This document shows positions 1 through 49,937 of a stretch of DNA of 49,937 bases, piece by piece. The position numbers were made by a program, and so were the translations under genes. The first letter of the stretch is position 1; each line of letters begins with the position of its first letter. Origin of the DNA: Thermodesulfovibrionales bacterium (GTDB lineage: Bacteria; Nitrospirota; Thermodesulfovibrionia; Thermodesulfovibrionales; SM23-35); contig JAVHLL010000002.1 in the NCBI GenBank assembly GCA_031082155.1, positions 1 to 49,937 on the forward strand, read 5' to 3'. The notes under the pieces were generated by a model, which did not search any database, was not told the DNA's origin, and saw only the letters and a program-made list of their open reading frames with translations.

Positions 1-277
1 TCTCCTGCCTTACCGTTCTTACTCTCTTTATAGCACATTTGTTGGTAGGAGGAAGAAGGTTTAAGTTTTGCCATTCCGAAAGTATGAAATTGCCGGTTTG
101 GTTACAAGATGGAAACAAAGAAGCTGAAGTTGTGCTTATTTCCGAGATTCTCGCCGTAACCCCTTGTGGAAATTGGAGTTATGAACAGAATCCGCATTTG
201 TTACTTACGAAACCAGTTAAATTGATGTAACGTTCTGATATTAATTGTTATTTATAATGCCTATTAAATAGGCAAAC

Positions 278-310
278 CAATGGATTCCCTGGTATGAAGG
301 GTATCCATTG
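278..310. repeat. Hairpin, 12-bp interrupted stem
   Basis: AATGGAT and CCCT (279-290) pair with AGGG and ATCCATT (298-309) around a T/T mismatch, leaving a 7-base loop. No T-run follows, so it is not an obvious terminator. Function unknown. Confidence 0.45.
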
Positions 311-378
311 ATGTTTTCAGCCCGGAAATTAACAATATACTGACAAAACCTGTTAGTGAATGGATGAGACTTGATATT

Positions 379-398
379 CCCTGCAGCTTGCTGCGGGG
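379..398. repeat. GC-rich hairpin CCCTGCAGC / GCTGCGGGG
   Basis: Nine pairs (one T-G wobble) are separated by TT, and a T-rich stretch follows on the plus strand. It could be a weak intrinsic terminator of whatever enters from the left, or a copy of a dispersed palindrome. Confidence 0.4.
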
Positions 399-473
399 TT
401 GTTTATTCATTCATTTTCAAGGGGTTAAAAAGAAACAGCTGAAGAAATTCAGAATCCTGTCAGGAGGGAAGGC

Positions 474-2123
474 CTACCGAACGATCGTCTTCTTTAATGC
501 CTTGATCGGATTGGAGATGCTGTGCATGAACCAGCCGTTCTTGTTTTTTCTCTGCAGCTCAGTAATGCCTTCCTGAGCTTTTATGTGTGATGGTTCCAAT
601 CTGAGCGCCATTTCGAAGTTTTCCCGTGCTCGGTATGACAGGTTCATGGCTTGATAGATATACCCGGCCTCTACCAAATAATCAGTATTTGATGAATCAA
701 GCTTGAGCGCCTCACTGATTGATTTTTCGGCTTCCTGGAGTTTTCCGAGCCTGAGAAGGGTTTTGGCGTAATAGCAGAAATATTTCCCTGATGAGTTATC
801 CAGGGATACTGACTTTTTAAAAAACATTTCAGCTTCAGAGAGATTATCATTCCAGAATTCGACGATTCCCTTTTCGAATTCCTGATGTGCGAATGCCTTG
901 TTTGAGACAACTTTCCGCTTTTCCGGCATCGGTGGCGTCGCATAGGTTACCTGCGGTCCGGAATTCATAAGAGTCTTGTACGCGTCATTCAGATATGCAG
1001 AGAGGGCGGTCAGCTTTTCTTTCAGTACAGGAGAAAAATGAGGATATCTGTCGGGATGGAATTCTTTTACCTTGTCGTAATACGCTTTTCTGATATCTTC
1101 CATGTCGGCAGAATTGCTGATGTTCAATATCTCGTAGTAACTGATGCTGTTTTGCTCATGCCTGCGGTAGATATCCTCAATTTTCTTTGTAAATTCTGAA
1201 AAACAGACGGGTTCCTTTTTGATCGGAACATCCTCATTGTCTTCACCGGGTGTTAAGGCATAACCCTTTTCCTCCGGACAATTATCTAAAATATTGTTAT
1301 GTTGCTGATCTCCATGGAATGTGCTCAGAGTGTTTGTTTGCGTCGGATCAGCAGGTACATCAAGATTGATAGCATTGACAAGTTCTTCCAGTTTCTCGTC
1401 AGCATTCTTCATGAATTGCATGCCGGCAATATAGAAGGGTGTAATGTTTCCGTAAGCATCTCCGGTCCCCGCTACCAGGAGAGACCATGCAACAATGGTT
1501 TTCACGAATACCATTTTCTCTTTATATCCTATCTTCAGGACATAAGTCTTGCCGATATCAAGCCTCCTGTCTGCCTTTAAAAGAATGCCGCTCATGCTGA
1601 TGTTGATGACTTTCACCTTACTTGCAGATGGCATTTCGCTCATCACTTTCAGATGCTCTATCTGCAGTCTCTTACATCTTCTCCTTTCCTGCCCGGGATA
1701 ACTGACATCTTTCTTTGCGACCCCATAATTATAACAGGAGACATTCTGAAAATCCGATGGGATAGCGGTTCGTTCTGCAGTATTTCCGTCTCTTCCGAGA
1801 ACAGATGTCACAAAATCGATGAACGGTTCATCCTTTTCGATTATTTCAATGCCCATACCGTTCTTTTTAGTAGAGAGATTAGTTCTCAGGGTTCTTCTCA
1901 CGATGCCTTTGAGAGAGGATGTCTTGTTGTTTGGGAGCATGAGTTCAATACGAATAGGGGTGTTTGCAGGAAACCCACGATATGTCCTTATAAAAAGACC
2001 ACCTTCGGAAAGATCACTCGATATGCCGGTAAATCTGCTCTGATCAACACAAAAAGTGGTTGTCAGCCTTTTAATGAACCTCGGGTGCTTTCTTCTATCC
2101 TCATTGGTTTTTGTTTTTGACAT
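474..2123 (-). CDS. PilZ-PilZ-DnaJ-TPR protein (c-di-GMP receptor-like)
   Basis: A 549-residue cytoplasmic protein of four modules. PilZ domain 1 spans about residues 9-95, with R11/R15 of the RxxxR motif and D37-L-S-E-G-G42 matching (D/N)xSxxG. PilZ domain 2 spans about 147-250, with R148/R152 and N174-I-S-M-S-G179. Both therefore keep the residues that contact cyclic di-GMP in known PilZ proteins. A J-domain spans about 328-390 with HPD at 356-358, followed by about three TPR repeats (410-520). There is no signal peptide or membrane segment. Inference: c-di-GMP binding is coupled to chaperone or protein-assembly output. The ATG has no clear Shine-Dalgarno sequence, although a strong promoter lies about 100 bp upstream. 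The 45730-47157 gene shares the J-TPR half behind a different sensor. Partner and process are unknown. Confidence 0.85.
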   Translation of the reverse strand: MSKTKTNEDRRKHPRFIKRLTTTFCVDQSRFTGISSDLSEGGLFIRTYRGFPANTPIRIELMLPNNKTSSLKGIVRRTLRTNLSTKKNGMGIEIIEKDEPFIDFVTSVLGRDGNTAERTAIPSDFQNVSCYNYGVAKKDVSYPGQERRRCKRLQIEHLKVMSEMPSASKVKVINISMSGILLKADRRLDIGKTYVLKIGYKEKMVFVKTIVAWSLLVAGTGDAYGNITPFYIAGMQFMKNADEKLEELVNAINLDVPADPTQTNTLSTFHGDQQHNNILDNCPEEKGYALTPGEDNEDVPIKKEPVCFSEFTKKIEDIYRRHEQNSISYYEILNISNSADMEDIRKAYYDKVKEFHPDRYPHFSPVLKEKLTALSAYLNDAYKTLMNSGPQVTYATPPMPEKRKVVSNKAFAHQEFEKGIVEFWNDNLSEAEMFFKKSVSLDNSSGKYFCYYAKTLLRLGKLQEAEKSISEALKLDSSNTDYLVEAGYIYQAMNLSYRARENFEMALRLEPSHIKAQEGITELQRKNKNGWFMHSISNPIKALKKTIVR

Positions 2124-2230
2124 GGTATTATATTTTCTAATATTCGGTATTTACCCTAAACGAAACAGGTTCTCCTGCCGCCATTAAATATTTTTAATAT
2201 TCGTATCGTGATTCAATACCTCCTTATGTT

Positions 2231-2259
2231 ATTATCTGTTGCGATTATTCTCCCGTCAA
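2231..2259 (-). promoter_or_regulatory. Sigma70-type promoter of the PilZ gene
   Basis: On the minus strand, TTGACG (2254-2259) is followed by exactly 17 bp and GATAAT (2231-2236). The predicted transcript starts near 2224 and begins with an AAGGAGG stretch. The upstream palindrome at 2261-2274 lies one base from the -35 box. Confidence 0.75.
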
Positions 2260-2260
2260 T

Positions 2261-2274
2261 CCTACCTAAGTAGG
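2261..2274. promoter_or_regulatory. CCTAC-N4-GTAGG operator, copy 1 (PilZ gene)
   Basis: CCTACCTAAGTAGG is a near-perfect 14-bp palindrome with half-sites CCTAC and GTAGG. On the minus strand it precedes the -35 box by one base, so its centre lies near -43.5, a class II activator position. Copies with identical geometry occur at 2456-2469 and 33502-33515. The binding protein is unknown; a LuxR/FixJ-type response regulator is possible. Confidence 0.65.
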
Positions 2275-2331
2275 GGGGGAGAATATTATTTCTCCGGACC
2301 GGCATTGAGGGGCTTGTAACCAGAGTCTGGA

Positions 2332-2347
2332 TGTGATTTAAATCACA
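2332..2347. promoter_or_regulatory. Perfect CRP/FNR-family palindrome
   Basis: TGTGATTTAAATCACA is a 16-bp perfect palindrome matching TGTGA-N6-TCACA. Its centre (2339.5) is 61.5 bp upstream of the start predicted from the promoter at 2366-2394, the classical class I position. Whether CRP, FNR or another family member binds cannot be told from the site alone. Confidence 0.7.
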
Positions 2348-2365
2348 GATTTTGAGTGGTATTCT

Positions 2366-2394
2366 TTGTTAAAAAAAACTAGGATATTCATAAA
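2366..2394 (+). promoter_or_regulatory. Promoter of putative small RNA 1
   Basis: TTGTTA (2366-2371), a 17-bp spacer and CATAAA (2389-2394) predict a start near 2401. The same -10 sequence recurs in the promoter at 2471-2499. Confidence 0.5.
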
Positions 2395-2400
2395 TATGGC

Positions 2401-2450
2401 ATCAATCCTTCCTCCCCCCCCTCTGTCACTCCGCAGAGGGGATTTTTTTG
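2401..2450 (+). ncRNA. Putative short C-rich RNA 1
   Basis: A predicted transcript of about 50 nt from the promoter at 2366-2394 to the intrinsic terminator at 2418-2449. The single-stranded part is pyrimidine-rich and contains CCTTCCTCC, complementary to Shine-Dalgarno sequences. No reading frame of useful size is present. The call rests on a promoter and terminator enclosing noncoding sequence; a longer unmapped transcript that merely ends here is the alternative. Confidence 0.4.
2418..2449 (+). terminator. Intrinsic terminator 1
   Basis: CCCCTCTG (2418-2425) pairs perfectly with CAGAGGGG (2434-2441) across an 8-base loop, followed by A and seven T. No protein gene on this strand lies upstream within the window's intergenic region. 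Confidence 0.8.
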
Positions 2451-2455
2451 TTTTC

Positions 2456-2469
2456 CCTACCTAGGTAGG
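2456..2469. promoter_or_regulatory. CCTAC-N4-GTAGG operator, copy 2 (small RNA 2)
   Basis: CCTACCTAGGTAGG is a perfect 14-bp palindrome. On the plus strand a single A separates it from the TTGACT -35 box at 2471, the same spacing as copies 1 and 3. Confidence 0.7.
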
Positions 2470-2470
2470 A

Positions 2471-2499
2471 TTGACTGATGGAAAGTTTTTTGTCATAAA
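2471..2499 (+). promoter_or_regulatory. Promoter of putative small RNA 2
   Basis: TTGACT (2471-2476), a 17-bp spacer and CATAAA (2494-2499) predict a start near 2506. The operator palindrome lies directly upstream. Confidence 0.6.
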
Positions 2500-2505
2500 T
2501 ATAAG

Positions 2506-2577
2506 TAAGAAAGTTAGTTCACCTCCATTTTTTGTTCCCTCCTTGTTCAAATATCCCTCGTGGGGGGGATTTTTTTT
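2506..2577 (+). ncRNA. Putative short RNA 2 with two CCTCC motifs
   Basis: A predicted transcript of about 72 nt from the 2471-2499 promoter to the terminator at 2553-2577. It carries CCTCC at 2522-2526 and CCCTCC at 2537-2542 in probably unpaired sequence, the usual look of small RNAs that mask ribosome binding sites. No plausible reading frame is present. It could instead be a leader ending at an attenuator ahead of the small gene at 2700. Confidence 0.45.
2553..2577 (+). terminator. Intrinsic terminator 2
   Basis: ATCCCTC (2553-2559) pairs with GGGGGAT (2564-2570) across a 4-base loop, one pair being T-G. A run of eight T begins at 2570. Confidence 0.75.
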
Positions 2578-2699
2578 AAAACCAAGGTTATAGATATCCC
2601 GATAGAAAAATAATGCAAAACAGTACAAATTATGGTAATAATATCAGGCAATAGGTATATTTTAAAAAACTTCATATGGGAATGAGCGCAGGGGGGATT

Positions 2700-2894
2700 A
2701 TGTTGATAACGGTTATGTATCAAAACGGGAGAGTTGGGATGGTAGAGCATATGAAGCTTGATTCACTGATAAAAGCAAAAAAGATCAAGCAGTTCATGAG
2801 GTCTGAAGGGTGGGTCTGCATTGATACGGACCCGATAAGAAAATGCGAGAACGGCAATGGTTTTTGCGGCAAACAGAATAGACAGAACAGCTGA
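2700..2894 (+). CDS. Small conserved-looking protein, 64 residues
   Basis: The ATG at 2700 is chosen over an earlier in-frame ATG at 2676 because a GGGGGGA Shine-Dalgarno-like stretch sits just upstream. The product is soluble, has no signal peptide, and has an N-terminal strand-like segment (LITVMYQNGRVGMV), a helix rich in Lys, and the phrase RSEGWVCIDTDPIRK. From memory, small proteins of this pattern (YxNGxxGMV...SxGWxxIxxDPIR) occur in Geobacter-like and Nitrospirota genomes without assigned function; I could not verify this. It stands alone between two terminators and the convergent corA gene. Confidence 0.6.
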   Translation: MLITVMYQNGRVGMVEHMKLDSLIKAKKIKQFMRSEGWVCIDTDPIRKCENGNGFCGKQNRQNS

Positions 2895-2942
2895 GGGTTG
2901 TATTGCCGGTGCCGGGTTCCCTGATGATCTAAATATATTTTG

Positions 2943-4010
2943 TCAGAGCCATTTTTTTCTTCTGAAATAAATCAGCATGGAGATGCTGATAGCAGTCATA
3001 ACAAACAAGATGAGCGGATATCCCAGTCGCCATTCAAGCTCAGGCATATATTTGAAATTCATGCCGTAAATTCCTGCCATAAAGGTGAGTGGCATGAATA
3101 TCGTTGCAATAATCGTCAATACTTTCATTACTGCATTGATCCTGTTGCTGATATTCGAGAGATAGATATCGAGGATGCCGGCAAGAATATCACGGAAGGC
3201 CTCGATGGTTTCAATGATACGGATCGTATGGTCATAGACATCCCTCAGATAAGGGTGGGTGGAATTAGTGATGAGCGCCGAATCCCCCCTTCCCATGATG
3301 TTCAATACTTCACGCAAAGGCCATATTGATCTCCGCACATTGATCAACTGCCTTTTCAACTGGTGGATGTTATTGATGATCTTCTGTTCAGGATTCTCGA
3401 CCACCTTATCTTCAAGGGTCTCTAACCTTTCTCCCAGTTTTTCGAGAATAGAAAAGTAATGGTCCACAATTGCATCGATGACTGAATATGCAAGGTAGTC
3501 CATACCCATTTTTCTGATACGTCCTTTGCCGTTTCTGATCCTTTCCCTGATTGGGGAAAAGATCTGGTCTTTCCCGCTCTCCTGAAATGAGATCAGAAAT
3601 CCGGAACCGAGACAGAGGCTCACCTGTTCGATGTCTATGGAGTCTTTTTTGTCCTCGTAGGAAAGCATTTTCAGGACAATAAAAAGATACTCTCCATAGT
3701 CCTCCATCTTCGGGAACTGTTCGGTATTCACGATATCTTCCAGGGTGAGTGGGTGGAGGTTGAAGAGAGCCCCGGTTTTTTCGATAACATCCAGGTTATG
3801 GATGCCGTCAATATTTATCCATGTCATAAGGGATTTGTCATCGGGCGGGGAGTATTTATCAAGGCTTGACACCTCTCTTTCCCTAAATGATGATTCATCA
3901 TATTCGATAATGGTTATCCTGGTTTTTTCATCCTTTTTTTCACCTATATGGATGAGCGTCCCGGGCGGAAGGCCTGCCTTTTTCGATATTTTACCTCCAG
4001 TTCCGATCAT
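2943..4010 (-). CDS. corA: CorA-family magnesium/divalent cation channel
   Basis: A 355-residue CorA protein that conducts Mg2+ (or Co2+/Ni2+) across the inner membrane as a homopentamer. The large N-terminal cytoplasmic domain (about 1-290) has the expected TWINIDG segment near residue 64 and a long coiled helix near 190-270. Two C-terminal membrane helices follow, with the signature YGMN at the end of the first and a lysine-rich tail (FRRKKWL) after the second. The length is normal. An AGAGGTGG ribosome site precedes the ATG. It is divergent from lptF, with 117 bp between the starts for both promoters. Confidence 0.95.
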   Translation of the reverse strand: MIGTGGKISKKAGLPPGTLIHIGEKKDEKTRITIIEYDESSFREREVSSLDKYSPPDDKSLMTWINIDGIHNLDVIEKTGALFNLHPLTLEDIVNTEQFPKMEDYGEYLFIVLKMLSYEDKKDSIDIEQVSLCLGSGFLISFQESGKDQIFSPIRERIRNGKGRIRKMGMDYLAYSVIDAIVDHYFSILEKLGERLETLEDKVVENPEQKIINNIHQLKRQLINVRRSIWPLREVLNIMGRGDSALITNSTHPYLRDVYDHTIRIIETIEAFRDILAGILDIYLSNISNRINAVMKVLTIIATIFMPLTFMAGIYGMNFKYMPELEWRLGYPLILFVMTAISISMLIYFRRKKWL

Positions 4011-4127
4011 TCTTGATCCACCTCTCTTTCACTGTTTTCCGGTACACTCCGGTATCATAATAATACCACGAATGCGAAACCATTGAGCCCATCATGGTGA
4101 ACAGAGTATGATAGAATTAACAGATCC

Positions 4128-5195
4128 ATGAAAAGAATACACAGAGCCATAGTAAAAGAACTTGCCCTTACGTTTCTTTTGAGTCTCGCCTCGCTGAATT
4201 TTATCCTTATGATGGAGAAACTGCTCCGTCTGAGCAGGGTGCTTTCCGGCATAGGGACATCGGTATTCGATATGATCAAAATCATTCTTTTGCTCCAGCC
4301 CCAGCTCTTTCTGCTTACTATTCCGATGGCCCTCCTGCTTTCCACCCTCTTTGTCTATGCCCGTATGAATATCGACAATGAACTGGTCATCCTGAGGACG
4401 AGCGGAATGAACTTCTGGGAGGTTTCGAAGCCGGTCGTAGTGCTCGGAGGTTTGTGTTTCCTGATAAATTTTGCTGTCAGCCTGTATATAGGTCCGAAGA
4501 GTAGCATAATCCTCCGTGAGGAGATTACGAACATTATCCGCGAACGCGCTCCCTTTGCAATCGAGGAAGGCCAGTTTACTACACTATTCAGGGATACCGT
4601 ACTTTTTGTGAAAGACAAAACCGACGACAAGACAATGCAGGGAATCTTTCTCTACGATAACAGAAACAAAAATGAATCGAAGGTGCTCGTCGCAAAACAA
4701 GGGACAATCTCCACAAAGGAGGGTTTGAATATCGCCTTTTTTCTTACAGACGGGTCTCTTAATATGACAAAGGGGAACAAGACTACTGAGCTTTTTTTCA
4801 GGAAATATAATCTCATCCTGAGCCTCGAAGCTGAAACTATTCCGAAAAAGAATGCCGAACTAACCCCTGCAGAGCTTATGGAAAAAATTCCGGTTATTGA
4901 AAAGAAGCGTGCGCTCAACGCATATACGGAGCTCCATAGAAGGTTTTCCCTGCCCCTCATGTGTGTTTTTATCATCTTTTTCGGCCCTTCGCTCTCTCTT
5001 ATGGCGGGAAAGGGGGGAAAGCTCGGCGGCCTTACCCTGGGGCTGGCTGTTTTCACATTTTATTATATGATGCTCATCTATGGTGAAAACCTTGTAAGGT
5101 CGGGCAGGCTGGTACATTATATCGGTGCATGGTTTCCTACTGCGGTTCTCGGCATATTTGCATTCTTCATGTACAGAAGAGAACGGACACGATGA
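4128..5195 (+). CDS. lptF: LPS export permease LptF
   Basis: A 355-residue YjgP/YjgQ-family permease. With LptG and the ATPase LptB it forms the inner-membrane ABC transporter that extracts lipopolysaccharide and passes it to LptC. Three hydrophobic helices lie in the N-terminal part (about 15-120), a periplasmic beta-jellyroll spans about 125-260, and three helices end the protein. LptF is typically the first gene of the pair, and here its TGA overlaps the ATG of the second gene. The N-terminal MKRIHRAIVKELALTFLLS is typical. LptB, LptA and LptC are not in the window. Confidence 0.92.
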   Translation: MKRIHRAIVKELALTFLLSLASLNFILMMEKLLRLSRVLSGIGTSVFDMIKIILLLQPQLFLLTIPMALLLSTLFVYARMNIDNELVILRTSGMNFWEVSKPVVVLGGLCFLINFAVSLYIGPKSSIILREEITNIIRERAPFAIEEGQFTTLFRDTVLFVKDKTDDKTMQGIFLYDNRNKNESKVLVAKQGTISTKEGLNIAFFLTDGSLNMTKGNKTTELFFRKYNLILSLEAETIPKKNAELTPAELMEKIPVIEKKRALNAYTELHRRFSLPLMCVFIIFFGPSLSLMAGKGGKLGGLTLGLAVFTFYYMMLIYGENLVRSGRLVHYIGAWFPTAVLGIFAFFMYRRERTR

Positions 5196-6259
5196 AGATA
5201 CTGTGGAAATATTACCTCAGGGAGTTTTTTAAGATATTCGGGATCGTAGCCTTTGGCCTCGCAATGATTTTTAGCATCCTTGACCTTCTTGAGAAGATTG
5301 ATGAACTGGAACGCGGTAGAGTAACGGTCATGAACCTTGGTTCCTATGTGTTCCTTAATATACCTAAATACCTGTACTATCTCTTTCCGATGATGCTCCT
5401 GATCTGCGGGCTTTTTATTATCAGCCAGGCATCGCGTTATAGAGAACTCATTGCGTTCAAGGCTACTGGAGGAAAACTCCGCAGACTCTTTCTTCCTTTT
5501 CTGATCATGGGGATATCGTTCAGTGTTCTCGGGTTTATAATCGGAGAAGTTATTGTCCCCGATTTTGCGGAAAGAACGCTTGAATTAAAGAAGGAAATCC
5601 TGAAAAATAGGGAGAAAGTTGCTTTCCAAAAAGGTGCATTATGGATGAGAGGTACCGATGGTTCCCTCGTCCGAATAGGGGGTTATATTCCCCAGAGCAG
5701 AATCATACAAAATATCAGTATTTTCACTACAGACGAAGACAGAGTCAAACAAAGAATCGAGGCCGAGAATGCATTCTGGAATGAAGATGGACCATGGAAA
5801 CTCAGGAATGTCACTATTTATGACATGGAGACAGGAGAAATACAGTACACTCCTGAATTGCAGTTTCCCTCTCTTGAATCACCGGATTTTTTCGGAAAAG
5901 TTACGAGAAAACCGGAAGAAATGGGTATCGGAGAACTCTATGATTATACACAACGACTCCAGGCCGCCGGTTTTAGCGACAGGAAACTTCTGGTGGACCT
6001 CAATTCCAAGCTATCCTATCCCATCGCAAATTTTTTCATGCTTGTGCTCGGGGTATCCCTTTCGGTAATCGGCAGGGCCGGAGGAGGTCTCTTCGCCACA
6101 GGTCTTGGCATTGCCATTAGTTTTATTTACTGGTTCGCGTATACCCTTATGCTCTCGATGGGGTATGCGGGTATCGTCCCCCCTGAGGTTGCTCCCTGGG
6201 CTGTACCTTTAGTATTCGGTATAGTTTCGTTTTCTCTGTTCAGACAGATTCCGGAATGA
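5192..6259 (+). CDS. lptG: LPS export permease LptG
   Basis: A 355-residue partner of LptF with the same layout: N-terminal helices (about 12-115), a periplasmic jellyroll (about 125-265) and C-terminal helices, including the phrase LNSKLSYPIANFFMLVLG at the start of the last membrane block. The start is placed at the ATG at 5192, which overlaps the lptF stop as ATGA. An in-frame upstream codon at 5129 would give an improbable 21-residue extension inside lptF. The coupling suggests equal synthesis of the two permease halves. The gene's own TGA overlaps the start of the GH57 gene. Confidence 0.92.
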   Translation: MKILWKYYLREFFKIFGIVAFGLAMIFSILDLLEKIDELERGRVTVMNLGSYVFLNIPKYLYYLFPMMLLICGLFIISQASRYRELIAFKATGGKLRRLFLPFLIMGISFSVLGFIIGEVIVPDFAERTLELKKEILKNREKVAFQKGALWMRGTDGSLVRIGGYIPQSRIIQNISIFTTDEDRVKQRIEAENAFWNEDGPWKLRNVTIYDMETGEIQYTPELQFPSLESPDFFGKVTRKPEEMGIGELYDYTQRLQAAGFSDRKLLVDLNSKLSYPIANFFMLVLGVSLSVIGRAGGGLFATGLGIAISFIYWFAYTLMLSMGYAGIVPPEVAPWAVPLVFGIVSFSLFRQIPE

Positions 6260-7860
6260 GAACCAGAGGGTTCCTCTGTATCGTGCTTCACGCACATCTT
6301 CCCTATATACGTCATCCGGAGCATGACAATTTTCTCGAAGAGACATGGCTTTTTGAGGCAATCACCGAGACCTATATTCCCCTTCTCGACATGTTTGAAA
6401 GGCTTATTCATGATTCGGTTGATTTCAGGATTACGATATCTCTCAGTCCGACACTCGTTGAGATGTTCCATGATCCACTGCTCCAACAGAGGTATAGACA
6501 CTATCTTGGAAAAATGATTGCGTTCACCGAACAGGAGCTTTCGAGGATTAAAGGAGATGTCCATTTTGAACCTGTTGTGACGATGTATCACGAAAGGTTC
6601 AGGAGAATCCTGCATTTATATGAAGATGTATATAAAAGAGACCTCGTCTCAGCGTTTGAGAACATGTCCGGGACCGGGAAGGTTGAACTCATTACTACCA
6701 CTGCGACCCATGCCTTCCTTCCTGTCTTGTCACATTGCCCTCAGGCGGTAAGGGCGCAGATACTCATCGGCGCTGAACAGCACAGAGAAAAATTTTGCGG
6801 GAAGCTGCGCGGTATGTGGCTTCCTGAATGCGGATATATCCCAGGGTTTGATGCCTTGTTGACTGAGGCGGGAATAAACTATTTTTTCGTCGATACTCAC
6901 GGAATACTCCATGGAGAGCCAACTCCGAGGTTTGGGGCCTCCCTGCCTGTACGTTGCCCTTCAGGAGCTGTCGCTTTCGGAAGAGACAATCAATCAGCCA
7001 AACAGGTATGGTCTTCGATAGAAGGATACCCGGGAGATTTCTGGTACAGGGAATTTTATCGGGACATCGGTTTCGATCTGGATTTGGATTCCCTAAAATC
7101 ATATCTTCATCCGGATGGACTCCGCACCTTTACAGGTCTGAAATATTATCGGATAACGGGGAAGACCCATAACAAAAAACCATATGAGAGAGAAAAAGCA
7201 GTAAAAAAGGCCGCGGAACATGCGCACCATTTTCTCCAGAGCAGAGGGAGCCAGATACAGCATCTGCACGGGAGGCTGGGGATAATGCCGATCATCACTG
7301 CTCCCTATGATGCTGAACTCTTCGGACATTGGTGGTTCGAAGGCCCTGACTGGCTCGATGCATTGTTCAGGATAATGCACCGCGAACAGAACAATTTCAG
7401 GATGATCACGCCCTCGGAGTATCTGGAAGAAGTTGCCGCCGGCTGTTCTGACCTGCAGGTTTCCCAGCCATCTATTTCGAGCTGGGGGGAGAAGGGGTAC
7501 AGTGAAGTATGGGTGAACGAAACGAATGATTATGTCTACCGGCATCTTTTCAAGGCAGCTGACCGCATGGTTCTGCTTGCCGATACCTTTCCTCAGTCGG
7601 AAGGGATACTGCGAAGGGCTATAAATCAGGCGGCGCGGGAGCTTCTCCTTGCCCAGCAGAGCGACTGGACGTTTATCATGAAGAACCGGACTGCTACGGG
7701 ATATGCGCAAAAAAGGATTGAAGAACATCTCAGCAGATTTACCCGCCTCTACGATTCGATTATATCTGACAATATTTCTGCGACATGGCTGGGAGAAGTG
7801 GAAGAGAGGGACAAGATATTTAAGAATATCAGTTATTCAGTTTTCCGCAGCAAGCCGTAA
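6256..7860 (+). CDS. GH57 1,4-alpha-glucan branching enzyme-like protein (DUF1957)
   Basis: A 534-residue member of glycoside hydrolase family 57. In characterised relatives the enzyme cuts an alpha-1,4 glucan and rejoins the fragment as an alpha-1,6 branch (glycogen synthesis). Visible signatures are the N-terminal LHAHLPYIRHPE segment, WLPECGY (about residues 191-197, with the catalytic Glu), and TAPYDAELFGHWWFEG (about 350-365, with the Asp acid and surrounding His/Trp). The C-terminal helical part fits DUF1957. The length matches branching enzymes rather than GH57 amylases. It begins at ATGA overlapping lptG, an unusual partner for a glycogen enzyme. No glgA, glgC or glgP is nearby, so the in vivo substrate is unproven. 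Confidence 0.85.
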   Translation: MRTRGFLCIVLHAHLPYIRHPEHDNFLEETWLFEAITETYIPLLDMFERLIHDSVDFRITISLSPTLVEMFHDPLLQQRYRHYLGKMIAFTEQELSRIKGDVHFEPVVTMYHERFRRILHLYEDVYKRDLVSAFENMSGTGKVELITTTATHAFLPVLSHCPQAVRAQILIGAEQHREKFCGKLRGMWLPECGYIPGFDALLTEAGINYFFVDTHGILHGEPTPRFGASLPVRCPSGAVAFGRDNQSAKQVWSSIEGYPGDFWYREFYRDIGFDLDLDSLKSYLHPDGLRTFTGLKYYRITGKTHNKKPYEREKAVKKAAEHAHHFLQSRGSQIQHLHGRLGIMPIITAPYDAELFGHWWFEGPDWLDALFRIMHREQNNFRMITPSEYLEEVAAGCSDLQVSQPSISSWGEKGYSEVWVNETNDYVYRHLFKAADRMVLLADTFPQSEGILRRAINQAARELLLAQQSDWTFIMKNRTATGYAQKRIEEHLSRFTRLYDSIISDNISATWLGEVEERDKIFKNISYSVFRSKP

Positions 7861-7865
7861 TCTGA

Positions 7866-8774
7866 TTACTGCAGTAACTTCTCGTATGGGTATGACTTCA
7901 GATAGGTAAGGAATTCTTCAAGGGAGTTCGATGAGACGGAATTTTTATTCATTACCAGCGAGAAATCTCTTACGATCTTTTCCTCTTTGATATTCAGCAG
8001 GCGTAATATTCCGTACTTGTCTTCTTTTCGTGCAGCCCAACGGGAAATAATCGAAACACCGAGTCCGTTCTCGACCGCATACTTGATTGCTTCCGTGCTG
8101 CCGAGGATACTGCTTATATGCATGTCATGAGGGGTGATCCCATGCCGTGCAAGGAATTTCTCGATAACCTGACGGGTTCCCGAACCCGCTTCCCTGAAAA
8201 TAAAAGGCTCCTTTACGATGTCGGATACGGAAACTTCTTTTTTCTTTGCCCAGGGATGGTGTAGTGGAACAATTACAACGAGTTCATCGGAAAGGAGTTT
8301 TTTCACAACCATCTTCTGGCGGATTACGTCTCCTTCCACAAGGCCAATGTCCACATTTCCGGCATTGAGGAGTTCAATAACCCTTTTCGTATTGCTGACA
8401 TGGAGATATATTTTTATTTTTGGATGGGCATTCCGAAACTCGGTGATGAGGCTGGGAAGGAGGTAATTTCCGATATTTGAACCTGCACCGACGGCAAGGC
8501 TCCCTTTCACAAGACCGGTCTGTTTCCCGATGGCCTTATCTGCAGAAGCATAGAGGGCAAGGATCTCCTTTGCGTATTTATAGAGTGTTTCGCCGGCAGG
8601 AGTGAGGGTAACCGTACTGGAAGATCTGTCGAACAGTTTCGTCTCATATTTTTCCTCAAGTGCTTGAATCTGAAGGCTGACGGCAGGTTGTGTAAGATGA
8701 ATTATTTCGGAAGTTTTTGAAAAGCTCCGCGTTTCGGCTACGGTACAGAAGACTTTTAGTTTGTGATCTTCCAT
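7866..8774 (-). CDS. LysR-family transcriptional regulator (CysB-like; possibly selenium-associated)
   Basis: A 302-residue LysR regulator. A winged helix-turn-helix occupies about 1-60 (LKVFCTVAETRSFSKTSE... and TQPAVSLQIQALEE), and a two-lobed effector-binding domain spans about 90-295. The sequence resembles the subgroup named selenium metabolism-associated LysR regulators in some annotation schemes; that link is from memory and fits the selenoprotein genes in this window but is not shown by it. The ATG at 8772 follows GGAGGACATGA on the minus strand. It lies downstream of the RNase P RNA gene and is separated from it by an inverted repeat. Target genes are unknown. Confidence 0.85.
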   Translation of the reverse strand: MEDHKLKVFCTVAETRSFSKTSEIIHLTQPAVSLQIQALEEKYETKLFDRSSSTVTLTPAGETLYKYAKEILALYASADKAIGKQTGLVKGSLAVGAGSNIGNYLLPSLITEFRNAHPKIKIYLHVSNTKRVIELLNAGNVDIGLVEGDVIRQKMVVKKLLSDELVVIVPLHHPWAKKKEVSVSDIVKEPFIFREAGSGTRQVIEKFLARHGITPHDMHISSILGSTEAIKYAVENGLGVSIISRWAARKEDKYGILRLLNIKEEKIVRDFSLVMNKNSVSSNSLEEFLTYLKSYPYEKLLQ

Positions 8775-8803
8775 TCATGTCCTCCAGAAAAACAGGCAGT
8801 TAA

Positions 8804-8881
8804 AAGTTAAGAATGAAAAGTTTAAAATGAATGAGTAGTGAGGAACAGTTTTGTAATTTTCTCACTTTTCACTCTTAACTC
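8804..8881. repeat. Long imperfect inverted repeat in the LysR leader
   Basis: An 18-base arm at 8804-8821 is nearly complementary to 8864-8881; the few mismatches are compatible with wobble pairs. The arms are A/T-rich runs of the AGTTAAG/AAAAGT type. It lies between rnpB and the LysR start on the minus strand and could form a leader hairpin or be a copy of a dispersed repeat. Confidence 0.5.
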
Positions 8882-8900
8882 ATGCCTTTTAACTTTTTTA

Positions 8901-9341
8901 GTCAGAGCAGGCGTATAAGCCGAGTTCTGTATCTGTGGTCATTCATCTAAGATCTGCTGTTGCCAGCAGACTCGTGCGGTCTTTACCCGTCCCGCCACTC
9001 CAGCCCTCACATGTAGGACGGGAGATTCGAAGGGGCCCCTCTCAAGGCGGAACCTATTCGACCTTGCTCATGGTGGGGTTTTCCAAGCCCGGAATGTCGT
9101 CATCCCGGCTGGTGAGCTCTTACCTCACCTTTTCACCCTTATCCACCGGGGTCTAAGCCCCGAAGTTCAGAGTTAAACTCTGAACTTCCGCAACAGGCGG
9201 GTAGACGGTTTCCCTTTCTGTGGCACTTTCCTTGGGGTCGCCCCCAGTCGCTGTTAACGACCACCATGCCCTGCTGAGCTCGGACTTTCCTCTCCGAAAA
9301 GACGGTTGCCTTTACGGAGCGACCACTTTTCCTGCTCTGAC
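8901..9341 (-). ncRNA. rnpB: RNase P RNA, class A
   Basis: The minus strand carries the RNase P RNA: terminal helix GTCAGAGCAGG / CCTGCTCTGAC closing the molecule (8901-8911 with 9331-9341), the conserved GAGGAAAGTCCGAGCTC block near the 5' end (9278-9294 region), and GTAAAGACCGCACGAG plus ACAGAACTCGGCTTATA near the 3' end. It is the ribozyme that removes 5' leaders from precursor tRNAs. The length of about 440 nt is usual for type A RNA. Confidence 0.97.
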
Positions 9342-9359
9342 CTATAATAAAGTTTTATT

Positions 9360-9389
9360 ATTATATAACGATTACTAAAATATTGGCAA
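9360..9389 (-). promoter_or_regulatory. Promoter of rnpB
   Basis: On the minus strand, TTGCCA (9384-9389), an 18-bp spacer and a perfect TATAAT (9360-9365) stand about 20 bp before the mature RNase P RNA. The rest of 9342-9533 holds no gene. Confidence 0.6.
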
Positions 9390-9533
9390 CGGGTGGTATC
9401 AGAAACAATATGTTATGCCATTGCATTTTTTGAATCGGAATAAAGGTTCTATACCCAAGATCTCTGGAAATTCCTGTCTAGCCAAAAGGGAGGAAAGGGG
9501 AAAATTGTTTTCCCGAGAGGAAAACCGGACTGC

Positions 9534-10253
9534 TTACTCGCTGTTCTTATAAAAGAGGATACGGCGGCACTGAGGACAGTGCATGATGACCTCATTTTTT
9601 TTCAATTCGACGAAGAGTTGGGGTGGGACATTCATATTACATCCCTGGCAGATTTCTCCCCGTGCCTCTGCCACCGCATATCCCCTGTGAATGCCGAGGA
9701 GGTCGATATATTCTTCATAAAGTTCATCCCCGACGGTTTGTGCTATTCCCGCACGCAGGCTCTTAAGCTGCGCGAGTTCCTGGTCGAAGGCTGTTTTTTC
9801 CGTTTCTACCTTCAGCTTGACCGCATCGATTTTCTCTTTCTCTTTTATGAATATGAATTCTTCTGTTTTGACCTGTTGTGATGTGCTCTCCATCTCCTCC
9901 ATGATGAGGAGTATTCCGTCCTCTATGGTGTACTGCTCTTTCTCGACCGATTCGATTTCTGTAAGAAGAGCCTGGTATTCTTTATTTGTTTTTATCTCGG
10001 AAGTCCGTGCCTTGAGTTTCCTGACCTTCTCCCCGGTCTCATCAAGTGCACGTTCCCTGTCGCGTTTCCTTTTTTCGAGAGATTCGAGTTTCTCCTTTCC
10101 TGCCCGGAGTAGTCTCTGAGAGTCATTAAGGGGTAGTTCTGCAGCCGCGATTCTCGTAGGGATATCGCCGATCAGATTGTTGAGGTCAATAATTTTAAGG
10201 TCAATCTGCTGAAGTTCTATCAGGTTTTTGAGTTGTTCATTCATAGTTATCAT
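9534..10253 (-). CDS. Coiled-coil protein with C-terminal C4 zinc ribbon (DUF164 type)
   Basis: A 239-residue cytoplasmic protein. Residues about 10-170 are a heptad-rich, charged coiled coil. The C-terminus has CQGCNMNVPP and CPQC, a four-cysteine zinc ribbon (about residues 201-229). This matches the widespread DUF164/zf-RING_7 family, whose role is poorly defined and may involve nucleic acid or translation. It lies directly downstream of a tRNA gene on the same strand, and the ATG at 10251 could be read from the rpoD-tRNA transcript. Confidence 0.85.
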   Translation of the reverse strand: MITMNEQLKNLIELQQIDLKIIDLNNLIGDIPTRIAAAELPLNDSQRLLRAGKEKLESLEKRKRDRERALDETGEKVRKLKARTSEIKTNKEYQALLTEIESVEKEQYTIEDGILLIMEEMESTSQQVKTEEFIFIKEKEKIDAVKLKVETEKTAFDQELAQLKSLRAGIAQTVGDELYEEYIDLLGIHRGYAVAEARGEICQGCNMNVPPQLFVELKKNEVIMHCPQCRRILFYKNSE

Positions 10254-10263
10254 CTCACCAGTA

Positions 10264-10339
10264 TGGTGGGCCCACCAGGACTCGAACCTGGGACCAACCG
10301 GTTATGAGCCGGTAGCTCTACCAGCTGAGCTATGGGCCC
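10264..10339 (-). tRNA. tRNA with CAT anticodon (probably tRNA-Ile2, otherwise Met)
   Basis: A complete cloverleaf on the minus strand: acceptor GGGCCCA (10333-10339) pairs with TGGGCCC (10268-10274), discriminator A, and an encoded CCA. The anticodon loop is CTCATAA, giving anticodon CAT; the T arm contains TTCGAGT. The acceptor and the TTGGTC variable segment resemble tRNA-Ile2 species whose C34 becomes lysidine, rather than initiator Met. The choice between Ile2 and elongator Met needs a dedicated model. Confidence 0.93.
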
Positions 10340-10443
10340 TTCTTTTGTGAAGCATCGAGCGTTCAGGGCACAAAACATTCCGTGTTTCCAGATTCTGAGC
10401 AATTACTCAGAACTTTTACTATAGAATATTGATTTCTGTATGG

Positions 10444-12015
10444 TCAAGACTTTTCGATGAATTCTCTCAGCCATTTACTCCGTGAAGGGTGTTTCAGTTT
10501 CCTGATAGCCTTCACCTCGATTTGCCGTATTCTCTCACGGGTAACATCGAACTCAAGTCCTACTTCTTCGAGGGTGTGAGGGATGTCAATCCCGATGCCG
10601 AAGCGTTTTCTGATGATCTTTTCTTCTTTCGAAGGAAGCGAACAGAGTATCTGGTCAATTCTTTTCCTCATATCATCCTGGATCGCATAGTCGAGAGGTG
10701 AAGGCATTGCTTTATCTTCGATGAAATCACGCAGGTGCGTATCTTCTTCACCAATCGGGGTTTCGAGCGATATCGGTTCCTTTGAAATCTTAAGGATACT
10801 GCTCACCTTCTCAACAGGGATTTTTAAACGGTCAGCGATCTCCCCGGGTGTCGGTTCCCGTCCGATTTCCTGTACAAGTTCCCGTGCAACCTTTGTTATT
10901 TTATTAATCGTCTCAACCATGTGAACCGGTATGCGTATGGTTCTGGACTGATCAGCGAGTGCCCGTGTGATCGCCTGTCGGATCCACCAGGTCGCATAGG
11001 TGCTGAATTTGTATCCGCGCTTGTACTCGAATTTATCCACTGCCCGCATGAGACCGCTGTTTCCCTCCTGAATGAGGTCAGAAAAACTGAGCCCTCTCCC
11101 GAGGTACCTTTTCGCAATGCTGATGACAAGGCGCAGGTTCGCTTCGATCATAGCTTTCCGTGCATCATGAATTTCCTGTTCTCCTTCGATGAGGACCCGC
11201 AGCGCCTTTTTCATTTCCGTTGCTTTCATTCCGAAGAGGAATTCTTTTTCTTCGATTCTATCTTTATATGCAGCAATGGTCTTTTTTCTTTCAGTGGTCA
11301 GATTCTTTATGCGTTTACCTGCGTTTGATATCTTTCTCTGAAGTGCTTCCACTTCTGAAACAGATTTCCTGAGTTCTTCCGAGAACGCAAGCACTACATC
11401 GTCCTTTAACCGGAGTTGCCCGACTTTTTCCAGTATCTCATTCCTGTTCTGTTCGAGGAGTGCGATGAGAGAACCTGATCTGTTCTTTGTTTTCCCTGAA
11501 GACACGCGTTTCGGGAGCGGTTTTTCCTTTTTCGTGTCTTCCTTGAGCTTCCTGAGATGCTTATTCCTCTTTTTGTTGAGACGGTCTATTTCCTGTGTTA
11601 TTGCAAAGAATCTTTTGTACTCAAGGAACAGATCATCCTCAGTTTCGTCATCGCTGCTTTGAATGATGTCGGTAAGCGGTACATCGCCGCTCTGCGTCAA
11701 TTTTCCCAGGGAAATGAGTTTTCTGAGCACGAAAGGAAGAGAGAAGATCACGCGGGAGACCATTTCCTTCCCTTCTTCTATCTTTTTGGCGATCTCGATT
11801 TCTCCTTCCCTTGTGAGAAGAGGAACGCTGCTCATTTCCTTGAGGTAGATGCGGACAGGGTCCTTCTCGCCTTCTATAAAATCTGAACCTTTCTCTTCCT
11901 CCTCCTCAGCGGCCTTTTCTTCCACTTCTCCTGTATCGAGGAAAAGTTCATCTCTGTCTCCGTCATAAATTTTCAGATAATCAGCATAGTCAAAATAATC
12001 GAAATACTGTTTCAT
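10444..12015 (-). CDS. rpoD: Primary sigma factor RpoD (sigma70)
   Basis: A 523-residue group 1 sigma factor that directs RNA polymerase to housekeeping promoters. Region 1.2 begins near [10 protein letters not shown] (about residue 53). A non-conserved, Lys/Glu-rich insert follows. Region 2 has the core-binding and -10 recognition block ([16 protein letters not shown], then [15 protein letters not shown]). Region 4 ends with [20 protein letters not shown], the -35-binding helix-turn-helix. Region 1.1 is short and acidic. The start overlaps the dnaG stop (ATGA). It is the last protein gene of the rpsU-yqeY-NIF3-dnaG-rpoD operon. The TTGACA/TATAAT promoters seen in the window fit this factor. 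Confidence 0.97.
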
Positions 12016-13703
12016 TCTTTTATCCCTTTAATCCGGTTCCGTTTTTCTTTCAGGAGAGAATTAAGAATTTCTGCATTGTTCGCTTCCTCTGCCTGTATCC
12101 GTCTCTCTTCATCTTTTTTCCGCTTTATTGTTTGTAAACAATCAGTGATGTTTCTGTCAATATGTTCGGGGTCAAAGCCGGGGTTCAGCGTCAGTCCGGT
12201 GATCAGTGTCCGTTCTTTTTCTTCAGTCAGATCAAGCAGGAATTCCGGTGTTATCTCTCCGGAAAATGTTTTCACTTTCCGGAAAATAGCCCTGATTACA
12301 GTATTCTGCAGGTCCTCGGTGTTCAGTTCCGAGAGAATGCTTCCCGCTTTTTCCGGACAGGTGACAAGAGCGCTCAGCAGGAGATACTCCTCACGGTACA
12401 GTGGCGCAACCGGAAACGCAGCCCCTTTTGCGGTGAACTGTTCAGACACTGTTTTTTTAATGAATCTGTCGAGTTCGCTCCTCAATACCGCTTCATGAAT
12501 CCCTGACCTGTCAGAGAGCTCACCAAGCAGTTCATCCGCAAGAATTTTGTCGTGTACAGAGAAGATGATCCCGAGCGCTTCATGCACCGTCTCGGTGTGT
12601 CCGCCTTTTGCAGTCTTCAGGATGAATTCCATTGCGGACATCGTATGACGAAGGGCATTCCTGAATGCTTCACTGCCGTTTTTCTTCAGGAAACTGTCCG
12701 GGTCGTCGCCCTTCGGCAGAAGCAGGACCTTTGCATGGAGATCATTTTCACAGATAAAGGCAAGAGATCGCCGTGCTGCGGCAATGCCTGCATCGTCCCC
12801 GTCGAAAACCAGAATGGCCTGCTTGGCAAGAAGTTTCAGTTTCCGCAGGTGCCTTGGGGTGAGTGCGGTTCCGAGAGGTGCGACCACGTTGAGAAATCCG
12901 TATTGATGACAGACGATAACGTCAAGATACCCTTCAACGATAAGCGCATGTCCTTTTTTCCGGATTTCATCCTTTGCGAGATGAATGCCGAAGAGCGTAT
13001 CACTTTTCTTAAATATTACGGTTTCCTGTGTATTGAGATATTTCGGCTGGGAATTATCCATAACCCTGCCGCCGAAAGCGATTATGTCATTCCTGGTATT
13101 ACATATAGGAAACATAATCCGCCCTCTGAACCAGTCACGATAGCCCTTTCCCTCTGCTGCGATAAGCCCTGCATCCATCATCGTGGATTCAGGGAAGCCG
13201 AGCTTTTTAAGGTGCTTCAGGAGTGAGTATTTATCTTCTGAAGCAAATCCAATGGAAAATTTTCCGAGAGATTCCCCGGAAAGGCCCCTCTTTTTCAGAT
13301 ATGCGCTCGCCACCGAAGAATTTTTCAGATTGTTCATGTAATATTTCGAGGCCTCTTCATTTGCGCGAAGGAGCGCAGTTCGTTTTTCGGAAGAAGCGTC
13401 TTCACCGGACTGAAAGGCGGGCATCCTGATGCCTGCCTTTTTTGCAAGATAGGCGACCGCTTCCCTGAAAGAAAGGTTTTCCTGTTTCATGAGAAAGGTA
13501 ATGATATCGCCCCCTGTTCCGCACCCGAAACAATGGAATATCTGCTTTTCAGGACTGACCATAAAGGAAGGGGTCTTTTCAGTATGGAACGGACACAAAC
13601 CTTTCAGATTCTGACCGGATTTCTTCAAATGAACGTAATCAGAAATGAACTCAACAATGTCCATGCGGGATTTTATCTCTTCAGGAAGCCCCTCGGATTT
13701 CAT
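12012..13703 (-). CDS. dnaG: DNA primase DnaG
   Basis: A 563-residue primase that makes RNA primers for chromosomal replication. The N-terminal CHC2 zinc domain is clear ([11 protein letters not shown] ... [11 protein letters not shown], about residues 38-65). The catalytic TOPRIM core has the acidic residues in VEGYLDVI and LVFDGDDAG (about residues 255-310). The C-terminal domain that would bind helicase DnaB is present but divergent (about 420-563). The length is normal. It overlaps the NIF3-like gene and rpoD by four bases each, showing tight coupling. Confidence 0.97.
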
Positions 13704-14674
13704 TCAACCTGCGCAGCAGTGAAACGACTGAATCTTCTGAATCCGGAGCATTCAAGTATCTCGTAAGAAAAGCCTTGGGTAATCTCATCGAGGAGAAGAT
13801 TGAGGCCGATATTGTCGCTTGAAATGTGTCCTGCGATGATCACATTCAGATGATTTTTTTCGGCCTCTTTTCTGTGATCTTCACTGAGGTGCATCCCCAC
13901 GATTGTATTTACGCCGCTTCGGGTGAGACTCTCGAATATTTCTTTTGAACCTTCTGTGCCGCCGGTCATATCGACGAAGATTTTTCCTGCCTTTCTGTTC
14001 CCCTGGCCGAGGAGGATGTTCGGCCCAAAACTTTCTCTCCCCGCGGTTTTATATTCCGGAATATCTTTGAGAAGCGTGAGTACATCGGAAAGCGTATAAG
14101 GCTTCTCAGTGTCAAAAAGCCGCTGGAGAAATGTCGTAACCATATTGTCGGCAGGTGTGTGAAGGCAGAGGAAGGGGAGGTCAAGAAGCCGGGCTGCATC
14201 AACGGCTCTTGTATGGTTTACCGGCATCAGTTTTCTTTCTACTTCCTGGATCCTTCCGTCCATAAGCCCCTCGGCGATATTGATCGGCACCCCGTAAGTG
14301 CTGAGAATATCAGACTGCATTTGCATGACCGATGCAAGATTTGCGAGAGCCCTTCCTGAAGGATGATGGGAAAGAAGCAGGTCGATTTTCTTCCCCCTCG
14401 CGCGCAGGGTATCGGCAAGCAGTATTTCACCGACGTCGATATCTATCCCGGTAAATATTGTGATGACTTCAGAGTCTACGTCTCCGACAAGTATCCGTGA
14501 GTCGGAATAAGGGTTTTCAAGAGATTCGAAGTCGAAGGAATCCCTTTCCTCAGGGTTCAGTTTGTTGAATTCTTTTTTCCTGCGGTCGAGTTCCTGAAGG
14601 ACGAAGATTTTTCCTCTGGGATCATTCTCTATGCCTGTTGCAACCGCTTTTTTGTATAAGTTCCCGAGTCTCAT
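13700..14674 (-). CDS. NIF3-like dinuclear metal-binding protein
   Basis: A 324-residue protein of the NGG1p-interacting factor 3 family. Metal-ligand segments are visible: SHHPSG (about residues 101-106) and IIAGHISSDNIG (about 280-291). The family fold binds two metal ions; the reaction is unknown, with hydrolase or GTP-cyclohydrolase-like roles having been suggested. The first 60 residues, rich in charged helix, are additional to the short NIF3 form. Placement between yqeY and dnaG with four-base overlaps on both sides indicates shared transcription with replication and transcription genes, which does not itself reveal the function. Confidence 0.85.
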   Translation of the reverse strand: MRLGNLYKKAVATGIENDPRGKIFVLQELDRRKKEFNKLNPEERDSFDFESLENPYSDSRILVGDVDSEVITIFTGIDIDVGEILLADTLRARGKKIDLLLSHHPSGRALANLASVMQMQSDILSTYGVPINIAEGLMDGRIQEVERKLMPVNHTRAVDAARLLDLPFLCLHTPADNMVTTFLQRLFDTEKPYTLSDVLTLLKDIPEYKTAGRESFGPNILLGQGNRKAGKIFVDMTGGTEGSKEIFESLTRSGVNTIVGMHLSEDHRKEAEKNHLNVIIAGHISSDNIGLNLLLDEITQGFSYEILECSGFRRFSRFTAAQVE

Positions 14675-15120
14675 GTTTTCTCAAGGAGGTCTTTTGCACG
14701 CTGACTGACAATCTTGCCGTCAGCAGCGCCTTTGACTCTCGGAATGACGAGACGCATAAGTTTGCCGAAGTCCTGAGGCCCTTGCGCGGCAGATTCCCGT
14801 ATTGCTTCTGTAATGAGCCTGTCGAGTTCTTCTGCAGTCAGCTGTTGAGGGAGGTATGACTGGAGGATTGCCAATTCCTGACGTTCTTTTTCAGCCAGGT
14901 CTTCCCTTCCACCTTTTGAGAACTGCTCAATAGATTCCCTCCTCTGTTTTGCAAGTACAGAGAGTACAGAGAGAATATCGTCATCCGACAGGTCAGCGCC
15001 CTTGTCGATCTGACGGTATTTTATGGCTGCCTTGGCCATGCGCACAACAGAAACCCTTAAACTGTCTGATGCCTTAAGTGAAGATTTCAGATCATCATCG
15101 AGTTTCTGTAAAAGGGACAT
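14671..15120 (-). CDS. yqeY: GatB/YqeY-domain protein
   Basis: A 149-residue protein related to the tRNA-binding tail of the amidotransferase subunit GatB. It has the usual two halves: an N-terminal helical domain (about 1-90, LQKLDDDLKSSLKASD...) and the YqeY motif region with LPQQLTAEELDRLITEAI and DFGKLMRLVIPRVKGAADGK (about 90-140). It probably interacts with tRNA or aminoacylation factors, but a precise role is not established. It starts one base inside the rpsU stop, so it is translationally coupled, and ends overlapping the NIF3-like gene. Confidence 0.92.
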   Translation of the reverse strand: MSLLQKLDDDLKSSLKASDSLRVSVVRMAKAAIKYRQIDKGADLSDDDILSVLSVLAKQRRESIEQFSKGGREDLAEKERQELAILQSYLPQQLTAEELDRLITEAIRESAAQGPQDFGKLMRLVIPRVKGAADGKIVSQRAKDLLEKT

Positions 15121-15317
15121 TATCTGACCGCCACTCTTATTTTTTTGAAAGCTTTCTTGCGAGCAGCAATTGCCTTTTTCTTTCTTTTTACACTTGGCTT
15201 TTCGAAATGCTCTCTCTTTTTTATTTCAGAGAGTATGCCATCTTTTTCGCATTGTTTCTTAAACCTTTTCAGCGCATTCTCGAAAGAGTCACTCTCACGT
15301 ACCCGTACATAGGGCAT
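15120..15317 (-). CDS. rpsU: Small ribosomal subunit protein bS21
   Basis: A 65-residue, very basic protein. The N-terminal [20 protein letters not shown] and the Lys/Arg-rich tail are diagnostic of S21, which sits near the anti-Shine-Dalgarno end of 16S rRNA and assists initiation. It is the first gene of the macromolecular-synthesis operon and lies behind a clear promoter (15354-15383), with a GGGAGGGGGG ribosome site on the minus strand ahead of the ATG. Confidence 0.97.
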
Positions 15318-15353
15318 CCATATACCCCCCTCCCTGTCTAAAAATAGAGTATA

Positions 15354-15383
15354 ATTTTAACAGGTTGAGAATTAAGCTGTCAA
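15354..15383 (-). promoter_or_regulatory. Promoter of the rpsU-rpoD operon
   Basis: On the minus strand, a perfect TTGACA (15378-15383), an 18-bp spacer and TAAAAT (15354-15359) stand about 40 bp upstream of the rpsU ATG. Confidence 0.7.
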
Positions 15384-15669
15384 TGTAACTTCTTGCAAAA
15401 TTTGGTTTATTATGATAAATTTCTCTGTACTGTGAGAGGGGAGGTTTTTTCCTCTCCCGCGGACCCCTGCGTTTCCCGAAAGGGAGAAACATGAAGACTC
15501 AAACGGGCATCGTTCTGATGAAAAAACGGCAATCATTACAGAGAGCGAGGTGCCGGGATAAATCAGCAACAGCAATTATTCAAGACAAAAGAGCGCCTGA
15601 AATATTTTTCACCGTCGTCTCAACAGACGAGTCGAGCGGAGGTACGGGATGCTTTTTTAAGGGAAGGAA
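15384..15669. other. Intergenic stretch between rpsU and the regulator gene
   Basis: This holds a hairpin with a T6 loop (about 15434-15455), a second short hairpin (about 15471-15489), and an open frame of 62 codons at 15491-15679 with a GGGAG site upstream. The frame matches nothing I know and overlaps the regulator start by ten bases. It may be a leader peptide or chance, and I do not call it a gene. Confidence 0.35.
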
Positions 15670-18699
<3,030 letters not shown>

Positions 18700-18841
18700 A
18701 GAAGGTTCTCGTCCCCTCATTAAAAACGTATAACTCTCCTTCTGGCTCATTTTTTCTTAATAAAACATACGAAAAAGCTTGCTCTCCAGTGCATATTTAT
18801 GCAAAATAAAATGGCGTAAAACCTTCCCTTCATTAACCGAA

Positions 18842-19876
18842 ATGAAAAAAGAATTAACCTATAAAAAAGCAGGTGTCGACATAGCCGCAGGGGAAAGATT
18901 TGTTGCGCGGATTGCTCCTATGGCAAAGAGGACATTCCGCAAGGAAGTCCTGAGCGGTCTCGGATCGTTTGGAGCACTTTTCAGTCTTGACCTGAAAAAC
19001 TATAAGGATCCCGTCCTCGTGAGCGGCACCGACGGGGTCGGCACAAAACTGAGAATCGCCTTCATGATGAACAGGCACGATACGGTAGGGATAGACCTTG
19101 TTGCAATGTGTGTCAACGACATACTCACCTCAGGCGCAGAACCGTTATTTTTTCTCGACTATTTTGCAACTGGAAAACTCAGATCACGGGATGGAACTGC
19201 AGTTATCAGGGGAATAGTAAAAGGCTGCAGGGAATCAGGCTGCTCTCTCATTGGAGGAGAAACAGCAGAAATGCCGGGTTTCTATCGCGAAGATGAATAT
19301 GACCTTTCGGGATTTGCCGTAGGGATAGTGGACAAGGATAAACTCATAGACGGATCAAAAATAAAAGCAGGAGATGTTCTCATCGGTATCTCTTCAAACG
19401 GACTCCATAGCAATGGCTATTCTCTTGTCAGGAAAATATTTTTTGGGAAAAGGAAGACAGGGATAGATTCATACATCCCATTGCTAAAAACGACACTGGG
19501 GAAAGAATTATTGAAACCGACAAAGATCTATGTAAAGGCGTTTAAATCGCTCAGGAACAGAGTATTAGTAAAAGGAATGGCGCATATAACCGGAGGAGGT
19601 ATTCCGGGAAATCTTCCGAGGATATTTCCCACAGGGGTGTGTGCGCATATTCAGGATAGATCATGGCCTGTTCAGCCGATTTTCCGGATGATCCAGGAGG
19701 CTGGCTCCATTACAGACGCTGAAATGCGGAATATCTTCAACATGGGAATCGGATATATCATGGTCGTTTCGAACAGCGAGAGAGAAAAAACGCTCACAAT
19801 CCTGAAAAAAACAGGATACAAGGCATTTATTATTGGAAATACAGAGGAAGGAGGAAAGAGTGTCCGATATTCTTAA
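18842..19876 (+). CDS. purM: Phosphoribosylformylglycinamidine cyclo-ligase (AIR synthetase)
   Basis: A 344-residue PurM that converts FGAM to aminoimidazole ribotide using ATP, the fifth step of purine synthesis. Diagnostic segments are LTYKKAGVDIAAGE at the N-terminus, GTDGVGTKLRIA (about 60-72), MCVNDILTSGAEPLFFLDY (about 90-110), GGETAEMPG, ISSNGLHSNGYSLVR and HITGGGIPGNLPR. The ATG at 18842 is preferred to an upstream in-frame codon at 18779 because it gives the normal N-terminus. The end overlaps the M23 peptidase start by 17 bases. Confidence 0.97.
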   Translation: MKKELTYKKAGVDIAAGERFVARIAPMAKRTFRKEVLSGLGSFGALFSLDLKNYKDPVLVSGTDGVGTKLRIAFMMNRHDTVGIDLVAMCVNDILTSGAEPLFFLDYFATGKLRSRDGTAVIRGIVKGCRESGCSLIGGETAEMPGFYREDEYDLSGFAVGIVDKDKLIDGSKIKAGDVLIGISSNGLHSNGYSLVRKIFFGKRKTGIDSYIPLLKTTLGKELLKPTKIYVKAFKSLRNRVLVKGMAHITGGGIPGNLPRIFPTGVCAHIQDRSWPVQPIFRMIQEAGSITDAEMRNIFNMGIGYIMVVSNSEREKTLTILKKTGYKAFIIGNTEEGGKSVRYS

Positions 19877-20705
19877 AATAAAGAAGTTCATTAAAAAAGC
19901 ATTCACTCCTGTCACCATCATGTTTGTTCCCCACAGCAAAAACAAGCCTTTAAATTTCAAGATTCCTTTTGTCGGGATTGTGACAACATTACTCCTCAGT
20001 TGTATCGGTATTGGTTACATTTTATCTATTGCAATCGATACATTTGAATATTATCGCATGCAGAAAAACCTGAACTATTATACAGAACAGTTCCTGGAAT
20101 TAAAGAACACCATCTCTGCGTTAAAAAGGGCTGAGGCTCAATTCAGCAAGCTCTTTTCCCATGAATCCAAAGAAGCGGTCCTTATGAATATTGATACCTC
20201 TGATAGTGGCTCGATTGATATGGAAAACTTAAAGCAAGAGATCAAGATTTCGGTGGAAAGTATAGGAGAAATAAGAGATTATTTGCGGGTTCAACGGGAC
20301 GTTTATGCTGCAACCCCGAAGGGATTCCCGGTTGAGGGAACTATTTCATCTCATTTCGGAAGCCGGACTGATCCGATCCGCGGAGGAAGAGACTTTCATT
20401 CAGGTCTTGATATTTCGTCAAGCACTGATAGTGTGGTCAAGGCTACCGCTGATGGGGTCGTGAGCTTTTCCGGATGGAACGGGGGGAGCGGAAACCTTGT
20501 AGTTCTTGAGCATGGTCATGGTTTCTCAACGTTCTACGCTCACAACAAGTTGAATACAGTAAAGGTGGGGCAGAAAGTTAAAAGAGGAGAGGTGATTGCC
20601 CATATTGGCTCTACAGGCAGTTCGACTGGCCCCCATGTTCATTACGAAATCTGGAAAGAAGGAAAACCGGTAAATCCTGCGGACTACAAAGAAGGGAGAT
20701 CGTGA
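19860..20705 (+). CDS. Membrane-anchored M23 (LytM-type) peptidase
   Basis: A 281-residue protein with one N-terminal membrane helix (about 30-55) after a basic segment, a short periplasmic coiled region (about 60-140), and a LytM/M23 domain (about 155-275). Zinc ligands fit HSGLDI (His and Asp) and the HVHYEIW motif, with GHGFSTFYAHN in between, so the domain appears catalytically complete. Such enzymes cut peptidoglycan cross-bridges. The GTG start at 19860 is chosen because AGGAAGGAGG lies six bases upstream; the longer ATG form would begin deeper inside purM. The next gene is a bactofilin, a recurrent pairing linked to cell shape. Confidence 0.92.
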   Translation: MSDILKIKKFIKKAFTPVTIMFVPHSKNKPLNFKIPFVGIVTTLLLSCIGIGYILSIAIDTFEYYRMQKNLNYYTEQFLELKNTISALKRAEAQFSKLFSHESKEAVLMNIDTSDSGSIDMENLKQEIKISVESIGEIRDYLRVQRDVYAATPKGFPVEGTISSHFGSRTDPIRGGRDFHSGLDISSSTDSVVKATADGVVSFSGWNGGSGNLVVLEHGHGFSTFYAHNKLNTVKVGQKVKRGEVIAHIGSTGSSTGPHVHYEIWKEGKPVNPADYKEGRS

Positions 20706-21073
20706 TGTTTACAAAAAATACGGAAAAACTCGAATCTTTTATCGGAGCAAACTCTGCATTCAAGGGGAATATAGAAACAAAAGGCACTCTGCGAATAGAT
20801 GGGAAGCTTGAAGGAAATGTACAGGCTGACTGGGTGATTTTAGGGGAAAAGTCATCTGTAAAGGGCGACATCACCGCGCGGGGCATTATTGTCGGCGGAA
20901 GCGTTGAGGGCAATCTCAGGGCAAAGGAAATCATCGAGATAAAGTCAAAAGGACGCGTTACAGGGGATACTGTGACGACAAAATTAACTATGAGCGAGGG
21001 CGGTATATTTGACGGCAGGTCGACTATGGTCAAGGATGAATCCAAAGTCCTTGAGTTCCAGTCGAAGGTTTGA
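20705..21073 (+). CDS. Bactofilin (polymer-forming cytoskeletal protein)
   Basis: A 122-residue protein whose centre (about 12-110) is the right-handed beta-helix of bactofilins, seen as repeats of hydrophobic-Gly turns (IDGKLEGNVQ, KGDITARGIIVGGSVEGNL). Bactofilins form nucleotide-free filaments on the membrane and often position peptidoglycan-modifying enzymes. The ATG at 20705 overlaps the TGA of the M23 gene (TGATG), strong evidence that the pair works together in local wall remodelling. A GTG three bases earlier is an alternative start. Confidence 0.93.
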   Translation: MFTKNTEKLESFIGANSAFKGNIETKGTLRIDGKLEGNVQADWVILGEKSSVKGDITARGIIVGGSVEGNLRAKEIIEIKSKGRVTGDTVTTKLTMSEGGIFDGRSTMVKDESKVLEFQSKV

Positions 21074-21161
21074 TCTTAGTTCTCTCTTCCGCCTATTGTT
21101 TCTTTCCGAGATAGAGGAACTTAGGCATGATGATAGGTTTTTTTAATTTTCCAGGCGGTTC

Positions 21162-21533
21162 TTATTGCACCCCCAGTTTTTTCAGCGCATCCTTCAGGGT
21201 GTTGCTCGAAACCGGCTTCTCCAGATAGAGGTCCGCACCTAAACTGTATGTTTTTTCCATGACTTCGGGATTGCCATATGCGGTAATTAGAATAGTCGGC
21301 ATAGCGGGATTATGTCGTTTTACGAACCGTAAAATCTCAAGGCCCTCTTCCCCTCCGGTGTCCCCGAGCCTAAGGTCAGCGATCACTGCAGCATAAATTC
21401 TCTGGTTCAAAGCCGATTGTGCCGATTCCTTGCTATCCGCAGTATCTATTTCTATCCCCGGACTCTGAAGGAGTTTTTTAAAGGCCATGAGAATAGCTGT
21501 CTCGTCGTCAATCAGTAAGACATGTTTTGTCAT
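21162..21533 (-). CDS. Single-domain response regulator (CheY-like receiver)
   Basis: A 123-residue receiver with no output domain. Acidic pocket D9/D10, phospho-acceptor D53 (IADLRLGD), T84/A85 and K106 (LEKPVS) are all present. It could act as a phosphate relay or sink, or bind a partner protein. It lies about 265 bp downstream of the NtrC-type regulator on the same strand and could receive phosphate from the kinase at 23115-24242; no second kinase is nearby. Confidence 0.9.
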   Translation of the reverse strand: MTKHVLLIDDETAILMAFKKLLQSPGIEIDTADSKESAQSALNQRIYAAVIADLRLGDTGGEEGLEILRFVKRHNPAMPTILITAYGNPEVMEKTYSLGADLYLEKPVSSNTLKDALKKLGVQ

Positions 21534-21798
21534 GGAACGCTCCTTTTACGTGTGCACCTTAATCATTGCCATGAGTAAGGCCCTCTTTATAATTTAAGCA
21601 TAAATAAAGCAAAATAGATGCCAGACGCTATTCAGATTTAAGACCGTGGAAGTCCATAGTATTGTGTATTTATTTGTCGTGAGACGTTCTCAGTTTCGTG
21701 AATACATTCGCAATTTGTGTATTGACAGAATGAGCAGGTTTTTTACCGGGAAAGAGAGCGATATCTTGCCGGGGAATGAACGGTCAAAGGGAGTCGGG

Positions 21799-23118
21799 TT
21801 ATTTGTTCTGAATTTTTTTGAGCTTCCGGTAAAGGGTTGCCCGGGAGATACCGAGTGCTTTGGCAGCCTTTAGTGTATCGTTATTGAACCGCTGCAGGGT
21901 GGTCTTGATATGAGATTCTTCTAATTGTGTCAGGTCACTCGTATCTTTTGTGTGTTCAACAGACATCGCAGAAGAATCCAGGCCTATAAAATGATCCGGA
22001 CTCAACTGTTTTCCCTGGGAAAGGAGCAGTGCCCGCTCAAGGACGTTCCTGAGTTCACGGATATTCCCTGGCCATTGATATTGCTCAAGCAACTGCATGC
22101 ACTCTTTCGATATTTCAGTATCATAGGCTCCCAATGAAGCAAGGAGATTGCGGACGAATCCTGGAATATCTTCGGGCCTCTCGCGAAGGGGAGGGATCAG
22201 GATCGGAAAAACATTGATCCGGAAATAGAGGTCCTTGCGGAAGTTTCCGGCCCGTATCTCTTCGAGGAGGTCGCGGTTTGATGCGCAAATCAGCCTGAAT
22301 TCACTCCTCCTCATCTTTACCTCGCCGAGCCTGCGGTAATGTTTCTCTTCGATAACCTTAAGGAACTGGGCCTGGACGCCGGTATCCATGTCGCTGATTT
22401 CGTCCAGGAAAAGGGTTCCGCCGTCTGCTACCTCTATGAGTCCCTGTCTGTCCTGCACTGCGGTGGTGAAAGCGCCGCGCGCATGGCCGAACAGTTCACT
22501 GGCAAGCAAATCTCCTCTAAGATTCGAACAGTTCAGCTCAACGAAAGGTGCTGCACTGCATGCGCTGTGCTCATGGATCCATCGTGCGAGAACTCCCTTT
22601 CCCGCGCCGGTTTCTCCCAGGAGAATGACAGGGGAAGTGTTGTGTGCTGCAAGATCAATAAGTTCCCGGACTTTCCTTATTCCCGGGCTTGTACCGAAGT
22701 GCAGGGTATCTTTTTTCGCAAGTCTCTGGTTGGTGAAAAATTTTCTTCTCAGGGTTCCGAGTTCGAGGCTCTTCTTGAGATAGAGATCCAGGTCCGCCAT
22801 ATTGACGGGTTTTGTCAGGAAATTATCAGCTCCACGGCGCATGGCTTCGACTGCGGTAGGGACATCACCGAACCCGGTAATGACCACAATTGAGAGTTCA
22901 GGATAATTTTCCCTCAGTTCGCTGATCCAGTCGATGCTGTTCCCTTCGGGAAGGTTGAGGTCAAGCAGGACTGCATCGAAACGCTGTGAAAGAAGCGTCT
23001 TCTGTGCAGCAGCGAGGGAGGACGCTTCCTGAACACTGTAGCCTGATTTCGTCAGATACCGGGAAAACCCAAAACGGATTGAGTCTTCATCGTCGATAAG
23101 CAGTATATTCGCTTTCAT
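21799..23118 (-). CDS. NtrC-family response regulator with GAFTTA loop
   Basis: A 439-residue regulator of three parts. The receiver (1-120) has D9-D10-E11, phospho-acceptor D53 and K103. The AAA+ domain (about 140-380) has Walker A GETGAGKG (168-175), Walker B GGTLFLDEIS and the R-finger region. The C-terminal Fis-type helix-turn-helix ends with AAKALGISRATLYRKLK. The loop that contacts sigma54 reads GAFTTA (215-220) instead of GAFTGA, confirmed by codons ACC ACC. The start overlaps the end of the kinase gene by four bases, so kinase and regulator form a pair. The position after fdhE suggests, but does not prove, a role in formate or anaerobic metabolism. Confidence 0.92.
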   Translation of the reverse strand: MKANILLIDDEDSIRFGFSRYLTKSGYSVQEASSLAAAQKTLLSQRFDAVLLDLNLPEGNSIDWISELRENYPELSIVVITGFGDVPTAVEAMRRGADNFLTKPVNMADLDLYLKKSLELGTLRRKFFTNQRLAKKDTLHFGTSPGIRKVRELIDLAAHNTSPVILLGETGAGKGVLARWIHEHSACSAAPFVELNCSNLRGDLLASELFGHARGAFTTAVQDRQGLIEVADGGTLFLDEISDMDTGVQAQFLKVIEEKHYRRLGEVKMRRSEFRLICASNRDLLEEIRAGNFRKDLYFRINVFPILIPPLRERPEDIPGFVRNLLASLGAYDTEISKECMQLLEQYQWPGNIRELRNVLERALLLSQGKQLSPDHFIGLDSSAMSVEHTKDTSDLTQLEESHIKTTLQRFNNDTLKAAKALGISRATLYRKLKKIQNK

Positions 23119-24242
23119 ATAGTTGTCTCCTCGATGATTGGCAAACTGACTTCTATCGTGCAGCCGGGCATCGGATCGTTGTTCCGGATTCTCACGTGTC
23201 CGCCATGGGCTTCAACGATATGTTTCACAATGCTCAGACCGAGACCTGTGCCTTTTTTGCGCACCGTATAAAACGGTTCAAAAACCCTAGAAAGATTTTC
23301 GGACGTTATTCCTGTACCCTCATCTGCCACAGAGATCAGGGTAGTGCTGCCATATTGCAGGACCTTCATCCTTATCTCACTCCCTTCAGGGCTGTGCTGT
23401 GATGCATTTTCCAGCAGATTGAGAAAGACCTGCTGTAGTTTTTGGTTGTCGGCAATGACATACAGGGGATTCTGTGCACTGAGGACATCAATGTGAACTT
23501 TATGAGAAAGTGAGGGGGGTAATTGATTCCAGAGATCAATTGCGGAATTCAGGATGTCAAACAAAGACTCTTTCTTTAGTCGCGATTGGATGAGGGGTTT
23601 CCCCAGTTCGAGCAGATCTTCCATGAGTCGTGAAAGCCTGTCGACCTGTATGTGGATATGCGTGAGATAGGATTGAAAATCCGGCTTGTCTCCAAGATCA
23701 AGGAATAATGCTTCGGTTATTGCGAGAATGGCATTGAGCGGATTTCTTACTTCATGAGCAACACCGGCGGTCAGCTGACCATAAACTTTCATCTTCTCCC
23801 TCTGATAGAGCGATTCCTGATGTTTCATGAACTCTTCTTCTGCTTTTTTCCGGTAGGTAATGTCCTCACAGGCAACGACGATACCGGCCGGAATTCCTTC
23901 TGAGTCTTTTACCGCAATAGATATCATCTGTACAGGGAATAACTCACCGTTTTTCCTGATATGGATACTCTCTCTCTTCCAGATGCCTTTCAGGTGTATT
24001 TCTTCAAAAGACAGGGAGTTCCAGTGTTCTTCGGGTGCAAAAATCCTGAAGTCTTTTCCGATCAGTTCTTCTACAGTATATCCATGATTTATTGCTTCTG
24101 CGAGGTTCACATAGAGGATTTTTCCGTGTTCAGTGCTTACGGTTATTCCTATGGGAAGGGCTTCAATCGCTTCTTTCAACAGGCGGAGAATGCTGTTTTT
24201 TTGATCTCCCTGTTCAACACCCATGCTTGTCGTGTCAGACAT
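23115..24242 (-). CDS. PAS-domain sensor histidine kinase
   Basis: A 375-residue cytoplasmic kinase without membrane segments. A PAS domain with its PAC tail spans about 22-135 (IGITVSTEHGKILYVN ... VACEDITYRK). The dimerisation helix carries H163 in VAHEVRNPLNAI. The ATP-binding domain follows with the N box (FLNLLENASQHS) and G box (KGTGLGLSIVKHIVEAHGG). It phosphorylates the NtrC-type regulator whose gene overlaps its end. The ligand of the PAS domain is not deducible; haem or flavin residues are not evident. The upstream region 24243-24398 is very AT-rich and probably holds the promoter. Confidence 0.92.
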   Translation of the reverse strand: MSDTTSMGVEQGDQKNSILRLLKEAIEALPIGITVSTEHGKILYVNLAEAINHGYTVEELIGKDFRIFAPEEHWNSLSFEEIHLKGIWKRESIHIRKNGELFPVQMISIAVKDSEGIPAGIVVACEDITYRKKAEEEFMKHQESLYQREKMKVYGQLTAGVAHEVRNPLNAILAITEALFLDLGDKPDFQSYLTHIHIQVDRLSRLMEDLLELGKPLIQSRLKKESLFDILNSAIDLWNQLPPSLSHKVHIDVLSAQNPLYVIADNQKLQQVFLNLLENASQHSPEGSEIRMKVLQYGSTTLISVADEGTGITSENLSRVFEPFYTVRKKGTGLGLSIVKHIVEAHGGHVRIRNNDPMPGCTIEVSLPIIEETTI

Positions 24243-24398
24243 ACATTATGATATTACAATTATAATTATTATATCATATAAATATTAATCAAATAATTCC
24301 TCACAGCTCTGCCGCAGGGTAGTTCATTTTATGAGAAAAACCTCCTGAAAATCGCAGGATTTATCAGATAGTAAGGATAAAAATACCGCGGGAATAAA

Positions 24399-25244
24399 TT
24401 ATTTTATCCCCCATGGTGAGAATGCCGGTCTGGAAAACCCCTTTTCCGAAGCAAGAATATCGAGATGGATTGTGGCGATATCCTCAAGATGCAGGTCTGG
24501 TTCATAGGAGAGTTTTCTTGTATCAATAGTCTTGATATACTTTTTGCATTTTTCGCACAGTTCGACCCTGCAAATTTCATCGCCATCGGTATATAAATAG
24601 TGCAGTGTCTGATGGTCGCTATTTTCACAGAAGGGACATTTCAACCGCTCGGATTGCCATTCGAAACTGCAGAAAGTACAGAGGAAAAAACGCTGGCCTT
24701 TTCCTCTCAGTGCAGAAATCCGGGGTAAGGAACCGCACACAGGACAATATCCCCTAAGCCAGTTTTTTGTATCCATTGAGTCCCGGATTTGATCGACAAA
24801 AACAGAGAGAGAAGGGAGAATGCTCATATGCATAAGGAACATGAGAACAGGCTGATCGAGCCCGTGTTTAATGGCTAGTGTCTCGATATATACTGCGTCA
24901 GAGTTTTGTCTGATCAGGTCACCGATATCGAAAGCCTCTTTTTTTATTGCCTGTTCGATACCTGTTATATCCTTTTGCAGCTTTTCATTTACCTCCTTAC
25001 TGATTTCACAGAGTGTCCTGAATAGGGTCTCAGAGGAAGAAACATCAATGGGTATAGCCATCCTGTTTAAAAGCGGGAAGCCTTCTCTGAATTCTTTTTC
25101 TCTTCCGGATTGTTGAAGTTGAAAAGGGGGGAGGATGAGTCCTTTTTTTGACCGTTCCTGTTCTGTATATATTTTTTCGTAAAATTCTATAAGTTGAGTA
25201 TATGCAGGTTTTCTTTCTATAAGAGTTCCGGCCTGGTTTCGCAT
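24399..25244 (-). CDS. fdhE: Formate dehydrogenase accessory protein FdhE
   Basis: A 281-residue cytoplasmic maturation factor that binds Tat-exported formate dehydrogenases before export. The rubredoxin-like iron sites are clear: YCPVCGSLP, CTFCSFEW, CPFCEN and CEKCKKY (four CxxC pairs, about residues 163-248). The ATG at 25242-25244 has AAAGG upstream; an in-frame TTG 18 bases earlier is the alternative start. It is third in the fdnG-fdhB-fdhE order, with a 14-bp hairpin between it and fdhB. Confidence 0.9.
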   Translation of the reverse strand: MRNQAGTLIERKPAYTQLIEFYEKIYTEQERSKKGLILPPFQLQQSGREKEFREGFPLLNRMAIPIDVSSSETLFRTLCEISKEVNEKLQKDITGIEQAIKKEAFDIGDLIRQNSDAVYIETLAIKHGLDQPVLMFLMHMSILPSLSVFVDQIRDSMDTKNWLRGYCPVCGSLPRISALRGKGQRFFLCTFCSFEWQSERLKCPFCENSDHQTLHYLYTDGDEICRVELCEKCKKYIKTIDTRKLSYEPDLHLEDIATIHLDILASEKGFSRPAFSPWGIK

Positions 25245-25275
25245 TTCATGCCTTTCTGTCAATTTTGTACAAGAG

Positions 25276-25311
25276 AACGGCCTGTTTCAAATAATTCTGA
25301 AACAGGCCGTT
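25276..25311. terminator. Strong hairpin between fdhB and fdhE
   Basis: AACGGCCTGTTTCA (25276-25289) pairs perfectly with 25298-25311 across an 8-base loop. On the minus strand, where the operon is read, no clean T-run follows, so it looks like a processing or partial-attenuation structure; on the plus strand T-rich sequence follows, so it could terminate antisense transcription. Confidence 0.6.
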
Positions 25312-25335
25312 TCCCTTTTTCAGATAAGCTGGTCT

Positions 25336-26067
25336 TTACCCTGCAAGCGGAATAATATCCGCCACATGCCTGAAGATTTTCTTAATTGCAGCAATCCTCG
25401 TCATTTCCTGCTCTGTTTGCAAAGCGTATTTGTGGTATTTCTGCGGATCGTCGATCACGAGGTAGACTGCCTGATGAAAATCCGCATTCAGCAACTGTGC
25501 TTTCGGATACTCCTTTTTCAGTAGTTCAAGCCTTTTATTGGCTATTTCAAGCATTGCATCCCTGTCACCGAAGCTCATGGCTCCCGTTGGGCAGGTTTTG
25601 ACACAGGCCGGCAGCATTCCTTCTCTGACCCGGTCGATACACATTGTGCATTTCGCCATACCCTGGGTTTTTTCATCCCATCGCGGTATATCCCAGGGAC
25701 AGGATTCTCTGATTGCCTTTGCATCTGCAGGCTTCACCTTGATCGTCGGAGTGTAAATAACCGCACCGGTTTTTTCGTCTTTTATAATATGCTTGTACTT
25801 CAGAGACTCGGCAGTGATCATGCACGGCGGTGTCATGCAGTGCCTGCACTGGTCAGGGAAGAAATACCATTTCGGCTTCCCATCCACTTCCAGTTCGCTG
25901 AATCTCACCAGTTTAAAAGTGAAAAAACTAAGGTCTTCCGGGTTTTGGTGACTTCCCCGCTGCACTGTTTTTGTGGCCGGGTTCATGTTCCATTGTTTGC
26001 ACGCTATCTGACAACCCCTGCAAGCAGTGCATTTTGATGTATCAATAAAAAATGTTTTCAGAGCCAT
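25336..26067 (-). CDS. fdhB: Formate dehydrogenase iron-sulfur subunit
   Basis: A 243-residue electron-transfer subunit with four [4Fe-4S] cluster motifs: CTACRGCQIACK at the N-terminus, CRHCMTPPC in the middle, CTMCIDRV and CVKTCPTGAM further on, with CPWDIPRW completing the set. It takes electrons from the catalytic subunit. Unlike FdnH of E. coli it lacks the C-terminal membrane helix, and no cytochrome b subunit gene follows, as in soluble periplasmic FdhAB of Desulfovibrio. It lies 15 bp after fdnG and lacks its own Tat signal, consistent with hitch-hiker export. Confidence 0.92.
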   Translation of the reverse strand: MALKTFFIDTSKCTACRGCQIACKQWNMNPATKTVQRGSHQNPEDLSFFTFKLVRFSELEVDGKPKWYFFPDQCRHCMTPPCMITAESLKYKHIIKDEKTGAVIYTPTIKVKPADAKAIRESCPWDIPRWDEKTQGMAKCTMCIDRVREGMLPACVKTCPTGAMSFGDRDAMLEIANKRLELLKKEYPKAQLLNADFHQAVYLVIDDPQKYHKYALQTEQEMTRIAAIKKIFRHVADIIPLAG

Positions 26068-26082
26068 TTATGATCACCTCCC

Positions 26083-29000
26083 TTATGCTTTTCCGGCTTT
26101 TTTAGCCGCTATTTTTGTAACGTTTGCCATAAACGCCTTGGACTCGGGTATCATGGTGTTCGGATCTCCGACCGTAGGCGTCAGCAGGTTGGCACTGTCA
26201 CCGCCGTCCTTGGGGTGGAGCCATCCAAAATGATAGGGAAGCCCTATCAGATGAACTGTTTGACCTGCTATGACAAAAGGTTTCAGCCGGAGCGTAACGA
26301 TTGCTACTGCTTCCAGTTTTCCACGGGAAGTCTCAACCAGAACTTTATCTCCGTTTTCAATCCCCCTTAATTTCGCAAGCTCCTGACTAATCTCACAGAA
26401 TACCTGTGGCTCGGCTTCAACCAGCCACGGAAGCCAGCGTGTGAGAACGCCTGTCTGCCAGTGCTCGGTCACTCTGTACGTAGTGCAAACAAAGGGATAC
26501 TTGGGATCACAGGTTGCAAAAGTATCAGCCCCGCCTTCAAAGATTTTAATAGCCGGATTTATTCGCTGGTTGGACATAATGTTCTTCTCAATAGGGCATT
26601 CGAGCGGCTCATAATGTTCGGGGAAAGGACCGTCTTTAAGCCCGGGTCCAAAGAGGGAAGCAACTCCATCAGGCTTCATAATAAACGGATAGACCCCTTC
26701 TGTTCCCATAGGAGGTGCCGGACCGTCAGGGATATCGCCGACCCACTTCTTGTTCTCGGCGTCCCATTTGAGCAACGCTCTGTTGGGATTTCTCGGTTTT
26801 CCCTCAAGGTCGACTGATGCGCGGTTGTAGATAATCCTCCGGTTCACAGGCCATGTCCATGACCATTGGGGGTACAGACCGAGTCCTGTGGGGTCGTCCT
26901 TTTTCCTCCGGGCAGCCATATTGCCGGCCTCTGTGTAGCTTGCAGAATAAATCCAGTTACCGCTTGAAGTCCTCCCGTCATCGAGAAGGAATACAAAACT
27001 CGGCACCAGGGTTCCCTTTTTATATGCTTTTTTGTCTACAGGATGTTCAGCAATATCCTCAAGGAAATACCCGTTAATCTCTTTCGCAACCTTATGGATA
27101 TCAAATTTACCGTCTGTTTCATAGTCCCATTTTAGATTCAGGATAGGATCAGGCAATGCTCCTTTTTCCTTTTTATAGAGCGCCTGAACTTTCTTGAAAA
27201 GATCGTATATGATCTCTCCATCGGGCAATGCATCTCCCGGAGGGTTGGTACATTTCCAGCGCCACTGCATCCAGCGGCCACTGTTGCTGATGCTGCCTTC
27301 TTTTTCAAGGAAGGCTGCACATGGCAGCTGGAAAACCTCGGTCTTGATCGTCTTGGGATCCATTCCCGGTCCCTTCCAGAAAGAGCCAGTCTCATTGTCG
27401 AATACATTGACGTTCACCATCCAGTCGAGTTTTGCCATGGCCTGGCGGACTTTTCCGGCATTGGCACTCGAGCAGGCAGGATTCATTCCCCAGGCAAAGA
27501 ACCCGGTAAACTTACCTTTGTACATTTCATCAAAAAGGTTCAGCCAGGAAGCATCCTGTGTTGGTTCAAGCTTTGGAAGCCATGCGTATCCAAAATCATT
27601 TTCTTTTGTAGCCTTTTCACCATAATATGATTTGAAGAGACTCGCCACATATTTTGGTCTGTTTTTCCACCAGTTCACGCTTCTCGGATCTTTTGAAGCA
27701 GGTGTAGTCTTATTGTAATCTGCAAGAGTAGCCCATTGTGCACGGGGAGTCGGCAAGTACCCGGGGATAATATGATAGAGGAGCGCCTGATCAGTTGAAC
27801 CCTGGACATTTGATTCACCGCGAAGTGCGTTCACTCCGCCACCGGCGATACCCATGTTACCCAATAATGATTGAATTATCGACATAGCGCGGATATTCTG
27901 GACGCCGACCGTGTGCTGGGTCCATCCCATCGCATAGAGCTCAGTGCCGGCCTTGTCAGGTTTTCCGGTTGAGCCATAGACTTTATACACCTTTTCTAGG
28001 TCTTCCTGAGGTGTTCCGGTTATCGCCGTGACTTTTTCGAGAGTATATCGTGAATAATGTTTCTTGAGAAGCTGGAAGACGCAACGCTCGTCCTGCAACG
28101 TCATGTCTCTTTTCGGGATTCCGTTATCATCTTTGACAAGCGCCCAGGTGGAAGCGTCATATGACCTCTTGGTAGGGTCATACCCTGAAAAAAGCCCGTC
28201 GTCGAAACCGTATTTAGGGTTCACGATAAACGAAGCATTTGTATAGTTTTTCACATAGAATTCATCATACAGATTGTTGTCGATGATATACTTGATCATC
28301 CCGCCGAGAAAGGCGATATCGGTTCCTGAACGGAGCCTTACAAAAATATCTGCCTTTGTAGAGGTACGGGTGAAACGGGGATCTACGTGGATAAATATAG
28401 ACCCCTTCTCTTTGGCAGCCTGAATCCATTTGAAAGAGACAGGGTGGTTTTCTGCCACGTTACTGCCCATATTGAGAATGACATCTGCATTTCTGAAATC
28501 AATGTAATGGTTTGTCATTGCGCCGCGACCGAACGACTCTGCCAGAGCCGCTACAGTGGCGCTGTGTCATATACGGGCCTGGTGCTCTATCCAGACGAGA
28601 CCGAGTGATCGGAGCATCTTTGAATAAAGCCAGCATTCCTCATTATCCATTGCAGCACTGCCGACAGAAGCAATTGCTTCCGTCCTGTTCACTATCTTGC
28701 CGTCTTTATTCTTTTCGACAAAACTTTTGTCCCTGTTTTTCTTGATATTCGCTGCGATCTTGCCGAGCGCCCATTCCCAGCTCACTTCCTTCCATTGCGT
28801 GCTGTTCGGGGCACGGTAGCGGACTTTTTTCAAACGGTTGTCATTTACCGCTATCTGGTAAGATGACCCCCCTTTAGGACAAAGTGCGCCCTCACTGATA
28901 GGATGATCGGGATCACCCTCTGCATTGATAACTTTTCCTTTTTTGTCGGTTGCTACCAGAATGCCGCAGCCAACGGAACAATAACAACAGATTGTCGGTG

Positions 29001-29139
29001 TTTCCTTTGCACCCTTGATCCGGAGTTCAGAGGCATAGACTTGTGCCGGGGTGAGATCAAATCCAAGTTGACTCAGGGTCACACCGGCAGCCGTTGCTCC
29101 TGATACTTTCAAAAAGTCTCTTCGTGTCAAAACAGCCAT
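26083..29139 (-). CDS. fdnG: Selenocysteine formate dehydrogenase catalytic subunit (Tat-exported)
   Basis: A 1018-residue molybdenum/tungsten bis-MGD enzyme oxidising formate to CO2. The gene looks split by TGA at 28567-28569, but the frame continues; the context I-(TGA)-H-S-A-T-V-A matches the Sec-His position of known enzymes (RVUHGP in E. coli), so TGA encodes Sec191. A twin-arginine signal (TRRDFLKVSG) starts the protein, followed by [4Fe-4S] ligands CCYCSVGCG and CPKG (about 50-95). After Sec come FGRGAMTNHYID and the long cofactor-binding domains. The product is therefore periplasmic. Automatic callers would report two genes (190 and 811 residues). The genome must contain SelA, SelB, selC and SelD elsewhere. 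Confidence 0.95.
28534..28550 (-). promoter_or_regulatory. Candidate SECIS hairpin of fdnG
   Basis: On the minus strand a 7-bp stem, CGGCTCT with AGAGTCG (one G-U), closes a 3-base loop beginning 17 nt after the TGA. The distance fits bacterial SECIS elements read by SelB; the exact fold is not verified. Confidence 0.55.
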
Positions 29140-29429
29140 ATACTCCTCCTTTCCTTAAAGTGTGAGTAAAAGTATGGTATTAAATATATTCATGCCAGCC
29201 AAAAAATAATTTCATTTACCTTTATTAAACATATAGCATAGACGATTATGACTGTCAACAAAATTGTGCGAAAAACTCCACCCTTGAAATGTTTTCACAA
29301 ATATGGGTTTATTTGCTACGTAAATATACGTAGCAATGGTCAACATGAGCCCGTATTCAGATATCCCTTTTAATTGGAAAAACAGAGCAGGTCTTATGAA
29401 AAAGGGTTGATTTGCATTATGATGTATGA
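29140..29429. other. Divergent intergenic region between fdnG and the EamA gene
   Basis: An AT-rich 290-bp stretch with an AAAGGAGGAG ribosome site for fdnG at its left end. It contains a long palindrome (29313-29336) but no RNA gene or clear -24/-12 element that I can see. Confidence 0.6.
29313..29336. promoter_or_regulatory. Perfect inverted repeat, candidate operator
   Basis: Ten-base arms TTGCTACGTA and TACGTAGCAA are separated by AATA. The site lies about 175 bp upstream of fdnG and 95 bp upstream of the EamA gene, so it could control either. The regulator is unknown. Confidence 0.55.
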
Positions 29430-30308
29430 ATGACACATCTTTGGATCTTCTATGCTCTTATTTCGGCCTTTACTCTTGCAACGAGTGATGCACTTACAAA
29501 AAAAACACTCAGAAATATCAATGAATACCTTGTTGCGTGGTTCAGGCTTGTTTTCACAATGCCGTTGCTGTTCCTGCTGTTTTTCTGGGTTCCGGTACCG
29601 GAACTGGACAGTACATTTTTTGCAGCCTTTTTGCTCGCTCTCCCCCTGGAGGTTATCGCATTGATTTTATACATAAAAGCGCTACATTGTTCGCCTCTCA
29701 GCCTTACCCTGCCATTTCTCTCTTTTACTCCGCTTTTGCTGATTGTTGTGTCTTATATTATTCTGGGAGAAGAGGTATCGCTGAGAGGAGGATTCGGAAT
29801 ATTTCTTCTCGCAGCGGGTAGCTATACGCTGAATATTACCAAGATACGGGATGGTTTTTGGGAACCGCTCAAGGCGATTGCGAGAGAACGCGGATCGATT
29901 TTCATGATCGCTGTTTCGATTCTCTACAGTATTACCTCGCCTCTGGGGAAGATGGCCATAGAGCATTCATCTCCGCTGTTTTTCGGAATTGCATATTTCA
30001 CTGCACTCACCTGTATCTTTACCCCAATCGCACTCTGGTCTGCAAAATCAGAGGTGAAGAATTTCTTTGCATCCGGCGCGTACAAGCAGCTTGCAGCCCC
30101 GGGTTTTTTTTCATCATGTATGATTATTTCTCACATGATTGCGATCAGCCTTGTGCAGGTTGCGTACATGATTTCGGTGAAAAGAATCAGTATCCTTATC
30201 GGGGTTATGTATGGATATATATTCTTCAGAGAGACACAGTTCAAGGAACGATTACTCGGCGCACTCCTTATGGTAGCGGGATTTGCTTTGATTGTCATAG
30301 CGTCATGA
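29430..30308 (+). CDS. EamA-family (DMT) transporter
   Basis: A 292-residue inner-membrane protein of ten hydrophobic segments arranged as two tandem five-helix EamA repeats (about 4-140 and 155-290). Family members export amino acids, sugars or related metabolites, and the substrate here is unknown. Helix ends with conserved features are visible: a Thr/Ser-rich first helix followed by KKTLRNINEYLVAWFR, and FFRETQFKERLLGALLMVAG near the C-terminus, which is the usual end of the second repeat. The ATG has a weak ribosome site. It is divergent from the formate dehydrogenase operon. Confidence 0.88.
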   Translation: MTHLWIFYALISAFTLATSDALTKKTLRNINEYLVAWFRLVFTMPLLFLLFFWVPVPELDSTFFAAFLLALPLEVIALILYIKALHCSPLSLTLPFLSFTPLLLIVVSYIILGEEVSLRGGFGIFLLAAGSYTLNITKIRDGFWEPLKAIARERGSIFMIAVSILYSITSPLGKMAIEHSSPLFFGIAYFTALTCIFTPIALWSAKSEVKNFFASGAYKQLAAPGFFSSCMIISHMIAISLVQVAYMISVKRISILIGVMYGYIFFRETQFKERLLGALLMVAGFALIVIAS

Positions 30309-30436
30309 ACAGCGGCCTTAGCTGATCAGCAGGGAGGCTTGAAGGATATACCGCTTTTTTAAAGATGCTGGAAGCTTTACAATAAACGAGAGGAACAAGG
30401 CGTAAACCGATTCTTTTCTTATGGTATCTGAAAATT

Positions 30437-31339
30437 ATGAATTTTCTTGATGTACTAAAACAAACAAAAGAATATCTCGAAAAAAGCGGCATGGATAGTC
30501 CGGCAAAGGAAGCTGAAATTATCATATCACACTATATGAATACCGACAGGGCAGTCTTATACAGAGATAATCCTGCAGTGAAAAATGATATTGTGGAATC
30601 GATACGGTTACTCTCAACGAGAAGAGCAAGGAGAGAACCTCTGCAGTATATACTCGGTTCTGTTGAATTTTGCGGTCTGCAGCTAAAGATCGGACAAGGA
30701 GTGCTAATACCACGACCGGAGACGGAAATGCTGGTGGAAGAAGCAATAAATTTATTGGCTCATGTCTCACCGCATAACGAAAATCTCTTTCCTCATCCCC
30801 TCTCTGCAAAGAGGAGAGGGTGGAGAGGTAATATTCTGGATCTCTGTACCGGATCAGGGTGTATTGCTCTTGCACTCGCTACAGCATTCCCGCACGCACA
30901 GATATGGGGAACTGATACATCAACGGTTGCCCTTGAATACGCGAAAGAAAATTCTGTACTGAACAATATTCAGAACGTAGAGTTTATCCGGGGAAATCTT
31001 TTTGAACCACTCGGGGAAAATAGACGGTTTGACCTGATTATTTCAAATCCTCCTTATATCAAACATGATGATTTGAAAAATCTGCAGCCTGAAATACGCA
31101 TATGGGAACCTGGTGAGGCGCTGGACGGAGGAGAAGATGGCCTTGACTATTACCGCGCTATTCTCACCAAAGCAAAGTATCATTTGAAGAAGGAAGGCCT
31201 CATAATGTTAGAAATGGGTATCGGTCAGGCGGATGCGGTTCGCCAGATGGCGGCAATGGGTGGATTTATAGATATTTCTTTGAGAAAAGATTATGCCGGA
31301 ATAGAGCGGATATTGATAGGAAAAACCGGTATGGTATAG
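30437..31339 (+). CDS. prmC: Release factor glutamine methyltransferase PrmC
   Basis: A 300-residue enzyme that methylates the GGQ glutamine of release factors RF1 and RF2 with S-adenosylmethionine. An N-terminal five-helix domain (about 1-85) is followed by the methyltransferase fold with LIPRPETEMLVEEA, SAM site LDLCTGSGCIALALA (about 136-150), and catalytic NPPYIKHDDL (about 200-209). Between the first and second parts there is an extra segment of about 14 residues (LFPHPLSAKRRGW region) coded by a palindromic repeat at 30791-30828. It precedes bioA by about 20 bp, so they are probably cotranscribed. Confidence 0.95.
   Translation: MNFLDVLKQTKEYLEKSGMDSPAKEAEIIISHYMNTDRAVLYRDNPAVKNDIVESIRLLSTRRARREPLQYILGSVEFCGLQLKIGQGVLIPRPETEMLVEEAINLLAHVSPHNENLFPHPLSAKRRGWRGNILDLCTGSGCIALALATAFPHAQIWGTDTSTVALEYAKENSVLNNIQNVEFIRGNLFEPLGENRRFDLIISNPPYIKHDDLKNLQPEIRIWEPGEALDGGEDGLDYYRAILTKAKYHLKKEGLIMLEMGIGQADAVRQMAAMGGFIDISLRKDYAGIERILIGKTGMV
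30791..30828. repeat. CT/AG palindromic repeat inside prmC
   Basis: CCCCTCTCT and its near-complement AGAGG-AGAGGG flank GCAA, with further purine-rich sequence behind. It is in frame and adds about 14 basic residues at a surface position between the PrmC domains. It resembles dispersed intergenic palindromes rather than ordinary coding sequence. Confidence 0.55.
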
Positions 31340-31358
31340 TTGAGGAGGGGAACTGGGA

Positions 31359-32738
31359 ATGGGAATTTTAGAGGACAATAGAGATCTTGAAGAACTCGAT
31401 AAGCGATACATCTGGCACCCTTTTACCCAGATGAAGGAGTGGATTGAAGACACGCCGATTATCATTACCGAAGGCAGGGAATGCTTTCTGAAAGACATAT
31501 ACGGAAGATGGTACCTCGATGGAGTTTCTTCGCTGTGGGTAAATATTTTCGGTCACAGGAAAAAAGAGATCGACGATGCGATAAAAGAGCAATTGGATAA
31601 TATTGCACATAGCACCATGCTGGGACTGAGCAATGTGCCTGCGATAAAGTTGGCAGAAAAGCTTATGAAGATAGTCAATTCATCCTTCATCCCTCGTCCC
31701 TCATCCCTCTCCAAAATCTTTTATTCCGACAACGGTTCCACTGCGGTCGAAGTTGCCCTTAAAATGGCTTTCCAATATTGGAAGCATAAGGGCGTTGAGG
31801 GAAAGCACGCTTTCCTGTCCCTGAACAATGCATACCACGGCGATACGATCGGCGCGGTGAGCGTTGGCGGAGTCGGGATATTCCACGAGGCTTTTGGCCC
31901 GCTCTTATTTAAAACCTTCAATGCGCCTTCACCATATTGTTACCGGTGTGAGCTTGGCAGAACATTTCCTGACTGCAGCTTTGCCTGCCTCGCAAAAATG
32001 GAAGAGATCCTCTCTTGTCACGCAGGAGAGATTGCCGGCCTTATCATCGAGCCCCTCATACAGGCTGCTGGCGGTATGATCACTTCTCCTCCGGGATATC
32101 TCAGAGGAGTGAGAGAACTCTGCACGAAATATAACATACTGATGATTGCGGATGAAGTCGCAACCGGGTTCGGACGTACGGGCAAAATGTTTGCCTGTGA
32201 ACACGAGGAGGTTGTCCCGGATATCCTCTGTCTCTCGAAAGGCATAACCGGAGGATATATGCCTCTTGCGGCAACGTTGGCAACCGATGCACTCTATAAG
32301 GTATTTCTCGGTGAATTCAGGGAATTAAAAACATTCTTTCATGGCCACTCATACACTGGTAACCCCCTTGCCTGTGCAGCAGCGATCGCCTGTCTGGATA
32401 TTTTCGGGAAGGAAGATATTTTAGCCGGAATGAAGAATAAAATACGGATACTCGAATTGTGGCTTTCAGATGTCTCTGCACTCAATCATGTGGGGGATGT
32501 GAGGAATGCCGGTATGATGGCTGGTGTTGAACTTGTCAAAAACAAGGAGTTGAAGCAGGCCTATGACTGGTCTGAAAAAATGGGATGGAGTGTTGCGTAT
32601 CATGCACGGGAAAACGGGGTTTTCATAAGACCTCTCGGGAACGTCATCGTTCTTATGCCTCCCCTTATAATCAGCGAGAAGAACCTGAACAAATTATTGC
32701 AGGTAGTGAAAAAGGCAATTGTTGTGGTAACGGAGTAG
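31359..32738 (+). CDS. bioA: Adenosylmethionine-8-amino-7-oxononanoate aminotransferase
   Basis: A 459-residue PLP enzyme that transfers an amino group from S-adenosylmethionine to KAPA, giving DAPA in biotin synthesis. Signatures are YIWHPFTQMKEW near the N-terminus, FYSDNGSTAVEVALKMAFQYW (about 122-142), NAYHGDTIGAVSVGG, ADEVATGFGRTGKMF, and the PLP lysine in LCLSKGITGGYMPLAATL (about residues 288-305). An extra stretch of about ten residues (NSSFIPRPSS, about 106-115) comes from a heptamer repeat in the DNA. Other biotin genes are not in the window. A GAGGGGA ribosome site precedes the ATG. Confidence 0.95.
   Translation: MGILEDNRDLEELDKRYIWHPFTQMKEWIEDTPIIITEGRECFLKDIYGRWYLDGVSSLWVNIFGHRKKEIDDAIKEQLDNIAHSTMLGLSNVPAIKLAEKLMKIVNSSFIPRPSSLSKIFYSDNGSTAVEVALKMAFQYWKHKGVEGKHAFLSLNNAYHGDTIGAVSVGGVGIFHEAFGPLLFKTFNAPSPYCYRCELGRTFPDCSFACLAKMEEILSCHAGEIAGLIIEPLIQAAGGMITSPPGYLRGVRELCTKYNILMIADEVATGFGRTGKMFACEHEEVVPDILCLSKGITGGYMPLAATLATDALYKVFLGEFRELKTFFHGHSYTGNPLACAAAIACLDIFGKEDILAGMKNKIRILELWLSDVSALNHVGDVRNAGMMAGVELVKNKELKQAYDWSEKMGWSVAYHARENGVFIRPLGNVIVLMPPLIISEKNLNKLLQVVKKAIVVVTE
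31680..31707 (+). repeat. Four heptamer repeats (TCATCCC) inside bioA
   Basis: Units TCATCCT, TCATCCC, TCGTCCC and TCATCCC run without gaps. Twenty-eight bases are not a multiple of three, so gain or loss of one unit would shift the bioA frame. Confidence 0.7.
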
Positions 32739-32745
32739 ATTCACT

Positions 32746-33198
32746 ATGAGCAAAAAGACCGTCATATCCCTCTTTTTTTTATTTCTCCTCCCGGTAATTC
32801 TCTATTTTCTCTGGCCTTCTGATGAAAGCAGGATAAAAAAAATATTCAGGGAGGGTGCCCGCGCAATCGAGCAGGAGAATATCGAAGAGGTGATGGGAAA
32901 GGTATCTTTCAACTATCGCGACGACTACGGACTCAGCTATCTTTACATTAAAGAAGGCATGGAACGGGTCTTCCATAAAATGAGCGATATCAAGATCGAA
33001 TATGAGAACCTCAATATAGTGGTGAAAGAAAAAACCGCTACCGCAGAGGTGGATGTTCGGGTTGTTGCTACCATCGGCAGCGAGACGGGATACATTATCG
33101 GCGATTTGCCGAACCCCGTCCATATGAAGTTTACCCTTGAGAAGGAGCGAACGAAATGGCTTGTGACAAAGCTTGAGGGCTTGCCGGTATGGTGGTAA
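32746..33198 (+). CDS. Membrane-anchored NTF2-like small protein
   Basis: A 150-residue protein with an N-terminal hydrophobic helix (about 5-24, LFFLFLLPVILYFLW) that acts as a membrane anchor or uncleaved signal. The remainder (about 28-148) has a helix-then-strand pattern typical of the NTF2/SnoaL cone fold: IKKIFREGARAIEQENIEEVMG followed by alternating strands. No catalytic residues are evident. It starts 7 bp after bioA and is likely cotranscribed; a link with biotin is not implied. Function is unknown. Confidence 0.75.
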   Translation: MSKKTVISLFFLFLLPVILYFLWPSDESRIKKIFREGARAIEQENIEEVMGKVSFNYRDDYGLSYLYIKEGMERVFHKMSDIKIEYENLNIVVKEKTATAEVDVRVVATIGSETGYIIGDLPNPVHMKFTLEKERTKWLVTKLEGLPVWW

Positions 33199-33234
33199 TG
33201 ATTTTTTTGAAACAGAAACGTATAATACCATAGT

Positions 33235-33321
33235 GCCGAAGTGGCGGAACTGGCAGACGCGCTAGGTTCAGGGTCTAGTGGTCGAAAGGCTGTGCGGGTT
33301 CAAATCCCGCCTTCGGCACCA
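33235..33321 (+). tRNA. tRNA-Leu (CAG)
   Basis: Class II tRNA of 87 nt with encoded CCA: acceptor GCCGAAG (33235-33241) pairs with CTTCGGC (33311-33317). The anticodon loop TTCAGGG gives CAG, reading CUG. A long variable arm (around TGGTCGAAAGGC) and the T arm GGGTTCAAATCCC confirm leucine type. A TATAAT at 33221 precedes it. Confidence 0.97.
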
Positions 33322-33501
33322 AAAAAACTCAACTTCGGTTAGTTAAATTCATTAAATCTCCTATTCCTGGTACACAAAAACACTTTCGGTGACAACTATT
33401 TCTTACAAGTAAAATTCTCGCTTTTTTCCTGAACCAATGATAATTTCATTTCTTTTCTGAAGACAATAATTCACATTAATCAACAAAGATAATTGTTACC
33501 C

Positions 33502-33515
33502 CCTACGCAGGTAGG
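33502..33515. promoter_or_regulatory. CCTAC-N4-GTAGG operator, copy 3 (beta-helix gene)
   Basis: CCTACGCAGGTAGG repeats the CCTAC/GTAGG half-sites of copies 1 and 2 with a different centre. One A separates it from the -35 box at 33517, identical geometry to the other two. Confidence 0.7.
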
Positions 33516-33516
33516 A

Positions 33517-33545
33517 TTGATTATCTGATCTTATCTTGTCAAAAT
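33517..33545 (+). promoter_or_regulatory. Promoter of the beta-helix gene
   Basis: TTGATT (33517-33522), a 17-bp spacer and CAAAAT (33540-33545) predict a start near 33552, giving a leader of about 35 nt that carries the AGGAGGG ribosome site. The -10 box is weak (4 of 6), fitting an activator-dependent promoter. Confidence 0.6.
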
Positions 33546-33586
33546 TACATTAACAAAAATACGACATTCAGAACAGGAGGGATTTG

Positions 33587-35392
33587 ATGAAAAAGACGGT
33601 TTTATTCATTTCCGTAATAGCTCTTTCTTTTGTATTTGTAGTATCTGCATTTGCCGCCAGCCGGTGCGTTAACCCGGGGGGAACGGCTGGTTGTTATGCA
33701 TCAATACAGACTGCTGTCGATGATGCCTCACCGGGTGATATCATTAATGTCTTGGTAGGGAGATATAATGAGCATGTTGAGATTTCCACAAATAATCTTA
33801 CAATCCAAGGAGTTATTGCAGTTGGATTGAGAGTGGTTCCTAACGCCAGCGGTACAACCTTCGTGCCTGCTGACCCTGCAAAGGTCATTGTCGATGCCTA
33901 TGGAGGTTTAATGCCCTTAGAGGTAACCACTCAAGAAAATGGCTGTGAGCCCGGGTTTAATATCAGTGGGACAAACGTAACCATCAGGAACCTTACGGTC
34001 AGGCACTCGTGTGATTGCAATATCGTCAGTTATGCCTCGAATACAACCCTGGACAATCTCCGCCTGATAAACGGTGCTTGCGGTGCATCTATTTACGGTT
34101 CCAACGCCACAGTCTTGAACTCATCGATCATGTCGAACGGACCGGGCCCTGCTTTGTTTGCAGAGGGCGACAATGCCGTGGTAACGAACAATACCGTGTT
34201 GAACAATGCCGGAGGCGCAATAGTGCTCGGGAGCGGTTCGCAGGTAAAGACCAACAAGATAACCGCGGTCGGGGATGCTGCGATATTGAATGATGGGGAT
34301 TCACAACCGGAAAGCATATCAGTGCAGCAGATTCCGTTTTTATCTGAGGGCGCCTGTCTGACCGTCGGTTATGGTGAAAACATCGTTGTCGAAAGAAATA
34401 CAATTGCAAATTGTACGTCTACAGGCATTCTTGTCCTACCGAGTGAAGGCGTGAAGGTCTTGACGAATACGGTAAGCGGCGCACTGTTTGGCATTGTGCT
34501 TGAATCTTATGGACCGCATGTCCTTAGAAATACTGTGAAGGGCACATTTGCAGGTATTATTGGCATGTCCTCTAACGGCTCCGTTAATGAAATTATGGAC
34601 AGTATCACCTCAGGCACACTGTCGCAAACTGTTGAAAACCATACTTCAAGTTACAGACAATTGGTCTCCGCACTCAACGGGGGGCCGTCCAGTATATACG
34701 ACAGTAATACCGTTACCGAGACGATGATCGTCGGATATGTGATAGAGGATTATGCGCCTTCGATTATTAACAATAAAGCAATCAGTGTGCCGAGCACCTT
34801 TCTCGGGATGTTCTGCGATTACTTGATTTGGGCCGAGTCCGGTTCTATCTCAGGCAATTACGCCTCCCACAGCAGCAACGGTTTCACAATCTGGACATAC
34901 AACGCAGCCATCCTCAACAACACCTCCGAATACAACACTATTTTTGGGTTCTCTATAGCTTCCGATGCGAGCACAATAAGCGGCAATACCGCCCGCTTTA
35001 ACGGAGGCGCTGAAAAATGGGCCGGTGGTTTTAGTATCGACGCAGGATCCGGTGTCACCATCAGCGGGAATACGGCGTTATCGAACCAGATCGGTTTTGA
35101 TATCTGTTCCTATGGGTCAGGCAACACGTTCACTGGGAATTCATCAGTCTTCAATCATTGGGAAGGCGTAACATTCTGGTGCGGCGGAAGCATCTCAGTA
35201 ACCAATAATACAGTGAATGACAACTCAGGAGAGGGCATTGCAAATGGTTCTGACGGCAACGTCAGTTTTTTCACCGGGAATACTGCCTTAAGGAATAGAA
35301 CGGACATCTGCAATGAAGGGGGCACCCTTCCTGTTCCCGCGCCGGGGAACACCTTTGGCATATATGATCCGTCAAACTGCGATCTGCTGTAA
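33587..35392 (+). CDS. Secreted right-handed beta-helix (NosD/pectate-lyase-like) protein
   Basis: A 601-residue exported protein. The signal peptide (first about 24 residues, ending in VSAFAAS) is followed by a CVNPGGTAGCYASIQTAVDD opening typical of right-handed beta-helix proteins and then by many parallel-helix turns with N-x-G/N-N-T patterns (NNTVLNNAGG, GNTARFNGG, GNTALSNQIG). The ATG at 33587 is preferred to a TTG three bases earlier because AGGAGGG stands at normal distance. No catalytic triad is recognisable and no copper-transport genes adjoin, so it is not NosD proper; a cell-surface or polysaccharide-binding role is possible. A strong terminator follows. It shares its promoter design with the PilZ gene and small RNA 2. 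Confidence 0.85.
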   Translation: MKKTVLFISVIALSFVFVVSAFAASRCVNPGGTAGCYASIQTAVDDASPGDIINVLVGRYNEHVEISTNNLTIQGVIAVGLRVVPNASGTTFVPADPAKVIVDAYGGLMPLEVTTQENGCEPGFNISGTNVTIRNLTVRHSCDCNIVSYASNTTLDNLRLINGACGASIYGSNATVLNSSIMSNGPGPALFAEGDNAVVTNNTVLNNAGGAIVLGSGSQVKTNKITAVGDAAILNDGDSQPESISVQQIPFLSEGACLTVGYGENIVVERNTIANCTSTGILVLPSEGVKVLTNTVSGALFGIVLESYGPHVLRNTVKGTFAGIIGMSSNGSVNEIMDSITSGTLSQTVENHTSSYRQLVSALNGGPSSIYDSNTVTETMIVGYVIEDYAPSIINNKAISVPSTFLGMFCDYLIWAESGSISGNYASHSSNGFTIWTYNAAILNNTSEYNTIFGFSIASDASTISGNTARFNGGAEKWAGGFSIDAGSGVTISGNTALSNQIGFDICSYGSGNTFTGNSSVFNHWEGVTFWCGGSISVTNNTVNDNSGEGIANGSDGNVSFFTGNTALRNRTDICNEGGTLPVPAPGNTFGIYDPSNCDLL

Positions 35393-35407
35393 TTGTACTT
35401 TACCTAC

Positions 35408-35440
35408 AAAAGGGGATGGTTTTATCCATCCCCTTTTTTT
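35408..35440 (+). terminator. Intrinsic terminator after the beta-helix gene
   Basis: AAAAGGGGATGG (35408-35419) pairs with CCATCCCC (35426-35433) and the following T-run, with a 6-base loop and seven T. It ends a single-gene transcript; 35441-35655 holds nothing else I recognise. Confidence 0.88.
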
Positions 35441-35655
35441 ATGCAGCTTCAATTTTTACCTCTTAAACTATCAATACAGCCTCGGAGATACGCGAGGCAA
35501 AAGAGCGGTCAGTATACACGGCCAGATGTTTTACGGCCTTAATTAATTCTGGATCAAGCCGATATGAGCCAATCCTTTGGTGTTACCGCTTCCTACTGCA
35601 TAACCTATCGATCTGCTCTGAAACCCTATGGACGAAGAGAAACAACTTCTTGTCC

Positions 35656-37077
35656 TTATTCGCTCGCACCTCCGCCCAGCACTTTGTAGAGCGTCACCAG
35701 ATTAGCAAGCCGTGACAGGCGGACGGCGAGCAGGCCCTGCTGTGCGCCATAGAGAGATCGCTGTGCATCCAGAACGCTCAGGTAGCTGTCGATCCCTCTT
35801 TTGTAGCGCAGATCGGAAAGGCGAAAGCTCTCGGCAGTGGCTTCCACAAGAGATTGTTGCGCTTCCAACTGATTCCCTAAGGTTCCTCTTTGGGCTAGGG
35901 CATCGGCAACCTCCCTGAAGGCTACCTGGATTGCTTTCTCGTACCGGGTCAATATAATTTCCCTGTCCACTTTGCTGGCATTCAGGGCAGACCATGTGCG
36001 AGAATCAAAGATCGGCATAATTATCTGCGGCGCGAAACTCCACGTACCCGATCCGGAGCTGAATAAGCCGGACAGCTCGCTACTCGCAGTTCCAATTGTG
36101 GTGGTAAGGGCAATACGAGGAAAGAATGTCGCCCGTGCAGCACCGATATTGGCGTTAGCCGCTTTGAGCTGGTTTTCTGCCTGCAGGATGTCGGGGCGGT
36201 GTTGCAGAACCTCTGAAGGCAATCCGGAAGAGATATCTTTCAGCAATGTAACCGTATTCAGCTCAGTTGGCAAAAGCCCGTCCGGAACCGGTGAGCCGAC
36301 CAACAACATCAGTGCATTCTCATCCCCGGCCACTATGCCGGTGTATCGGGCTATATCCACCTGTGCCGCATCTACGCGGGTTTGCGCTTGACGGAGATCA
36401 AGTTCGGACGAGGCCCCGACTTCGTAACGACGCCGGATAAGATTGTAAGTGGCCTTTTGCGATCCCATGGTCTCATGCGCCAATTTCAGTAACTCACGGT
36501 CAGCGGCCAGTGTGAGGTAGGTATTCGCAAGCTCGGCCACCAGACTGATCTGTGTGCTGCGACGGGCCTGTTCCGTTGCTAAATATTCTTGCAATGCTGC
36601 ATCTTTCAGACTGCGAATACGGCCGAAAAAGTCAATTTCCCATGAGCTTGTGCCCAGGTTAATGCTGTATTGCTCGCTTGTCCTCGGTTCTCCGGGGCGT
36701 AAAAGATCTGAGGAACTGCGCTGTTTGCTTGCACTCACTGTTGCATTGACCGTCGGCAAAAGCTCGGCCCGTTTAATGCCGTATAATGCGCGGGCCATTT
36801 CAACATTCAAGACGGCAAGCCGCAGATCCCGGTTGTTGGTCAAGGCCATCTCAATAATTTGTTGCAGCTTTGTATCGGTGAAAAAATCCTGCCACCTCAG
36901 CTCCGGTGCTGCCGGAACACCGGCTGCAGGCTTGGTTTCTTTGTATGCAGCACCGCTCGGCCAGACGGCAGGTACGGGTGCTTCAGGCCTCGTGTATTTT
37001 GGGGACAGCGTGCATCCGCTCAGAAAGATGAACAATCCAATAAGTGTAAGAAAAAATATTTTATTCATATCATTCAT
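35656..37077 (-). CDS. RND efflux outer-membrane lipoprotein (NodT/OprM family)
   Basis: A 473-residue outer-membrane channel of the TolC superfamily, the exit duct of a tripartite efflux pump. A lipoprotein signal ends at the lipobox LSGC (about residue 21). Two homologous halves with the long alpha-barrel helices follow (about 65-260 and 280-470), including ARALYGIKRAELLPTVNAT and ANANIGAARATFFPRIALT, a mark of the family. It is the last gene of the tetR-adaptor-permease-channel operon and overlaps the permease gene by 8 bp. Confidence 0.93.
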   Translation of the reverse strand: MNDMNKIFFLTLIGLFIFLSGCTLSPKYTRPEAPVPAVWPSGAAYKETKPAAGVPAAPELRWQDFFTDTKLQQIIEMALTNNRDLRLAVLNVEMARALYGIKRAELLPTVNATVSASKQRSSSDLLRPGEPRTSEQYSINLGTSSWEIDFFGRIRSLKDAALQEYLATEQARRSTQISLVAELANTYLTLAADRELLKLAHETMGSQKATYNLIRRRYEVGASSELDLRQAQTRVDAAQVDIARYTGIVAGDENALMLLVGSPVPDGLLPTELNTVTLLKDISSGLPSEVLQHRPDILQAENQLKAANANIGAARATFFPRIALTTTIGTASSELSGLFSSGSGTWSFAPQIIMPIFDSRTWSALNASKVDREIILTRYEKAIQVAFREVADALAQRGTLGNQLEAQQSLVEATAESFRLSDLRYKRGIDSYLSVLDAQRSLYGAQQGLLAVRLSRLANLVTLYKVLGGGASE

Positions 37078-40000
37078 CTCCTGATGGGTTTATCTCAGTG
37101 CCCTTGGTTACTTGACGCTTTCTCTGTTTGCCAAAGGTTTTTTCGATCAGCACATAGAAGAGCGGTGCAAATATGGTAACAAGAAAAGTCGAGGTTACCA
37201 CACCACCCAGCACCGAAGTGCCGATAGCCTTTTGCGCGCCTGCTCCCGCCCCATTTGCAAACACCAGCGGCAGAACGCCGAACCCGAAAGCCAGCGAGGT
37301 CATGACGATGGGACGCAACCTTAGTTTTGCTCCTTCAAGAGTCGCCTCGATCAGTCCCATCCCTTCTTCCACCCGGGTCTTGGCAAATTGGACGATGAGG
37401 ATGGCATTCTTGGTGGTCAACCCTAGCGTAGTCAAGAGCCCGATCTGGAAATATACGTCATTAGGCAACCCCCGGAATGTCGAGCCTATTACACCGCCGA
37501 TAACTCCCAGGGGTAGGGCCAGCAGGATTGACATAGGGATAGGCCAGCTTTCATAGAGGGCCGCCAGGCACAGGAAGATCACCAGAATAGAAAAGGCGTA
37601 GAGCAGGCCTGTCTGGGAACCGGCCATCCGCTCCTGGTAGGAGAGTCCGGTCCAGTCAAAGCCGATTCCCTGCGGCAGCTTCCTGACAAACCTTTCCATA
37701 GCCTGCATTGCTTCACCGGAACTCCGTCCCGGTGAAGCTTCACCCTGGATGTTCAGGGACGGAAATCCATTGAAGCGTTCCAGCTTTGGAGAACCGGAAG
37801 TCCAATGGCCGGATGCAAACGAAGAAAAGGGAACCATCTTGCCCGTATTGTTGCGCACATAGAGTTTCTCAAGGTCCTGGGGCAGCATTCGGTAAGGGGC
37901 ATCGGCCTGTGCATAGACCCGTTTCACCCGACCGCCCTGGATGAAGTCATTGATGTATGCGCTACCGAAGGCAGCCGAGATCGTATGGTGGATTGAGGTG
38001 ATGGGGATACCCAATGCACCAGCCTTCTCCCAGTCAACGTCAATCCTGTATTCTGGCACGTCCTCCAGACCGTTAGGCCTGACCTTCGTCAATATCTTGT
38101 CCTGTGCAGCCATGCCAAGAAGTTGATTGCGTGCTGCCATAAGCTCGGTGTGGCCCAGGCCGCCACGGTCAAGCAACTGAAAATCAAACCCTTTGGCCAT
38201 GCCGAGTTCAACAACCGCTGGCGGCGGAAAGGCAAATACCATGGCGTTGCGTATCCTGGAAAACTCCCCCATGGCTCTTCCGGCTACAGCGCCCACCTTC
38301 AGGTCCGGCCGGCCGCGGAGTTCCCAGTCCTTGAGCTTCACAAATGCCAGGCCCGCATTCTGTCCGCGTCCGGAGAAGTTTGTGCCGGAAATAGCCATGC
38401 AGGAATCCACTGCATCTTTTTCGTGCTCCAGAAAATAGTCTTTGACCCCTTCCATGACTTTTTTGGTTTGTTCCAGGGTAGAGTTCGCCGGAAGCAAAGC
38501 CTGCACCAGGAGGATTCCCTGATCTTCATCCGGGAGATAGGCAGTAGGCATTCGTTTGAAGAGAAATCCCATTGACGCAACGATCAGAAGAAATATAACT
38601 ACGTAAGGGATCTTTTTTGAGAAGGAACGGCCGACCAGTTGCAGATACCGGTCTCTGGCACGAAGAAAAATGCGGTCAAACCATCGAAAGAACGGTCGCA
38701 GGAACCATATCCCAGCTTCCGTCGATTCATGCCCCTTAGGTACAGGCTTGAGAAAAGATGCGCACAGTACTGGCGTTAGAACCAGGGCTACCACTACCGA
38801 AAGGAGCATGGATGCAATGATGGTTACGGAGAACTGACGGTAGATGACTCCCGTGGATCCGCCGAAAAACGCCATTGGGCCGAAGACCGCTGAAAGTACC
38901 AGTCCGATGCCGATCAGAGCGCTGGTAATCTGGTCCATGGATTTGCGTGTGGCCTCCATGGGTGAGAGTCCTTCTTCGCTCATAATCCGTTCCACGTTCT
39001 CCACCACTACGATGGCATCGTCCACCAGGAGACCGATAGCCAATACCATGGCGAACATGGTCAGCATGTTAATGGAGAAACCGAAAAGCCCTAGCACCGC
39101 GAATGTCCCCAGGATCACAACCGGTACCGCAATGGTTGGAATCAGAGTGGCCCGCATGTTTCCCATGAACAGATACATAACTAAAAAAACGAGAAGAATC
39201 GCCTCGAAAAGTGTTTTAACCACTTCATTAATGGCTACCTTAACAAAAGGTGTAGTGTCGTAGGGATAAATGACCTTCATGCCGGAGGGGAAGAAGTGGC
39301 TCATTTCTTCCATTTTGGCCCTGATAGCATCGGCCGTATCCAGGGCATTGGCGCCGGCAGCCTGCCGGATGGCAAGGGCAGCGGAGGGTTTGCCATTGTA
39401 AGAGGCTACAATATCATAAGATTCGGTTCCGAGTTCTGTCCGTCCTACATCCCTGACCTGCACAATAGACCCATCCGGGTTTGTTCGGAGGGGAATGTCG
39501 GCAAACTCATCGGGTGTCTTGAGAAGACTCTGGACAATGATGCTAGCATTCAGGCGCTGGCCTTCAACCGCTGGCGCTCCGCCGAACTGGCCCGCAGACA
39601 CTTCAACGTTGTAAGCCCGCAGGGCCGTGATCACATCCTGAACCGTCATCTGGTAATCGGCCAGCTTATCGGGGTTAAGCCATATGCGCATAGCATATTG
39701 GCTGCCGAACACTTCCACCTCACCGACACCCGGCACCCGCGAAAGCACCTTTTCCAGGTTTGATTGTGCATAATCTCGCAAATCATTCCCGTCCATGCTC
39801 CCGTCCTCCGAGATCAGACCGACGATCAACAGGTAGTTCCGGGTGGACTTGCTCACCTTCACCCCCTGGCGCTGCACAACCTCAGGCAGACTCGCCATAG
39901 CAAGCTGAAGCTTGTTCTGTACCTGGGCCCAGGCAAGGTCCGGATCAGTCCCTGGGGCAAAAGTCAGCTCAACGCGGGAAGCACCGGCCGAATCACTGCT

Positions 40001-40246
40001 GGCGGAAAGATATAGCATCTTGTCAAAGCCGGTCATCTTCTGCTCGATGATCTGCGTCACGCTGTTTTCGACCGTTTCTGCCGAGGCTCCTGGATAAAAG
40101 GCCGTAATGGCAATGGAAGGCGGCGCGATGGGCGGATACTGCGAAATCGGAAGGTTATAGATCGCCAGCAAGCCCGCCACCATAAGGATAATGGCAATGA
40201 CCCAGGCGAATACCGGACGATCCAGAAAAAATCTTGATAACATCAC
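37070..40246 (-). CDS. RND-type multidrug efflux permease (HAE1, AcrB/MexB-like)
   Basis: A 1058-residue trimeric inner-membrane pump exporting hydrophobic or amphiphilic compounds against protons. It starts with SRFFLDRPVFAWVIAIILM, the usual N-terminus, and has twelve membrane helices with two large periplasmic loops. The proton-relay residues are present in GLLVDDAIVVVENVERIMSE (about 400-419; two aspartates) and further in the second half (ILIVQFAKTRVEEGM). The sequence is closest in pattern to the HAE1 family rather than metal-exporting HME pumps. No visible truncation. The upstream adaptor gene ends 9 bp before it. Confidence 0.95.
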   Translation of the reverse strand: MMLSRFFLDRPVFAWVIAIILMVAGLLAIYNLPISQYPPIAPPSIAITAFYPGASAETVENSVTQIIEQKMTGFDKMLYLSASSDSAGASRVELTFAPGTDPDLAWAQVQNKLQLAMASLPEVVQRQGVKVSKSTRNYLLIVGLISEDGSMDGNDLRDYAQSNLEKVLSRVPGVGEVEVFGSQYAMRIWLNPDKLADYQMTVQDVITALRAYNVEVSAGQFGGAPAVEGQRLNASIIVQSLLKTPDEFADIPLRTNPDGSIVQVRDVGRTELGTESYDIVASYNGKPSAALAIRQAAGANALDTADAIRAKMEEMSHFFPSGMKVIYPYDTTPFVKVAINEVVKTLFEAILLVFLVMYLFMGNMRATLIPTIAVPVVILGTFAVLGLFGFSINMLTMFAMVLAIGLLVDDAIVVVENVERIMSEEGLSPMEATRKSMDQITSALIGIGLVLSAVFGPMAFFGGSTGVIYRQFSVTIIASMLLSVVVALVLTPVLCASFLKPVPKGHESTEAGIWFLRPFFRWFDRIFLRARDRYLQLVGRSFSKKIPYVVIFLLIVASMGFLFKRMPTAYLPDEDQGILLVQALLPANSTLEQTKKVMEGVKDYFLEHEKDAVDSCMAISGTNFSGRGQNAGLAFVKLKDWELRGRPDLKVGAVAGRAMGEFSRIRNAMVFAFPPPAVVELGMAKGFDFQLLDRGGLGHTELMAARNQLLGMAAQDKILTKVRPNGLEDVPEYRIDVDWEKAGALGIPITSIHHTISAAFGSAYINDFIQGGRVKRVYAQADAPYRMLPQDLEKLYVRNNTGKMVPFSSFASGHWTSGSPKLERFNGFPSLNIQGEASPGRSSGEAMQAMERFVRKLPQGIGFDWTGLSYQERMAGSQTGLLYAFSILVIFLCLAALYESWPIPMSILLALPLGVIGGVIGSTFRGLPNDVYFQIGLLTTLGLTTKNAILIVQFAKTRVEEGMGLIEATLEGAKLRLRPIVMTSLAFGFGVLPLVFANGAGAGAQKAIGTSVLGGVVTSTFLVTIFAPLFYVLIEKTFGKQRKRQVTKGTEINPSGDE

Positions 40247-40255
40247 AATCCTCCG

Positions 40256-41455
40256 TTAGTTGGATTTTTCGGCCGGATTGGCCGTATTTTCAGGCTTAGT
40301 AATATCTTTACGACCGTCATCAAAAGGAACAACTTTAACGGAAGCGCCCGGCCTCACTTTTTGCATTCCCTCGACAATTATGCGATCACCTTGTGCGATA
40401 CCCGATGAAAGCAGCCATTTATCGCCGATGGTACGGTCGACCGTGAGCATTCGCTGCTGGACTTTTCCCTCAACATCCACGATCAGCGCGACAGGATTCC
40501 CCTTTGGATCTCGTGACACGGCTTGCTGGGGAACCAGGAGAGCCTGTTTATTGACGCCTTCTTTTACCACGGCCCGGACAAACATGCCCGGCAGCAGAAT
40601 ACCTTTCGGATTCGGAAAAATAACCCGGAGGTTGACAGAACCGGTTGACGGATCTACAGTTACATCTCGAAATTGCAAGGTTCCTTCCGATGGATACTCT
40701 CTACCGTCTTCCAGTAAGAGCTTGACCTTGTTCTGGTCTTTTGCTTCGTATTTGAGGCGGCCTTCCTCTAAACGATGCTGTAAACGCAGCAACTCAGTGG
40801 TGGATTGCGGCACATCTACATAAATGGGATCCATCTGTTGAATGGTAGCCAGTGTTGCAGGTTGGTGTGCCGTAACCAGTGCTCCCTCTGTTACAGTGGA
40901 TATCCCGATGCGGCCGGAGATTGGGGCGATGATGCGAGTATACCCCAGATTTATACGCGCTGTTTCAACCATCGCCCTCCAATATTGAATATCAGCCTCA
41001 GTTTGTTTCAGAGAGGCTGCCGCCTCATCGTAATCCTGTTGGCTGACCGCTTTATCAGTAAGCAATTCTTTAAAGCGTTCGGCCCTCGACCGGATCGCAG
41101 GCAGACTTGCCTCGACCCTACCAAGGGAGGCATTCGCATTGTCGAGCACTGCCTGAAAAGGGGCTGGATCAATACGGTAGAGTATTTGGCCAGCTTTGAC
41201 ATAGGAACCTTCTGTAAACAGGCGTTTCTGTATAATGCCGCTGACCTGGGGACGAATGTCCGCAACAAGATGGGGAGACGTACGTCCCGGTAATTCAGTA
41301 GTTAACATGACCTGTTGCGGCTGTACCGTTACTACAGATACTTCTGCAATAAGAAGAGGAGCCGGCTGTTGCTGACGGTCGCAGCCGCCCAATAAAAAAC
41401 CGAGGAGGAGAATGCCCACGGTGGTAATAAATTTGATTCTGTTGAATTTTTTCAT
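40256..41455 (-). CDS. RND efflux periplasmic adaptor (MFP, AcrA-like lipoprotein)
   Basis: A 399-residue adaptor bridging the permease and the outer channel. The start is placed at the ATG at 41453-41455 because GGAGAGG lies upstream and the following residues form a lipoprotein signal ending at LLGGC; the longer open frame to 41530 would spoil this. Hallmarks include TTELPGRTSPHLVADIRPQV (beta-barrel/lipoyl start), the coiled hairpin (about 120-185), RIIAPISGRIGIS (lipoyl return), and DVPQSTTELLRL. It is the second gene of the operon, 80 bp after tetR. Confidence 0.93.
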   Translation of the reverse strand: MKKFNRIKFITTVGILLLGFLLGGCDRQQQPAPLLIAEVSVVTVQPQQVMLTTELPGRTSPHLVADIRPQVSGIIQKRLFTEGSYVKAGQILYRIDPAPFQAVLDNANASLGRVEASLPAIRSRAERFKELLTDKAVSQQDYDEAAASLKQTEADIQYWRAMVETARINLGYTRIIAPISGRIGISTVTEGALVTAHQPATLATIQQMDPIYVDVPQSTTELLRLQHRLEEGRLKYEAKDQNKVKLLLEDGREYPSEGTLQFRDVTVDPSTGSVNLRVIFPNPKGILLPGMFVRAVVKEGVNKQALLVPQQAVSRDPKGNPVALIVDVEGKVQQRMLTVDRTIGDKWLLSSGIAQGDRIIVEGMQKVRPGASVKVVPFDDGRKDITKPENTANPAEKSN

Positions 41456-41535
41456 ACAATCACCTCTCCATATTGAATTTTTATAATTACCCTCAAATTG
41501 GATACCTAAGCGTGTTGATTGATTAGACAAAAAAA

Positions 41536-42147
41536 TTATTGCTGGAATCCCCTCAATAAACCATCAACTAACGTAGTAGCAAGGACTTTTCGGTCGATCC
41601 AGGGGAAACTATTCTGATAGAGAGTCATAGTTATCAAGCCGTGAGGTGCTGTTGCGAGCACCTGCGTTAAAACATCGATATCCATAGGGCGAAGTTTCCC
41701 TGCGCCGATACAAACCTGTACTATTTTCCTGAATTCAAAATATGAATTCCGCGCCATTGACTCTCTGTTCATGAATTCTTCATGCGTACCATAAACATCA
41801 GGCCTTGTCAAAAAAAATACCTTGTAATGATTTGGATTGTCGAACGCAAACTCTACCAGATAAAGCATGGTATGGCGCAGGGCTTCATAAGGATTACTTT
41901 GAACCGATCTGATATGGCTCAGCTTGGTCAGAAATTGCTCGGCAACCTCTTCACAAATAGCGAGAAGCAAATCATCCTTGCCCTTAAAATAGAGATAAAT
42001 AGTAGTTGGAGAATAGTTGATTTTTTCGGCAAGCCTGCGCATTGAGAACTTTTCGTAACCAACATCAATGAAGAGATCACGGGCTGAATTGAGAATCTCC
42101 CGGCGGAACTCCTCTTTGTTCCTGTTCCTTTTTTCCTTGGCACCCAT
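41536..42147 (-). CDS. TetR-family repressor of the efflux operon
   Basis: A 203-residue regulator. The N-terminal helix-turn-helix (about 12-60) reads FRREILNSARDLFIDVGYEK and YSPTTIYLYFKGKDDLLLAI. The C-terminal domain (about 75-200) is the ligand-binding and dimerisation part, with features of TetR_C_13-type regulators. It is first in the pump operon and lies directly downstream of the palindrome at 42157-42190, so self-repression and repression of the pump are likely. Inducing ligands are unknown. Confidence 0.92.
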   Translation of the reverse strand: MGAKEKRNRNKEEFRREILNSARDLFIDVGYEKFSMRRLAEKINYSPTTIYLYFKGKDDLLLAICEEVAEQFLTKLSHIRSVQSNPYEALRHTMLYLVEFAFDNPNHYKVFFLTRPDVYGTHEEFMNRESMARNSYFEFRKIVQVCIGAGKLRPMDIDVLTQVLATAPHGLITMTLYQNSFPWIDRKVLATTLVDGLLRGFQQ

Positions 42148-42156
42148 TTAGCAAAC

Positions 42157-42190
42157 ATTAACGCAGTTAAGTAATAGTAACGGTGTTAAT
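42157..42190. promoter_or_regulatory. Operator palindrome of the TetR regulator
   Basis: Arms ATTAAC-N3-GTTA (42157-42169) and TAAC-N3-GTTAAT (42178-42190) are inverted and separated by 8 bp, about 10 bp upstream of the tetR start codon. The rest of 42191-42381 is AT-rich and shows no gene. Confidence 0.65.
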
Positions 42191-42381
42191 ATACATTTTT
42201 CACATTAATTATGTCAATCTTTTCTCACCTGTTAGAATTATTTAAATTTAGTTTATAATGAACGACTAGGAACTTAACAGAGGCTGGTGGAGTGTAATGA
42301 CCCGCCAAAGAGTCCCTTGGAAATATACCGTAACACAAAATCTGGAAGATGCAGAAACAGGTGCATCAGGGGCGAAATTCG

Positions 42382-43071
42382 ATGATCATATCTCATAAAT
42401 ACAAATTTATTTTTCTAAAAACAGAGAAGACCGCCGGTACCAGCATGGAGATTGCCCTCTCCCGGTTCTGTGGTGAGCAGGACATCATAACCCCGATCAC
42501 CCCGGAAGATGAGATAATGAGGCATACACTGGGGTACAGAGGTTCGCAGAATTATTCAATACCCGTTTCAGAATATTCTTTCAGGGACTATCTCATCTTC
42601 CTGATAAAACGTAAAAGAAAACGGTTCTATAACCACATTACGGCAAGAGAAGTCAAAAATATTATCGGAGAAAAGATATGGGACAGTTATTATAAATTTT
42701 GTTTCGAGAGAAATCCATGGGACCGCGTAATGTCTTTATATTACTGGCGCTATAAGAAAGAACCACGTCCTGCGCTCTCGCATTTTATCGATTCAAAAAG
42801 CCCGAGAAGTCTAAAAAAACGTGGGTATGAAGTATATACAATAGACGACAGTATCGCAGTGGATAAAGTTTATCTGTTCGAGAATTTAACAAGCGAGATC
42901 GAAATTATATCCAGTATCCTTGGCTTTCCGGAAAAGCTGAAGCTTCCCAGAGCGAAGTCTTCATTCAGGGATGACAAAAGACATTATCGGGAGATCCTCA
43001 TAAATAGCGACAAAAAGAAAATAGAGAAGATATTCAGCAAGGAAATTGCCCTTTTCGGCTACGAATTCTAA
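42382..43071 (+). CDS. Sulfotransferase family 2 protein
   Basis: A 229-residue protein (from the ATG at 42382, preferred because a GGGG-type ribosome site precedes it; an ATG 33 bases earlier is possible). The PAPS-binding P-loop-like FLKTEKTAGTSMEIAL lies at about residues 9-24, and the 3'-phosphate site FERNPWDRVMSLYYW at about 110-124, both typical of the family that transfers sulfate from PAPS to carbohydrates or other acceptors. No signal or membrane segment is visible. The acceptor is unknown. It lies upstream of the sbtA-like gene on the same strand with a separate promoter between, so a functional link is only possible. Confidence 0.8.
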   Translation: MIISHKYKFIFLKTEKTAGTSMEIALSRFCGEQDIITPITPEDEIMRHTLGYRGSQNYSIPVSEYSFRDYLIFLIKRKRKRFYNHITAREVKNIIGEKIWDSYYKFCFERNPWDRVMSLYYWRYKKEPRPALSHFIDSKSPRSLKKRGYEVYTIDDSIAVDKVYLFENLTSEIEIISSILGFPEKLKLPRAKSSFRDDKRHYREILINSDKKKIEKIFSKEIALFGYEF

Positions 43072-43110
43072 TTAGGATCTCTCGGTAAGGTTTTAACACC
43101 CTTTAGGTTC

Positions 43111-43139
43111 TTGACACACCCTCTACCGCTTGATATGCT
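43111..43139 (+). promoter_or_regulatory. Promoter of the sbtA-like gene
   Basis: A perfect TTGACA (43111-43116), 17-bp spacer and TATGCT (43134-43139) lie about 120 bp upstream of the start codon, leaving a leader of about 115 nt. Confidence 0.65.
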
Positions 43140-43189
43140 TTTTCTATTGATAACAGAAAACGGATAGACTATGCCTATATCTCAGACTA

Positions 43190-43212
43190 GGGGAAGACTA
43201 TCCTGCTTCCCC
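43190..43212 (+). terminator. Leader hairpin upstream of the sbtA-like gene
   Basis: GGGGAAG (43190-43196) pairs with CTTCCCC (43206-43212) across a 9-base loop, followed by a T-containing stretch (43213-43222). It may attenuate transcription or only be a structural leader element. Confidence 0.4.
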
Positions 43213-43259
43213 CTGTCTTTATCAGATTGGGAGAACATAGAAAGAAAGGAGGTGAGTGT

Positions 43260-43469
43260 ATGGATAAAAAGGATTTAAAAAAGATCCTTGCAGGTATCAG
43301 CGTCGCCGGTCTCCTGACAGGAGCAAGCATAGGATGTACACCTCAGCAGCCGCAGCAGCCAGCTCCTCCCGGCAAAGAGATACAAAAGGAAGCCCCGGCA
43401 CAAACTCAGGAACCTCAGTTACCAGCAAAAGAGGCTCCTGCTCCGAGCAGTTGAACCGGGAAAAAATAG
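43260..43469 (+). CDS. sbtA: SbtA-like selenocysteine RiPP precursor (TGA as Sec)
   Basis: A 69-residue peptide. It starts at the ATG at 43260 behind AAGGAGGTGA. The N-terminus MDKKDLKKILAGISVAGLL is a basic leader with a hydrophobic stretch and then GC; a Pro/Gln/Ala/Glu-rich linker follows. An in-frame TGA (43452-43454) is followed by codons for Thr-Gly-Lys-Lys and a TAG, giving C-terminus S-S-U-T-G-K-K. The hairpin at 43466-43485 carries a GU in its apical loop at the distance expected for SECIS. From memory, thio(seleno)oxazole (SbtA) precursors have this leader and a C-terminal C/U-T-G core. The radical SAM maturase gene follows immediately. A conventional reading would stop at 64 residues. 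Confidence 0.75.
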
Positions 43470-43485
43470 TGCAAGTTTGCACTAT
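43466..43485 (+). promoter_or_regulatory. Candidate SECIS element of the sbtA-like gene
   Basis: ATAGTGC pairs with GCACTAT around the loop AAGTTT. In E. coli fdhF the SECIS apical part is TGC-AGGTCT-GCA; here it is TGC-AAGTTT-GCA, with the SelB-contacting GU in the same loop position, at 21-22 nt after the TGA against 20-21 in fdhF. The element overlaps the TAG stop. Confidence 0.7.
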
Positions 43486-43500
43486 GCTACCAAGAATTCC

Positions 43501-45099
43501 ATGAGAACATTCCAGGCTGAAGAACATACCGAACCCTATACGGCATGCCGTTCGATTGCCGGTCCTGAATTGTGGGCCAGATTGAGTAGCGACCGGAAGT
43601 TGTCATATGATTCTGAACCACTGATAGGAGACCTCATTCGGGCGGGTGGACAGGGAATGCCAAAGTTCCTCCCTGATCTCGCCCGCCTTGAATACACCAT
43701 TGAAGATGTCCGCAGGAGCGAAGTCCGCATTCTGGAAGTCACCGCGGAAATCTGTCTGAATCCAACGGTAAGGTTGCTGGACCTCTCCTGGAAAAACCTT
43801 CTTCCTCTCCTTACGCAGGACAGAACAGAGGTGCATGCTGATCCGGTGCCTGGCAGCGAGCTCGTGCTTGTCTGGAATGATCCCGCGAGGCAAAGAGTGA
43901 AATACCGTGTAGCATCACAGAATGATCTGCTGGCGCTCAAGATAACGGACGAGCATATAAATCCTGAAAGTGCTGCAAAGGAAGGGAACGTGACGGTTGG
44001 CATGATTGATAGTATTATCGATGAGGCTGTTCACGAGGGGATTCTCCTGTCTCCGCCTTCTCAACTCAATCGTGATCAGTCTATTTTTCCTCTGAATGAT
44101 TATGTGGACAAGAGTTTTCTTTCTTCACACAGTTTTACTCTCCAGTGGCATATCACACAAGCCTGTGACCTCCACTGCCGTCATTGCTATGACCGTAGCT
44201 CCCGCTCGCCGATGAGTCTAGAACAGGGGATACGAATACTCGATGATGTCCGCATGTTCTGCAGGAACAGGCATGTTATAAAAGCGGTAAGCTTCACCGG
44301 CGGGAATCCTTTCCTGTACCCACATTTTGCTGAACTCTACCGTGCAGCGTCAGAGAGGGGATTCAGCATCGGTATCCTCGGCAATCCCACTGGACGAGAA
44401 AAGATTGAGAGCCTGATTGCGATACAGAAACCGACACATTTCCAGGTAAGCCTTGAAGGTCTTCAGGCGCAGAATGACTTCATTCGCGGAGAGGGGCATT
44501 TCGATCGGGTCATGGAATTTCTCAAAGTACTCAGGGAACTGAATATATTTTCGATGGTGATGCTGACCCTCACAAAAAACAATATGAAAGAGGTTATACC
44601 GCTTGCAGAAATACTGAATGAGCACGCAGACAGATTCCACTTTAACAGGCTTTCGATGGTCGGTGAAGGGGCAAGCCTCATGCTCCCAGAGAAGGAAAAA
44701 TATATTGCGTTTCTTGATTCCTATGAAAAGGCAGTTCAGAAATACCCGGTCCTTGGTTTGAAAGACAATATGCTCAGTGTGCTTTCCTATAAAAAGGGGC
44801 TTGAACCATTCGGGGGATGCACCACATTTGGCTGCGGAGCTGCATTTAATTTTCTCGCAGTGCTTTCAGACGGTGAGGTGCATGCCTGCAGAAAGTTCCC
44901 GTCGCCAATAGGAAATATATTCCGTCAGAGCATCTCTGATATTTACGATTCCCCTCAGGCACAACGGTATCGCGAAGGATGCAGGGCATGCCGCACCTGC
45001 AAACTCCATGCGGTATGCGGAGGTTGTCTCGCCGTAGCACACAGCTTAGGACAGGATATTTATGAGGAAAAGGACCCTTTCTGTTTCCTCAATGAGTAA
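43501..45099 (+). CDS. sbtM: SbtM-like radical SAM/SPASM peptide maturase
   Basis: A 532-residue enzyme. The radical SAM cluster motif is C222-D-L-H-C226-R-H-C229 and the fold continues with FTGGNPFLYPHF and FQVSLEGLQ. The C-terminal SPASM-type region has cysteines around GCTTFGCGAAFN, VHACRKF and CRACRTCKLHAVCGGC for auxiliary iron-sulfur clusters. An N-terminal domain (about 1-200) precedes the radical SAM part, as in peptide-modifying maturases. It starts at ATG 43501; a TTG at 43477 would fall inside the SECIS hairpin. It lies 31 bp after the precursor and presumably modifies its selenocysteine or preceding residues; the chemistry is not established by sequence. Confidence 0.85.
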   Translation: MRTFQAEEHTEPYTACRSIAGPELWARLSSDRKLSYDSEPLIGDLIRAGGQGMPKFLPDLARLEYTIEDVRRSEVRILEVTAEICLNPTVRLLDLSWKNLLPLLTQDRTEVHADPVPGSELVLVWNDPARQRVKYRVASQNDLLALKITDEHINPESAAKEGNVTVGMIDSIIDEAVHEGILLSPPSQLNRDQSIFPLNDYVDKSFLSSHSFTLQWHITQACDLHCRHCYDRSSRSPMSLEQGIRILDDVRMFCRNRHVIKAVSFTGGNPFLYPHFAELYRAASERGFSIGILGNPTGREKIESLIAIQKPTHFQVSLEGLQAQNDFIRGEGHFDRVMEFLKVLRELNIFSMVMLTLTKNNMKEVIPLAEILNEHADRFHFNRLSMVGEGASLMLPEKEKYIAFLDSYEKAVQKYPVLGLKDNMLSVLSYKKGLEPFGGCTTFGCGAAFNFLAVLSDGEVHACRKFPSPIGNIFRQSISDIYDSPQAQRYREGCRACRTCKLHAVCGGCLAVAHSLGQDIYEEKDPFCFLNE

Positions 45100-45213
45100 T
45101 ACGGAGAGAGAAACAGTGTGTTCTCCGGACTGAAGGCAATCCTTTCTTTCTCCGAATGAACCGAAATCATGCAACTTCGAAGACGTATCCTCTGAACAGG
45201 CATTGGAAAATGC

Positions 45214-45219
45214 TATAAT
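45214..45219 (+). promoter_or_regulatory. Minus-10 box of moaC
   Basis: A perfect TATAAT lies about 33 bp upstream of the moaC ATG; the -35 candidate (CTGAAC, about 16 bp further upstream) is weak. Confidence 0.45.
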
Positions 45220-45251
45220 TTTTATAAATCTGTCACCGCAGAGGAATTATC

Positions 45252-45740
45252 ATGAAAAAGCTGACTCATCTCGACAGGCAGGGAAGGGCAAGGATGGTTG
45301 ATGTATCGAAAAAACCGCTGACCCAACGCGAGGCGGTTGCCCAATGTTCGGTTGTCATGAAACGCGAAACATTACAGCTTATTCTGGACAATCAGATTCC
45401 GAAAGGAGATGTGATCGCTGTCGCCCGGGTTGCCGGAATTATGGCTGCAAAGAAGACGAACGAGCTCATTCCGATGTGTCATCCCCTGAATATCTCCTCG
45501 GTTGCGATTGAATTCAAAACTGACACAGGGAAGAACAGAATAGATATTCAGTCGACCGTGAAAGTTTCCGGACAGACCGGAGTCGAAATGGAGGCTCTTA
45601 CCTCAGCAGCAATCGCAGCGTTGACAGTATACGACATGTGTAAATCGGTCGATAAGGAAATGGTAATTACTGAGATCATGCTGATCCGAAAAAAGGGGGG
45701 GAAAAGCGGTGTGTTCCGCAGGGGAACTGTTAACCGCTGA
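45252..45740 (+). CDS. moaC: Cyclic pyranopterin monophosphate synthase MoaC
   Basis: A 162-residue enzyme that, with MoaA, converts GTP to cyclic pyranopterin in molybdenum cofactor synthesis. It carries the expected segments: LTHLDRQGRARMVDVSKKP, AGIMAAKKTNELIPMCHPL (about 64-82) with the catalytic Lys and the His/Cys region, and GVEMEALTSAAIAALTVYDMCK (about 112-133). The cofactor is needed by the formate dehydrogenase in this window. It ends overlapping the convergent DUF4388 gene by 11 bp. Confidence 0.96.
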   Translation: MKKLTHLDRQGRARMVDVSKKPLTQREAVAQCSVVMKRETLQLILDNQIPKGDVIAVARVAGIMAAKKTNELIPMCHPLNISSVAIEFKTDTGKNRIDIQSTVKVSGQTGVEMEALTSAAIAALTVYDMCKSVDKEMVITEIMLIRKKGGKSGVFRRGTVNR

Positions 45741-47157
45741 TATTTTCAATGCTTTTCTTTGCCCTTGTGTTTTCCGGGTCCAGCGTGAGGGCTTGTCGGA
45801 ACTGTTTCAGGGCATTCTCTTTCATGCCTTTTTTCAAATAGATCATTCCAAGATTTACACGGTGGTCGGCGTTCCCGGGATCATACCTGATTGCTTCGAG
45901 GGACGCACGCTCTGCTTCTTCGAATCCGTTTGTAATTTTCGTGAAGGCGAGAGAGAGATGGCTCCAGTATTTAGCGTTCTCAGAATCAAGTTTGGTCGCT
46001 ACCCTGAACGCATCGATAGCGCCGGAGAAATTTCCTGTTCTGAACGCTTCAACGCCTTTCTTAAAAGAGTCGCTGCCGTTGCTTAACGGAACCGTCTCTT
46101 TTCCTATTTCCTCAGGGGAAGCGGTAAGCTGCTTTTCATGAGTTTCCCTGAGGTACGTATAGGCACAAGTCAGTTTGTCGAAAATAAGGGTCAGTTTATC
46201 TTTTAAAGAAGGGTCTGCAGAACTGTAAGCCCGGTCAGGATGAAATTCCCTGGTTAACCGATAGTAGTTCTTCGTTATTGTTTCTTCATCAGCATGTTCA
46301 TCGATTTCGAGGAGTTTATGCTCATCGAGAAGTTCGAGTTTGAGAAACAACTTGTCCACTTTCCTGACAAATTCTTCTTCAGACTCGGCAACAGGCTGGA
46401 GAATTTCTCCCAAGGAGAAGGTCTCGGTATGTTCAGGCGCTTTCTTCTTCTCATCAACAACGCCAATGGTCCACAACACATGCAGTGTTTTCATGGCTTC
46501 GAATGAACCGATCAAGGTATTGTCTATAAGTTCTTTTATGGTTTTGACGCTGTCAACGAGAGAAAGCATCTTCCTGTCCTGGGGACTGAGTTCAACGTCC
46601 TGGAAGAGTGTGGCAGGGTCGGCGCTCAGTTTCAGGACCGTATCTGAAGCGGGCATTTCGTTCCTGATCCTTGTCAGATTATCAATTTTCTTTACTCCTT
46701 CATAAATGAGATTCCCCATGCTCATTTTCAGGGTAATTACTTCGTTGGTGGGAATTGTCCCTTCTATGAAGTTGTATTCGGCCTCTTCAAGCTGAAACAG
46801 ACTGCAGATAATCTCCTTTACCTGGTATTTTACGCCCCAGAAAAGGTCTTTCGGATTGATATACCCGAGTTCCACGAGAATTGCGCCAAGCCGCTTGCGG
46901 GTTTCCCTCAGGACTGCAGATGCTTTGTCGTATTGTTCCAGCGTGATTTTCCCTGCTTTGACAAGCATCTCTCCAAGCCTGTCATCTTCATATGTTGATG
47001 AGGCAAAAATAGCATCACCTTTCTGGAAATATACTTTCTTTGTGAACGCGAGAGTTTTTATGAAGAGGGTCCCTGTTTTTCTCTGCCTGTGAAGATGCGA
47101 GAGCAAATGGGGAAGCCCTATGGATTGAATGGTGCCTTGGAACGGAATATCATTCAT
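45730..47157 (-). CDS. DUF4388-DnaJ-TPR protein
   Basis: A 475-residue cytoplasmic protein. The N-terminal DUF4388/PATAN-like region (about 1-150: [39 protein letters not shown]) is followed by a linker, a J-domain (about 275-345) with the HPD triad in REFHPDRAY, and about three TPR repeats (about 360-475). The J-TPR half corresponds in order and spacing to that of the PilZ protein at 474-2123, with a different N-terminal sensor. Relatives with DUF4388 occur in gliding and stress signalling of Myxococcus-like bacteria, but no role is shown here. It starts within AMMECR1's end region (4-base overlap). Confidence 0.82.
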
Positions 47158-47660
47158 ATATACCTCTTTACCTCGAAACGATAGAGTTCTACCTCTTCAT
47201 GAGGCAGTATCCCTGCTTTTAATTTTGTGATCCGGATCTGCTCTTCAACCGTATCGACGCCTTCAAGGTCCGGAAGCAGCAGTCCTCTCCGGGAACCACT
47301 CTTCACAATTATACCGTATTTTCTGGGATCCAGATCAGAGGAACCGGCCACTTTTTCAGGAGGCGACAGGACATCGACGGAGTAAATGAGATCGTTCAGC
47401 TCTTCTGCTGATACCGGACTGAATCTCGGATCTTTCGTCGCAGCGGAAAGCGAATTTATGATAATCTCATCACCGATAGATTCGCAGGCAGGCTGATACG
47501 TTCCGATACATCCTCTCAGTTCACCGCGTTTTTTCAGACAAACAAAAACCCCTGCTTTTCCATACATCTCAGGAGGAAGGGGTTCAGGGGGTGAGATTCT
47601 TATCCCCTCTCTGAGATAAGTCTCAACACTCTTTTTTGCGAGTTCAACCAAAGGGTGCAT
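47154..47660 (-). CDS. AMMECR1-domain protein
   Basis: A 168-residue protein consisting of one AMMECR1 domain. The motif [10 protein letters not shown] (about residues 49-58) is the family signature, and the downstream [21 protein letters not shown] strand-helix region is typical. The family lies in three-gene AmmeMemoRadiSam clusters in many genomes, but the Memo and radical SAM partners are not adjacent here. The molecular function is unknown. It abuts the polyprenyl synthase gene (start 1 bp away on the same strand) and overlaps the DUF4388 gene, suggesting one transcript. Confidence 0.88.
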
Positions 47661-48632
47661 TTATTTTCTTCGCTGTAAAGTGTAATCAGCTATCGCAAGA
47701 AGACCTTCCTTGGCCCTTGAATCGGGAAACACGGAAAGTTCATTTTTTGCGTCAGTAATAAGATCCCGTGCTTTCTGCAATGACAGTTCGATCGAATTAT
47801 ATTTCTGAAAAAGCCTGAGTATTTTGCGGAGGCCGCGTATTTTAAAAGTACTTCTTACAATTGTCTTGATTTCTTCGGTTTCTTTTTCAGAAGCTGTCTT
47901 CAGAAGATACAAGAGGGGAAGCGTGATTTTTCCCTCCTTGAGGTCCTTACCGAGACGTTTCCCAAGTTCTCCTTCGTCAGCCATATAATCAAGTATATCA
48001 TCCGCCATCTGAAAGGCAATCCCTGTTTTCATCCCAAATCGTGCGAGGGCGTCCTCTTTTTTCCTGGGAAGCGACCCAAGGATAGCGCCGATCCTGCATG
48101 CAGCGGAGATGAGGACAGCAGTTTTCGCCGATACGATACTGAGGTAGTCTTCTTCTGTAATATCGGGATCAGCAGTTTTCGCGAGTTGAAGAATCTCTCC
48201 TTCTGTCATCCTGGTTGTCGCTTCCGAGAGTGCTTCCATGATCCTCTGGCTTTTCTGCATCACCGCAAGTCTGAGAGCATTTGAGTAGAGGAAGTCGCCG
48301 ACGAGGATGACTATCTGGTTCCCCCAGACTGAATGGGCAGGCGATTTCCCCCTTCTTATCTCAGCTCCGTCGATTACATCGTCATGGAGCAGTGAGGCGG
48401 TATGGATTGATTCGACGATACCGGCCAGAATAAACCTGGCGTCCCCGTGATCACCGGCAAGGTCGGAACTAAGAAGCAAAATCAACGGTCTGAGCCTTTT
48501 CCCCCCGCCGTCCAGGATATATTTGCCGATGAGAGGGATGGTAAGTACGGGGCTTTTGAAAAGGTCCCTGATCCTTTCCTCTACAATTTCCAGGTCGTGT
48601 TCATATATTTTAAAAATATCGTCCAAAAGCAT
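47661..48632 (-). CDS. ispB: Polyprenyl diphosphate synthase (octaprenyl/heptaprenyl type)
   Basis: A 323-residue trans-prenyltransferase that elongates isoprenoid chains for quinones. Both aspartate-rich motifs are present: the first as LLHDDVIDGAEIRRG (about 79-93), the second as FQMADDILDYMADEGELGK (about 210-228). GGGKRLRPLILLL near residue 45 binds substrate. Chain length cannot be fixed from sequence, so the symbol is provisional. It is the first gene of a run of three closely spaced or overlapping genes on the minus strand; 48633-48802 upstream is AT-rich. Confidence 0.93.
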   Translation of the reverse strand: MLLDDIFKIYEHDLEIVEERIRDLFKSPVLTIPLIGKYILDGGGKRLRPLILLLSSDLAGDHGDARFILAGIVESIHTASLLHDDVIDGAEIRRGKSPAHSVWGNQIVILVGDFLYSNALRLAVMQKSQRIMEALSEATTRMTEGEILQLAKTADPDITEEDYLSIVSAKTAVLISAACRIGAILGSLPRKKEDALARFGMKTGIAFQMADDILDYMADEGELGKRLGKDLKEGKITLPLLYLLKTASEKETEEIKTIVRSTFKIRGLRKILRLFQKYNSIELSLQKARDLITDAKNELSVFPDSRAKEGLLAIADYTLQRRK

Positions 48633-48802
48633 TCTTAATGGTAGGATAGCGATTCATGCAAAGTCAAGGATAAAGGGCTTAGGCAAAGCTTCTTTGATGC
48701 GTAGGAGCTCACAGAATTATAAAACGTGTAAGTGCACTTTTATGGTAAACCTGAAGGAACATATTTTCCCATGACTCTGTTTGTGAGGCCGAAATGATAA
48801 AA

Positions 48803-49937
48803 TTAGGGAGCAGCCTGAATAACAGAGTAATTATCACTTATATCCATGCCTAACATTTTCCCTTTTTTATCCTTAAGTATTATCTTCAAAAGTATTTTGT
48901 CATTCTCTTCCAGGACATTGGGAACTATCCATTCATAAGAACCAGGACTCCCTTGTAGTGTTGTAATATGTTTCCATTTAGTTTTGTTCTTTTGGTAATA
49001 AAGTTTTGATTTTGCGATCTGATTTACGGAATTATTAGACTGCCACGTTATTGGAAAATGACTTCCCAACGTGACAACCCTATCACTTTTTGGCAAAGTT
49101 AGGCGTACCATTGTTATGGGTTGCATGGAAAGGAGAGTAAGCCCTGGTGTCAGTTTCATAATAAACCCCTCGTTGTTTCCTCCAAAAAGAATGTCAGCAA
49201 AGCCAGAAGATATGCCGGGGAAATCTCTTGAATATGTCCAGCCGGCAGCATAAACATTTCCCAACGCATCAAGAGCAATATCGTTCGCATTATCGTAATT
49301 GTTTCCCCCAAGGTATGTAGCTCCGAGAACGGATGTGTCAAGGTTTGCGTTCAGATGCGCAATAAATCCTTCATAATAGGGGCCGAAATCGCAATCAGCA
49401 GAAGCTGCGTCTATACCCGGAAAGTCCGGTGACTGAGTATATCCCGAAATATAAATGTTCCCGGTATCATCTTGAACCAGCGAGGATGGATAGTCATTGT
49501 TGTCGCCGCCGAGAAATGTTGATGCCAGAAGAATGTTCAAATCAGTGTCAAGCTTTGCAATAAATCCTTCATTAGAACCTTCAAAAGTGCTGTCTGCAGG
49601 AGTGAAAGGCAAAGGTGGCAGAGGGAAATCGGTTGAATAGGTGAGACCGGCAAGAAAGACATTTCCATTACCCTCGGGTATAATTGCGTAAGAATAATCA
49701 TCATCTGAACCCCCAAGGTATGTTGTAGCGAGAAATGCGCTGAGTTTGGAATTCAGTTTTACTGTAAATCCTTCATCATGGTATTGTGTAAAGGTACTAT
49801 CAGCAGAACTTTCTGATACTGGAAAATCTGTGGAATGTGTATAGCCGGTAACAAAGATTTTTTCGGCTATATCATCCAATGTAGAAATGACCCACGAGCC
49901 TGAAGCATTGGTGGCATATTTCAGATCGCCATTGGAA
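48803..49937 (-). CDS. Beta-propeller (SBBP-repeat) surface protein, partial at the right edge
   Basis: The frame is open to the right edge, so the N-terminus lies outside; 377 residues are visible. About five repeats of roughly 60 residues carry the SBBP pattern TYLGGSDDDYSYAI ... GNVFLAGLTYSTDFP (about residues 30-250). The first residues inside the window continue with a D-L-K-Y-A-T-N-A-S-G-S-W phrase. After the propeller (about 255-377) an Ig-like C-terminal domain (ITWQSNNSVNQIAKSKLYY ... SYEWIVPN) ends the protein. Such proteins are usually exported and bind surfaces or ligands. No signal peptide can be seen because the start is missing. Confidence 0.8.
   Translation of the reverse strand, partial: SNGDLKYATNASGSWVISTLDDIAEKIFVTGYTHSTDFPVSESSADSTFTQYHDEGFTVKLNSKLSAFLATTYLGGSDDDYSYAIIPEGNGNVFLAGLTYSTDFPLPPLPFTPADSTFEGSNEGFIAKLDTDLNILLASTFLGGDNNDYPSSLVQDDTGNIYISGYTQSPDFPGIDAASADCDFGPYYEGFIAHLNANLDTSVLGATYLGGNNYDNANDIALDALGNVYAAGWTYSRDFPGISSGFADILFGGNNEGFIMKLTPGLTLLSMQPITMVRLTLPKSDRVVTLGSHFPITWQSNNSVNQIAKSKLYYQKNKTKWKHITTLQGSPGSYEWIVPNVLEENDKILLKIILKDKKGKMLGMDISDNYSVIQAAP

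Follow-up and report, generated by a model that had tools for sequence, protein, structure and literature searches.

Does the small gene that opens at position 43,260 of this DNA end at its first in-frame TGA or continue through it into a modified, selenium-containing terminus, and what would such a peptide do for the cell? The window analysed here is the whole stretch of 49,937 nucleotides, with which contig C35 of a draft genome (G000, 2.65 Mb) begins; the precursor gene and its maturase gene lie on the forward strand. Direct reading finds an ATG at 43260-43262 that opens the frame, an in-frame TGA at 43452-43454, ACC GGG AAA AAA next and a TAG at 43467-43469, just as the initial annotation had described Thr-Gly-Lys-Lys and a TAG behind the TGA. 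Read through the UGA, the gene (43260-43469), which is preceded by the ribosome binding site AAGGAGGT (43246-43253, kept in the close relative L054), encodes 69 residues with U at position 65: MDKKDLKKILAGISVAGLLTGASIGCTPQQPQQPAPPGKEIQKEAPAQTQEPQLPAKEAPAPSSUTGKK. The product consists of a leader (residues 1-26, 43260-43337) that begins with charged residues, continues hydrophobic and closes with a lipobox-like A-S-I-G-C26, a Pro/Gln/Ala/Glu-rich linker (residues 27-62, 43338-43445) and the core S-S-U-T-G-K-K (43446-43466). Just upstream of the precursor lies a sulfotransferase-family gene (PF03567, 42349-43071), with no link seen between the two.

The leader matches TIGR04081, the profile of the SbtA family thio(seleno)oxazole RiPP precursors, at 48.3 bits over residues 1-26 (cut-off 30.5), and the next gene matches TIGR04082 (SbtM) at 717.3 bits (cut-off 350), so that the SbtA-type leader and the adjacent radical SAM maturase proposed from the sequence are both borne out. 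Because the 27-position TIGR04081 profile spans the leader only, it is unable to judge the tail: searching with the read-through product, as had been suggested, establishes the family (48.3 bits with and 48.5 bits without read-through) and leaves the tail to be assessed through relatives. The SbtA/SbtM thio(seleno)oxazole RiPPs come from Lewis et al. 2021, as covered by PMC11002830 and PMC13188914; since the family is published and curated, the gene adds one member to it, and its membership is already known, not new. With the published systems, as far as this coverage describes them, the window gene shares the leader family, the adjacent SbtM, a UGA/Cys core with G and a hairpin after the UGA; Cys/Sec followed by Gly near the C-terminus is found in SSUTGKK as in the cores of 85 genes with which it was compared. 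It differs in its single UGA at the very C-terminus and in the lipobox-like C26, and its genome differs in a second SbtA leader, fused to a cytochrome c elsewhere.

The SbtM gene (43501-45099) has an ATG start, with a longer TTG open reading frame from 43477 on which the TIGR04082 score was obtained, and combines a predicted N-terminal domain that may resemble the RiPP recognition elements (RRE), with their three strands and three helices, and would bind the leader (residues 82-185, 43744-44055) with radical SAM (PF04055) and SPASM (PF13186) domains (44152-45003). The fold of the SbtM model is like that of the RiPP-modifying radical SAM/SPASM enzymes CteB (presumably the enzyme of 5WGG/5WHY), SuiB and SkfB, with an identity of only 16-22%; these enzymes form thioether or C-C bonds. 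For SbtM itself, the review PMC11002830 reports a loss of four hydrogens from Cys and Sec substrates and identifies the Cys product as a thiooxazole, and PMC12668002 lists a modified SbtM substrate among the 5-thiooxazole compounds. Within the phylum, TIGR04081 scores above its cut-off in 23 of 395 genomes and SbtM is found at E 1e-70 in 27 of 395, with one match each. One contig scan yielded 62 SbtM loci, mostly from Desulfobacteraceae, Desulfobulbaceae and other deltaproteobacteria, with several from Nitrospirae, and 56 of the 62 contain an SbtA-type gene. Three SbtM matches, in G006:C104 (L141), G016:C52 (L139) and G025:C60 (L140), align with the profile only from position 195-198 onwards, so that the N-terminal RRE-like part is perhaps missing from them; these three genomes are not among the TIGR04081-positive ones.

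Behind the UGA, at 43466-43485, lies a bSECIS-type hairpin, ATAGTGCA-AGTT-TGCACTAT, with a perfect 8-bp stem and the loop AGUU, 19 nt after the UGA; its 5' arm overlaps the TAG stop. Its G-U (43475-43476) is 21-22 nt past the TGA, the very place for which a GU had been claimed. According to the legend of Fig. 2 in PMC13188914, a bSECIS has a loop of 3-9 nt with a G in the first two positions, a stem of 4-16 bp, a spacing of 16-37 nt and an MFE of -7.5 or lower; the window hairpin, with the loop AGUU, 8 bp, a spacing of 19 and -8.7 kcal/mol, falls within this model, so the prediction proposed as a check comes out positive, and 14 of 5000 shuffles do the same. When the 60 nt that follow the TGA are dinucleotide-shuffled 20,000 times, an equally strong stem centred 18-26 nt away arises 31 times, and 2 times together with a GT in the loop. 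Counting both strands, the window has 2034 TGA trinucleotides, UGA65 included; such a stem follows 13 of them, and 4 also have the GT. The plain folding energy is less telling (z-score -1.37 for the 55 nt of 43446-43500, with 19 of 200 shuffles folding equally well), and the hairpin is notable through its position and loop, not through energy alone.

To judge the tail through relatives, we assembled 85 distinct SbtA-type genes, 53 from the 62-locus SbtM scan and 32 from further genomes, starting from 119 leader matches and removing 6 below 18.5 bits as well as genes with an identical first 150 nt. We define a core TGA as one at residue 125 or less that is preceded by S/G/A and, before that, by S/G/T/Q/N/A/C/R, and we leave a TGA out of the hairpin counts if fewer than 50 nt of sequence follow it. 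The genes contain 0-6 core TGAs, exactly one in 5 of the 85, usually flanked as in (S/G/T)(S/G/A)-U-(S/T/G/A)-G. In 37 of the 85, the read-through product closes with a short tail behind U in which Lys is the last or next to last residue (e.g., SGTKK, TGKK, AGSKK). A stem of at least 5 bp at the right distance follows 177 of 211 core TGAs, compared with a mean of 13.6 and a maximum of 21 in 20 rounds of shuffling, and 139 of the 211 fall within the printed bSECIS limits, compared with 8-13 in five shuffle rounds. Outside the core, 3 of 28 TGAs have a hairpin behind them, and among core sites with a Cys codon (17 sites in 9 genes of the SbtA family) one does; the contrast between the TGA sites and the Cys-coded sites indicates that the hairpin tracks the UGA, not the peptide motif, although these observations are not independent events because the genes are related. 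In three SbtA-type genes (L113 from 3703, L101 from 4680 and L115 from 5527), all or nearly all core residues are Cys-coded.

The closest relative, L054, from a Thermodesulfovibrionales metagenome assembly with an SbtM that is 89-90% identical, retains the TGA, T-G-K-K, the TAG and the complete stem of 16 bases. Over the span that runs from the core through the hairpin, two substitutions separate it from the window: a synonymous GGG to GGA change in Gly67 and a change in the loop next to the GU, which is itself kept. The initial annotation had named homologues that end at the TGA, with neither tail nor hairpin, as the finding that would count against it; the opposite is seen, with tail and hairpin kept in L054 and among the 85 genes. 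The loops themselves vary: internal core hairpins mostly have pentaloops (AGGUA, AGGUG, CGGGA), and terminal ones often differ. The idea that two SelB proteins share the unlike loops between them was rejected, given that G113 (L018), with a single SelB match, holds two unlike loops. Taken with the bSECIS model and the decoding genes, this comparative evidence suggests that UGA65 (43452-43454) is likely read as selenocysteine, possibly as cysteine.

The genome carries SelA (one match), SelB (two matches above the cut-off), SelD and a tRNA-Sec with a UCA anticodon. SelD itself has an in-frame UGA at residue 16 (AAGUASKIS) with a strong palindrome behind it (L049 10901-11944), and the window contains a second selenoprotein gene, encoding an FdnG-type formate dehydrogenase alpha subunit (TIGR01553, 1502 bits; 26083-29139 on the minus strand), in which an in-frame UGA at 28569 is accompanied by a hairpin. 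Across the phylum, SelB is present in 25 of 27 genomes that have SbtM and in 152 of 368 that do not (Fisher p 1.4e-7, kinship ignored); it was not found in G142 and G172, most SbtM genomes being draft assemblies. A UCA tRNA-Sec is confirmed in 23 of 28 SbtM genomes, mostly drafts; this set adds to the 27 the genome G396, which matches L054 exactly over the SbtA stretch. Second tRNA-Sec-like genes with a UCA anticodon occur in two SbtM genomes, at G396:C279:1785-1876 (L242) and G015:C130:47997-48087 (L243). In addition to the canonical tRNA-Sec, the genome under study contains a tRNA-Sec-like gene with a GCA anticodon (C35:118549-118639), called tRNA-Cys by ARAGORN, with a 3' end that reads C-T-CCA by eye, i.e., U73 if CCA is encoded. 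It lies about 40 nt upstream of the second SelB (C35:116653-118506), on the same strand. The pair (C35:116653-118639; L049 6600-8640, minus) is divergent from SelD and from two genes that resemble HgdB/HgdC on visual inspection.

Two other readings of the codon have to be weighed against selenocysteine. The possibility that the TGA is a true stop, followed by a chance palindrome or a regulatory hairpin, draws on the unexceptional folding energy and on the location of the hairpin in the gap before sbtM, but the tail and the hairpin are conserved, the internal TGAs of relatives behave alike and the hairpin is mostly missing where the core residue is Cys-coded, all of which makes this reading very improbable. 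It is rather unlikely, too, but less so, that the GCA tRNA and the second SelB, which adjoin each other in this genome, insert cysteine at UGA65, be it constantly or when selenium is scarce, and so yield a thiooxazole instead of a selenooxazole. Vargas-Rodriguez is said to have reported in 2018 that UGA is recoded with Cys by this tRNA group. Pairs of selC* tRNA-Cys and selB* are described in PMC7609411, which places selC* also in Nitrospirae, and the pair found here resembles them in its tRNA-Sec-like form, GCA anticodon and a second SelB directly downstream. Some relatives bear Cys codons at core sites, and because SbtM, when tried with both substrates, is reported to process Cys as well as Sec (PMC11002830), the product might exist here in a Cys form. 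The distribution of the pair points the other way: GCA tRNAs occur in 3 of 28 SbtM genomes (G000, G396 and G172; this count leaves aside second matches in G142, G251 and G109, and one further G251 match is a tRNA-Ser) but in 4 of 5 genomes that were added for having two SelB and no SbtM. SbtM, in turn, is present in 1 of 6 two-SelB genomes (p 0.35), so that no association is seen and a coupling of selB* with SbtM was rejected; the pair is not tied to SbtM in its distribution, and its role at U65 is putative. With a canonical UCA tRNA-Sec in the genome, we take selenocysteine as the main reading. Of the 69-residue product with Sec65 that the initial annotation proposed, the read-through is supported by the tails and hairpins of the relatives, and the inserted residue is probably, but not certainly, Sec because a tRNA-Sec-like gene with a Cys anticodon sits beside the second SelB.

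What, then, does the leader do? It fits the lipoprotein rule PROSITE PS00013 at C26, taking this rule to be a lipobox Cys at 15-35 after an uncharged stretch, with K/R in the first seven residues; the stricter form with Leu/Val/Ile at -3 does not apply, as this residue is Ser. The lipobox pattern occurs in 43 of the 85 leaders, 35 of them with the Cys at position 29, compared with a mean of 8.1 and a maximum of 15 when residues 17-42 are shuffled. In the SbtM-locus set, it is present in 28 of 53 SbtA genes but in 8 of 510 other open reading frames of the same loci, a control rate that may be understated because the most upstream start was used for these frames. A further 20 of the 85 leaders contain A-x-A, as for signal peptidase I, and 22 fit neither pattern. 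These patterns suggest that the SbtA leader is probably also an export signal, a role that the initial annotation had not raised. Lipidation of a RiPP is demonstrated in PMC12636315 for lipo-NedA, one of the DAG-RiPPs, which are similarly carried on an SPase II lipoprotein signal; for the window peptide, it is only predicted. A term search of that article returned no SbtA, SbtM or selenium, and neither this search nor the matches listed by a literature search, which did not extend to the primary SbtA paper, yielded an SbtA leader as a lipoprotein signal or an SbtA-cytochrome. Both appear new, yet may be known.

The second SbtA gene of the genome (G000:C52:102759-103157; L002 1501-1899; L051) encodes a leader and ...AQAA-U-AGSKG, followed by a monohaem c-type cytochrome (29.4 bits to PF21342, cut-off 27), with a hairpin after the UGA, and the leader, UGA, hairpin and cytochrome are all kept in the same-genus genome G396 (L174). 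The cytochrome domain is found in 97 of 390 genomes of the phylum. Of 29 loci inspected by eye, 26 have an ordinary signal peptide directly before it, and the other 3 (L184, L187 and L198) picked another CxxCH. In both genomes of the genus that were examined, the SbtA leader with its UGA core thus occupies the place of the signal peptide in related c-type cytochromes. Because haem c is attached outside the cytoplasm and the homologues have signal peptides at this place, the SbtA leader should export the protein, which supports export independently of the lipobox counts. No SbtM was found on the stretch read around this gene (L051), and, with one SbtM match in the genome, the single SbtM would have to serve both SbtA genes.

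These observations can be arranged into a sequence of four steps. SelB and Sec-tRNA(UCA) would decode the UGA via the hairpin at 43466-43485. SbtM would then bind the leader via its RRE-like domain and remove four hydrogens at S64-U65 to form a selenooxazole, a chemistry that is published for another SbtA/SbtM pair and is inferred here. Residues 1-26 would act as a lipoprotein signal such that the SPase II pathway lipidates the peptide and cleaves it before C26, so that a Pro/Gln-rich tether tipped with S-S-U*-T-G-K-K remains. We consider these three steps, taken jointly, quite probable. The fourth, in which the tip would serve as a soft-metal ligand outside the cytoplasm, like the copper-binding thiooxazole peptides made by MNIO enzymes but produced by a radical SAM enzyme and containing selenium, is proposed by analogy and is judged less likely than not.

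Metal binding by the window product is predicted because of the parallels with the MNIO-made thiooxazole peptides, which bind copper and have been named captophorins (PMC12668002). PMC12452194 assigns Sec signal peptides to most MNIO precursors, gives about 16% as the share of predicted lipoproteins in one bufferin group and mentions a fusion with cytochrome c. Captophorins, which include bufferins and oxazolins, resemble the SbtA peptides, as these two articles describe them, in the thiooxazole-type core, the Sec signal peptide that replaces a classical leader, the repeated short Cys/Gly cores of some members and the reported fusion to cytochrome c. They differ in being made by an MNIO and its partner, whereas the window system employs a radical SAM enzyme and Sec. 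The genome has no match to PF05114 (MNIO) at E 1e-10, and the window peptide is not a captophorin but, at most, works like one. In the phylum, PF05114 matches in 108 of 355 genomes, most of these matches being under 70 bits and perhaps not true MNIOs. PF05114 and SbtM never share a family code (the 355 genomes being a different draw from the 395 searched for SbtM), a split that would be equally expected from aerobic and anaerobic lineages.

Two alternatives to this function bear on the last two steps. A 2026 review (PMC13188914) lists TIGR04081 as Selenobacteriocin, and the peptide might accordingly be a secreted antimicrobial with an ordinary cytoplasmic RiPP leader that is cut off by a protease, with no lipid anchor. 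This appears improbable: lipobox and A-x-A signals are far above their controls, leader and core recur on a cytochrome c, and the neighbourhoods show little conservation beyond SbtM. When open reading frames of at least 90 aa from the 62 loci were clustered and the top 14 clusters viewed, SbtM alone recurred widely (59 loci), followed by a sensor-protein-like cluster in 8; because no neighbour family other than SbtM among these frames, which were clustered rather than annotated singly, exceeds 8 of the 62 loci, no conserved immunity, protease or exporter gene is apparent. A somewhat less unlikely alternative, which we nevertheless doubt, accepts export and lipidation but assigns to the selenium tip a redox function, be it peroxide chemistry or electron transfer to cytochromes, in place of metal binding. 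The monohaem c-type cytochrome of the second SbtA gene would suit such a function, but because a bufferin-cytochrome c fusion is reported among the copper-binding RiPPs as well (PMC12452194), the fusion does not decide between redox chemistry and metal. Furthermore, a selenooxazole would seem less obviously redox-active than a free selenol, and the 62 loci contain no conserved partner beside SbtM.

The likely function of the window peptide, judged by analogy, is therefore that of an anaerobic selenium analogue of the thiooxazole copper-binding lipopeptides. For the family as a whole, we tentatively propose, at odds of less than even, that SbtA peptides are selenium-tipped lipoproteins, not bacteriocins; that what is called their leader is an export and lipidation signal also recognised by SbtM; and that they present selenooxazole ligands on a membrane tether in anaerobes, as the radical SAM equivalent of the copper-binding thiooxazole lipopeptides that MNIO enzymes produce, with the same leader and core placed on a c-type cytochrome, a selenooxazole-cytochrome, in this genus. 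A further point concerns annotation: the functional end of the gene likely sits behind a UGA, where, as the initial annotation proposed, standard annotation may miss it. If the leader is an export signal, SbtA/SbtM peptides would act at the cell envelope, where metal binding would be directly testable. If the proposal is true, MNIO and radical SAM enzymes would represent two routes to one kind of ligand, and there would be a cytochrome that bears a selenooxazole.
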